DNA of 64,000 nucleotides, taken from contig NC_088300.1 in NCBI RefSeq assembly GCF_032854445.1, forward strand, positions 7,686,001 to 7,750,000, given 5' to 3'. The translations under genes and the position numbers were made by a program. The notes beneath the pieces are model-generated. The model searched no databases. It had not been told where the DNA came from and was given only the letters and a program-made list of their open reading frames with translations. The stretch comes from Liolophura sinensis (lineage: Eukaryota; Mollusca; Polyplacophora; Chitonida; Chitonidae). This document shows positions 1 to 64,000 of this stretch, piece by piece (positions within the stretch are counted from its first letter, which is position 1; each line of letters begins with the position of its first letter).

Positions 1-180
1 GGAAACGTCTAGTACTGATGACTACAGCCGAACCCAAGTAACCCTAGCAAGAACAACAAGAAACACAACATCCGGTAAACCTGAATTTTTTCAAATTTCC
101 TGACTCAGAATTATACATGTAGTTGAAATGCGTGTTCACAGCCTTAAATTAATGATGCTCACCTAGCCTGACTGATATAA

Positions 181-350
181 ACTTCCACGACGAAAGGTAC
201 TTCTGAAACTGATCGAAATGGTAGGCTTCCACAACGAAAGGTGCCTCTGACACTGATCGAAATAGTAGGCTTCCACAACGAAAGGTGCTTCTGACACTGA
301 TCGAAATGGTAGGCTTCCACGACGAAAGGTGCTTCTGACACTGATCGAAA
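181..350. repeat. 44-bp tandem repeat, about 4 copies
   Basis: The motif CTTCCACRACGAAAGGTRC recurs at 182, 226, 270 and 314, an exact 44-bp spacing, with a few substitutions per copy. The array lies upstream of the exon at 505-815 and is therefore probably intronic. Reading frames stay open on the minus strand across it only because the copies carry few stops. I see nothing else between 1 and 504. Confidence 0.9.
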
Positions 351-504
351 AGTTGACTGCAATTAAGCTTTTTGTTATGCAAATGAATGTGTGTCTGTAA
401 TATCAGAATACGATTTTTCATCTTTGAATTCAGTTTTTTTATACCTTACATTTCCATGAAAAATAAAAATGTATCTTTACAAAACACATTCGTCTATTCG
501 CCAG

Positions 505-815
505 GATATGAAACCACGGGATGGATGTCATCAACAGGAACTCCGGACGACCTCTGTAGGTGTTCCTGTCCGAAATGGAGTAACGTGCAGAAGCAACTCT
601 TCTTGGATACGATTCTGGCCTCGCTGACGATTAACACATCTAATCTATCATCCGTCCGACGGAAGTACTTGAGCGCGCATGACAACCGCCCGACAGTGCA
701 AATGTTAGGCTATACCGGAGGAGTTTTCCTCGGTATAGCTCTTCTCCTGATCATATCATGTGACATTGATCTTCTGTTTAAAGGTCGGCGAGGAGACAAG
801 TCTAACTTACCTTAA
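505..815 (+). CDS. 3' terminal exon of a single-pass membrane protein, Cys-rich plus TM module
   Basis: The open frame ends in TAA at 813-815. A plausible splice acceptor (TCTATTCGCCAG) ends at 504, so the exon probably starts at 505 in the frame G-Y-E-T-T-G-W. A short Cys-rich patch (CRCSCPK) is followed by a stretch of about 30 residues resembling L-x-x-x-R-R-K-x-L-S-A-x-D-N-R-P, then one hydrophobic helix (GGVFLGIALLLIISC) ending at an acidic D-I-D and a short basic tail (KGRRGDK). I recall this order (Cys cluster, charged linker with a conserved SA-x-D-x-R, single TM, Asp at the membrane exit) from the C-termini of many mollusc predicted proteins of unknown function. The extracellular part would be encoded upstream of the window. 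The open frame extends back to 387, so a start there (or at the internal ATG at 457) is formally possible but less likely than splicing. Confidence 0.6.
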
Positions 816-1240
816 CCACCCCGTGCTAGACAGTTGTCTGTGTAAAGTAAAATTTAATGTTAATTCGAATATATTATCATATCTAGACCTATATTATCAT
901 ATCTAGACCTATATTATATCCAAATGTAACAGTACTCCATTTCTGTGCTGACGGAAAGATTGTCGTAAAATTTTACATTTCTTTCTTAGTTATCTCACTG
1001 ACTTAGGTATTAAGTATAAACAGTGTGTCATGGAGTAACTTATCACGTTCTCTATCATTTAACCTCCCATATTCGCTTTAACGAAAAAAATAAGTGCTAA
1101 AATTAGATGGTCCATTTTTTTTTTGCTATGTGAAACGCAGTTTTGCAAGTGTCTTTATTTTCCTGTGCACCTTTCTGTTCGGTTGACGAGCAGTCGTAAA
1201 AAACAGATCTAGGATTAAAGATAAACTGCATTAAGGTTGG
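816..1240. other. intergenic, short direct repeat only
   Basis: Two copies of a 20-bp unit, TATTATCATATCTAGACCTA, lie at about 872-915. Otherwise I see only AT-rich sequence with no coding signal. It probably includes the 3' UTR of the gene ending at 815. Confidence 0.5.
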
Positions 1241-1284
1241 TTTGTGTTTTTCATTTTAGAGATAATCGTAAATCTTCGAACCAG

Positions 1285-1385
1285 TTAGTCAGTCAGTCTC
1301 GGCTCTGTCCTAGTGGCAGGCCACGAGACAGAAGATATGAGATCGCATGTTCAAATCCGGCCGCCGGTAACTCGGCTTTCTCTTT
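1285..1385 (+). repeat. tRNA-like SINE head
   Basis: A degenerate tRNA-like block ends in a B-box-like element, GTTCAAATCC (about 1350-1359), preceded by an A-box-like region around CTAGTGGCAGGCC. It does not fold into an intact tRNA by eye, so I call it a SINE head rather than a tRNA gene. It runs directly into the 31-bp array at 1415. Confidence 0.5.
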
Positions 1386-1414
1386 TGTGTTCAGTTTCAG
1401 AGCCGGTTTTGATT

Positions 1415-1680
1415 TCACTCTGCTGTGCAGTTTGACGTTATGGGTTCACTCTGTTATACAGCTTGACGTTATGGGTTCAACTCTACCGTGCAGTTTGAAG
1501 TTATGGGATCACTCTGCTGTGCAGTTTGACGTTAAGGGTTCACTCTGCTGTGCGTTTTGACGTTATGGGTTCACTCTGCTGTGCAGCTTGACGTTATGGG
1601 TTCACTATGCTGTGCAGCTTGACGTTATGGGTTCACTATGCTGTGCAGTTTGACGTTATGGGTTCACTCTGTTATGCAGT
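1415..1680. repeat. 31-bp tandem repeat, about 8 copies
   Basis: The unit is TTGACGTTATGGGTTCACTC plus CTGTGCAG. TTGACG or TTGAAG recurs at a 31-bp spacing, with one 32-bp step near 1490. The array follows immediately after a tRNA-like block. Confidence 0.85.
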
Positions 1681-2814
1681 CAAACAAATCAAACGTTCCT
1701 GAATACGGAGCAAAGAGCCATTTAAATTATACAAGATTGCTTCATAATAAAATAAATGAAGTTCCATCTTTCCTACTTTACAAACCTTTGTAATTCGGTG
1801 CATTGTACATAACCGCTCGGAAGATTGATTTCAACGATTATTACCCTCTCGTCCAGGTCTCAAGCGGTTTGTTTTTTTTTTTTGACGGCAAAGAGAGACA
1901 AATTTCACTTTTCCGACGCATGGCTCAATCGTGTAAATTTCCGTTGTTTTGTTACATGTTTACTAAACTTACATTATTTTCGCACGCAGCACCCTTAAGT
2001 GAAATAAATTAAGTAATATCATGTTTGGTATATATTTATCAATTGTCAGATGGCACTACAATGTTTCTTCCGCTGTATGTCTGTTTATATCACATCAATT
2101 TGCCTTCCTTAGTTCTGGTAGCCGCTCTTGGCCGAGTGGTTAAAATGCTTACCCTTCAATCGCTTTTACACACGTTTGTCTACAGATGACGTAAAAATCG
2201 AATCAAAAAAAGTAATACAAATTCATTTTTCTCCCTCATGGATATTAATAATAATAAATGGTGAATTTAGTCAGTGAGATGAAAGGCAATTTGAAAAGAT
2301 TATTATAACAACTGAAGTTACCACTAAGCGACCTCGCAGTCACATAGAAAATACTGGGTCATTGTAACACTGTGCACATGTCCATGTTGTTGTGACGACA
2401 TATACAGGTGTCACATCCCCACCCAACGTGGACAGTTTTGTGTATCGACTTATGGCCCGAGCCTTACACCACTGATGATCCTGCATCCTGCAGGGATGTT
2501 TATTGTGAAAACTTTGTCTTCAGAATTCAACCTCTATCGCGTAACGCCCTGCAACAACCTCATATACGGATGGTGTAAGTCAAATGATAGCAGAGCATAC
2601 AGCCTACAAGCATATGTACCTACGGGAGAACATGGCGTTACGCTTGACTGCTCACGGTTGGTAAAAGTTGCATTCATTGGAAGATTTCTCTCTTCTCCTT
2701 TGAAACAAATCTCTTACGCAAATAGAAAGATGAATACCGAAGAGGTTTATTAAAGTTACTCATAAAAATGTACAACTCATGAATGTAATAGTTCATTTTA
2801 AAGGCAAAAAAAAA
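1681..2814. other. intergenic; one tRNA-Leu/Ser-like fragment
   Basis: The only recognisable piece is at about 2126-2165, where TTGGCCGAGTGGTTAAAATG resembles the D-arm and A box of a Leu/Ser tRNA. No matching B box follows, so it is a fragment or SINE head. A similar piece, TGGTCGAATGGTTAAGGTGC, lies near 6802. I see nothing else. Confidence 0.4.
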
Positions 2815-3065
2815 AGCTCTGTCCGTACGTGGGAAGGCGGCCAGCAATGCCGTCGTATAAGTGAAATATTCTTGAATATGGCGTAAAACACCAATCAAAT
2901 AAATAAAATAAATAAAAAGCTCAAACTGACTTCCTCTCGGGCCATACGTGGGAAGGTCTCTCAGCAACCTGCTAATGGCCATTGGTGTTTCCCGGGCTCT
3001 GTCCGGTTTTCTCTCACCAAAATGCTGGCCTCCGACGTATAAGTAAAACATCGATCAAATAATTA
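2815..3065 (+). repeat. Two adjacent partial copies of SINE family A
   Basis: Copy 1 (about 2825-2915) carries a fragment of the core and the tail with AAACACCAATCAAATAAATA. Copy 2 (about 2925-3065) carries the core CCATACGTGGGAAGGTCTCT, GTTTCCCGGGCTCTGTCCGG and AATGCTGGCC, then a degenerate tail. Both lack the tRNA-like head that is present in the full copy at 36758-36993. Confidence 0.8.
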
Positions 3066-4480
3066 ATATATATTAATTATATATTAATTCACGAGCTAGG
3101 CCACTTAAAATAATGTATAAAAATAGTTAAAGGCGTTTAAACGTTTGAATTCTAAGTGGGCTTTTTGGGCAATACTACCATTTTCTTAGGAACTCTGACG
3201 TCACAAGAAGTTTTTTCCAACTCTAAACACGACATAAAATGTTGGAATAGAACTTTTCGCCACAATTGTAAACGATTATCAAAATAACGTTTTCAAGAAT
3301 TCCTTCCTTCAGATGAACGTCAGAAAAAAATGGTGATGGATCGTCAGAGTAATACCTGAACAGTATGGCCAATAAAGTCCATCACAGACTTCAAATGTTC
3401 GAATATCTTGAGCACTCTTCAAAAAATCTAAACAGATAAAATCTAAACAGATAACAAATCTAAACAGATCTTGAGCACTCTTTAAAAAATCTAAACAAAA
3501 AATCACATTCAAATGTTCGAATATCTTGAGCACTCTTCAAAAAATCTAAACAGATTTTTAAGCATAGTTTTCAGTTGTCTGTCTGATGAACCTTACTTCA
3601 TATTTTAGTTTTCTTTTACTTTAAACGGCAAAATCAAGAATGTTAGAGAGAACTGAGCATCTAGAAGCGCTCAGACAGATATCATCATGAGATTACTTCG
3701 TGAATATCCACAAGTGATTAAACAATATGTGCATATGGTTAGTCAGTATCGGCAGATTATTCATCTAGATCGATGATTTCACACTAATTATTGGGGTTCC
3801 ACTCTGGCATCCTAGTGGGACACCTCTTGAAATCGTTCTGATTATTAGGCTTCCAAGCTTCGCTATTGTTCTCGCTCAGATTATTTTTCTTCTCCTCTGA
3901 CAACTGTCTTGTGAGAAAACTGCGTATCACAGCTGTCCACTTTCTACACATGTTTATTACCTAATCGCTTTGGCTACCTGCTGGAGTATAAAACTTTACC
4001 CACCTGTGACCCACTTTTCGGCAATATTGGGACAATGTGGAAATTTAAAAAAAACTCCTTTTCCAGAACAGTTGATCCAATTGCATTGAAAATTGATATG
4101 CATGTACAAGACTACTGGGGGTATCAGGATTGAAAATTTAATGCAAATCGATCGAAAAATGTGGGTGATAGCTATTGGTCGTTTTAGTCGGATGATGACC
4201 AGTGGATGAATTTTGAAAAGAAGAAGATAGCAATTAGATGTAGTTTGGCCTGCTGAAAAAAAACCGTGGGTTTTTTTTTCTTCGATGTATAGTTTTTCTC
4301 TAAATTGCAATTATAGCTCATTTTAAATGTCACGTGACCGGGCACCGTAATAGCTATAAAGCTGATTGGTCAGTGGATAAATGAATCACAGATCTTCAGT
4401 TTTGACATTACTTAGGGCCGCAGATCTTCAGTTCTGACATTATTTAGGGCCGCACAGTTACGATAGTTTTCGCATAAAAA
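3066..4480. other. intergenic; short repeats
   Basis: A block of about 45 bp (TGTTCGAATATCTTGAGCAC followed by TCTTCAAAAAATCTAAACAG) occurs at about 3393 and again at about 3512, with fragments in between. A direct repeat of about 33 bp (CAGATCTTCAGTTYTGACAT) occurs twice at about 4388-4455. I found no coding evidence in this stretch. Confidence 0.6.
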
Positions 4481-4760
4481 TGCATTTAAAAACTTGTTAT
4501 TTTATTCATAGTCAGCTCGTAAAATTGCAATATCTTCAAAACCAGTAAAGGTAGAAAAGGTAGTTGAATTTTATTGGTAAGCTTAAACCATCTTTTTTCC
4601 GTAAATCGGCTACTGATCTGTGGCGCAGTTGATTCCTGCCAATCTTTGTTCTCTTTTTTTCAAAATTACCATGAAAGTATTAGGCACTAGACTACCAGTC
4701 CTAGCAGCCTGGGGTTCAAATCCAATCTACTCCTGACCATTCTTACCAAATTCATTTCGG
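4480..4760 (+). repeat. Dispersed tRNA-like repeat, copy 1
   Basis: Ordered blocks are a TTATTTTATTC.TAGTCA-like start, TTGCAATATCTTC.AAA, GTAAAGGTAGAAA, TTGAATTTTATT, and a terminal B-box-like GGGGTTCAAATCC (4713-4725). The same block order recurs at 4990-5600, so the two are diverged copies of one element. Confidence 0.55.
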
Positions 4761-4989
4761 ATTTAAATATGGACACTATGGCTCATTTGTGGGAGATCGT
4801 GATTCAGGGTAAAATCACGAATTTGCTGAAATAGGTTTGTTTTTGTTGAAAATAGGAGACGTTGTTTCCACAAGGTACATGCAATTCACTCGTTCGGAGA
4901 GTTCATTGTCTAATATGGACTGTGGTGGAGAGACTGGAAAGTTTTAAAAAGTGGAAGCCAAAAGCTGTGTACAGACTGCTTGGAAGCCG

Positions 4990-5600
4990 TATAATTGCAT
5001 GCAGTTTTAGTTATTTTTATTCTAAGTCAACTCCTAAACTTGCAATATTTCGAAAGCTGGTAAAGGCAGAAAAAAAACAATCTGTGGAGCCTTACTGAGG
5101 AACATACAAAGCAACTATTGAAGTTTTGTGCTGTGAAGTGATTTGAATTTTATTCACAAGCAAAAAAATCTTCTAGTTTGATATTTTTACCAATGAACAT
5201 TGCTCAAAAGTAGGTCAGTTTTTAAAACTGCTTAAAATCATTAAACAAACACACTATATGATGCCCCTTGATGTCACAATTACAAATCTGCAAGAATTAT
5301 TTTTGTACTGTGTGTTGTTTTCATGTTATGACCAAAAAACAGCAAAAAATTGACAAATAACAAGGGGGCTTCGAGCTAAGCAATTTACCGTGGGAATGGG
5401 CATCAGCTCTGCAACAATGTATTCTTTCTGTCTTATGTCCTCGGCCAGAAGCTGAAGATCAAAGCCGTCTAAACTCTATGCTAGTCTTCAGTACTTGGCC
5501 AATTGTAAACGATACCCGGCAGTGTTGAGTTCAAATCCAGTACATTCCTTTCAATTTTTTTTTGGTTTTTGTCATTTTCATGAAATGTATAGTAACCAGG
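4990..5600 (+). repeat. Dispersed tRNA-like repeat, copy 2 (longer)
   Basis: It shares with the copy at 4480-4760 the order TTATTTTTATTCTAAGTCA, CTTGCAATATTTCGAAA, GGTAAAGGCAGAAA, TTTGAATTTTATTC and finally GAGTTCAAATCC (about 5529-5540). It has about 300 extra bases between the second and last blocks. Divergence suggests an old insertion or duplication. Confidence 0.5.
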
Positions 5601-6442
5601 CTACCAAAAGTGGTAAAAAATTAGTGATGTAGACCCCGGCAACGGTGTTGGGTAACAGCTTTAATTAATTTCTGTTTCGTAATGTTTGTACATACAAATG
5701 AGAAAATAAATCAGTGAAGGTGCCTAATCTCATATAATATATGCTCATCCATGTTTGGTCACCTTAGCAGCTCAAATCTCCACACAAACTGATACTAGAA
5801 GGCCAGCTAAAAAAAAGTAGGTCATTTAAGTTATGAAAATTCACGAGGCGGTGTGTGACCCGAGATTACAAACATATGGCAATGTTATTAAGGCTTGTGG
5901 TTAAGATGACAAGATGTTACCATGGCGGCTAGAGATTATGGAAGCCTACCTGTATTAACACGGTGGAGATGACGACAGATGCCCGCTGTCATCTCTGTGG
6001 ATTACCTCTATGTCGTTGTGGGTTTGCTCAGCTCGACGTGCGTAGGGACTATAATCGTAATCACGTCTAAATAGTGTGAGCTAACGCTATGATAGCACGT
6101 ATAGCAACAAAGCGGGTATGGAGACTTACAGCGGTTCCGTTTCATAGATAACAACACCTCTTTTTTAGACCGCAGAGCATACTGACACGTATATATGGAA
6201 AAATGCCCAGCATGACGTGGACGCTGATCCGTTGATGCGAAATGGAAAGTTATGAGGTGAGTTAAGAGGTATGCTGCTCCATTACAGGTAAAGCCCCAGT
6301 ATAGCATATATATCTATCATATATCTCTAATCTTTATTCATGCACATTGCCCACTCAGGTAAGTGTAGGCCTATACGGTTACTGTTACATGCGTTCACAA
6401 AGGTAGACTGATCTGGCAGTGAAATGTATGAACAGTCAGTCG
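5601..6442. other. intergenic or 5' intron of the MFS gene; no clear feature
   Basis: No repeat or convincing gene is seen. A strong-context ATG (ACCATGGCG) at 5922 opens a 10-codon stretch before a weak GT (CCT|GTATTA). It is phase-compatible with the exon at 7670 and is discussed in the findings. Confidence 0.4.
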
Positions 6443-6503
6443 GTGTATCATGTAGAGTGAGTGAGTGATTGGGGTTTAACGTCGTGTGTATCATGTAGAG
6501 TGA
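6443..6503 (-). repeat. Extreme 5'-truncated SINE family B tail with 18-bp target duplication
   Basis: A 25-bp insert (6461-6485), containing GTGAGTGATTGGGGTTTAAC, is flanked by two identical 18-bp copies of GTGTATCATGTAGAGTGA (6443-6460 and 6486-6503). In reverse complement the insert is the last bases of the family B tail (GTTAAACCCCAA then CACTCACTCAC) also found at about 33130-33160. The duplication marks a retrotransposition event that kept almost only the 3' end. Confidence 0.8.
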
Positions 6504-7230
6504 TTCATACAGCGCTTGATACAATACGCATATAAGCAACACAATACATCACGCCGGTTTGGGCACACTCAATCCCAGTGTCGGACGTCCATAACCTTCA
6601 GTATTATACACTTCAATCATTAGCCATGTATCCTAATTAAAGAGATATTTTAGCATTAACTGGTTCATAATTGATATAGGTTCAGCTGTAATGAGAGTTA
6701 TATTGGTTCTTAATAGAGGAGGTGTTCATGATTTGCTCTGTATTAATACCGCTATGCTTAAATATCAGTCACATATATATTTGGTAGTGGCGGATACGTC
6801 GTGGTCGAATGGTTAAGGTGCTTGTTTTTCAATATCTAGGACACACCAGTCTTGCCTTAACACCATTATCGGACAGGGAGTGCACAAGATTTAACTGCCT
6901 CCGGTATTTCAGGGGCCCTCCAGGCAAGGAGCAGTCGACTGAAGATCGTTAGAGATCGACGTGACTTATTACAGGGTGAGCTCGCTCTGTAAGCACAAAT
7001 TTGTGCCACGTGAAGGAAAAGTACGTCAGTTACTTGCCACTGTACCGATGGTTTACTCCGGCCACTCCCTCCATCCATAAACTAACCGCTGGCATTTAAG
7101 TGAATTATATCTGACTGAGTACAGCAATAATTGCCTCAAAGACATCGATCAACTACCGTTAGAAAGTATTAGGTCACTATTCATGAACTATGTGTTAAAC
7201 CCGAAATGGTACATGGTCCACTGTATGCCC
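6504..7230. other. No feature beyond a tRNA-like fragment
   Basis: A fragment resembling a tRNA D-arm is at about 6800-6820 (TGGTCGAATGGTTAAGGTGC). No intact tRNA, exon or tandem repeat is apparent. Confidence 0.4.
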
Positions 7231-7495
7231 CTCTGTCACTGTTCCTGAGACCTTACATGTATCCCTCACTGTCACTGTTCCTGAGACCTTACATGTATCC
7301 CTCACTGTCACTGTTCCTGAGACCTTACATGTATCCCTCACTGTCACTGTTCCTGAGACCTTACATGTATCCCTCACTGTCACTGTTCCTGAGACCTTAC
7401 ATGTATCCCTCACTGTCACTGTTCCTGAGACCTTACATGTATCCTTCACTGTCACTGTTCCTGAGACCCTACATGTATCCCATGCTGTCACTCTT
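7228..7495. repeat. 36-bp tandem repeat, about 7 copies
   Basis: The unit is CTGTTCCTGAGACCTTACAT plus GTATCCCTCACTGTCA, 36 bp and nearly invariant. Because 36 is a multiple of 3, both strands stay open as 12-residue peptide repeats. That is a by-product of the period, not evidence of coding. Confidence 0.95.
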
Positions 7496-7597
7496 CCTTA
7501 CATTGTGACAATAAGCCATAGACGACACTGTGCCGTCCATCAATATATATAATAGTGGGAATATATATACGCCACTCGTGACGATGTCATTTGTTGA

Positions 7598-7640
<43 letters not shown>
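7598..7640. repeat. (AAAT)n microsatellite
   Basis: About ten uninterrupted AAAT/TAAA units end about 30 bp before the splice acceptor of the exon at 7670. Confidence 0.95.
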
Positions 7641-7641
<1 letters not shown>

Positions 7642-7669
7642 CCACTGTTACCTTCTACGTTGATTTCAG

Positions 7670-7798
7670 AGCAGCGATGATGACTGTTATGAGGTAGATT
7701 TGCTACCAGCGCCACCTACAGAGAAAAAACAAGAGACAGGATATCCATCCCAGAGACTCGTTAAAACAGTGTGCCTTGTTCTTCTATGGGTTTCCTTC
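7670..7798 (+). CDS. MFS transporter (MFSD4/NaGLT1-like), N-terminal exon with TM1
   Basis: The acceptor TACGTTGATTTCAG ends at 7669 and the donor TTC|GTGAGT begins at 7799. The 43 codons are in phase 0 at both ends. They encode an acidic N-terminal stretch (SSDDDCYEVDLLPAPPTEKK) and then a hydrophobic run (LVKTVCLVLLWVSF). That run continues, without a frame break, into the next exon as GFLTSVGGTTVVDF and completes the first membrane helix. An MFSD4-type protein has a G-x-T-x-x-D-like end of TM1, and the spliced product shows GTTVVD. The exon is therefore accepted although it is short. The initiator codon must be in an upstream exon, possibly the 10 codons at 5922-5951. The donor is followed almost at once by the CCATGTACCCCAGA minisatellite. 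Confidence 0.75.
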
Positions 7799-7814
7799 GT
7801 GAGTGGTTTATGTT

Positions 7815-8685
7815 ATAACCCATGTACCCCAAACCATGTACCTCAGCCCATGTACCCCAGATCATGTACCCCAGATCATGTACCCCAGACCATGTACCGC
7901 TGTACTCCAGCCTATGTGCCCCAGATCATGTACCCCTGTACCTCAGACCATGTACCCCAGATCATGTATCCCCAGACCATGTATCCCAGACCATGTACCC
8001 GTGTACCCCAGACCATGTACCGCAGATCATGTATCCCCAGGCCATGTACCCTTGTATCCCAGACCATGTATCCCCAAACCATGTACCCTTGTATCCCAGA
8101 CCATGTACCGCAGACCATGTACCCCTGTACTCCAGCCCATGTACCCCAGATCATGTTCCCCTGTACCCCAGACAAGGTATCCCCAGACCATGTACCCCTG
8201 TACCCCAGACCATGTACCGCAGACCATGTATCCCCAGACTATGTACCCTTGTATCCCAGGCCATGTACCCCAGAGCATGTAACCAAGACCATGTACCCTG
8301 TACCCCTGACTATGTACCCCACACCATGTACCCCACACCATGTATCCCGACCGTGTACCCCAGACAATGTACCCCAGACCATGCACACTTGTACCCAAGA
8401 CTATGTACCCCACACCATATAACCAAGACCATGTAATCAAGACCATGTACCCCAGACCATGTACCCCAGTACCCCACACCATCTACCCCAGACCATCTAC
8501 CCCACACCATCTACCCCAGTACCCCAGACCATCTACCCCAGACCATGTATCCCCAGACCATGTATCCCCAGACCACGCCTGTTTGCCCTGACTATGTACC
8601 CCAGACCATATAACCAAGACCATGTACCCTATACCCCAGACCATGTACCCTGTGCCCCAGACCATGTAACCCCAGCCCACTAACA
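7815..8685. repeat. 14-bp minisatellite (GACCATGTACCCCA) with higher-order variants
   Basis: Dozens of copies of GACCATGTACCCCA, interspersed with insertions such as CCTGTA, CTTGTATC and CGCAGA, form longer composite units. Variants ATCTACC and CCCACACC cluster near the 3' end (8460-8550). Overlapping long open frames on both strands (for example 7700-8422 and 8027-8482) are artefacts of this array. It sits in the first identified intron of the MFS gene, starting about 20 bp after the donor. Confidence 0.95.
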
Positions 8686-8689
8686 CGAT

Positions 8690-9388
8690 ACGCCCGATTA
8701 TATTCTCAGTATCATAAAGGCGATTCTGTCCTTTTCACTTGTGCAGTGGGGCAAAGTGTAAATTTACATTACAATTTACAGTTACTTAAATCAGTTTAGT
8801 GCTATGCTCAGAAAATAAACATGTGCATGTAAGTCGAGATTCATTTATTCGGCTGAATGAAATATAAGAGCGAGTTTGACCAATCAGATTGTGTCGTGTG
8901 ATTGTTAACCGGAGATCATTTCTCGTTGAAGACCACAAGCCGTTGACTAATGAGAAGCCTGATGCACCCGTGGGTTTCTGTTTGGTCAGCCACCTATAGC
9001 TCCGTGGTAGGGCTAATTTGATGAGATCAGTGGGTATCAAATTTTATTAGGACTATTGCATTTTCCAGAATCGTAGATGCCTCACTCTGTACGAAATAAG
9101 GTTAAGAAATAAAAGGTATATACAATGGTTTTACCTATCATGTTTACATCATAGTCAAATAAGACCTCATGTGTTAACATTTCATATGGGTACTGTTTTT
9201 GTCGACTGTAGTGATGGATCAGTGGTATCTTAGACTATGAATGTGAGGTACTGGGCTCTTGACAAAGTACTGCACCTCTTGTACTGATATGCCACAGAGT
9301 GAAAGCTAACGAAATTGGACAGGTACAGTACTTTGTCTAATCGGGTGCGTACCTTATCTTATGAGAGTCTTATCGCGGACTCTCATGA
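8690..9388. other. Intron sequence, no feature
   Basis: This lies between the two large arrays inside the MFS intron. A minus-strand open frame (8786-9040) has no recognisable domain. I see nothing else. Confidence 0.5.
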
Positions 9389-9420
9389 ATGTCGAGACAG
9401 ACAATGAAGAAGTGTTTATG

Positions 9421-10560
9421 TTCATACCTTAAGTCCCTCAGTCAAACAGTCCTTCTGTTTAACTATCATCATAACCTTTGTTCATACCTTGAGTCCCTCA
9501 GTCAAACAGTCCTTCTATTTAACTGTCATCATAACATTTGTTCATACCTTGACTCCCTCAGTCAAACAGTCCTTTTGTTTAACTATCATCATAACATTTG
9601 TTCATACCTTGAGTCCCTCAGTCAAACAGTCCTTCTGTTTAATTATCATCATAACCTTTGTTCATACCTTGAGTCACTCAGTCAAACAGTCCTTCTATTT
9701 AACGATCACCATAACCTTTGTTCATACCTTGAGTCCCTCAGTCAAACAGTCCTTCTGTTTAACTATCATCATAACCTTTGTTCATACCTTGAGTCCCTCA
9801 GTCAAACAGTCCTTCTATTTAACGATCACCATAACCTTTGTTCATACCTTGAGTCCCTCAGTCAAACAGTCCTTCTATTTAACTATCATCATAACATTTG
9901 TTCATACCTTGAGTCCCTCAGTCTAACAGTCCTACTATTTAACGATCATCATAAACTTTGTTCATACCTTGAGCCCCTCAGTCTAACAGTCCTTCTATTT
10001 AACTATCATCATAACGTTTGTTCATGCCTTGAGTCCCTCAGTCAAACAGTCCTTCTATTTAACTATCGTCATAACATTTGTTCATACCTTGAGTCCCTCA
10101 GTCAAACAGTCCTTCTATTTAACTATCATCATAACATTTGTTCATACCTTGAGTCACTCAGTCTAACAGTCCTTCTATTTAACTATCATCATAACATTTG
10201 TTCATACCTTGACTCCCTCAGTCAAACAGTCCTTCTATTTAACTATCGTCATAACATTTGTTCATACCTTGAGTCACTCAGTCAAACAGTCCTTCTGTTT
10301 AACTATCATCATAACATTTGTTCATACCTTGACTCCCTCAGTCAAACAGTCCTTCTATTTAACGATCATCATAACCTTTGTTCATACCTTGAGTCCCTCA
10401 GTCAAACAGTCCTTCTATTTAACTATCATCATAACATTTGTTCATACCTTGAGTCACTCAGTTAAACAGTCCTTCTATTTAACTATCATCATAACATTTG
10501 TCCATTCCTTGAGTCCCTCAGTCAAACAGTCCTTCTATTTAACTATCATCAAAATATTTC
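9421..10560. repeat. 60-bp tandem repeat, 19 copies without a single indel
   Basis: The unit starts TTCATACCTTGAGTCCCTCA and ends CATCATAACATTTG. Nineteen consecutive copies each span exactly 60 bp (9421-10560). Differences are substitutions at a limited set of columns, such as CTTCTA/GTTTAA, GAG/GAC, CAA/CTA and TATCAT/GATCAC. The last copy degrades at its end. Two frames on the plus strand remain open through most of the array, one giving a 20-residue repeat. It lies within the MFS intron. Confidence 0.97.
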
Positions 10561-10644
10561 AAAGCAGTAAGCAGAATAGCCATTTTTTTCTTTTGGTAAA
10601 TGTCTTTATCATTTTTCAAATGACCAAAGTACTGATTTGCCCCC

Positions 10645-10960
10645 TGTCATTGCATTGTGACTAGGTGGGGTACCATATCAGTGCATTGCCACTGGGTAAG
10701 GCGCAATGTCAGTGCATTGTGACTAGGTGGGGTACCATATCAGTGCATTGCCACTGGGTAAGGCGCAATGTCAGTGCATTGTGACTGAATCGGGCAAGAT
10801 GTCAGTGCATTGTGATTGGGTGAGTCGCCATGCTATTGTATTGTGAGTGGTTGGTCGCCGTATGAGTGTGTTGTGGCTGGATGGGGGGGGGTCATATCAC
10901 TGCATTTTGACTTGTTGGTACGCCATGTCATTATATTGTGACTGAGTTGGGCGCCATGTC
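10645..10960. repeat. Degenerate tandem repeat of about 31/62 bp (CAGTGCATTGTGACT)
   Basis: CAGTGCATTGYSACTRGGT recurs about every 31 bp. Two near-identical copies of a 62-bp dimer come first, followed by several increasingly diverged units. It ends about 180 bp before the next MFS exon. Confidence 0.85.
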
Positions 10961-11136
10961 GGATGTTTTCAGCATGGAGTTCATATAGATAAGCAGCATT
11001 GGGACCGGTCATTACGGATGACGACTGTCAAAGGAATGCCTAGATTAAATTCTGCACGAGTATCGTGACAATACTTTCCAGACAAACAATTACAGGTTTC
11101 CCGTCCCGCTATATCGACTGTTTTGTCTTTTAACAG

Positions 11137-11428
11137 GGCTTCCTGACGTCAGTAGGGGGTACAACTGTGGTGGATTTTACCGAAATCCTCCATGAGTCCT
11201 ACACGCATATCGGAATGGCGCTTGGTGTCCACTTTTTGGGGATTCTCTGTGGACTTTTCCTCAGCGGTTTTCTCTCGGATCATCTGAGACTGGACCGTCA
11301 TATGTTGCTGGGCTGTTCAGCCATTGCAATGGGCATTCTAAACTTGGTCAAACCCTTTTCCTTCCATGTGATCATGTATGCAGTGGTGCTGGGTGTAGAG
11401 GGCTTATTCAAAGGCATAATAAAACCAG
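11137..11428 (+). CDS. MFS transporter (MFSD4/NaGLT1-like), middle exon with TM1 end to TM4
   Basis: The acceptor TTTTGTCTTTTAACAG ends at 11136 and the donor CCAG|GTAAAG begins at 11429. The exon enters in phase 0 and leaves after the first base of a codon, which the next exon completes as GTT (Val). The translation starts GFLTSVGGTTVVDF. A helix follows (MALGVHFLGILCGLFLSGFL), then the MFS motif-A-like loop (GFLSDHLRLDRH) between TM2 and TM3. TM3 (MLLGCSAIAMGILNLVKPF) and TM4 (VIMYAVVLGVEGLFKG) complete it. The arrangement and the VANNLLLSLWG continuation in the next exon match the MFSD4A/MFSD4B group. The substrate cannot be inferred; vertebrate MFSD4B (NaGLT1) is a sodium-coupled glucose transporter. 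Confidence 0.85.
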
Positions 11429-11828
11429 GTAAAGCCTTTAAAGTATACACAGAATCGCCGTTGGTTGGCTACTGTGTGATAGGAAAACTTAAGCTGAAAT
11501 AAATTTTACGTACAGTAGATTTATTCCATGTACCCTTAAGTGTTACCAAACAAGAGACAATCTCTTTGCTCTACCGTCGGCATTGGTTCTGTATCGCTTT
11601 AATAAAGAATTCATGCAACCTACCCGAAATGTTAAGCCCAATCAAATTCTAAAATCATTTGTTAAATATTTAAGACAAAAATTAGGCGTGAAATATCACA
11701 TTCGCCAAACAGTCTTAAATCCTGAGAGAGTACATCTTATTCTCTGAAACACACAATCGAAAGAAATGTAATTGTTAACATACACCTGTTGTTAGTGATT
11801 GTAAAAATAATTTCTGCCTACTTTTCAG
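11429..11828 (+). other. MFS gene intron (400 bp)
   Basis: It starts GTAAAG and ends with the acceptor TGCCTACTTTTCAG. No embedded repeat is seen. Confidence 0.8.
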
Positions 11829-12838
11829 TTGCTAACAACCTTCTGTTGTCGCTATGGGGAGAAGCCGCTCCAACGCCCGTCAACATATTCCACTTTGGTT
11901 TTGGCGTCGGTGCACTGATTGGACCCTTCGTGACGAAACCATTTCTGTCTGAGCGATGCCCTTCGCTGGCAACGAATTCCACAAGAGTGACTCTAAACCC
12001 GGTGTGTAAGTCTACTGCAGATGATGACGGGATCAAGTACATCAGGGAGTCTAGGATTGGGATTCCGTTCACAATATCTGTAGTACCCATTGTGGCTATG
12101 GGCGTGATGTTTCTAGTGTTTTACACCAGAAACAGAGTCAGCTCGATTAGGAAGGGCTCTGCAGTTGTCACGAGTCAGACTCCACACGGAGATCCGGGAA
12201 CAAGGCTTGGGATTTGGGGAATTCTTATTGTCGTTTTGTTACTGTGCTATTACTTCACGCTGGCAGGCTCCGGATTTGGTGGTTACCTCTTTACCATTGC
12301 CTTTGAGAGCGATTTAGGATGTTCCAAAGATGATGCGTCCAAGATCGCTTCCACATTCTATGCAGCATTTACGAGTGGTCGCGTTTTAGCAGCTGTATTT
12401 TTACAGTGGTTCTCCATTAAAACCTTATTTATATTTTACGTGTTTGGGGCTTTTGGCTCGATGCTTGGAATGGCAGTTTTTGGTCTATTCTCAAAAACGT
12501 CCCTTTGGCTGTTCAGTGCTATATGTGCTCTCTATGCCGGACCTCTTTGGCCAGCTGGGTTGGCGTGGACTAATAATTACATGCACCTGACCACCATGAA
12601 CATTGCTGTGGCGGAAACTGGCGCCTGTGTGGGAGAGATTATATTCTTCTGGGTAGGCGGCTATCTTATAGATACCCGCAATATACCTGCTATCTTCACC
12701 ATGACTCTCACATGTAACGCTGCAGCCTGTCTGGTGACTGTCATACTTTATCTTATTGCTTATCGCATTGGTAAGCGAAACTTCCAGGAGAGAAATCTTA
12801 ACGATCTAGAGCTTAAATGGATCCCTGTAGCCAAGTAG
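11829..12838 (+). CDS. MFS transporter (MFSD4/NaGLT1-like), terminal exon with TM4 end to TM12
   Basis: It continues the previous exon as V-A-N-N-L-L-L-S-L-W-G-E and ends at TAG (12836-12838). Visible features in order are a family-like TM5 signature (FHFGFGVGALIGP), then a hydrophilic loop with Cys residues (ERCPSLATNST...VCKSTADDD), presumably extracellular and carrying an N-S-T sequon. TM6 is SVVPIVAMGVMFLVF, and a cytoplasmic loop of about 30 residues separates the halves. TM7 contains LLLCYYFTLAGSGFGGYLF, TM8 SGRVLAAVFLQW, TM9 YVFGAFGSMLGMAVFG, TM10 AGPLWPAGLAW, TM11 ETGACVGEIIFFWVGGY and TM12 AACLVTVILYLIAYRI. A short basic tail ends IPVAK. With the two upstream exons the assembled product is 476 residues plus a missing N-terminus, close to the usual length of about 480-510. 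It is a plasma-membrane solute transporter by family; the substrate is unknown. Confidence 0.88.
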
Positions 12839-12849
12839 GCTTGGTAGCG

Positions 12850-13230
12850 AAGACTCACAAAACCCTGTGTGTACCTTTATATGTACCAAACGCGTACATG
12901 CTCTCGACTCATTTTGAGTACTTACATCACATTTGCAAATGCTCTACACTCATTCTGAATGTATCTATATAGGCCATGCGCATATGCTCTCAACTCTTTA
13001 TGCGTGTACGTGTATATCTATACCTTATGGGTATATGACAAAATTTATTATGACTGTACCTTATCTGTAAATGCCCTTGACTCTTCTTGTGCCTTATGGG
13101 TATATGACAAAATTTATTATGACTGTACCTTATCTGTAAATGCCCTTGACTCTTCTTGTACCTGGAATGTGTCTATACCTTATGTGCACATGTTACTGAC
13201 TCTTGAAACTGTACGTATACTTTTTACATC
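12850..13230. repeat. Degenerate tandem repeat of about 67 bp in the MFS 3' flank
   Basis: Units of the type (A)AATGCYCTYGACTC recur after the stop codon. Two adjacent units of about 67 bp (about 13023-13160, containing TATGGGTATATGACAAAATT) are nearly identical. The outer units at 12895-13010 and 13170-13215 are much more diverged. The array probably lies in the 3' UTR or just beyond it. Confidence 0.75.
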
Positions 13231-13650
13231 ATACTATTTTTGTATGGAAATAGAAGCAGTTGATTTTATGTCATAATAACAAACCTAACCGTTGTAAATG
13301 AGTGAAAAAAAATTATATTAGGCGGATTCATAAACAACCTTGTGCACTTTATACACTGTTACATGTCATTCGTCATGAAGGTTTTCTTTACACTCTTGGT
13401 TTGACATGTTAATGAATTACCCTGTAGTGATTATGTCTGCCATCTTTCCCTGAAGGAACTAATGACATCTACCAGAAGTTCACTATGTCCAAGACCAATG
13501 AGGTTAGGGGTTCGAACCTAGTACCCGCAGCGGTTGTACGACATGAGTGTTGTCAGTTACTTTGCAAAAGGCAATGACTTCACCCTGCCAGAGGCCTTGG
13601 GTTTTAAATGTGTATCAAAAGACGTATCTAAAATTGTAGTGCAGTTCAAA
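13231..13650. other. Intergenic; possible SINE head
   Basis: A B-box-like GGGGTTCGAACCTAG at about 13507-13521 suggests another degenerate tRNA-derived head. I see no gene. Confidence 0.4.
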
Positions 13651-13654
13651 CTTT

Positions 13655-13800
13655 ATTTATTTATTTATATTTATTTGATTGGTGTTTTACGCCGTACTCA
13701 AGGATATTTCACCTATACGACGGCGGCCAGCATTATGGTGGGTGGAAACCGGGCACAGCCCGGGGGAAACACACGACCATCACGGAGAGGAAGCCGGAAG
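13655..13800 (-). repeat. SINE family A, partial copy (inverted)
   Basis: It starts at the A-rich tail (TTTATTTATTTATATTTATT), followed by GATTGGTGTTTTACGCCGTA. It then runs through the core (GGCGGCCAGCATTATGGTGG, CCGGGCACAGCCCGGGGGAA). It matches the plus-oriented copy at 36758-36993 in reverse complement. Confidence 0.85.
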
Positions 13801-14640
13801 AGGAAGTAAAATAGTACGATTTCAAGTTTAAACATTCAGTTTCAAACATTTTTCTGTGACCCCCAAAATGGCTTTTCGAAACAGGCCTTTATTATGTGTT
13901 GTCATAATACAAAACTAAAACTTCAGAACCCCCGACTACGTTGTTAATTATCTGCTTAACTGCCAATACACTTCTGAATGGGCCCAGGCTTCTTCATCCA
14001 AAACACCTGACCATATAGCTCATCATATGCCACAAATTCTTGAGTGTAGGCGATACTAAATAAACACCAGCACTAAATACAAATATAAGAACAGCCCTAG
14101 CGTGACATTTTAGTGCCCTTCTCACAAAACTTGAACAAGCTAAAAGTATTCGTTCTGACTGTATTGCCACTCCACCCTTTCTTGTTTCATTTATTAGTTT
14201 ATATGGGTTTAACGCTGCACTCAAAAATGAGTTACTTAATAATACGCGTGGAACCGTCCTGTGTATACAAGTGGAGGAAATCCGGCAGAGCTCGGAGAAT
14301 ACTACCCTCCTCCAGCCGGCACCTAGGATTTCTTGTTTCTTTGATGAATATGTGAAACATTAGGGTTTATTTCTTAATATGCACTTGGGGATGTCCTGAG
14401 AAAAGCAGCTTCTTAATTGGGGCATAAAAATGACTTCAAACTGCAGTTCTCCTAACTAGCCGCCTGTAGCGTCACTCTGTCGGGGGCTCGAATTTTTCTG
14501 ATGACGTCTGGATATACGACGACGGCCTGCATCATCGATGATGGGACGAAACCGGTCAGAGCCCCGCGGGGGAACTGTGACGAAAACACTGTTATATACG
14601 TCTTAGTAATTAGTTCATTGTTCTGATGTGGAAAACAGGT
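13801..14640. repeat. Intergenic with fragments of repeats, including a SINE A core (14500-14580, minus)
   Basis: The stretch at about 14500-14580 (ATACGACGACGGCCTGCATC, then GAAACCGGTCAGAGCCCCGC) is the inverted core of SINE family A. A piece at 14190-14310 (GGGTTTAACGCTGCACTCAA) looks like a different old repeat. No coding exon is evident. Confidence 0.55.
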
Positions 14641-15095
14641 TTAAGATAAAACAAAACCAACCTTCTCAAATTTCTACATCGTTGTATTACAAATGCAGTT
14701 TCGAACTTTCGTTCTCATCAGGGAAATTGAGTGTAAGCAGTGTATAGTCTTGATTATATACAGCATGGTCAGTGTTTACTTGACAGAAGTGGTCGCTTAA
14801 CAACACAAAATCAGAAGCCGCGAGTAGGATCTGACCCCTAAGCAGAAAAACGAAATGTTCGTGCTCACAGAGCTGTTTTATTTTTAATATATTTTTATCA
14901 TCGGAATCTAAGATATAGATGAATTGTATTGTTCGAATACAGCTGTTTAGTCCTAGCTGTTTCGACCAATGATCGGTCAAATTTAATTGCTTTAAATTTT
15001 GATTTATGTCAAATATCAAAGTAAGGGCTGAATTCGACATTGGCCCAGCGCACTGCTCTGCGCATTTGTATACATGCCACCTGGAGTTCTGCAGA
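14641..15095. other. Spacer before the 124-bp satellite, nothing seen
   Basis: A minus-strand open frame (14687-15145) runs into the satellite and shows no domain. Confidence 0.5.
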
Positions 15096-16258
15096 CCTTC
15101 CTGATTGGACAGGAACGTGGTCGGGAGTGTAGTACTGTAAACCAATATAGCTGGACCAGTGACAGTCCTCCATACAGGGGAATAGCAGTCTTACCCTTTG
15201 TGATATCCCAAAACGCCATTGTCCCTGACTGGACAGGGCGTGGTCGGGAGAGTAGTACCGTAAACCAGCAGCTGGACCAATGACAGCCCTCCATATAAGG
15301 AAATAGTCGGCTTACCCTTGGTAAAATCCCAAAACGCCATCGTCCCTGACTGGCCAGGAACGTGGCCGGGAGAGTAGTAGGCCTACTGTAAACCAATATA
15401 GCTGGACCAGCGAGAGCCCTCCATACAGGGGAATAGTAGGCTTACTCTTGGTAAAATCCCAAAACGCCATCGTCCCTGACTGGCCAGGAACGTGGCCGGG
15501 AGTGTAGTACTGTAAACCAGTATAGCTGGACCAGCGAGAGCCCTCCATACAGGGGAATAGTAGGCTTACTCTTGGTAAAATCCCAAAACGCCATCGTCCC
15601 AGACTGGCCAGGAACGTGGTCGGGAGTGTAGTACTGTAAACCAATATAGCTGGACCAGCGAGAGCCCTCCATACAGGGGAATAGTAGGCTTACTCTTGGT
15701 AAAATCCCAAAACGCCATCGTCCCTGACTGGCCAGGAACGTGGCCGGGAGTGTAGTACTGTAAACCAGTATAGCTGGACCAGCGAGAGCCCTCCATGCAG
15801 GGGAATAGTAGGCTTACCCTTGGTAAAATCCCAAAACGCCATCGTCCCTGACTGGCCAGGAACGTGGTCGGGAGTGTAGTACTGTAAACCAATATAGCTG
15901 GACCAGCGAGAGCCCTCCATGCAGGGGAATAGAAGGCTTACTCTTGGTAAAATCCCAAAACGCCATCGTCCCTGACTGGCCAGGAACGTGGCCGGGAGTG
16001 TAGTTCTGTAAACCAATGTAGCTGGACCAGCGAGAGCCCTCCATGCAGGGGAATAGTAGGCTTACTCTTGGTAAAATCCCAAAACGCCATCGTCCCTGAC
16101 TGGCCAGGAACGTGGCCGGGAGTGTGGTTCTGTAAACCAATGTAGCTGGACCAGCGAGAGCCCTCCATGCAGGAAAATAGTCGGCTTACTCTTGGCAGAA
16201 TCCCAAAACGCCATTGTCCCATTGGACAGGACGGTGGTCGGTAGTGTAGAACCGAGAA
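15096..16258. repeat. 124-bp satellite, about 9 copies
   Basis: The unit includes GTAAACCAATATAGCTGGAC, CAGCGAGAGCCCTCCATACA, AAATCCCAAAACGCCATCGT and CTGACTGGCCAGGAACGTGG. The minus-strand open frames begin at an exact 124-bp spacing (their ends lie at 15442, 15566, 15690, 15814, 15938 and 16062). Because 124 is not a multiple of 3, each copy shifts frame, so these ORFs are not genes. Inner copies are almost identical. The first two copies and the last are visibly diverged. Confidence 0.97.
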
Positions 16259-16270
16259 CCGCGAAAAGAA

Positions 16271-16291
16271 AGGAAAAAAAAAAAAAAAAAA
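16271..16291. repeat. A-rich homopolymer next to the satellite
   Basis: A run of about 19-20 A residues follows GGAAAGG just after the 124-bp array. Read on the minus strand this is a T-rich tract about 30 bases downstream of an AATAAA. Confidence 0.8.
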
Positions 16292-16323
16292 AGCCTAAAG
16301 ACAAAAGGTTTGTATTAAATTCC

Positions 16324-16329
16324 TTTATT
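16324..16329 (-). promoter_or_regulatory. Candidate poly(A) signal (AATAAA) on the minus strand
   Basis: AATAAA on the minus strand is followed about 30 nt downstream by a long T-rich tract, the usual layout of a cleavage/polyadenylation site. If used, it would end a minus-strand transcript. The nearest minus-strand gene is the stonin-like gene ending at 22205, which would need a 3' UTR of about 5.9 kb. Weak single-motif evidence. Confidence 0.25.
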
Positions 16330-18168
16330 AACTTCACCGTCTCAGGTTTGTGCTAATACTTAAATTGTTGTGAAACAATATCAACAACTTCTATTTACTC
16401 TATAGAGAGATCCGCCGTGGCACAAACCAGTGACTGCACAGTGTCCGTATCCCAACATCATTGGTGTATTCGGATCACAGACAACAGTATGAAGTACTCG
16501 ACGTCTACTGATGCAAGGATGTACCGGTATGCAAGAATTAGGTCATATCTTGGCGTCTGCTGAACCCTGCGGTGTCGTATCAGGCCTCTCGTATCTATTA
16601 CTACACAACTATATGTCTACATTGCTTTAGATACTATTGCGCTTACAAATGTATCAAAGACACCACCATGCATAATATGACGTGGAAAAATCAGAAAGAC
16701 GTTCCAAGATAAACCCTTTAATAGGTACCTAAGCTATCCGTACAAAGGATTTCGCTAAATCCCACACAGTCTCATGTTACCTATACAGTATAAAGGAATT
16801 CGCGATACTGGCGTAAAATTTGGTTATATTAACAGGTATATCGTAGCTGATTCTACCTACAAGTGAAACAATGCCAGGAAAAAGCCAGTGCCAAGAATAG
16901 GATCTGACAAGATGGATGGTATGGCATTATTCACAAATGAAGCAACAATAGTGATGAAAGTGCGGTGTAATCAAAGATAATGCGCCTAACAGATCAAACA
17001 TGCAAACGGACAATTGTGTGCAACGTGGTCATTTAGGTGACAAACACCGGTATGAAGGTCTCGCCCATATCGGTGGCTACCCAACATGTTATAGCACTGT
17101 ATTATATAGGTATTGCTCATATAGATGATACATGTATTATGGATATATATTGGCTGGGAGACGACCACAAAGTGGTCCCAGATGACACAACAGGCAAGTT
17201 GACTATGCAGTTACAGCTACATGTACGTTATTAACCATGTAAGACAGGTAGGCAACACAGGTGTCCATTTAGTTTAGGCGAGCTCATTTGCACACCACGT
17301 CCAAATCACCCGCAGTGCATTCACTGATCTATTACAATGCGTTCAAGACAAGTGCACAATGAAAAACTTAACCAATTAAAATGACCAACAGCAAATCCCA
17401 CATACGATTCCGATAACCAAGGGGCAATAACTCCCCGTTCACATGAGAAAGCTAATTTAAGAGGCTGTTCTCGAGTTAATTCCCCCTACTGCATTGCTGT
17501 CTCGCCAATTTTACCGATCTACAACATCAAGTATCTCGCGAAAGACGGACTTACTCGGTGGGATAAATCAAAAACAAAAACAGAAATTATATACGTGGTA
17601 GACTTTACCATAAATTAGAAATGCCCTAAAGTTTCAGTCTTGACTTAATGATTTTATCTATCAAACGAACATAGACATAACAGTAACACATAAGTAAAAC
17701 GACACAGAGTAGGCAAATTAATATCAGTGGTAACAAGTATAACAAAATGATTAAGATTTAGGCCTAAATAAAATCTTATCAAATAGTAAGATATAGCCTT
17801 AACATCTAGAGACAGCACCTTTTAAAAGCACTGTTTAAACATATAAACAATAATACACTGCTTAAAACATGAGCTATGGCAATATGCTGAAATGCGAAGC
17901 AAAAAAGACAATGTTCAATACATAGCCAAGTACACCAAGGTAACCTAGGTTTCCAAATGTCGGTTACAAAGTTTCACAAATGTTATAAGTGACTATTATT
18001 AGAGGAAAAGCTGTCTCAATGACAGACCTTGAATTCCAAGTTACGATGCTGTCCTCATTATCACAATGTTAGCCTGCTGAATGAATAAATAAATAAATAC
18101 AAAACATACGCAGCAATTCACAAAACAACCAGCCTGATAATAAACATAAAGTGAAGTACATGTAACAT

Positions 18169-18352
18169 GAATATCTGACTTGCCAAGTGTGGGAATTTGT
18201 CACAGAATGAAACTGGTCAGTAGACTTACAGTATACTAGTATAGGTCAGCTGCTCCCACTATGAATATCTGACTTGCCAAGTGTGGAAATTTGTCACAGA
18301 ATGAAACTAGTCAGCAGACATACACTGTATAGGTCAGCTGCTCCAACTACAC
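18169..18352. repeat. Direct duplication of about 94 bp
   Basis: ATATCTGACTTGCCAAGTGT starts at 18171 and again at 18265. Both copies continue through TTTGTCACAGAATGAAACT and AGGTCAGCTGCTCC, with small differences (one copy has an extra TATACTAG-like piece). Confidence 0.9.
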
Positions 18353-20244
18353 ATACACAGACACTTCACATGACATCATATACAATACTATGGTAACTTT
18401 CTTCATTTATCTCAAAAATGTTTTTCTTAGTATACACAAATATGCTCAGTTATATACAATTATGTCAAAGAGAATACAATATATATACACACAAACAATT
18501 TAAGTGGAACAACAACTTTTAACAAACAGTTAGGTTGAAGATAAATGTTCTATAGAAGGGCATGGATGTACAGTGTGTATTGCACATCACCGAATGCACA
18601 ACATAGAACAGTTGTATGTCCTAAAATGTACACACAGGTTAAGTGGCCGTACAGCGTATAGTCATACAGATGTACATATGATTTGGCTCGACACATCTTA
18701 CAAGGTTTTAACAAACACAGGCTTCTATAACAGTTAATGTGGAATTTTGAATGTTTTGCCATCTTATGAAATCTTTCTTGAGCGAGTGTAAATAATTCAT
18801 ATATCTCTTAATCCATTCACCTAGAAATTGTCAAAACTATTAAAGCTATTCAGGTTATCCATGTAATCCGAATTTGGCAGTCGTATAAACTTCGCATTCA
18901 CTCACCTGCTCTATTTTAGTCTGACCGTAGTGCCAGTTTTACCATTCAGTTTCCTATTAACAAGATCCAAGCAGCTGTATCCTAGGTCAATCCCAAAGAA
19001 CTAAAGCAATTATTGTTGGAATATGTGTCTTTGATACTGTAAGGCCTTTGTCCCTTAATCTCCATTATGTACTACTGCAGGATAATATGATGAATGGCAT
19101 GGTATAATACTTACATGGATTGGCGACTGTCCATGCACAACGACAACAATACATGTGCATGCACTGCAAGCTACCAAATCTCAAACCAATAAGTGCCAAC
19201 AACAACCATTGTAAAGTCCAGTGTGTGTCATATATACATATCAACCTTCACAGCATTCCCTGGATAAATACAGGTGTAGATGCAGAGTAGCTCTTCAGCT
19301 TCTGCACTTTCTCACATATCTGAGACTTTCATCTTCAGTCAGCTCAACAATCCACAAACTGACAGGATTAAGTGGACACCTCAACCATATCACATGTCAC
19401 TATGAACGGAAACGGACGCAACTTTAGTAATGAACCTTTAATAGAGACAATATTACATTGGCTTGATTGGCCTTAAGGCTTCATAAAGTGTACTTTTTAT
19501 CAGTCTACATGTAGATCAAAACAGTGCTGTAAGAATGTGTATAAATAAACAACATGTTACGCTGTAACAAGCCACCATTGCTTAGTGTCCAACATTAAGC
19601 TACGTTTGTAAGTGTCGCATGTATTTTGGTTATTCCATTGAAACAAATCAGATGTATTCATTTCAATGGGCTGAATTCAGTCCTAAAAACCAAAATCTGA
19701 TACTGGCAAAAACTGCATAAGCATTTCTATCTTCTATTCAACTCTCAAAAATAAGACTAAACTTGTGACTTTCGTAAAATAAACAATATTAAAACAATAT
19801 GCCATGTTTTCTGTTTAAAGCTACCTGAAATATAATACAACAGTATAAAACTGATCACAAAATAACATAAAATAACTGCAACCAAAACTAAAAATACAGA
19901 AAAAAAATTCCTGAAGAACTCTTTTCCAGATGTGTTAGATATACTGATACATATAATTCAATCAAACTGTCCTGTGTCAAGAACAAATAAAATCTGAAGA
20001 AAGAAAGAAACATTCCCATATTGCTCCATTACTGAACCACAGGGCACATCTTCTCTAGTGCATTTGAAAAATAGGGCAAACAACCAGTTTTTCAATAACA
20101 AATAACAGATATATGACTATTTTCTCATTTTCTGAAAAAAAATCTGACTAAAAATCTCTGCAATATATGTAATACCTTCGAAACATTGTTTTTTTTCTGG
20201 AAAAGGCATATATCTCGGGAAGGAGGAATGTTTCATGAAAAAAT

Positions 20245-20378
20245 TATACTTGTGTGATACATCAACACTGTGATACATCAATCTGTGTGATACATCAACA
20301 CTGTGATACATCAATCTGTGTGATACATCAATCTGTGTGATACATCAACACTGTGTGATACATCAATCTGTGTGTAGC
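20245..20378. repeat. 16/17-bp tandem repeat (TGTGATACATCAAYMYTG)
   Basis: Alternating units TGTGATACATCAACAC and TGTGATACATCAATCTG are present in about eight copies. Confidence 0.92.
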
Positions 20379-20769
20379 TTCATCACAGTATTTCACCCTG
20401 GTAAAATAAAACTCAATAGCGTGAAACTCTTACACACCATTTTAGGTAAAAATAATCTCATCATATTAAAGCATCTTACAGAGATTTCCTTTGGCACTGT
20501 TGACAGAAAGGGTGAATGAAAATACTTAATAATAATAAAACATAAAAAAAAAACAAGTAGTGAAAACAAGCGACATAAATGACTAAAATGGGGATAATTA
20601 ATACTGACTTTTTAACACACTGAATTTGCCGTAAAAATTTCTTCTGAGATCCAACAGCTACATGTATATTTCCCTGGGGGTATATATCCATTTTTTGATA
20701 AGTTAAGAAAAGACCAGTTTAAATCTTATCTACAGGGAACCCAGTGGCTTTGATAATGGGAGCCTTTAC

Positions 20770-21005
20770 CATGTCAAGATGATTGGTGGTGCTCACCCAG
20801 CCACTAGCCTGCCAAAGGCTTGGTTGTAGCAGGCCACTAACCTGCCAGAGGCAGGGTGCTGGTCTGCCAGAGCCTTGGTTGTAGCAGGACATTGGCCTGC
20901 CTGAGCGTCAGTTGTTGCAGGCTACTAGTCTGCCGAAACCTTGGTTGCAGCAGGACACTAGCCTGCCAGAGGTTTGGTTGCAGCAAGGCACTAGCCTGCT
21001 AGTCA
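20770..21005. repeat. Degenerate tandem repeat of about 35-40 bp (CACTAGCCTGCCAGAGGYTT)
   Basis: Six or so units built from RCAGGMCACTAGCCTGCCA followed by GAGGCTTGGTTG are present, with many substitutions and length changes. Confidence 0.75.
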
Positions 21006-22204
21006 TGGTTGCATACGGAAGGGCCATGGATTATAACTCTAGATCATCAGCTGATCATAGAAGTGGAAAGCTAGAAGTCAGCTACAGATGAGCCAGTGGC
21101 AGTTCCTTAAGCACTTACAGCCTTGTTTGTACTGTTCCATAGTTAATGTATACATGAAACCCTTGGTTTTTATTTCTTAATACACAGTATACGATTTCGT
21201 CAAAATAATTATGTCAAGGGGAGAGAACGAATTCAGGGTGCTAAGCTGGTCTCGCATTCCAAGTCTTTTCAACTATGACGTCACCTCCAACCAGGAATAG
21301 AGGGATTATTAGGAAATATAAAACATTCTTCAACAATGAGAAAAAATTCTCATTTTTCAGGCATATCTTCATTGATGTTTCTTAAAACCACTCTGGTATA
21401 TAGTACTATTTCATGTATCCTTTAAGATTATGTGTACATCTAGACTGTCTTCTCTGGGCTAAAGGAAAGCCACTGGGGGCTACATCTACATGTAGGGCCA
21501 TCATTTTTCAGTCAGTGCTCTGTTTATCTAGGCAGAGTGACCTCATTCCTGCCCTAGTATGTCACCTCATGGTGCCTCGACCAATCAGGAACTTTGACGC
21601 ATTGTCTAATCAGATGTGGCAACAAATAAACCACTCTTCCATGGCGGAACCAATCAGAATCCATAATTAGATTTTTTGGAGCACACCCTCTACTTTCCTG
21701 TGAAATTGCCTGGTATTATGGATGAAAGAGTAGTGAATAGCTTTGAGACTAGTTGAGCCCTGAATCAGCCAAACCTACAATATGCTATCTTGTAGATAAG
21801 TGGTGAGGATAGGCTTACTGCCATGTTGTCATACCCACCAGGTTATAGATGAAGCGGACAACTGAATTTCTTACTGTCTGAATAGGCATTAGCAATACTA
21901 CTTATCATAAAGTGCCAGAAGAGTGAATGTTTTACACCACACCACAGCATCACTGCATAATGTATGAATACCTCATTAATTATTTTGCATGCAGCAGAAC
22001 TCTGAAATCTACTAACAGCAATGTTTTCACCCAGCAACTGCACAAATTTGTTCTGATTTCCAATGTAATCTACTTCTATGTTGATTAACCTGCAAAATTT
22101 GGAAAACGACCTTGACTATTAGGATCCCAAGATTACAGATACTGAGCTCTATGTTACTGTGATACAAGAAGATCAGCGGTTTGGAGTGGAAATCCCTGGC
22201 ATCC

Positions 22205-22458
22205 TCAATCACTGGTCTCCTCTGTCTCTTCCAGGTGCTGGTGTTCAATCTCCACCCTCATCTGGTACTTGCCAACGTACTTCACCCACTTCTCTGGGGG
22301 GTTTGGATTGGCCACACTGACAGAACGCACCTGGGTTTTAGACACAGTGCTGGAGGGCATAGTAAATTCTATGTCAGCATATTTCTCAAACTCTGCAGGC
22401 TTTTCATCATGAGGACCCAAGTCCATCTTTAGCTGGAACAAATGGGACTTATAAGCAC
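22205..22458 (-). CDS. Stonin-like endocytic adaptor, terminal exon (end of mu-homology domain)
   Basis: On the minus strand the acceptor TTTTGTATTTTTCAG precedes 22458, and the stop TGA is at 22205-22207. The exon joins the large exon in phase: GAA G|GT GCT TAT AAG gives E-G-A-Y-K-S-H-L-F-Q-L-K. It contributes the last 84 residues, including F-A-like sequence EKYADIEFTMPSSTVSKTQV, then RSVSVANPNPPEKWVKYVGK and Y-Q-M-R-V-E-I-E-H. The F-T-M-P and S-V-x-N-P-x-P-x-x-W-V-K-Y-x-x-x-Y elements are those of the C-terminal strands of AP-2 mu-like homology domains in stonins. Together with the exon at 26564-30373 it completes a single frame of 1344 codons plus stop. Confidence 0.9.
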
Positions 22459-22644
22459 CTGAAAAATACAAAAGTGGCACATAAATTTATGTTCACATGA
22501 TGGTCAGACAACCATTGATTGAGGTACATGTACACATCCCTTACACAATGACAATTATCACATCAATCACATGAAACCTGTAAAGAAGAATATTTTAAAG
22601 GTATTAGGGGCCCTCCATGGCAAAGATGTTTAGCATGCCAGGGT

Positions 22645-22872
22645 GGCATAATGACCCAGCAGCCTCTGAGCAATGCGATCATTGTGAGTTCAAGTTAAGC
22701 TGATGCTGGTTTCTGCTGTTTGTGGAAAGGTCTTTCAGCAACATGTGGTTGGCCATGAGCTTCCCAAGGGCTCTGCTCGGTTTCCTCCCACTATAATGCT
22801 GGCTGCCAATGTGTAAGTGAAATATCCTTGAGCACAGTGTGAAACACCATTCAATTAAATAAATAGTGAAAA
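22645..22872 (+). repeat. SINE family A, nearly full-length
   Basis: The tRNA-like head (GGTGGCATAATGACCCAGCA, B box GTGAGTTCAAGTT) leads into the core (GGAAAGGTCTTTCAGCAACA, GGGCTCTGCTCGGTTTCCTC, AATGCTGGCTGCC). It then reaches the tail GAAACACCATTCAATTAAATA. Its order is the same as the copy at 36758, with more substitutions, so it is older. Confidence 0.88.
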
Positions 22873-24509
22873 ATACTGAATAAGTAATAAATATACAATA
22901 TGGTGTACAAATACATGTATATGCATTGATTTTATTTGAGATTAATATTGTTTTTATATCATATCAATGCAGTAGATAAACTGAATCCTACAAATAGTGT
23001 CCAGTTAAAATATTCTAATTTTTAACTTTGTGTAAACTCTATATATTCCCAGATAATGTTGGCTACACTTATCCCAATTTGCTTATTACAAGAGTCTGTT
23101 ACACCTAAATTGCCTTTTTTGTCAACATTAAGCTGCATAAAGATTCGTTAATTTATTTGTAATACTTGCACTGGTATAAGTTCTAATGAAGTTAACAGTA
23201 CCTTTACTGACCTGCCCAAATTCAGTGCTATACATGTATATCCAGTATACCTTCACTAAAATGTACGTGTACATAACCTACAGTAACTTTCTTCCCTTTT
23301 TAGTCTTTCATAAAAACATAATTTCTAAAGTTGAAGGAAAAAGGTCAATGAAATAAATCCGGTGATAAATGTTTACACCGTGCCCATGGGAGGTAGTCAG
23401 TGTACATGTACACAGCTTGCGTATAAATGTACAAGTACATAACTCTGGAATGGTTCATCCCCTGGCCAAATACAGGCCTACAATGTGCTCAAGTAAACAT
23501 ACACATCTATCACCTCAAACTGCAAAGGGATCAGACATTTTTGCCTAAAAAGCATACATTCATTAAGAATTTATTTTGGAGAAAAACAAAAAACAAAAAA
23601 AATCCCAAGAGAATCAAAATGAACCAAAGAAGACAAAAATCCTCTGACAATACTGAAAATAGTGATCTTGAGATGGCAACCATTTGTCACTGACTATTAA
23701 AGATCAATATACTAGGCTGGATATCCGTACTACTGCTGATTAAATCTACAGATGGTTTCAGTCTGTGTCCATATTTCACCCTATAAATGCAAACTTTCCA
23801 ATCGTTTGCATCTCAGAAGAAAAACACACATATTTCAGAAATTCTCAACACAGTGTGTGCAATGTGGCATCCTGTGATATAATATACTGTATTTGTACTT
23901 GTATATTGAAATGAAGAGACTCAAGTACATTGTATGTGTCAATTGTTGAGATGGTCACCTCAGCTTGCACCTTAGTTGGAAAACTCGGTTGGCTTTTTAT
24001 GGTACGATACAACAGGTTTCAAACACTAATCAAAACTGCAGGAATTAAAAAGGGGCAGTATTGTATGTCAACAATTCAGAAAACTTCCCTTCCTAATTAT
24101 TAAAGTTTATTAATTCATAGTTTATTACTGACAAAAAAGAATTATTGTGGAGAACAGTAACTTAAATAAACAATGTGTACATGTACAAGGACATGGACAT
24201 GTATAATAACTTTGGTCATTTCATACACGGATGTACATGTACAGAAAAGGTAAACTTGGTACTGGTGTGCCACACCCAAAGTTCAACTGGGGTGGACTCT
24301 GAGATATAAAGATGAATTAATCTTTAAGCCATGTCATGATGTGAGAATACAAAAACATCTGGAATCAATATGGTTTTTGGAGGGAAACATACATATGTGA
24401 ATGCAATTTTGTAGGCAAAAGTGTTTAATAGCATCATCACTAGTGAAGAATTGACTGGGTTGTGTAAATACCTAAAATATCGTGTAAAAGTCCACCCATG
24501 CCATCAACT

Positions 24510-24990
24510 TACTAAGAGTGTTTAACAGTGTACTGGTCATCCCATGGGACTGTGCTCTCAGTATAAGAACAACGTTATTCATGTCCAATGTGGGATCATT
24601 ACTGATAAAAATTAATCTCACTGAGACATCCCGGATCCCACGACGATAGGCATTAGCACCAATGGTCAGTACACTGTGTATAACACTGTGGTGACTGTAG
24701 TGCTCACCACATGGACCATTAGCCCGATCAGACAAAATACTCCACTTTTCATTGGACAACAAGGGTCATATGGGGTACATATATATTCTTGAATACTGCA
24801 GACAATGTCAAATGTGTCTGCCATGTAGGTTATCTCCCTCTGTTGGGTTGTGAATACAACAGTCACAATATGAGAATTATTGACACCATATACTGGCCTA
24901 TCCTATCACTGAGTAACCATGTAACTAATAGTATCCTCATCAAGAATGACAATGGCTACATCAACATCTTCAACATGTACTTGCATGTGT
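24510..24990. repeat. Old dispersed repeat, copy 1
   Basis: Segments such as ATACTCCACTTTTCATTGGA, CAGACAATGTCAAATGTGTC and TAGGTTATCTCCCTCTGTTG recur in the same order, diverged, at about 47838-47960. The boundaries are not clear. Confidence 0.55.
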
Positions 24991-26563
24991 GGTAGAAATC
25001 ATTAAACAGCAGACATTTGCCACAGTTTAATACAGGAGGAACAAAAAAAAATGCTCCACTGCCTGCACACTAAAGATATAAGCTTACCGCACTTGCCCTG
25101 GATGAAACTGGATGAAATATGGTAAACTAATATGGCATGCACATGTTGCTCTCACCAAACAAAGTGTCTTCACTTAAAACAGGTGTGTTTGTGATAACCT
25201 CCTGCTGAACACACAAGAATCGAGAGGCTCATTGTCTGTCTGCTGTACACAAGAAAATCATTTATTTTGCATCCTTGGTTGACACAGTGTTTACACAGCT
25301 TTCAGCTACATGTACATGTATATGTTTACACAGTAGACCTCTGGTGTTTGATAATCTCTTCAGCAAGAAGGCAACAGTCTCAGAGCCTGAACAGCAAAAC
25401 AGGGGGCATGTGATTACATGTACATGTATAAGCTTACCAAGGATGGAATGTAATTCAATATTCATGTTCCATGCATGTACATGTGTGCATTTATGTAAGA
25501 TTCAGAATGTGTGGGAAGGAAGTTCATACAGGAGGAGCTGCAAATTGACCTTCATGTTTACAACCCTGCCCCCTCTTCCTGCTCTCCAAACACCCTTCAC
25601 TTTGGAAAAGGTTCCACTGCTCTAAATAAGGTTTTGCATGTTTGCTTTTTATATATTAGTTTTCATCACACTCAACCTGCCTTCCACAAAATGTATACCA
25701 ATGTGAACTACTGTATACCTTTAACCAATTATATATTGTCCCAAAACTGAAATGGACATAAACTGCATTATTGGTTGTTTCGCCTTACGTAACATGGCTA
25801 AAGCTAGTGTGACATCATCACTGCATAAGAAGATGGCCCGAGCAATGTATGTGTATGACAAACTGTCAGTAAGTTTGGGTGTGACATCTATCAGGTGTGT
25901 CATCTATCCAGTGTGACTTCTACATGTATCAGGCTATTAAGTACTGGCACACCAGACAAACATGTCCTCTAACATGTATGGCAAAGAGGCAAAGATACAC
26001 TTGATATCCATGTTAATAAAGATTTTCAAAAGCAATCAAATATATGTGAATATCGACCACTTACACATGTACATTTGGGCACTTCACATGGATTTTATTG
26101 ATGTATTCTGATGTTCTTTTTTTAAACTAATCTAATGCGTCCTTACACTTTACAACACGTCTTGCATGTAATACAGTTAACACTAATGCACCCACATGTG
26201 TTTTTACAGTTTTAAAACTTGTGAGCAGCTGAGTAATGTTTGTGTTTTTCAGTCTTAAACCATCTTTATATGCATGTACATATATTTCATTCTTCACACA
26301 CTCTTAACAATTACAACCATAGACCCTTGTGATCATAGGCCTATATGTTACATAAAGGGGTACAGCAATCGTCACTGGTTGGCTGGTCTGACAGGTACAT
26401 GTTGGCCAGTTCAAGCCATGCTGAGCTTAAAAGCTGAAGTTTTGATATGGCAGATTTACTCAAGTGAGACCAAAGCTCTACGGTTTAACCCAGAAAACCC
26501 TATTTCCACAGTCAGCCAATCTGCGCTGATCCTATATCCCTTTAACTTCAGTACACAACTTAC

Positions 26564-29500
26564 CTTCATTTCTCTCCGGCAACCGATTTATTCGCCAGAC
26601 CACTGCCCTGTACACATTTTCATATTTGGCTGTTCCAACAGATGCTTCCAGAAGGGCTGGAGCTAAAGATCCTTGAGCCATCATAGTAAGGCGCTCCAAA
26701 CCTTTTATTTTACCTGGTTTTCTGGTGGCCGATCTAAAGGAGCCATAGCCAAACCGTCTCTCGTAGCGGAACAGGTAAATCCACTGCTCAGGAATGGGAA
26801 AGTGAATTTCAATATCCTCACAGGGAAACTGGCCATGCTTTTTGCTGTTGGCATGGTAACCTGTGACTAAGAGGTCACAGCGTATCTCAACATGCGTTCC
26901 CTTCATGATCTGCTGAATTTTGGCCTGCAGAGGAAGCTCTCGGTTCTCTTTTGGCCGAGCTCTGAAGCGCATGAGCTCAAACTGACAGCCATCCAGAGGG
27001 TAGAATTTAATAGTATTTGTCTTTTCAAAAGCATCCCTATCAACAACACTATGAAATTCATAATCCTGGATTTTTATCCAGTCCTCAGTTTTCACAGGAA
27101 TAATGTCATGTCTTCCAACAACTTCTTTCCCTTTCCTTCTCTTATCATTCACACCTAACTCACATGAAGGCATGCCCGTTACAAATGCTAGGCAGAAGAT
27201 GCGCACACGAGACTTCTGAGCAATGATGTGTCCATCCTTGTCTATTGTGGCCTCAAACTCATCCCAAACTTCGACAGACACTTCATCTTTGGCGTAATTA
27301 AGAGTTTTGTCCCTGTGAGTTTCCATATTCATCAAAGCATCTTCAACTTCCCAAAGAAAAGTTCGCAAGTAATCCTTCTTTAAACTGCCAAATTTCAGCA
27401 GTTCAGAAACTTGAGGTGTATGATCTAGAATCATTGTTGCTTTTGGTTTCCGCACAAAATTTGGTGTAATTCTTTCAGCCCTGATGCCCACTTTTTCTCT
27501 GTAGAAGATGTACTGGAGTTTGACTGTGTGTATTTTGCCATACTGATCATATTGTTGTAGTGCTATCTCTGACAGAGAGTAACAAGGTTGGAGAGGCAAT
27601 TCCTGAAAAGGTTCCCGCTCACCTTCATCTGTGTATAATTTCAACACTGGACCGTCTTTGACATGGACTAACTTCACAAACACATTCTTCCAATAGCGAT
27701 TTCCTGTGATTTTCTTCTTTGTTGGCTGCCTCAGCATTAGGTGCCAGCCACTACCCTCAAACTTTGGATGAAACTGTTCTAGAGGTCCAGGTGGCTCCTC
27801 GTCATCTGGGGTGCTGCTTTCAGTCGAAGTGCTCATGGCCATCTCCAGTTTTGCCTTCTCTGATTCTTCAGAGACTTCAAATTTGGCAAATTCTTCTTCA
27901 GGTGGTGAATCTCTGTCAAACGGGTTTTCTCGGAAAGGCATTGCTGAAGTTTTCGGTGGTGGTGGAATGGGAGGAGCATTGCCTACAGGCTTCCTACTAC
28001 ACGGTTTTATCTCCAGCTTCAGCGGAACTCCAGCAAAATCTTCTTCTGCATCATCTTCCCCTGGTTCTACAAGCTGATTATCCCCTGCAGCAGAGACCGC
28101 CTCAAATATAGACACAGGTCCTCGTTCAGAGGGTTCAAGCTGTTGAGCATTATTTACCCCAAAGGGATCAAAAGTATCTGAATCACTAACACCAGTATTG
28201 CCCTCAAACAAAAATGCAGATAGATCACTGGCTGGGGCAGGAGCAGATGTGTCTGTCCCTTCATCCAGAAATGGGTTTTTGGAAATAATAGTTTCACTTG
28301 AAAATGTGGCAAAGTCATCAGAGAGAAAAGGATTTTTGTTCACATCAACCTGAGATTTTTCCTCGCTAAATCCTGCATCTGACTGACCTGAAGAGAAAGA
28401 CGCATCCAAGAATGGATTATTGGAGGCAGCTGTTTCCGACTGACCAAGACCCCATGCGGAGAAAGCATCAACTGTATCCGATGGAGCCACTTTACCAAAG
28501 AAATCCTCATCAAAGTCTTGTACTGGCTTTACTACATGTACAGCTACCTCTTCCTCTGAAGTTTTAGTGTCAAATGCTTCCTCAAAATCTTTGTGGGAGG
28601 AATCAGGTTTGTTCACACAGACCACACTTTCTGGAACAAAATGAGAAACACTGCTGTCTTTACTTTGAACAACTGGTTTAATCCCCATATCTGATCTTTC
28701 TGAGAAAATATTTGGCTGCTGTGGTTGTTGAGGCTTTTTTTCTTCAACTTCACCATCAGTACCACTTGGTGCTTGACCAGATTTATCAAAGAAACTCATT
28801 TCTGTGTGAGGGTCACCCACCTCTTCAAGAGTCTGAGAAAACCAAGGATTAGGAGCTTCTGACTGAGCTTTTGTTAAAGGCTCTGACATATCAGCTTTTG
28901 AAAACAAGCTTGTACCAGAGGTGTCAAATGGGTTAATAGAAGAAGTAACATTTGAACTCATAGAAGAAAATGGATTTTCTCCAGTTGGCCTTGAGGTCTG
29001 ACGTGGATTATTATCAACAATATGTGAGTCATCTGATATCGTTTGGAATGGGTCAAATGCAACTGCAGGGTGTGCAGGGCTTGGCTCACTAGCTTTCTCT
29101 GTGCAATTCAAGCCAAGAAAATCATCCATGATGCTGTTCACCAACTCCTTGGCAGAGGAATCTTCTGGTTGTGGATGGGAATCTGCATTTCCCATTCCTC
29201 CTAATAAATCTGAGTCAAAGACACATGGACTGGACCTCTGAGAGGACTGAGAACTGTCTGTGACAGAACTGAAGAGAAGTTCCACTGTTTTAGATTTAGG
29301 AGCTGGCACAGGTTCTGAAAGTGGATCAAAGGAATCTGTGGTATGTGTATTTGTATTCTCCATCTGACTATCAAGGCCTAGCCCTAAGAGATCTTCACTT
29401 AACAAACTCCCAGCAGGCTGGCCAGGCTCTGAGCTCTGGGTAGACATCTCACCAAGGCCAAGCAGATCCATACTGACTGTAGGCAAGTTATCGTCACTTA

Positions 29501-30373
29501 AAATGTCTCCCTGTGTCAAATCTTCTTGACTTGTTCTCACACTATTGCTAGGCACCCGTGGTGATATTCTAGGAGAGGGAACAGGTGTGACCTCCAAGTG
29601 AAGCAAGTCTGTTCCTGTGTCAATCAGCTCCGTGTCTGTAATATTGTCATCATAAGCTGCCCAAGACAAATCTAGCTGATCATTTTTAATCACATCTATA
29701 TCAATTTCTGTTAATCTGTCGTCCTTTTCTAGCTGTTCTTGATCAAAGCTCACCCAAGTCCCTCCAGCTGCCTGTCCCCCAGCCTTGACAGTACCATCTG
29801 GAGAATCAGCTACAGTGGTGGACGCTAGTTTAGTGAGGTTGCTCCTGGTCTGCTGAACAGTTTGTTTGATTCTTTCTTGCATTTCCTGAAAAGCCCGCCA
29901 TTCTTCAGAGTCCTCATCAATCTTACCACCTTGAACTCCTGCAGCTTCATCAGTCAAGTTTTCATGTGAGGGAGAGAGAGATGGGGACTTTGATCGACTA
30001 GAGCTCTTCCCTCCCGATTTGGATAAGGCCTTGGCAAGTGACTTGCCAACAGATTTGGAAGGGGATTTCAGAGGGGATTTGGGGTAAGGGTGTTTGAGGG
30101 CTGCTTTGGTTTTCTTGGCACCTTCCTTGGCTCTTGACAGGAGACCGCTAAGTCCTTTAGAAGATTTCTTTGCTTTGCTATGTGAGTAACTTCCAAGATC
30201 TAGATTAGATTTTAAAGGGGTGTTTGTTGGGGACAACTGATTGTCTTCAGGGGGAGTTTTCTCCTCTACTTTCTCTTTTTCACCATTGGTGGGTGATGGC
30301 AAGTCCACACACAAAGATGAAGATTCATCAAAGGACCCACTCATTGCTGGTCTGCTGACAGCCCCAATTGGTC
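26564..30373 (-). CDS. Stonin/stoned-B-like endocytic adaptor, main 3.8-kb exon
   Basis: Stonins are clathrin/AP-2 associated adaptors that sort synaptotagmin into endocytic vesicles (vertebrate STON1/2, Drosophila StnB, nematode UNC-41). The minus-strand acceptor TTTAATTTCAG precedes 30373. The most likely start is the ATG at 30344 (MSGSFDESSS); the longer open frame to 30413 would read through the acceptor. Counting from that Met, a Lys/Ser-rich basic stretch lies at about 60-130. A WVSF motif (WVxF type, which binds the AP-2 alpha ear in stonins) is near 196. Six NPF motifs for EH-domain partners lie near 456, 471, 644, 670, 690 and 803, and two DPF motifs are present. A proline-rich PPIPPPP sits near 790. 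The stonin homology domain covers about 860-1010 (GWHLMLRQPTKKK, NRYWKNVFVKL), and the mu-homology domain runs from about 1015 into the last exon. The donor is GAAG|GTAAGT after 26564. At 1344 residues it is close to StnB-type length. Any 5' UTR exons were not found. Confidence 0.93.
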
Positions 30374-30592
30374 CTGAAATTAAACAAGAGATGCCATGAG
30401 AAACAAAATTCAATAATATCCAACAAAGGTGCTACACAGTGGACTCTATTCTCACAGTTTTCATAAATTGCTTTTACAATAGTTTCATATTTTGATAAAC
30501 TGTTTTATTTTGGCTTCATTTTTGTTTGTTTGTTTTTTTGTTTTTGATGTGGCTTTTTTCAAAAAACCTTTTTTTCTCTTTTCTTTTGGATG

Positions 30593-30855
30593 TGGAATCA
30601 TTTTAGCACTATAGACAGTACAAGTGAGAATCATTTTAGCATTATTGATAGTACACCTCAGAATCATTTTAGCACTATTGATAGTACACCTCAGAATCAT
30701 TTTAACACTATAGACAGTACAAGTCAGAATCATTTTAACACTAAAGATAGTACAAGTCAGAATCATTTTAACACTATAGATAGTACACGTCAGAATCATT
30801 TTAACACTATAGATAGTACAAGTCAGAATCATTTTAACACTAGACAGTACAAGTC
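30593..30855. repeat. 33-bp tandem repeat, about 8 copies
   Basis: GAATCATTTTARCACTATAG plus ATAGTACAAGTCA repeats with an exact 33-bp spacing (GAATCA at 30595, 30628 and onward). Open frames on both strands follow from the period. It lies about 220 bp upstream of the stonin-like exon acceptor, inside its 5' intron. Confidence 0.95.
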
Positions 30856-31914
30856 ACCAATTATCTGAAAGGCAATAATTTGGGCTATTCTTGGTAAGTA
30901 GAGAAAATTTGATTTGATTAGCAAGTATGGATTTTTTGCAAAATATCCTGCACAGCCTCATATAATATTCACATAATATTTCATGTCAGATATTATTTTG
31001 GGCTTGAACCAAAAGAAATAAATACACAAACTCCATTTATTATTACTTGGACACTGGACAACTCCGTGTTGTGTTTTGCTTAAATCTTAAAACCTGAGTT
31101 AGCTTAAATACATTTCTGAACAATGAGCTTTGACATACAACACTATGCCATAATACAGAGCTCTCAAATTATATGTGTTCCAACTGCGACAGGGGCTTGG
31201 GGATTGAGGCTGGCCTAATACCACATATAAATCACACTAATCCACTTAATCTGCTGATCTCAGAGTCAGCCTTCAGTGCGCTAGGGTCAGATATAGACCT
31301 GAAACACCAGTATTGTGTTTGTGGAAACATGAACCAGGATACAGTATGTGTTTACACATACATAATCAAACTGGCAAATTCAGCTGAACGGACTGTTCAT
31401 ACTCAATGAAGTTTATTATATTATTATATCTTTTATCTGGTTATTGACTGTACATTGATACTAGCAAACTACAGGTCTGGGTTTGTCTGGGTGTTGAAAA
31501 AAGTTCCCTTTGTTTGGACCAGAAAACTCCCATCATCACTAACTAAATGTACTGCCTTTACAAGAGGGCCCTCTTTGCCTTGACAACAAAATCCCATCAG
31601 CCCTCCACCTCACTGATATTACGTACACATACACTCCTTCCCCACCTCCAAATTTACTTGCTTCCTGTCCTCTAACAATTTGCAATTTATAAGAACAAAT
31701 TGAAAAAGTGACAATGCTGGTCAGCCTTAACACACACGCCCCTAAAGCGCACCAGACGGATTTTTTTGCTTGTACGGGCGTATTTTGTGAAATTCTAAAA
31801 ATTTGCCTACTGTGTCTGTGCTGGGGACAGCATATTTTGCTGGCGATCTTGTCCACCCCCAAATTCACTTGCAGCAAACATGTCATATGTTAACGAAGAA
31901 ATACACCAGTGATT

Positions 31915-32125
31915 ACCCTCTGTCCATGTAGTGTGTCCGCTCCAGCGAATTTTGGCAATCGAGACGAGCGAGCTGACCAATCAAACACGGAATTGTGTTG
32001 ACCTGTGACATTTTGTTTGTGTCACATGCTTTATTAGGTCACATGACATAATCCACTGATACGATCAACAGAAAGTGTGTCTGTAACTATGGTGCGAATA
32101 TCATCAGCGTATTTCGCAGGCGATT
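31915..32125. promoter_or_regulatory. CpG-dense patch with an inverted CCAAT box, candidate promoter
   Basis: Around 31938-32000 there are at least six CpGs in 60 bp (CCGCTCCAGCG, GAGACGAGCGAGC), against a CpG-poor background. A CCAAT sequence lies at about 31978 (GACCAATCAAACACGG), which reads ATTGG on the minus strand. It is about 1.6 kb upstream of the stonin-like exon and could host its first exon. No TATA box or initiator is clear. Confidence 0.2.
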
Positions 32126-32604
32126 AAGTTCGTCTCTACAAGCGGAAAAAAATCTGTCTAGTATTGGTCACCTCCAGTTGCCTCGTAATGCATCTCCATT
32201 ATACCACTTATGACACATAAGACAAAAATAAGGCAAAATAGGGCAAATAATGCATCGCAGGCACAATGGCAGACTCCTATCATAATACAGGCTTCAAAAT
32301 GCCCACTTACACTTTTCCACTAATAACACTATAATTATCAACAAAATGATCGCCTAAAAGTTGTCCATTAATTTTTGGATACCAAAATGAAGATATGATT
32401 GAAATCTGACCTTCCTGTGACTGAGCAAACAGTGGATTTGGACAGCATTTATACCCACCCACACAGGCAGACAGACACACTATTTCCAAAATATGTATAA
32501 GATATATATACATTTGTATGTTATGTGCATTCACAAGTCACAGTTACAAGGTTATTTCTGGCTGGTAGAGACTTGATCCTTTCATGATAATCAATATACT
32601 GGCA

Positions 32605-32810
32605 TTTATGTTTTCCATGCACCACATCCACATATACATATATGTTTCCATGAACCACATCCACACATACACGTTTCCACGCACCATATCCACATATACA
32701 TGTTTACATGCACAGTATCTACATGTACATATATGTTTTCATGCACCACATCCACATATACACGTTTCCACGCACCACATCCACATGCACCACATCTACA
32801 TGTACATGAC
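32605..32810. repeat. Minisatellite of about 27-33 bp, left block
   Basis: Units of the form TTTCCATGCACCACATCCAC plus ATATACATATATG form the same array as 33165-33850. A SINE family B copy separates the two blocks. Confidence 0.9.
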
Positions 32811-33160
32811 TGGCTCGGATAGCACAGTTGGTAGACCATCTGCTTCTGAACAGGTAGATCCAGGATCAATCCTGGGTCGAGTCACACCTAAGACTTTAAA
32901 AGAGGAAGTTGTAACTTCCTCGCTTGGCGTTCAGCATGAAGGGGATAGTGCAATGACTGGTTGACCCTTATAAGTATAATGGCCCGGGCGGGGCGGCTTC
33001 GGTAAGTTGTCTCAGTAAAGCAGCACTAAATAAAAGAGCGGTGGAAATCTGTTCTGCAACAAGGATGTACATTACATCCACCTTAAGGATTCCTTCATCG
33101 TCATATGACTGAAAAATTGTTGAACTCAATGTTAAACCCCAAGCACTCACTCACTCTACA
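32811..33160 (+). repeat. SINE family B, full-length, inserted in a minisatellite
   Basis: The tRNA-like head (TGGCTCGGATAGCACAGTTG GTAGA, B-box-like GGATCAATCC) begins at about 32811. The body includes GAAGTTGTAACTTCCTCGCT and GGCCCGGGCGGGGCGGCTTC. The 3' part is TCATATGACTGAAAAATTGT, then TTAAACCCCAAGCACTCACT. The same tail, inverted, is found at 6461-6485 and at about 54455-54520. The A box resembles animal tRNAs, but the body is too long for a tRNA gene. Confidence 0.85.
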
Positions 33161-33164
33161 TATA

Positions 33165-33850
33165 AATGTACATGCACGTTTTTCATGCACCACATCCACA
33201 TATACATGTTTCCATGCACTGCATCTACATGTACAAGTTTCCATGCACCACATCTACACGTACACATGTTTCTATGCGCCACATCTACATGTACACATGT
33301 TTCTATGCACCGCATCTACATATACATATTTCCATGCACCGCATCTACATGTACATATGTTACGATGCACTGTATCTACATGTACATATGTTTCTATGCA
33401 CTGTATCTACATATACATGTTTCTACGCACTGCATCTACATATACATGTTTCCATGCACCGCATCTACATGCACACATGTTACGATGCACCACATCTACA
33501 TGTACACGTTATGATGCACCACATCTACACATACACATTTCTATGCACCACATCTACATGTATAAAATGTACACATGTTTCTATGCACTGCATCTACATG
33601 TTTCTATGCACTGCATCTACATATACATGTTTCCAAGCACCGCATCTACATGTACACATTTCTATGCACCGCATCCACATGTACATATATGTTTCCATGC
33701 ACCGCATCTACATATACATATATGTTTCCATGCACCACATCCACATGTACATATATGTTTCCATGCACCGCATCCACATATACATTTCCATGCACCACAT
33801 CCACATGTACATATATGTTTCCATGCACCACATCCATATGTACATGTATA
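33165..33850. repeat. Minisatellite of about 27-33 bp, right block
   Basis: Over twenty units of TTTCYATGCACYRCATCTAC plus ATGTACAY are present, with variable tails (ATATATG, ACACATG, TACGATG). Several overlapping open frames on both strands here (for example 33105-33899) are repeat artefacts rich in His, Met and Tyr. Confidence 0.95.
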
Positions 33851-34139
33851 TATAGCCTGCTTTAGGGGACAGCATGAGAATGTACCTGTATCTAAATAGT
33901 GCACATTTGTGCAGTGTACTTAAAAGTGCATTTTAAATGTCAGCAACAAAATGTTTTTCTTTTGCTCTGTTTTTCTGGTTTTGTGGAAATTGTATGGTCA
34001 GATTCTCGGCTTCCACTTTTTAAAATACATATATATGTATAAAACAGCCACTAAACTAACTTAGAATTGGTGCCAGGGCTACCAAAAAGTGCACCTGTAT
34101 GAGATTCATGAATGCAAAACTTCAGCTCAATGCATAAAG

Positions 34140-34640
34140 AACTGAAATCGTGAGTTTGGTAATTTATGGTAATTAACATGGTCACAGCCCATCAGCGATG
34201 GAATATCCCCCCAGCGTCACTGTGCTTTACATGTCAGGAATTCAATAATTCAGGGTCATTCATATGTACACACCGAATCAACGATGGAATATCCCCTCAT
34301 GCTATTCTGCTCTACATGTGTGCATATCCTGAGCTCAACACCTGCTGTAATATTTCAGAAACCACCCGTAATACTTTCTTTACCTTTGATTCTTATACAC
34401 AATACACTAAGTCAAGAATTCAATATTTTACGGTACTTATTATGTACACATTCACTCAACGATGGGTAACCCCTCTCGTGTTATTCTACTCTACATGTGT
34501 GCAAACCCTGAGCTTAACACATGCAGTACTCACTTTTTGAGAAACCACCCCTAACACTTTGTTTAGCATTGATTCTTATACACAATAAACTAAGTCGGGA
34601 ATTCAGTAATTTATGGACTTAATATGTACACACAGAATCA
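34140..34640. repeat. Tandem cluster of a dispersed repeat of about 180 bp (3 partial copies)
   Basis: GATGGAATATCCCC occurs at about 34197 and 34283, and GATGGGTAACCCC at about 34461. The following blocks recur in order: TCTACATGTGTGCA, CCTGAGCTYAACAC, GAAACCACCC, GATTCTTATACACAATA and AATTCARTAWTTTA. A diverged single copy is at about 55525-55700. Confidence 0.8.
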
Positions 34641-34837
34641 AGAAAAAAGAGCTAAAAAGCAATATATCAAAACATAATATCTAGCATGGGCAAATATGAG
34701 AAGGTTTTGAAAACATGCACCACTGCTGCCCAAAACGTAAAGAAGCAAGCATCCTCTGAACATTCAATGTACTTGTGAGAGATCTTTCATACCCTGACAG
34801 AGTAACTGTCTTGGTACTGCCCTAGATGAACAGATAA

Positions 34838-35005
34838 CAGATGAACCATCAAACAGTTACAGATGAACCATGAAACTGTTACCGATGAACCATGAAAAAG
34901 CTACAGATGAACCCTGAAACCATTACAGATGAACCATGAAACAGCTACAGATGAACCGTGAAACCGTTACGGATGAACCATGAAACAGCTACAAATGAAC
35001 CATGT
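34838..35005. repeat. 22-bp tandem repeat, about 7 copies
   Basis: ACAGATGAACCATGAAACAG plus CT or TT units (22 bp) are present with alternating endings (AGCTACAG and CGTTAC). Confidence 0.9.
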
Positions 35006-36745
35006 ACACGGCACCAGACACATACATCAGTACGACACAGAGCAAAGATGAGAGACCTAGCCAAGAAATCAATGGAAACCATAGGCAGAATATTAAAGTC
35101 TACCATCAAAAATTTGCTTCTACTTGAATGTATGATACAACATATTACTTCAACCAGCCCACCCACCAGACAGCTGGCTGCACAGCATCTCAACAGTACA
35201 GACTATACATGGACATCACACAACCACTGGGATTAAGAGCTGAGCCTTATTGAGATCTTTGTACCAACAGTATCCAAGACTCACCGACCTCTACCTGTTC
35301 ATGGTAAATATGTTCCAAGATGATCCATGTACATGAGCCACAGACTTCAGCATCTCAATCGCCAGGTCCAGTAGTTGAGGGTTCTTTTTTAAAACAATAT
35401 TTTATTCAAAGAAAAATGGAAAGGGTCAACTAACAGGTTGAGCCAATATAAATGTCTGTCCATACAGAATAATGTTTACATTAGATGCTGAATACAACTT
35501 ACTATTTAGTTATTGAGAATAGGAATGGTAAAGGTGAAACTATGTTCCTAGCTTAATCACATGTGTGTATACATGTATGTAAACACACACATACACACAA
35601 TAGCCGATGGTTCAAACCCAGCCTTGGGCACAGAATATGTAGACTGATCCAGTCTGACTACTGTTGAGGCCTTTAATAGTGACAATAAGTGGTTAACATC
35701 ATTTGCACAGTCTCTGCACATTCACTGAAAACCAATATGGTGTGCATCCCTGTATGTCAGATGTCACAAGTTTGTCGGTAACTACATGTGTAATAAACAG
35801 GACATTGGTTTACACCAGGCCTCTGGTTTCCACTATCCATACAACTGACTTTGTATAAGGGAAAAACTTTTCATTATAGTATGTTTTCCATAAAACCGAC
35901 ATGTACATGTGTAGAAAGCCATGTTTTTCTACACGTTATGTACAGGTACACGTACTCTATACACCTTCAACTCGTCATGGAAATACCAGCACTCTATTAG
36001 TAGTTCAACAATAATGGAAATATACACTACATACATGTATATACACTAACTTCAATGTAATTATTAACAAAATGTAGACATTTTGACATGTTCATTATGA
36101 TATTAAACTTAAAGTCATTCAAGATAACTATTGGTTCCTCGATGAACAAAAGCTATGCTATCTTGACAAAGGTATCATGCCCCACTGAAGAAACATACTT
36201 TTCGACACAATTTCTTTAATTAAAAGCAACACTTGCATCCATGATTGTCATTGGTACTTGTACATTGTATTCAAACACTTACCCCTATCCCAGACTCTCT
36301 TGCACAGCTACCAAAAAACAAAGTCATTTTAGGCAAGTTGTAACTCTTGTGGCTGTACCACTTGTATCAAGAGATACGTTTTTTCTACTAGGATCACAAG
36401 TGAGCAGACAACACCATGCTTCACAGTCTTACATCTAGCTACAGAGCTTGGTGACCTGTGGCACATCAAGGGTAAGGCTCGGCTAGCCAAGATGGCTGTC
36501 CGCAATGTCTAAAGCGAGCTTCACTTTCTCTTTTTAAGCAAAAAAATCAACCATCTGTTCATTTTCATTAGAATTCTACCTGCCTGAGCTCCTCCTTAAA
36601 TCATGGCTTGCACAAAAGAAAAATACTTCCAAAATGCAGCCTTTTGGACATGGTTAAAATACCTACTGATGTACACATACATGTACATTTACAAGACCTT
36701 CACCACAATGTGCACACACACATGTGGTTTTGAACAGCAACATGT

Positions 36746-37005
36746 ATTATCTAGCGATTGGGGCCTCCATGATGACCCAGGAGCCTCTCACCAATGCGGT
36801 CTCTGTGAGTTCAAGTCCAGCTCATGCTGGCTTCCTCTCCGGCCGTACGTGGGAAGGTCTGCCAGCAATCTGCAGATGGTCGTGGGTTTCCCCCGGACTC
36901 TGCCCGGTTTCTTCTCACCCTAATGCTGGCCGCTGTCATATAAGTGAAATATTCTTAAGTACGGCGTAAAACACCAATCAAATAAATAAATAAATTATCT
37001 AGCGA
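36746..37005 (+). repeat. SINE family A, full-length with 12-bp target duplication
   Basis: The element spans 36758-36993 (236 bp), flanked by ATTATCTAGCGA at 36746-36757 and 36994-37005. Its tRNA-like head has a B box, GTGAGTTCAAGTCC. The core carries CCGTACGTGGGAAGGTCTGC, GGGTTTCCCCCGGACTCTGC and AATGCTGGCCGC. The tail is AAACACCAATCAAATAAATA repeated. The structure resembles conserved-core tRNA SINEs of the V/Deu/Meta type described in molluscs, but I do not assign a superfamily. The exact target duplication and intact tail mark it as the youngest copy in the window. Confidence 0.93.
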
Positions 37006-38899
37006 AATGCAAACTAAAGGACATATAGGTACATCCAATCTCTTAACTAATTTCGGTAATGCATTTCCATGTGAGAAATCTAATTATGTGTACTTCAGGG
37101 CATAAATCAAAGTCCTATAATTAGTACCTGGTGATTTGCCTGTGAGAGTCCGATGAAAATGTCAGTTATCACAGGCTGTTGACAGACACCCAGTAAATGC
37201 AAGGGGAAATTTCACAGACTTCAAATGGCAGACTTGTCTCCCTAAGACATAAATATAACATCTTGCCTTTTCAGCTGCAGTACAGAGGATCCTTCTTTCA
37301 ATGAGTTTCCATGGGAACCACTCAATCAAGGTTTCCAAAGAGACAGGATTAAAGCTGTGCCTATTCTTTACCTGAACCTGTTCTACAGGGTACATACATG
37401 TACATAACGTTACAAACATGTGCATGTATCTACTGTCCTTGAAATACAATTTTATGTGAATGTTAGGTGAATTATACTACACACCTTTTACATGTTTAAA
37501 GAAACATCTATACGACATCGAAATGCGGTATGCAGAAACTCTGTTTGGCTGAATACAGTGAATACAGTAACATACAGTGACATACAACATTAGAAGAAAG
37601 TTCAAAAGAGCCTGATGTATTTTAGGACAGATGATACATTATGAAGGCAATCTATCCAGCTTTGGCAGACTGGTTAAATCTCTATCAGAAAGAAAGACCC
37701 TGGCACAAACATGTCACAACATACACTTATTGTCTAGGAACTGGCCACATATAGCAGATGGCCCAAAGCAAAACAACGCATATCTGTGGAAAATCTTCAT
37801 TAGAAGTTATACTTGAATAGCCCACATGATTGCCTGGCTGACAACCAGAGATACTGCCCCTGGAGGCGAGTAGAGAGGAAAAGAGAGGTGAGGGTAGGAG
37901 GGGCGGGGGATGTGTTATAGAGAGGGTGTAGGGCAGCAGTAATATATTCCAACGTCCAGGTGTGATAGACCCATCTACATGTATCATACATATTCATTCT
38001 GAGAAAATACATACACATTAGCCTGATTACTGATGTTGGAGCTAATGGTTTTAACACAGCCACTAAGAGGCCTTCAGGAAATGAAATCAGTTCACAGACA
38101 AAACAGTGAGGAAAATAACAACACATGATTAGATGATGGCCAAAAATGTGGTGTCTGTATTAAGAACAGATGAGAGTGGCACCAGCACTTCCCTATTACA
38201 AAACAAATCGGTATGCTGAGAGCTGTTATAAACGGCTGAAGAACTGATTTGCTCACAAGCAGTGCTATCCACAGCGCTGACTGGTTGTACAGGTAAAAGC
38301 CAGCCTTCATGTATAATAAATCAGTAACATGATAACCATTGTTTTCCTCAACAATACACAACATATGATAGCTACATGTACAATGTACACCTCAACATGT
38401 ACACAGGTCCATTGTACCTCAGCAATAATAGAATATAGTTTTGGAGCCATGTACAACCTTGGACTGAGCATCATCAATACTATTCAACCTTCTCTCAAGG
38501 GTATACAAAGCAATGAAGATGAAAATCAATACATAGAACTGTTTCTTTGCACTCGGAAATGTACATGTACTCATAGGAAACAATGAAACCACTGACAATG
38601 CATGAAACTCAGCAATCTTTCTGTATCTACTCTCAACATGTATATGCTTCTATTTCTAAGTTTGGACTTTAGGGTGAAAATTAATCATCCTAACCATTGT
38701 TTATTATAAAAATCATAATATAACAATTTATACACTCAATTTTAAGCTATCTTTTATTGTAGTATGTGTATCAGTTAATGTAGTAAAAATACATGTATAC
38801 ATAGATGAACAGTCACAACAGCCAGCCTTTCACACCTTTTTGAACATGTATGTACATAGATGCAGGGGTTCATAGATGTCAAAATGTTAACTACCCTAT

Positions 38900-38940
38900 C
38901 AGTATGGCATAAATCACCAATCAAATAAAAAAATAAAATA
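38900..38940 (+). repeat. SINE family A tail fragment
   Basis: TATGGCATAAATCACCAATC plus AAATAAA matches the last 40 bp of family A. Confidence 0.6.
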
Positions 38941-41900
38941 ACTACCCTGTCAGAAATATTGAGGGTTTTTTCAAGGTGGTTCTGATTTTTTTTTTCAGAT
39001 GTAGCTGCCCTGTAATTTCGCCACTGAGTTTCTTTAAATATCTAACTACTCTCTAGCTAGCTCCCTCAACACTGATCAGGATGCAGTAGTAAATTATGCC
39101 ATAAAATATCTGGCAATTCTCAAAATAAATATTCTTAGATCTTTACAATAAAACATTAGTTAATCATTTTCACGAGTACAATTTAAGTCAACAGTTTGTG
39201 CTAGCCTTGTCAGGTCCTGTGCAGAGGGGATGAGCATGTGAAAAGATAACCAAAATCCTGTCCTGCTGATACTTCTGACGGAGTGAAATGGAACCTCATG
39301 GCCAAGTAAAATAAAACCTAAACTTTATGAGATTTAAGGGATTCTTCCTTCATGTGAAGGATGAAACATTAATTCTGTACTAAATACATCATTCAATGTA
39401 CCAGCTTGTTTAAACAGTATGAAGAGTGTAAGCATCCAAGTGAGCCTCACCTCAGATCACCATAAGGAGAGGAGAGCCATAATCATGTTGTGTTGCATGA
39501 AGATTAAAGGATGGAACATATCAGCTTTGTCTTTGTATGTGAACTTTCCTGCATCTAAAATGCACCTGCCCTTTCTACTGTCAGTACCACTGTTTCCACT
39601 TCACAACAATATATCAGTAAATAGATACTTTTTCTATCCACCAAAGCATCTGGCAGTGGTGGTATCAATGACAGTTGGAAATTACACCAATGTATTGCCT
39701 GCTACATGCTCCATAGCATAGAGTTTTGACCAGGAGAAGAGCTATCCACACACCTGACTAATCTTTTTTAAATTTTGGGATCTCCCACCCTATTTTTCCA
39801 TGTCAACAGAAAGGGCTCATGTGGGGGGCTCTGATACATGTGAAATGGGATTAATCCAAAAAATAAAAGGGGCTCTGTTGGGGATTCTTTGATAACGTAT
39901 AGGTTTAAAGCAAAAATCTTCCATTTTGATGATGTTACAGCAGGTATTATGTTGTGGTAAGGCCTCAATTTGTCACTGTGATTATAACAGTCCATGACCA
40001 AATTAATTTAATTCACCAAAAAGTAAACTTGGGGATCTATCTAATTGGGCTACCCCAATGGCTTGAACAACTTGTCCTTTGAGGTATAGACCTGTGTCCA
40101 TGTTTCGTCAGGGTTTGTAAACATTTCATGTGGGTTATAACCAGAGCCACAATTCTCACAAATTCTTTTTCGAGAAATTAGGTGTGTTTTTCAGGTAGAG
40201 CATGACGAAAAGAATTGGATCATGGAGAATTCCATATTTTGTCATGGTAAGAGGTTGACAGCTGCGATGTTTACAAGATTTCCTTGAACATTTTACAATG
40301 GTTATCTCACAAAATGAGTAAATCATTTGAAATCTTTACTCATAGATTCTTTATCAATCTTAAAAATAGTTTAAATAAAACTGAAATAAAGAATCATGTA
40401 TCCTCTAGGGTCAGTTTTGAAGTTGCTTCACATGACATTTCTATGTACAAATTTTTTCTTCACATGGGAAAACCCTGATACCTTTAAAGCGAATAAAACA
40501 TATGCATGTAGCCTGTAAACTGTTATAGCCCTCTATCAGTACATGAATAGTGGATAAATGTAACCCAGAATAAAATAAGTTGTAGCAAACTTAGTTACAT
40601 TGTAATCAGATGATGAAATTATTATAGGAGGTTGGCCATCTCAAAAGAGTGACATCCCCAGAAGATGACAGAGAAGTACTAAAAAACTGTAGAAAACTGT
40701 AGCTGATGTACAACAAGCTGCAGAGATTATTGGGATAATTGCCACACTGGCCAGAGTGTGTGGGGTGAACACTAAGTCAGCATAAACCTTTGAGACAGAA
40801 CTGACACAGATGTTCTGCGCTCCCTATGTTTTACAAGAAGTGCCTTTGTCAGAATGGAATTTTACTGAAATATATTCTTTTTCTTTAGCTTATAGCATAC
40901 TTTTTAGTTTTTTTTAACTCCATATTCAGTGTTTTGAGTCTCTTAACTACCGTTTGATGGTAGTTAAGGTCGACGCCAATGAATCCCTGACATGAACAGT
41001 CACAATAGCCATCCTTTCACGCTGTTCTGAACAGAAACCATGAGTAACCACAACCAAAACACTGTTGAACCTGTAGAGAGTTTTAGTGTGTGGACTAGAT
41101 CATAATGGAATTATCATTGTAACCATTGTAAAATTCAGCATTACAAAGCTATGACCTTGCTAATTTTATATCCACCTAACATGAATATAAAATGTCTGAA
41201 ACTAACACAGTATTATGTTTGTATGAACCTTCTTACATCCACAAGTGTTAAACTCAAAATGTATCTTGGATAATTCAAACATCTTCATGCAGCTCTAACA
41301 TCTCAAGTCCTTAGCATACATAGTATTACATCAGAGCAAAGGGGTGCAGAATGATGCCTTTATACCAATAATGCCAAAATGTGCCTTTCCAAATTAAGCT
41401 TACATAGTGCCAAAGCAATCATACAAGTAAATGACCCAACTGTATGGATTTGGTAAACAATCTGAATTCTTACTGCCCCCAGGAACCACTCCACCATTAG
41501 TGACAGAAGTCGAGATGAACCTGTACACAGAGCATGAAAAGTCCACTTTGTAGGCCCACATCTATGAATTTGCACAAGATCAGAACCTGAAATGCATTTC
41601 CAGCTCTCTTTGCTATTTAGTATCAGTCCATAAAGTGGACATGAAACTATGTGTAACATACACTGCAATCCAATGCAATTGCAAATGTAAGGAATGGTCA
41701 TTTTTGAACAGGCAAATAAAACCAAATCTAAATCATAGCAAAGTATACCAACCTTTGTGAATGTTAGCAATATGTACAGGGCTAGAATCTAGCCTTTATG
41801 TTAGGATGCTGGCTCCAATCTCCCACTATTAATCACCATATGCTTGCCATATTCATCTACTTGAGGACATATTGTACACTTCCCGGTAACAACATGAGAC

Positions 41901-42117
41901 AGGGTAACACAAATGTTAGACATAACACAGCCATATACACAATACACAGAGTGAACAAAACACTAAAGTCAGCAGTTGGATGACGTACACTGTACTGCAA
42001 CAAACATATATAAACAAATGACAGCACTTGCAAACTTTGTCTGACTGGTGAAGCAAATTGATGATCTGTACAGTATCATCACTAGGTAGGAATACATGTA
42101 TGTTTAAGTCATTTGAT

Positions 42118-42440
42118 AGTTCCTTGTAGAACTGGTAATTGTACCATTACACTGGGAACCTGCAGCCCATTCAAAGTCATTCTAGTTCTTGTAGAACTGG
42201 TAATTGTACCATTACACTGGGAACCTGCAGCCCATTCAAAGTTGTTCTAGTTCTTGTAGAACTGGTAATTGTACCATTACACTGGAAACCTGCAGCCCAT
42301 TCAAAGTCGTTCTAGCTCTTGTAAAACAGGTAATTGTACCATTACACTGGGAACCTGTAGCCCATTCAAAGTCGTTATAGTTCTTGTAGAACTGGTCATT
42401 GTACCGTTACACCAAGAACCTTGTCCATTCAAAGTCTAAA
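42118..42440. repeat. 65-bp tandem repeat, 5 copies
   Basis: TTCTTGTAGAACTGGTAATT, then GTACCATTACACTGGGAACC and TGCAGCCCATTCAAAGT, repeat at an exact 65-bp spacing (starting near 42122, 42187 and 42252). The last copy is diverged and shortened. Confidence 0.95.
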
Positions 42441-42854
42441 GATATTTCACTGCCTTTTAACAGTTTCATTAATGATTTTTATACATGTGTGCATACATGT
42501 ACATATAAATGTACACATACAATGACACTGTGATTAACATCTGTGACACACATGTTCAGTATTGGGCGGTAATGCTTTCAATAGATACATGTATATCCTT
42601 TAAACATGTTTACCTATTATAATGTAAGCTTCAGTTATGTACCATTCATCATTTCACAGTTATAACTGACCATAAAATTACATATGCATATCTGAAACAG
42701 TATCAGAATTCCCTCTAGGATGAACAATTTGTCCAGTTCAGTCAAGATCAAATCAGGCAAGTTATTCAAACAGGAAATGAATAAGGCCTCCACAAACAAG
42801 CTCCAATGTCAAGTTCAACTGGTTGGGCAATTGTTTGCAAGGTTGAACTTATAT

Positions 42855-42955
42855 ATTTATTTTGGTTGGTCATTTAAACTGTACTCAGAAGTATTTCACT
42901 TATACAACTGCAGCCAGTATCATGGTGATGGGAAACTGAGAAGCACAGTGGGGAA
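42855..42955 (-). repeat. SINE family A, partial and diverged (inverted)
   Basis: TATATTTATTTTGGTTGGTC, followed by GAAGTATTTCACTTATACAA and CCAGTATCATGGTG, matches the inverted tail and core of family A. Confidence 0.7.
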
Positions 42956-44009
42956 AGTATGGGTGGATCTGAGTAAATGCTGTTGTATACACACAAATAG
43001 CACAAAGTTCCTTTGAAGATTTGAATGTCTCCACACTGTGGAGAATGAGGAACAATGACTAAACAATCTTTCAGTGTACAAATCACACTTGTAAATGCCC
43101 CATAAAGTTGGAAAGATGAAATAACATTTTCTGAACATGTTAAGGCTATTCAAGACTTTCAGTCACAATTTCACTCATTATCCCATTAATGGGCTGCCAA
43201 AGCAAATATTATTTTACTCTTTGTGCAAAGCTCAAACACAACTTGGTAAACCCTGTTTAATTATTCTGTTAAATTATTTTCATTTTGTGAATCTTTTCTA
43301 TGCATTCATACCTACATGTACAATTGAACATAAAGGTGAAGTAGAAATACAAGTGCATGCACGGCATCCAAGGTCAACACTTTCACTCAACAGATACGCA
43401 CAGCTGTATACTATTTTGACCTGGCAATGGAGCAAGTATTTTGACCCATGAACATTTTAGACTTAAATGTGTATTATGATGTAATGATTTGTGTATCATA
43501 ACTGTCTGAACTAAAGTTTGTTATGGATTATACAAAGCATGGTGAATAGTCTGTGCAGTATATGGACAGCATCTATGTACATGTGACCACACAGTACTTG
43601 TACATGTACATTCACAATTGTGAAACTTCATCAGTAACTTTCCAGAGGTAGGTAGGTAATTTACTCCGGGCACTTTGGTTTTCTCTAGCCATAGAACTAA
43701 CCACTATCGTGTATGTTCACATGTAAGTGCAAAAATTTTAAGGTATAACATCGAAAAACAATAAAATAGATAAAATAAGTACATGCAGATGTATCAACCA
43801 CAATTGTCTATTTACATAAAGTAAACCTCACACCTAAATATACATCATAGCAAGCTCATACATGTACATCAAAGACGCCTACAAAATCACAAAGCTTATT
43901 TGTATGTATTACGTATGTACATGTACAGTCTGTCATCAATGGTACAATCATGGCTGACACCCCTCTTGGGACAAAGCCAATGAATTCCCCTGCTATACAT
44001 GTATGCATA

Positions 44010-44390
44010 TGTAATGGTTGAAGGATTTCACTACATGGGTCACACAGTCTCTGCTGCCAGGGTCCAGCGCTCTACCAACTGAGCTAAAAGGAAATTCCCG
44101 CTAGCTACTGCTAGTATAAGCACTGGGAAGTTGCTCCTGTTACACTCTTCCCCACCTAAATCCTGTCCCTCTCCCACACATCCATTTTCACAGGCCCAGA
44201 GCCCCACGCTTCTTGGAATCTGTTAGGTCACGGCACCAGTGTAATGGTTGAAGGATTTTACTGCGTGGGTCACACAATGATTCAAACTCGGGTCTCTGAA
44301 GCCGAAATCCAGCGCTCTACCGAGCTAAAGGGAAGTTCCCACCAGCTACTGCTAGTGTAAGCACTGGAAAGCTGCTCCTGTTACACATAC
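44010..44390 (-). repeat. Two copies of a tRNA-derived repeat (minus strand)
   Basis: Both copies contain, inverted, a tRNA-like A box (TAGCTCAGTTGGTAGAGCGC in copy 1, a shorter TAGCTCGGTAGAGCGC in copy 2). They share flanks (GGTTGAAGGATTTYACTRCR at about 44018 and 44244; CCAGCTACTGCTAGTRTAAG and GCTCCTGTTACAC at the other end). Copy 2 retains a B-box-like GAGTTTGAATC and could form an anticodon stem. The shared flanks and the D-arm gap favour a SINE over functional tRNA genes. Confidence 0.75.
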
Positions 44391-44639
44391 ATGTACGTGA
44401 AGATCAGTTGTACAAGCCTGCTGTGCACAAGTCAAGTCATTCCACTTTTGTCCGCCTTCTGCACAACAGTCATTTATTATTAATATACAACCACGTATAT
44501 CCAAGACAATACATGTCTGACAGGAAATCCACACAAAGAACCATGATCAACAAACAATGATTAAAACCTTTAGACAGACTATCTTGCTAAAACAGATTCC
44601 AATTGCAAAACAAATTCTTTTTCATACTTTACATGCCTA

Positions 44640-45140
44640 TGGATAAACGCAGCACCGAATTACCATGAAAGGTACTACGACTGTGGCCTACCTCATTTTA
44701 CTTGTACACAACCCCGGATCATCTTCATATAAGGAAACATTGGAGGCGTTGTGATGGAACGTGATGCTTAGCTTAGCCTATACGCTTAGCAATGATAATG
44801 TATCCGATTCTGTGGCACTTCACAACGCTTAGCCTCTGTCAGCTATCACCCGGCTTATCGTGTTGTAGGTAACTCAACAGCCTTGTTTGCTTGCAATTGC
44901 CTTGGATGCTGGCAACTCTCTGCTATACGAGTACTGTCGTAGACTGGTTGTGTAAAGAAAGGCCCACATCGAATGGTTATGCTGGATTGAACGTCCATGC
45001 ACACTGTTCTGTATTGGAATATTGATTCTGTGGGGGGTATATGGGAGCACCGAGCTCAGAACCATGCCAGGCACCTTACCCATCCCCTAAAATCAATACC
45101 ATCAGCATGGAGGCCCAGCTAGAATTCCGCCTGGCTTAAT
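44640..45140. promoter_or_regulatory. CpG-containing patch, candidate first exon or promoter
   Basis: About 20 CpGs in 500 bp (for example CCCCGGATC, GGAGGCGTTG, CACCCGGCTTATCG, TACGAGTACTGTCG) contrast with the CpG-poor surroundings. No clear core promoter or splice donor could be fixed. Confidence 0.15.
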
Positions 45141-47119
45141 CAACATTATCAAGGCGATAACGAACCACATGTCCACTTTACCTATAGCAACACTTGCTTC
45201 AGTTATTCCCCAATAATACAATTTACTTGTATTTCCCTCTAGAAGGTTTTTGTTGTCCCTCCCACTCTAATCAGTGTTTGTGCCTGATTCACGTCAGGAA
45301 TCATTCATATCAAATGACAACGTCTGAGTGTTGGTCAGACTGCTTCTGTTACTCACTCTTTAAAACACACCAAATGCTCCATTTAGATATACCACGTCAA
45401 TGAACACTGAAATCCTCATCTCCAAAGTATGCTCTTCAATTATGGTTCTAAGCATCAAGGCCACATTCATGATTAACATGTCTACACCGTATAAACTTGC
45501 ACTGAACAATAAAAACTAAACTGTGTATAGATTCGTGCAATATAAGTAGTTTTCAGATACTCTAATTCAGAATGTGAATGCATGAAAATCTACAAAGTAT
45601 TATAAGAATAAATCACATGCTCAAATGTGGAGAAAGATAGTGTCAGTTTCTTAAATTCATACTTCCATAAGACATACTACAGTAAATGTGTATGACGTTT
45701 CTTTGAGAAGATCTGATATTACAAATGAATCCAATTTTTTATTTTTTTAAAATTTCTTATCGAAGCATTATGGCATTTACAAACAAACTGTGAGCATATA
45801 TATTTGCATACTCACTATACACAAGGGCCAACACAAATCCTGACCATCATGGTTCTGTACTTATTCAGAAACATGTTCAACACTAGCTCTGTACGTTGTA
45901 TTTCCCCTGGATACATGGACACTGCTAACGAATCGCTCACGGTTTTCTCTGAAAAATCATTCACTGCTGAAGCTGCTTGTCCTTTAAACATTCTGCATCA
46001 AAGACTATCCATAAAGCCGTTTCATTAACAACTATTCAGTGCATCTAAGGCTCTTTATTTGATGTCCCTTGAATGGCAATAGATGCAGTATATTTAAATG
46101 CAACAAGACTTGACTTGCACATACACAGGTCTAACATGTACAGAAATGTTTCATAAACTTCTAATGATACCAAATAATTCTTGAACATGTACCTAGACTA
46201 TTAACTGGTTGTTGGCAGGTATCCCTCACACCTATGGTGTCTTCATTCATTTTATGGCACAATTTTAAGATATCTGCATGTTGAGAAGGGTACATGGGGA
46301 TTTAAACCTTGGGTGTGAAATTTTAACCTCGAGCCATAAGAATGCAACATTACAACAAAAAAACTGACGTCAGCCTGCAAAGTAATTTATCTGCCCAGGA
46401 TATATATTTAGTATCACAGAGAAAAATGATGTCAGCCTATGACAATCAAGAATCATGGAATATGTAGGGACAAAACTACTTCTACAACCTATGATGCACA
46501 CCATGGGGACAGCATATACAAGCACATGTAGGCAGATTTTCTGTTCCATCAATTATGAAACTTACTTCTCTTCCTGTATGAGAATGGTGGATGTTCAGTG
46601 GTCATTGAAATCAAGCAAAGATCCTCTCTAAAGTCAGAGCACAGACACATGCAGAAGCAATGAGTCTTTCTTATTAAAGGTACTTAAGATGACTTCCATC
46701 ACAGGAAAGCTGTGATTGCTTCAATCTCATTTCAGCACATACATGTAGAGAAAGCAAACTGTCACCCACAGCTGTGTGCATGGAAAGGGTCTGAGAGACA
46801 ACCTGTTCACACATCCATATGTGTACATAGATACCAGAGACAGTGTAAATTAGAAACAAAGACAAGTCTAATTTTCACTTAAAACAAGCATAACCAAAAA
46901 CACTAGTAATGGTAAACTGTGTGATAACCAGTACATGACAATGATTTACATGAAAAACTAAGTTGATTACATGAACACGTGCAAACGTCAAATATGTGTA
47001 CTTTAAACATTGGCTTACAGTATTTCTAAAATATTAATTAGCAGTATCACAGGTGCCAATGGTTTATTGTGTTTGCCAAGGAGGTTACATGTATGTTGTG
47101 GCTGGCTTATAAATCTAAT

Positions 47120-47200
47120 ATCCATAATGCTGGCCGCTGTTGTATAAGTGAAATATTCTTGAGCTTGGCACAAAACACCAATCTAACAAATAAATACATA
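47120..47200 (+). repeat. SINE family A, 3' fragment
   Basis: AATGCTGGCCGCTGTTGTAT, AAGTGAAATATTCTTGAGC and AAAACACCAATCTAACAAAT match the 3' third of family A. Confidence 0.8.
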
Positions 47201-47829
47201 TACATGTAAATGCATTAGTCAGTGTGTCTGCCTTTCAGAAATTTATGGAAAATGATATTCAGGGATTCAGATGAAATTTTTGTACAGGTGCACAAGGACC
47301 AGTCAATTAAATTTTGGTGGTAATCAAGATCTGGTTTTGCATCCAGAAATTTTGTAAAATGATATTTTCACTATGATATGACATAAATATTGTACTGTAG
47401 TGCTGGAACTAGTACTTTTAGATGTGGCAGAAGTTTGAGTTGTCAAAGTTCCTTCAGTATGTAAATGTTAATCTACCAAACCATTCTTCCTCAAGTGTTT
47501 GTTGCCATCGATAATAAGACTGGAATCCTGCAAAGATGGTTACACAACAACTGCTCACATGTATAACATAGGTCATCTTCATGTGGCCTAAAATCATGAA
47601 ATACTTCGGTGTAACAGTGGCACAGATATGTTGTCGATAACTGTTGAAAAGTAACCTAGAAAACAATACCTCGGTTGACTAAGACTGCATGCGGAGCCAC
47701 AAGTATCCACAAACTTGCATTGCTTAACACAAAGACAGTGGTATGTGTGATGGACAAAGAGTGGTGCTAATGGTTGATACAGGCAAGCACATACAACTAC
47801 TGTTACAGGGGTATTGGATTGTCCACATC

Positions 47830-47975
47830 AGAAATGATACTCCATCCTTCATTGGATGGCAATGGTTATGTGTGTGATGTGTATATTCCATATCCTGCAG
47901 CCGATGTCATATGTGTCTGCTGACTAGGTTATCTCCCTTTGTTCCATTGTGAAAACAATGGTCATATCCCTGTTT
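47830..47975. repeat. Old dispersed repeat, copy 2
   Basis: It is the diverged partner of 24510-24990, sharing ATACTCCATCCTTCATTGGA, GATGTCATATGTGTCTGCTG and TAGGTTATCTCCCTTTGTT in order. It directly abuts the minisatellite that starts at about 47978. Confidence 0.55.
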
Positions 47976-47977
47976 AA

Positions 47978-48871
47978 TGTACAGGCAGTGGTCACCCATG
48001 ATGACATCTTGGTACCAAAACACTAACATGCTACTGTACATGTATAGCACATACACCACTGCCTGTCTGTACATGATCACAGGTGACCACTACCTGTCTG
48101 TATATGTACAGGATCATGTTAATGTCTTGGTACCAGGATTTCATCACAGGTGACCACTACCTATCTGTACATGTACATGAGCATGTCAATGCTTTGGTAC
48201 CAGACTGTCGTCACGGGTGACCACTGCCTGTCTGTACATGATCATGTCAATGTTTTGGTACCAGGATGTCATCATGGGTGACCACTACCTGTCTGTACAT
48301 GTACATGAGCATGTCAAAGTCTTGGTACCAGAGTGTCGTCACGGGTGACAACTACCTGTCTGTACATGATCATGTCAATGCTTTGGTACCAGACTGTCGT
48401 CACGGGTGACCACTGCCTGTCTGTACATGATCATGTCAATGTTTTTGTACCAGGATGTCATCATGGGTGACCACTACCTGTCTGTACATGTACATGAGCT
48501 TGTCAGTGTTTTGGTACTAGAGTGTCGTCACGGGTGACCACTGCCTGTCTGTACATGTACATGAGCATGTCAATGCTTTGGTACCAGAGTGTCGTCACGG
48601 GTGACCACTGCCTGTCTGTACATGTACATGAGCATGTCAATGTTTTGGTACCAGGATTTCATCATGGGTGACCACTACCTGTCTGTACATGTACATGAGC
48701 ATGTCAAAGTTTTGGTACCAGGATGTCATCATGGGTGACCACTGCCTGTCTGTACATGAGCATGTCAAAGTTTTGGTACCAGGATGTCCTCACAGGTGAC
48801 CACTACCTGTCTGTACACGTACATGATCATGTCAGTGTTTTGGTACCAGGATTTCATCATGGGTGACCACT
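47978..48871. repeat. 60-69-bp minisatellite (GGTACCAGGATGTCATCATG), left block with an inverted first unit
   Basis: About 13 units of TTTTGGTACCAGGATGTCAT, CATGGGTGACCACTACCTGT and CTGTACATGTACATGAGCAT are present. Two length classes differ by whether the palindromic TACATGTACATGAGC or the shorter TACATGATC is present. The first unit (47978-48041) is in the opposite orientation (CAGGCAGTGGTCACCCATGA then TGGTACCA). The array resumes at 52235. Confidence 0.95.
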
Positions 48872-48875
48872 ACCT

Positions 48876-49328
48876 GGACACAGACCCCCATTACAACTTC
48901 CGTTTTTCGGTAGGGACGATTGTAGTTCTGTGTATTTCAGGGTGTAAAGTCTTTTTTTGCTGCCAGCCTGCCGTTTTTGGTGTACAGGTGCATGCTTGGT
49001 ATCAAAATGATGGAAATTGTCTAAGCTTTGGGCAGGTATGAGTTTTAATGGTGAAAGTTTGAAATTCTGGGCGAGAGGACACAAGGAGACAGGTGGTGAT
49101 GAGGCTGCGAGTGACGTCCCCTTGGCGTTGCTAGGCACCCCTCCCAGCTGCCGGCATGGAAAGGTCCAGATTTTGACGGTCAACCTATGTCAAGATTTTT
49201 ACAGCTTCTTTCTCACAGGCTGGGCCAGGTATGCACCAAAGCTTATTGGCCTCGGAATGTTTGGGACTGAGCTACAGCGCTAAACGTTAACATTGTCGCT
49301 TATGGAAAACTAATGGGGGTCTGTGGCC
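48876..49328. mobile_element. 453-bp terminal direct repeat with 18-bp TIRs, left copy
   Basis: It begins GGACACAGACCCCCATTA and ends TAATGGGGGTCTGTGGCC, an 18-bp inverted repeat with one mismatch at position 3. That is the architecture of a small TIR element. Open frames within it (49017-49283 plus, 48857-49183 minus) recur identically in the right copy and have no recognisable domain. Confidence 0.85.
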
Positions 49329-50600
49329 TGATCTGTCCACTTGTGCCAAAACATGTAATATGTCACTGTGTGCTCAGATTTCGCAGCAGCCTGATAATAT
49401 TTGGTGGGTACATCTGCGATGTGGTTTGCATTGACATGGAACTTGATTGAGCAGTTTTAAAGCTTTTTAATTCTATATTTTCCCCACATATCCATTTTGT
49501 CTAAAAATCGGCTAAAACGCTCTGTGGTCAAGGGTAGTACAGGAGTATAAACAGACTGGAACAAACACAGACAACGTTTCATTGTTCCTGGTTTTTAAAA
49601 TGTCTCTTTTGGGGCTGACATTTGATAAATAATGCAAAATTTGAGTGCTGCGAGTGAAATTGGAGTATGTGGCTGATAGATAGGGTGGTGTGATTAAGGA
49701 TGGTCAATAAGGCCTTGCATCACATATAAGGGCCCAGCCTCACACAGGTGGATAAAAACACATCAGCAGATTAATTTACTTGGCTAGAGTAGTAGAGAGG
49801 GCCAGTGTGCATTTAATTTACAAACCAAGTCAGGTTCCTCCCATGTGTGCCACCACACACTAGGTAAATGTGCTTCAAATCATCCTGCAGGTCACAAAAC
49901 ATTAAAAACAGGCATCTCTGCTGCAACACTGTCTGCTGTTTTGGGCATAGACTTGAAGTGGACAAGGTAAATTTTCCTCTTTAAACTTAAAAATAAACCA
50001 CTGTAGGCATGTAGTTTTCATTGCATGTGTATATTCATTCCTCTGACAAGTTACATGTGCACTCACACAGTATGTGTGGCGTTGGAACAAAAATGATCAA
50101 TTTCAAGTTTCTAGCATACATGTAAGTGTGATCTGTTGGAATATTGCCCTTGTGAAAATGAGTCTCTGCCCCACCAGGTGTCTGTTTCTCCACCAGAACA
50201 TAGTACGCTGTTCCTGCGACATCTCAAGGAGTTTTTGTTTTAGTATCTGGCCCAGTGTGGCATCCACCTCCCTGGGCAACTGGGATTTTGTTATGTTTCC
50301 AATGTCCTCACACACAAGTTAGAAATTAGACAGCTACATATGGCTTTCACATCCTAGTTTAATACCTATTGAGCTTTCGTCTTGGTTTCCCTCTTTAGAT
50401 CTTGTCTCCCAAACATGGCGTCAGTGAACTTTGCCTGGTTTATGCATATATTGAACTGGGATCTACCTAGGTGAGTGGGGTCTACTAGCCGTTCAGCTTC
50501 CTCAAAGGCCTGACCATTCGGATGCAGTCTTCCACTCCCTTGGCCGACCTAGAATCCCCGTCATTGGTCCGGTACTACACCATGATACATACCCCTCCAG

Positions 50601-50619
50601 CCCCCCCCCCCCCTCCCCC
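50601..50619. repeat. Poly(C) tract
   Basis: A run of C13 is followed by T and C5, inside the unique interior of the composite element. Confidence 0.95.
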
Positions 50620-51072
50620 AACCGGGGAAACGTCACAGGTTTCTCATATATGTACGGACAGTTTGAATGTCCATTCCTCATGCCCACCCAGGAACACCCA
50701 GTGTGGAACCTGATTACGGATGTAATTTCTCACTGATTATTTGAGGATTTCTGTGTTGTTACAGGTTAAAAAGTATAGCTTTTCCCCTCTTCTTGGGTCC
50801 CTTCAACATGTCTTGGGAGGGTTGCCTTGCTGACTGTCTGAATGACCAATGTGCATGTACTGTGTGGCTTTATTTTTGTAAGTGGCAAATTCATATTTCT
50901 CCCCTCTACTTATCTCTTGTAGATGCCAGTGTCACACTTTGGTGTTTGTTATGTGGAAAGTACTAATTTAGTCTGAGGCAACAACACAGGTGGTGGGATT
51001 CTTTTGCACTGTGAGTTGAGGTAAGCCAGCCAACCAATGGCAGCCATGGGGGAGACGGGAAAGCGGGGTAGT

Positions 51073-51092
51073 GGGGGGGGGGGGGGGGGGGG
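51073..51092. repeat. Poly(G) tract (G20)
   Basis: Twenty uninterrupted G residues lie inside the interior of the composite element. This is a potential G-quadruplex and a likely site of sequencing or assembly error. Confidence 0.95.
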
Positions 51093-51781
51093 TAGTGGGT
51101 GATCTTTTAAAGGGTTTTATCATGTGAATCACTATGTAAAAGGGATACTAGTCTTTTCTTTAGCCCTATCCATGGAAACTGTGCCTATGAGCATTTCTAT
51201 ATCAATTTGGATGCATATGTTTACTTTGATGGTGATCAAAATGTACTTTTCTGGAATTTTGAAACTCCGCTTTGCTACCCACCTGTATCACTTTAAGTCA
51301 AATTTTGCACAAAGTTGCTAAAAGGTATGTCCTATATTTTGTAAGTGAATTGTCAGATAAATTACCTGTCTTTTGATATATATTTTGACACTTTTGGCTT
51401 TTAAGTATTTTCTTAACACTGCTGTAAACAAGAAAATCTACTTGAAAATCCATAATTTTCTAAATGTTTGTCAATGGAAAATGTAAAATACTTTGTCATT
51501 GGAATTTTTTCATTTTTCTTGCAGATATACATACCAGCTTTCCAAAACATTTGACCTGGTTGAGATATTTTGAACGGTATGTGCACTACAGAGCTTTGAA
51601 CTTTGTGCTTGAGGACGGACAAACAGACACATTTCCAAGATAGGGGTACCCCAAGTTAAATTCCTCCTACTCAAAAGTTTTTGCATGTATCAAGCTGTAA
51701 CTTTATGTGTGAGGTTTAGAGGTAGTAAGCATTATGTGGTGCAAAAATTATTGATTTTGAAAAAAGTTGGCTGGTGTGATA

Positions 51782-52234
51782 GGACACAGACCCCCATTAC
51801 AACTTCCGTTTTTCGGTAGGGACGATTGTAGTTCTGTGTATTTCAGGGTGTAAAGTCTTTTTTTGCTGCCAGCCTGCCGTTTTTGGTGTACAGGTGCATG
51901 CTTGGTATCAAAATGATGGAAATTGTCTAAGCTTTGGGCAGGTATGAGTTTTAATGGTGAAAGTTTGAAATTCTGGGCGAGAGGACACAAGGAGACAGGT
52001 GGTGATGAGGCTGCGAGTGACGTCCCCTTGGCGTTGCTAGGCACCCCTCCCAGCTGCCGGCATGGAAAGGTCCAGATTTTGACGGTCAACCTATGTCAAG
52101 ATTTTTACAGCTTCTTTCTCACAGGCTGGGCCAGGTATGCACCAAAGCTTATTGGCCTCGGAATGTTTGGGACTGAGCTACAGCGCTAAACGTTAACATT
52201 GTCGCTTATGGAAAACTAATGGGGGTCTGTGGCC
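51782..52234. mobile_element. 453-bp terminal direct repeat with 18-bp TIRs, right copy
   Basis: Same orientation and, by eye, the same sequence as 48876-49328, with the same GGACACAGACCCCCATTA start and inverted end. It is followed by the ACCT target duplication and the resumed minisatellite. Confidence 0.85.
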
Positions 52235-52420
52235 ACCTGTCTGTATATGTACATGAGCATGTCAGTGTTTTGGTACTAGAGTGTCGTCACGGGTGACCAC
52301 TACCTGTCTGTACATGATCATGTCAATGTTTTGGTACCAGGATGTCATCATGGGCGACCATTGCCTGTCTGTACATGATCATGTCAATGTTTTGGTACCA
52401 GGATGTCATCACTGCAGTGA
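52235..52420. repeat. 60-69-bp minisatellite, right block
   Basis: Three units (GGTACTAGAGTGTCGTCACG, GGTACCAGGATGTCATCATG and GGTACCAGGATGTCATCACT) continue the array interrupted at 48875. Confidence 0.95.
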
Positions 52421-53035
52421 CAAGTCGGCCCTATTTCACAAAGCTCCTGTAGAGCTCCAAGTTCACCTAAATACCATGGCGACGTAATACCTACAAGTAC
52501 AGTATTGGCTGTCATGGAAGATGCGTGCACATAATGTTATCTACACATTGTGAAACAGGCCCTTGCTTCTCTATACGTGATTATATGACTTGCATATATG
52601 CCAGATCTGTACCAGGTCTATATGCTACACATATACATATATACATGTATGTTACATGTACATGTACTTATCAAGTCAAGGCCTGGGTAATGGATCTGAT
52701 CGGCAATGTATTCAGGTGACATTAGTGTTGTTTGCGCTATGCTAGAGAAGATTAGTTTATGATCTGGATTAAATAAGGAGAACAATAATAATAGATGCTG
52801 ATCCTTTAGCTGGATGGACATGAGCTCCTTATACTCATCGCCTCCATGTCACACTCAGCCCTAGGGGAGCACGAAGCCTTGAAATATGACCAGGTATAAT
52901 ACTACTGGCCACCTCCATTAATAGATGCCCTTAATTGGTGCGTTCCGATTGTTGAAGAAGTGAACGACCAGCCTACCTCGACGGCGCTTTGATACTGGAG
53001 TCTACTGCTGCAGAACATGTGATTAACCACCCACC

Positions 53036-53049
53036 ATCGCCATGACAAC
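53036..53049. promoter_or_regulatory. X-box-like palindrome (RFX-type)
   Basis: ATCGCCATGACAAC reads GTTGTCATGGCGAT on the other strand, close to the RFX X-box (GTNRCC, short spacer, RGYAAC). It lies in a modestly CpG-enriched patch (52940-53060), but no gene starts nearby that I can support. Confidence 0.2.
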
Positions 53050-53525
53050 GCCAGAAGGGGAATAGAGGATCAATAGCACACAGACCGCAGAATTCTCCAC
53101 ACAAATTCGCTTTATTATTGGAAGCTCTACAAAAGTGAAACCTCAAAAGCATTGATAAAAGTTGTCTCCCTTTAATAGACAACTCCTGGCTCAGGTCATG
53201 GGCAGGCTAAATTTAGAGAGATATGCAAATAATGTGATATTTGTTAAATCACAGATTTGTACCAAAAAAGCCAAACTGGAATGCACCATTTCATATTCAA
53301 TTTCTTGATACATTGCGTTACTCTATGATTTTCACTGTATGCTTTAATTGTCCAGAATTATTTTCTAAACTTGAAATTTACATGTTTACGTAAACAAGTG
53401 TACAACATTTGTTGTGACCTCAGATATAACAACATTATGCCAGTACAGACTGCTCTGGTCAAACTGACTTGTAAAACAACCTATCAAGTGTCTACACTGA
53501 CCCCAATACCTTGATTATCAAGAGG

Positions 53526-53660
53526 AATTTATTTATTTATTTGACTGGTGTTTTGCCCCTTACTTTAGAATATTTCACTTATGCGAGGACGGCCAACATT
53601 ATGTTGGGAGCATACCTGGCAGAGATCTAGGGGAAACCCAGGTCCTGAGTGATACTGTCA
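53526..53660 (-). repeat. SINE family A, partial (inverted)
   Basis: TTTATTTATTTATTTGACTG, then GTGTTTTGCCCCTTACT, TATTTCACTTATGCGAGGAC and GGCCAACATTATG, are the tail and core in reverse orientation. Confidence 0.8.
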
Positions 53661-54449
53661 CATATGTACATAGTATGTATAGATTTTCCTCTACCCATAT
53701 ACAAGGATGTCATTTCAGGAAAGTCTAAAACTGTGAATCGAAGACAATATTCAGATGACCGTAACACCAAAATATGAATATACACTTACAGAGACTACAC
53801 CTGAGAATTTCTATATCCTGACTAGTGTATACATGTACATGTATTTTGAATTAACAATTACGTTTAGAAAACTGCATTTTTCAGCACTTTTCTGCTACAA
53901 TCACAAATTCATAAATATTCAGCTATAGGGCAGACCCTTCTCTGAACTGTCAATCAGGAACATGTCTGCAATGTCAATATAGTTGCAAATACACTGCTCC
54001 CTCGAATTTACATGGATGGATTTACTGCGAAATCGGAATTAACGCGATAGTGTGGTGGCCCCCATTTTTTTTGTACCTGTATCAAAATATTCAAGGGAAA
54101 AAGGGCAAAACTGTAGTCATAGGTACATGTTTAGGCATCACTTTTGATTACATTTGAGTGTTAATCAAGTTTCTGTTAATGTAAATTCGTAACATGACAA
54201 ATAAAAACTGCTGAGAACCGTAATCCTACCGTACCTAGGTAAACCATGAGACATGCTCAAGCAGGAGTCAAGGAACAAACGTGATTTCAGCTGAACTGAT
54301 TCCCTTCACACTTGTTGGGTGCTATTGGGGGCTAAAATACATAAAATCATAATCTCAAAATTAGACATAATTGAGGCATAAATTGCATGCAAACTGTCAC
54401 CAGTTGTGGTACTACAGACATGTACATACTGTGCTGGAATGTATGTAGA

Positions 54450-54535
54450 TGTTTGTATGCTTGGGGTTTAATCTTGTACTGAAAAATTTTTCAGTCATTT
54501 GATGACGAGGAGTCATTTGATTAGGTGTGTGTGCA
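54450..54535 (-). repeat. SINE family B, 3' fragment (inverted)
   Basis: GCTTGGGGTTTAATCTTGTA, then CTGAAAAATTTTTCAGTCAT and TTGATGACGAGGAGTC, match the reverse complement of the family B tail at about 33090-33150. Confidence 0.75.
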
Positions 54536-55524
54536 AATACTGTGTCTTCTTGTGGCAGGGCGAGTCTATGTCGACAAAGTGCTGCCGCCACAGAAATATC
54601 ATGCCGCAGACACCAGATATGACACCCAACCACTTGGGTGCAAACCTTCAGTTCAATCCATAGAGTACCTAAACATTTACCTTAAAGTGAATATAAAATC
54701 TGCCACTATATATACACAGAAAAAAGGATATAAGACACAGTCATCACAGAAAAATATATAAAATAATTCTATAGACTTTTGAAAGCCGAGAATATGAAGT
54801 AAGAGTGAGCTACATGTAGCAAGAAAACCGTCTCAGGAGAGTCATTGCTTGAAGAAATATATTATGACTTTGCATTATTTTTCCTTGGCAAAATAAGATT
54901 CATTATTAGAGTCTGTTATAAATCAAAAGATCCTGCTATGTTTAGTAAGTTCCCTGATGTTGGTACAACCAGCACAGTATACTGCTTACACCCATGCAGA
55001 ACAAGGACGAGCAGTGCTGCCAAAACATGACGCTTGTGTCCATCAACTTCGCCTTGACTGAGCGCCAAACTAACAGAAACATCGGCCCTTTGAACACAGG
55101 ACAAAGTTGATACTCTTTGGTTCGGCACCAGGCGTTTTTGTTTGTATGGTTACATTGTTTAATACCGATGGTACGGGAGAGCTCCTAGGTTTTGTGACAT
55201 CACTCTAGATAGCTATAACATGGCACAATGGCGTCACCAAATGAGTGGCTAGGTACTGACAATTGTTTGCTATTTATTTTGTTGATAAGCGATGTAGAAT
55301 TTTTAAATATTACAAAACATTTCTGGGATACTATTTTACTAGTTAATTCAGATTTAGTGGCTGACTTTATGTTCACTTTAAATAACATAAATTTGACTAC
55401 AGAAAAGAGATATGAAGTCAGGAATTTTGTACTGTACTGTGATCAATAAGCATACAGAACATCTCCCTTGCATTATTGTGCTTTAAATGTATTCAAAAAC
55501 CGAGCACAATGCACGTAGAGCTTT

Positions 55525-55705
55525 CTGAGACACCACCCTTACACTTAGCTTCAGTAACACTGATTCCAATACACAAAAGACTAAGCCTTAGAATTTGTAA
55601 TTTACGATAATTTATTAATATGCACATAGGGCACCCACAACGGAGCAAGCCCTTCATATTATTGTGCTTAACATACTTGTATGCAAGACATGACCTCAAT
55701 ACATG
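55525..55705. repeat. Diverged copy of the dispersed repeat of about 180 bp
   Basis: ACACCACCCTTACACTTAGC, TGATTCCAATACACAAAAGA, AATTTGTAATTTACGATAAT and ATTGTGCTTAACATACTTGT follow the same order as the cluster at 34140-34640. Confidence 0.65.
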
Positions 55706-56124
55706 AAGTACTTTTCAATATACCACATTAGCAAATACCTTAAGATTGCTTTAGCTGTTATTGACTACAGATGACAACGCTCAGGTTATGACACAAGCTA
55801 CACATATACTTGGTCCAGGCAAACTAAAAAAAAAAAAAAATGTCAGAAGCTTTAACAGCACATCAAAATCAAGGTAAAACACACCAATTACAAAAGGGGC
55901 TATAGTAAAGGCTATAGAGCTTGTTCTCAGTCATTTTGATTTATTTATGAATACCAGGGCTTTGCGAAAAGGAGGAAGACATAAATTATTCACACATTTC
56001 CTTTGCATGCCACCAGTTAATCATATTTAATGAAATATGTTCTGGTACGGAAGAAATTGTGGTGTATTCTGGTTTTACGCAAGAGCACATGTAGGGTGAC
56101 AGATGCACACTTAAACATTTGTGT

Positions 56125-56426
56125 CACTGTAAATGAAAGGACGCATTCTTTTTTGCCAAGACTGGGATCCAGGAACGTTTGTCCTTTATCTTTAAAAGAC
56201 TTAGTAATCCAACTGAAGCTTGAAAATTGGTAAACATCACATTTCAATATTCAATGGTTAATCAATTTGAAAGCTTCAGTTGGATTGCTACTTCCAAATG
56301 AAATTTTTTCACATATAATGGCATTTGATCAAGTCTTTTAAAGAAATTAAGTAAAGAACAAATGTTCCTGGATCCCAATCTTGAAAAAAAAGTGCATCAG
56401 AAAAATGCGTCATTTCATTTACAGTG
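56125..56426. repeat. Long imperfect inverted repeat (hairpin)
   Basis: The left arm is 56125-56229 (CACTGTAAATGAAAGGACGC to AACTGAAGCTTGAAAATT). The right arm is 56264-56426 and contains the reverse complement (AATTTGAAAGCTTCAGTTGG to CATTTACAGTG). Matching blocks include GGGATCCAGGAAC, TTTAAAAGACTT and AATCCAACTGAAGCTT. The right arm has about 40-50 extra bases (near 56290-56330). The loop is about 34 bp. It fits a fold-back/MITE remnant or an inverted duplication; no protein is encoded. Confidence 0.85.
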
Positions 56427-59400
56427 AAGCAAAACCATCAAAATATTATGTCCAAATGAAGGACTTTATTCTGCTTTGTTTATCAAGTTTGGACCATTTA
56501 ATTATTTGGAAGAGTTTGTTCTTCTGAGGAACACAACACGATCTTGTGTTCACATCCCTAATTACACTTCAGTATAAAGCATCATGCAAGCATCCATTAA
56601 TCCCAACAACATTGTTGTGTAATCCTAGATCTACTTGTATAATCATTTGGCAGACCAAATGTTTAATATCAACACTACTAGTAGATGTAGGCAAGGTACA
56701 AAATGTACATGAATGTCAACAGCCTATTAGACTAATAATGACATCCATCATCAGGTTCAATCTCCCATGAACAATCATTTACCTAATTACAATAATAGTC
56801 AGAACATACAACAGCATTATCTGGCAGTTCAAACACTGAGCAGCAATTTCTTGACTTCTGTGTATTACGACATCCAATAAGCGGTGTTAAGTTATGGAAG
56901 ACAGAGTAGAGAATTAATGTGTTAATCACATTCTCAGAACATCTGTTCCTAGTTCAACCCATTTGCATTTCACTGGTGTTATGCATTAACAGTTCCCAAT
57001 GCCATCAGCAGCATTAACTACAATAATAACACCCACAGGGGTCTCAAAGCTTGCTTTAGCAAACTGATCGTCCTTATCACATTAGCTTTATGCGTATACT
57101 GTATTAACCTTACCACGGCTCACATTATAAACCATGGTGTAACTACATGTTTAACCTTCTTGCATAAATATTTAACATAAAAGCAGACACGTTAAAATAC
57201 AAAAAAATGTCATTAAACTGGATAACATGAATCTGTCCGATCAATTCATTTTTAACAAAAGACACTATATTAAGTTCAGTATATACTCAAATCCACCTCA
57301 CTATATATTTTAAAGCCGTGGAGGTGGAGAACAAGTGCCATTAACATGGTCACAAGTTTTTTGGCTAAGCTGATTTAGGAATACATTCAAAGAATATTGG
57401 AAAGAATGTATATCTAATTGCAGACTAATGGGCATAGTTTTTATAGCCAGAAATTGAAATCAGGCCGTCACATTTCCACTTTTTTCTCTTCTGTGTTAAT
57501 TTTTTCAAAATAGAGCATCTCAAAGACACTGACACATCCCTCTGGCTAAACCTACATGTATGCTCAGAGGGTAATATTATGCAAAAGCTAAATGCATGTT
57601 TACCAGCTTATTTGATTGGAGTTTCACACTGAATTCAACAGTATTAACTCATACAGTCGTGGTTTGGTTTATAGGTGATGGGAAGAGAACAGAGCTGAGG
57701 AAAGCACAGCCATATACCAGTACCCCAACTGACCATAAAGACATCCAAATGAACAGGATGCCTAAATTGCACCAGATTCCTTGTCTATAATCAGATAACC
57801 CTCATGTATCAAGACAGAATTTCAGAAAAACCAATTCACCCACAGTCTGCTTGCATTGAATTTAAACTCATTGATTAATTGGCTTTATTAATCCTACATA
57901 GGCAAGTTACACTTATCTGATGATGGTCCAGAAACTGGAGTGTCAGGCGAAAACAGGCAGCCGCCTTCTCTACATGACGAACTTCACCAAATATATGTAC
58001 ATATACAGCACCATATCTAAAAAAACATTAAAGGTTCTGATCCCAAACTTCAATGGTGACATTGTGACTGTGCATAAAGAAATTTCAAAAATGCAACTCA
58101 AAATGATGCTTTCTAACAGCTTTTAACTGTGCATGAACAAAATTTGTATGAAAAATTAACTTTTTATTTGTAATCTTTTGTTCACTTGTTAGTTTTAATA
58201 CAGCTTGTTTAGTCTGGGCAGACAGCAATCTGGGAGCCCATGCATTTTCCAGAAATGAAGTGACTCTACATGTAGGTATGGCTCTGACGTAACATGCACA
58301 AATGTGTGCCATGAAATATACCTACATGTATATTTGTGAATTTGTCTTTTTCAGCCTTGCATTCAGATTCACAAATCATAATCATGTGGACATGTACATA
58401 AATATATATACATAGATATGAAGCACAATACAGTTAGTAGCCCAGAATGATGGCAGAGAAATCAGGTGATTGTATGTATACATTCACCCATTTCAAACAA
58501 ATATTATTAAAAATGGTAATATTATAAATGTAACTGATAAAATCTGCCAAACAGGCCAAAACACAATAACAGACAATATGGACAGCTGCACATAGCTACA
58601 TGCACATAAAGCCTGCAGACAAAGTTCCAGGTGTATTATACATTCAGCCATACTAATGTACATTTCAATATATTACAGGCCCATGAAACACGCATTTAAA
58701 AATGTTTCAGTACCTGGTTTATGAACAAGCTAATTTTAACTATTTAGAGACACAATAGAAATACATACAGATTTTAGTACAAAGTTTAGTTCCTAAACTA
58801 AAAAATACACTGACATCCATAGATACCAAATATATCACTGCGTATACACGTGTACATTACATATGCTAGGGCGCTCTTGACTTTCAGAACACACCATGTC
58901 AATTATGTATTAAGACACTGACATCTGTACACATCTGTGCTGACAAGTCCTGAACTTATCCATCAGCCTACAGAAGTACAGGCACAAGAAATATGGAGAC
59001 TTGCAGTCATGGTAGTGTGGCGTGCAGCCACAGTATTCCTGGTGAAAATGTATTCAAAACAACTTATATACATGTACATGTAAGTTTGCAACATACATGA
59101 GCAAGTGAACACATACCTGACTGCGGCTGATGACCTTGATTAGTGGAACAATGACACTAGCTACATGTATGTTAATAATGTGCCTTCTAAACTGACGTAA
59201 CACCTGTACTACATGTTGATGTACAATACCTATACAAGGACAATTGTACAGCATAGGGAATTAAATCAGGTCAAGGTTTCCTTATTCTAGAGGAAGTTGA
59301 CACAGGAAAATATTACCTTGTTAACATCACAACACTGTCACATTTGACATTAGTATACCAATACCTGACATATCACGAACAGTTCAGAGAGCCAAGTCAA

Positions 59401-62400
59401 GAAAGCGCCATAGCAAATATGACATGAGAGTGACAAAGGCAAATCCTTTGAGGTTGATCATATCTTTAAGGCTTATATGGGGCTTCTTTCTATTATAACC
59501 ACAAAAAGACATCATGTTTTTATGCTAAAAAACATACTAGTTCTCTATTTTAAATAGACTGAATAAAACCATTACGCCATGTAAGTATAAACTCTTCAAT
59601 ACAAGTCCTTCCATAAAAACAGCTGCTTACTCTCTGATGAAAATCCTTGCACTTCACCCGTCTTCAATATTTTTTTTGTTTCAGTCCTATAGGTTTTATT
59701 TCTACCAAATAAATTTGAAATGAATTTTTCTTGTCAAAAGATGTGTTTCATATCATAAAAATGGTATCAATGGTTGCATTTTATGGACATTTAATTCTCC
59801 CGAATAACAATTCTCTATTTTATCAATTAACTTATTAACTGTATTACCATTGCTACATCATTTATAAGTAAATGCTTTCAAATTTTCAGAATTCATCAGG
59901 ACATATTCAGCTTTGGTATTCAATGCTGAGGTTGAAGAGTTTCCATATTCATCCCAAATCACCCTTCTATGGTTTTTTATCAGATATTTTGCATCCAAAT
60001 ACAAAATAAAATTTAAAAGAAAAAAAAAAGAAAATATGTGATCTATATACATGTATATGCCTGTAACCTGTCTGTTGTATCACTACAACAGCACACCTAA
60101 CCCAACACCCAGCACATCACCTTACACGGTCACCAGACAATAACCCACAAACACCCACAGAGAATACAGCATATAAATTATAAATGCCTTGACATCCAAA
60201 TCAAGCACATCAGACAATTTGTGACCGTGGTACAATCCTGAGCGGAGAATGAAATGTAATTATCCAATTGTCGATATTAGAGATTGCCATGTACATTGCA
60301 GTCTGCCCAGATGGTAATGATGGTGTAAGGGCGGGCTCAAATCTCTGCAACTGGCTCAATAGCTACACATCTGCTAGTATAAAGTTTGTGATCTTTATAC
60401 AAGTACATACATTGGTACAAAAGGAGTCTTTTGAAGAAAACATGACATGACATTACCTCATTCAAAACTAGACAAAACAATCAAGCATGTTTTGATAGGC
60501 TTGACAACTGCAGTGAATTTATTGAAATATGAAGCTTGGGAAGAGGAAAACCATGAGAGCAACATTTTGCTTTCATGGAAGCTGATTTTGTGCAGTTTTG
60601 CTATGAAAAAAACATCAGTATATTTACTAATCATGTCAAAAGCTTAATGACCGAATACATGTATAGTGTGTACAGTTACATGTAAATATATAGCAGCTAT
60701 ATACTAGCAGAAAGCATAATACTGTACATGTACATATAAACTGTTACTGGTTCATGTGGCTAGGGTACACGTATCCAAGTGAAGAACCAATAGCCAGGGA
60801 TCAATACCTGGCAGAATTCTGCCCCAAGCCACATGGAATTCTGACTATAAACAGTGTATGTACATCTATGCCCAATATAAACACTGCAGTCCTCAGCAGT
60901 CAGACATAATATCATTTTATTCCTGACTTACGCCACCACAGCTTCTCGTTAGATCTCTGTCCCAAGAGGCCAACTTCCCTCCACAGGTTGTGACCACATG
61001 TATCTGATTATCTGCTCATTACAGTCTCATTTCAAGTAGAAGAAACTCTGATATTATGTAGCCAGTACATTACATGTGAAAGCTCTGTACATACAACTGT
61101 AAGCAACCTTAGGCCTGTAGCTGACAAAAGTTGGTGGTTTACTCCAAGCATTGCCATTTCCTTCATCTATAAACCTGACCACCAAAAATAGGACTTGCTT
61201 TCTATCCCCAAAAAAGCCTTATGAAAATTTAGGAAGGCAGCCGTTTTTTTTTTTTTATGGCATTTCAAAATCAGGGAGTCTGGGAGTTGGAAAGTGAGTA
61301 CGTGTAATTCGCTGTTTATGAGGCTTTACACTGCACTCCGGCCCCAGAAACATTTCACTTGCATGTATTGTTCATGATGTAGTTAGTTTAAACAGTTGAA
61401 GAATAAAAACCACCTCACTTACATGTAGCTACAACACGTGGCAGATGTAAATTTCATACTCTTACGAGTATAAAACCTAATTAGGCTTAAAGCTACAGGT
61501 ATGTTTTGTAGCATATGCAAGACATTTATGGAGACAAATATTTCACATCAATGTCACTGTAACACTGAAACCTCACAATGTACACTGAGATGCCCTGTCT
61601 GTCTTCCACTGTGTTAATGTATACCTTAACCTAGCAGTTCCTCTGAAGACAATGTATTATCTACATGCAGCCTACATAAACATGTTCACTGTATACACAG
61701 CTTAAAAACTATACATGTAAGATGTAGTCGACACAAGCATGTATCTTCCCTGCAAAGAACTTCTTTCCCTGCAAAGGACAAGAATCTGTTTGTCCAATTC
61801 CTAAAGGCACATACATGTCACTGATTGCATGTACTCAGATAAGACAGATTTACTATCTCCTGGGCACAGATACAAATGGAAACTTTTACAAGGTTGAATA
61901 GGTTGAAACTTCAGTTTTACATGAAAGCATGTTAATCACGTTGACTTCAAAGAAATCAGGTGCTGGTTTTGTAATAAAAATTTAATGCCACTGAGACAAT
62001 GAAACCTTACAATGTACACTTAGTGGCCCGAATTTTGCCACTTCTCGCAAACTTATTTACTGACCTATCCTAAATGACCGAAAATTTCACCCACAAAAGT
62101 GTATTTTTGAAGGCAAAGAAATGTCACAATATATTTTTTTGGTGCTGAAACTTACAATTTTCCAGTTGAATATCATCTCATGCTCCAAGCAAACCTCAAA
62201 ACACCTTTCTAAACTCAACAGAACTCCCAGAATCAGGAAAAATGAGTAAGTTAGTTATGGATGAAATTTATGGACACTTAAGTTAAATATTCATATCATA
62301 ACATAAATATTCTATCTGTATTTACATACTGACTGGTTTTTAACATCATATTTAAAGAGAACATTAAGGATGTAAAAATATCAGTTCTATTCAAAGCGCT

Positions 62401-64000
62401 GTGCAAAATTGTAGCCAAAACTTTGTTTAATTTCACTGTTAAAAGCATTTAATGTAAAGATAAAATATGCTGGTCTTCTCTGACGACATTTCAGTGATAT
62501 GACATCACATCACTTTCTTCATTAGAATTCTCTTTATTTACTAAAAGACCATTTTGAAAATAGCTTTTTTTTTCTCTAAAATCATCTCTGCAAACCTACC
62601 TTAAGATCATTGTAATGAAGTTTAAGGGATTTTATGCCCTCAAAATAATGCAAAAAACATGGTCTCTAAAGATGCACCTCAGAAAATCTCTGATTTTTGT
62701 TGAATTTTTAGATAAGATAAGAGGAAAGACAAAAAATAATCTAATTTATTTACGAACACAGTTCGCTGTTAGCTTTCATCTGATTTTATGCATTTCTGAC
62801 AATTCTGAACTTCTACAACGGACGTCAGGGTTATTGGTAGAGGAATATGGAGTGGCCATAGTAAACAGCATTTAAATCAATCAAAACAATCTAACAATAG
62901 TTAAAGATAGTTTATCTTTATTTGTATAAAGATTTCTTTCAATTCAAAGATTTTAATACATACATATGATATGTGTATGTGGATAGGATCTTATAGAGCC
63001 AGTTTCATTGATTTTAATCCACACCCATGACTCCATATGCAGATCCTTTATTTCCCGTCATGAAATTCAGAGAAAGGAATCAATATTTCCTCAGAGTCAA
63101 TTGCATCCTCCTAAAGGTTCACATAGAGTATATATGGAAATGTACAACGAATGACCCCTTGTTTTCAAGATCAGCAAAGGAATGGTACCATAGTGGAATG
63201 CTTGCAGTATGCTAAAGGTGTGCTACTTGTGAGTCAGGAGCACACCCAGTGCTACAGAACCGGGCGTACAGGCGTAAATAAGCTTAAAAAATTACATGAT
63301 ACGCTTCTAAAATTAAAACAGAGCATACTGTATACACCTAAAAATTTGTGTATATGCCTAAGTTCACAAAAAGCTAGCAAATATGCGAGATTTAAAGCAG
63401 ACAGCCCTGCCAAAATCAAAAGTAAATCTCCACAGGAAAACATGTGCTTGATGTTCTCCACCACATGTTAATTTTCAGAAACTTTAGGCTACAGCAGAAG
63501 CTCATGTGCCACCAACTTTGTCTTTGTGCCTTTCTCGAGTGTTTGCCATGAAGAAGATGAAGCAAAGGGTTAAAAATGGTCTTTCTGGTTACTATACTGC
63601 AAGTTCTGCTTCTATGTTGCACAAAATCACCTTAATATCACTCCCAAATGTCTGATTTCAATTCCCCACAAACCACAAGTCTGCAGTGTTGAAATATCAT
63701 CCAGGTCCAGTTCCTGACATACATGTACACATGATTTCGAGAAGAGAGAACAGCTAGCAATGTGCGTGTATGCACACAAACACTTCAGATTTATACTATA
63801 TACTGCCAATAATTAAAGCACCCAATAATAAATTCTTGTCTTCCAATGTACGTAGGCCATACATTTGGATTTAGCCTATATCAACAACTGTTTTATCATC
63901 TTTTGACCCCAAAACGGCAGATGTTAACAACTGTGTGGGCCAAGAAGTGTTTAGACAGGTAAACGAAAATTTACCTGTCACATCAGTCAGGTTACCATAA

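Follow-up and report, generated by a model that had tools for sequence, protein, structure and literature searches.

A 3,359-bp element in the genome of the chiton Liolophura sinensis is almost certainly a non-autonomous DNA transposon of the KolobokP group, to judge from its anatomy and from the protein families of its relatives. It lies within the 64,000-nucleotide stretch of DNA analyzed here (the window) and consists of an internal region (INT) between two long terminal direct repeats (LTDRs), the organization under which KolobokP was described in 2022 (Kojima and Bao, Mob DNA 13:24, PMC9587614). The first-pass annotation could match the element to no family, and KolobokP now fills that gap (PMC9587614). 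In Table 1 of the 2022 account the molluscan hosts are bivalves and gastropods and chitons are absent, so that chitons are a host class outside the published distribution table (PMC9587614), and among the papers listed by a literature search there was no report of KolobokP from a chiton. As that account reads, three features of the chiton group go beyond it, namely A-N-N-T target sites, LTDR mates that resemble sisters, and an endonuclease-dead yet successful subfamily (PMC9587614). The 2022 account left the mechanism of KolobokP open, notably the upkeep of the paired ends (PMC9587614). A single long-read chiton assembly holds young autonomous, non-autonomous, solo, multimeric and endonuclease-dead copies together, and these allow one to ask directly whether a cut-and-paste transposon recopies its ends with each move and whether the endonuclease is needed. 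The homogenized LTDRs are the aspect most worth following.

Anatomy of the window element

The first-pass annotation had claimed two identical 453-bp direct repeats set 2,453 bp apart, an ACCT target duplication, a cleanly interrupted minisatellite and 18-bp inverted ends on each repeat, and all of these are present. The repeats (48876-49328 and 51782-52234) agree at 453/453 positions, the spacer is 2,453 bp, and the whole LTDR-INT-LTDR unit of 3,359 bp is flanked by ACCT at 48872-48875 and 52235-52238, where it cleanly splits a minisatellite of 61/67 bp. The terminal inverted repeats of each LTDR are 18 bp long with one mismatch (GGACACAG.../GGCCACAG...), and the termini are GG...CC, which is 5'-RR/YY-3', in 20/20 LTDRs printed. 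The features are as follows.

48076..48871, no strand: 61/67-bp minisatellite, left part (repeat row ending at 48876)
48872..48875, no strand: target-site duplication ACCT, left copy (sequence read)
48876..49328, + strand: left LTDR, 453 bp, GG...CC ends
48876..48893, + strand: outer 18-bp terminal inverted repeat of the left LTDR
49311..49328, - strand: inner 18-bp terminal inverted repeat of the left LTDR
49329..51781, + strand: INT, 2,453 bp, TGAT start, TGATA end, intact gene not recognized
49684..49856, + strand: His-Me finger homing endonuclease gene, decayed remnant (tblastn with the L062 protein)
50156..50568, - strand: Mutator-like (Kolobok) transposase gene, decayed remnant in two frames (tblastn with the L085 transposase)
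51782..52234, + strand: right LTDR, 453 bp, identical to the left LTDR
51782..51799, + strand: inner 18-bp terminal inverted repeat of the right LTDR
52217..52234, - strand: outer 18-bp terminal inverted repeat of the right LTDR
52235..52238, no strand: target-site duplication ACCT, right copy
52239..52412, no strand: 61/67-bp minisatellite, right part (repeat row 52248-52412, first bases by eye)

The further claim that the element has no visible coding capacity holds insofar as no intact gene was recognized inside the window INT, where the listed open frames are short, but it misses the decayed remnants of two genes. The transposase remnant matches at 82% over 22 residues and 50% over 116 (E 1.2e-28) and contains in-frame stops. 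The endonuclease remnant consists of two overlapping pieces in two frames (49% and 42% identity, E 6.6e-5 and 5.8e-4), likewise with in-frame stops, and an extra 14-residue piece lies at 49907-49948. The two remnants are on opposite strands, as in KolobokP, and these decayed pieces indicate that the window element is a degenerate, non-autonomous relative. An Rfam scan of the window gave no match at the gathering score.

The published features of KolobokP include LTDRs of ~450 or 660 bp that carry their own inverted repeats of 11-18 bp, RR...YY termini and target duplications of 3-5 bp (PMC9587614). The chiton element resembles them in its LTDR-INT-LTDR order, its 453-bp LTDRs, 18-bp inverted repeats and RR...YY ends, and its 4-bp duplications, and at 3,359 bp it compares with non-autonomous oyster forms of 1,738-3,261 bp (PMC9587614). 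Other Kolobok elements share the DDE transposase with a C/DxxH motif, the RR...YY ends and the 4-bp duplication; however, they in general duplicate TTAA, and long direct repeats are not described for them in that account (PMC9587614).

Autonomous relatives and the transposase

Two older autonomous-type copies on contig C1, L062 and L063, carry LTDRs that match the window repeat at 86-94% identity and share the INT ends of the window element, the right LTDR of each being incomplete or in pieces. In a protein-family scan, L063 contains a Mutator-like transposase (PF20700, E 7.2e-50) and L062 the zinc-binding region of homing endonucleases (PF05551, zf-His_Me_endon, E 2.2e-8), the latter in a frame on the strand opposite the transposase. 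Copy L085 (C5:18616918-18621508) is 4,591 bp long with LTDRs identical at 453/453 positions between ACCT/ACCT flanks, and it encodes a protein of 684 residues that matches PF20700 (E 1.5e-77). KolobokP is described as having a DDE transposase with a C/DxxH motif and a CCHC zinc finger after the first catalytic D, and an I-PpoI-like His-Me finger endonuclease on the strand complementary to the transposase (PMC9587614). The L085 protein has a single C/DxxH, namely DPTH at residue 407, which follows DGD at 380 and is an unaligned candidate for this motif, and a C..C..H..C arrangement seen by eye in the transposase translation is a candidate CCHC zinc finger. The L062 endonuclease matches the I-PpoI structure 1evw weakly (E 0.74), and a PDB sequence search with the transposase gave no match up to E 1. 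When the genome was searched with the transposase, 214 candidates were raised and 106 of them scored, which yielded 111 listed matches; in many of these a frame of 689 residues is open. Complete LTDR pairs were obtained for 20/21 autonomous copies, and the 21st runs into N. The first-pass annotation had proposed to look for autonomous relatives with the same ends and a transposase or reverse transcriptase; those scanned encode a transposase, and none of their frames matched a reverse transcriptase.

Two further loci with these repeats were read. L061 has two 87% LTDRs 5.65 kb apart, and the pair lies in a direct duplication that spans at least 1,028 bp at 98% identity, in which a gene was not recognized; for L064, a direct-orientation partner LTDR was not found within the 4.8 kb read.

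The first-pass annotation had also offered the repeats as atypical LTRs. The corresponding explanation, a non-autonomous LTR retrotransposon of the TRIM/LARD type with unusual GG...CC ends and repeats that are reverse-transcribed LTRs, is in our estimation very improbable. TRIM and LARD elements have paired direct repeats, solo copies and near-identical mates in each insertion, and 4-bp target duplications are possible for LTR elements. The chiton group displays near-identical mates in elements that differ from one another, and solo repeats with duplications are common in it; this is behavior shared with LTR retrotransposons and not membership among them. On the other hand, the ends are GG...CC with 18-bp inverted repeats and not TG...CA, a TGG-starting tRNA-type primer site was not seen by eye after the left repeat, and the window copy itself holds remnants of transposase and endonuclease genes. 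Among the 19 frames scanned from L061-L064 and L085, only PF20700 and PF05551 were above the cut-offs, the other 14 frames matched no family above cut-off, and neither a reverse transcriptase nor a retroviral integrase was matched; these same-ended relatives encode a DDE transposase and a homing endonuclease. The LTR candidate was rejected on these relatives, the GG...CC ends and the lack of reverse transcriptase in the 19 frames.

Copies in the genome and target sites

The 453-bp repeat and its 18-bp end recur in the genome far beyond chance, a search that the first-pass annotation had proposed. For the repeat, 40 matches were scored among 2,079 first-look candidates, at 99-100% identity, and there are 963 exact occurrences of the 18-bp end as against 0 for a reversed control pattern. 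The INT search gave 44 matches from 38 scored of 540 candidates, 38/44 of which span nearly the whole INT at 98-100% identity. The full-copy sample comprised 22 dispersed full-length places from the INT search and one pair from the LTDR search, 23 in all, and left out the arrays on C26, C7:32.9 Mb, C587 and C625, the dimer at C2:27.10, the LTDR-INT copy at C10:9.15 and partial copies on C1, C5 and C11. Complete LTDR pairs were recovered for 22 of the 23 non-autonomous elements attempted, the window's included; C10_11.3 was dropped because its left LTDR is incomplete.

An exact 4-bp duplication flanks 19 of these 22 full copies, the others being C13_25.3 (a 5-bp duplication), C7_21.01 (2 extra bases beside ATAA) and C11_8.28 (unmatched). 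Solo 453-bp copies were sought and found, with exact 4-bp duplications at 5/5 solos from the LTDR search and at 14/19 in a later set. The latter was hand-picked as 20 places in the C1 part of the first 100 of the 963 ends, avoiding known pairs, and four of the 20 are also among the 453-bp repeat matches; L086 was excluded because it turned out to belong to a longer element as its right LTDR. The non-exact solos are L092 and L102 (one mismatch), L096 (right end absent), and L100 and L101, which belong to one duplicated locus that bears a footprint and were counted as two. For the autonomous set, in which 20 copies came from the top of the transposase search (10 with split and 10 with single-piece endonuclease matches), the duplication is exact in 16/21, C5_6.9 being counted as not exact owing to N in its right LTDR. 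Duplications at full and solo copies, together with same-ended relatives that encode a DDE transposase, bear out the first-pass proposal of a composite transposon moved by a transposase at its outermost ends.

Over all insertions tested, the duplication is exactly 4 bp in 54/67 (19 full, 19 solo and 16 autonomous), and the 13 non-exact cases include one of 5 bp, one interrupted by N, some with a single mismatch and some with unmatched flanks. The target duplications of the chiton group prefer A-N-N-T: 47/54 start with A and 45/54 end with T, so that 92/108 end positions fit as against ~30% expected from the window composition (p ~1e-32, which is only a guide because the copies were not randomly drawn). 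Autonomous copies show this preference less strongly (A in 11/16, T in 13/16). This differs from the KolobokP families studied in the 2022 account, which have no strong target preference (PMC9587614).

The dispersed copies also bear on the explanation that we regard as the least probable of those considered, namely that the element is no mobile insertion at all and is instead an assembly artefact or a fragment of a satellite or tandem array. Tandem arrays of the element do occur on C7, C26, C321, C587, C620 and C625, partly on small unplaced contigs, but the 22 full copies are dispersed, 19 of them have their own exact 4-bp duplication, and the insertion in the window cuts its minisatellite cleanly.

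Near-identical LTDR mates

The two LTDRs of one element are far more alike than the LTDRs of different elements. Across the 22 full copies, with gaps counted, the mean difference is 1.6 within elements versus 6.5 between them, mates are identical in 13/22, and none of 10,000 permutations of partners gave a mate difference as low as that observed. For 36/44 LTDRs, no sequence is nearer than the mate. No grouping of left and right LTDRs is seen (left-left 6.7, right-right 6.2, left-right 6.5). Plain cut-and-paste with independent ends predicts a left and a right lineage, and these are not seen. Variants private to one element occur 20 times in both mates and 17 times in one mate, 14 of the latter 17 in just two elements, C7_45.5 and C11_8.28 (C11_8.28 being also the copy with no matched duplication), and variants shared between elements are carried by both mates in 42/47 element cases. 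The autonomous copies with a single-piece endonuclease behave in the same way (n=10; 0.6 within, 2.1 between, 0/10,000 permutations as low). For the 11 endonuclease-dead copies the values are 0.36 within and 0.54 between, with 891/10,000 permutations as low, which is not significant as divergence is too low.

Private changes in the INT, taken as a clock, show no significant correlation with mate differences (Spearman 0.22, p 0.33, n=22), a result that does not distinguish mates born identical from mates converted shortly afterwards. Homogenization is nonetheless not perpetual, as the mates have diverged in both L062 (2.0%, 6/296) and L063 (1.7%, 7/412). The first-pass view that the window insertion is recent is supported by its identical ends, with the caution that ends are homogenized across the group.

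The sister relationship of mates also weighs against an opportunistic composite, in which two copies of a 453-bp MITE came by chance to lie around unrelated DNA and were then mobilized together, for mates under that explanation would be two independent lineages. Each repeat is bounded by inverted repeats and is also found alone with duplications, INT-INT junctions without the repeat exist, and repeats do lie near each other around other DNA at L061 (5.65 kb) and L067 (~145 bp), all of which an opportunistic composite would accommodate. However, the same INT is present in 11/11 pairs ~2.9 kb apart among the LTDR matches listed (C6_73.4 included; full copies selected by INT were not counted here), the INT ends are common to autonomous copies with a transposase between repeats of the same kind, and the window INT holds a transposase remnant. 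We therefore give this origin very little credence. Bacterial composite transposons and the translocatable units of IS26 are similar in having two direct mobile ends, a unit that moves whole and single ends that move alone; they differ in that the chiton transposase gene lies between the repeats and not within them, and in that the chiton lineage is eukaryotic (PMC9587614).

The homing endonuclease

Among the matches listed, 11 loci have a transposase frame open for 689-725 residues and a common endonuclease split into two frames at about residue 89. In L085, the only split copy compared base by base, the split coincides with a 10-base deletion covering codons 87-90, and in 3/3 further single-piece copies read the frame passes the split site and ends after about residue 142. 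One chiton autonomous subfamily thus differs from published KolobokP in its broken endonuclease, and two families are named in the 2022 account that lack a recognizable endonuclease (PMC9587614). To judge from its sequences, the broken-endonuclease subfamily has still spread: the near-identity of its copies suggests that they spread after the break and hence that the endonuclease would not be needed in cis. It is possible that endonuclease is supplied in trans by other copies.

Proposed mechanism

Based on these data we put forward a hypothetical mechanism for the chiton KolobokP elements. A transposase from an autonomous copy would act on the outermost inverted repeats and insert the whole LTDR-INT-LTDR unit, and excision or independent movement of a single LTDR would be possible too. 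The two LTDRs around each insertion would be made alike from one copy, whether by gene conversion, by birth from a multimer or via a circle with one LTDR, and the mates would then drift apart. We suggest tentatively, and with rather more doubt than confidence, that KolobokP is a DNA transposon resembling LTR retrotransposons in that, at or close to every insertion, one copy serves to re-make both LTDRs, but without reverse transcription, and that it does not need its own endonuclease in cis for this. A one-LTDR circle or a multimer intermediate is an example of the route that such re-making could take.

Multimers, junctions and incomplete copies

KolobokP as published has solo LTDRs, multimers and INT-INT junctions that bear a micro-deletion (PMC9587614), and the chiton group resembles it in all three and in the opposite strands of its transposase and endonuclease (PMC9587614). 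A dimer lies at C2:27.10 Mb, tandem arrays are found on C7, C26, C321, C587, C620 and C625, some of which are small unplaced contigs, and autonomous units with LTDRs between them are in tandem at C9:31.86 Mb and C12:29.09 Mb. INT ends with TGTGATA and starts with TGATCTG, and the INT-INT junction, TGTGATCTG, is five bases short of INT plus INT, a difference from the 3 or 4 almost always seen in published KolobokP (PMC9587614). The 21 INT-INT junctions on six contigs have the same 26 bases in all, and as they are mostly in arrays they may derive from one or a few events. LTDR-INT junctions number 118 and INT-LTDR junctions 218 in the genome, two counts that are not comparable since the INT-LTDR pattern also fits autonomous copies. 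On whether the endonuclease drives multimers, a hand tally is too small to be informative: multimers were found at 0/11 endonuclease-dead loci versus 2/13 loci with an open transposase and a single-piece endonuclease (p 0.48). The copy at C10:9.15 Mb is missing its right LTDR, and at L067 two repeats lie ~145 bp apart.

KolobokP copies elsewhere in the genome

Eleven autonomous copies of the DNA transposon KolobokP with an open transposase frame (L085, loci among L113-L132, and matching loci) have one and the same broken frame for the His-Me finger homing endonuclease. Since these copies are near-identical to one another, their sequences argue that the endonuclease was lost first and that this subfamily spread only afterwards.

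A single long terminal direct repeat (LTDR) with a footprint lies at a duplicated locus on contig C1:

C1:47699894-47700406, single LTDR with footprint (L100; duplicate of L101)
C1:47808590-47809102, single LTDR with footprint (L101; duplicate of L100)

At both, GATA, the final four bases of the internal region (INT), is retained between the LTDR and the left flank. Judged from these bases, the GATA would be a footprint, as though an LTDR and the INT had been removed jointly.

Satellite-like arrays of INT are found on contigs C321, C587, C620, and C625 and at C7:32930493-32969300, where some units have intervening LTDRs and others do not. The INT-INT junctions carry an identical 26 bases in every case found (21 of 21).

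Other features of the window and the assembly

Two further open frames lie in the window:

26532-30431, minus strand, 1,299 residues, with PF00928, the medium subunit domain of adaptor complexes (E 3.1e-39); the frame resembles a stonin
11726-12838, plus strand, 370 residues, weak match to an MFS transporter (PF07690, E 6.2e-6), below the cut-off

Tandem repeats are abundant across the whole window (54 Tandem Repeats Finder rows, counting overlapping ones), with units of 4 to 183 bp. On contig C99, COX1 occurs seven times at steps of ~15.5 kb; the contig is apparently made of mitochondrial genome copies joined end to end, a concatemer that remains in the assembly.
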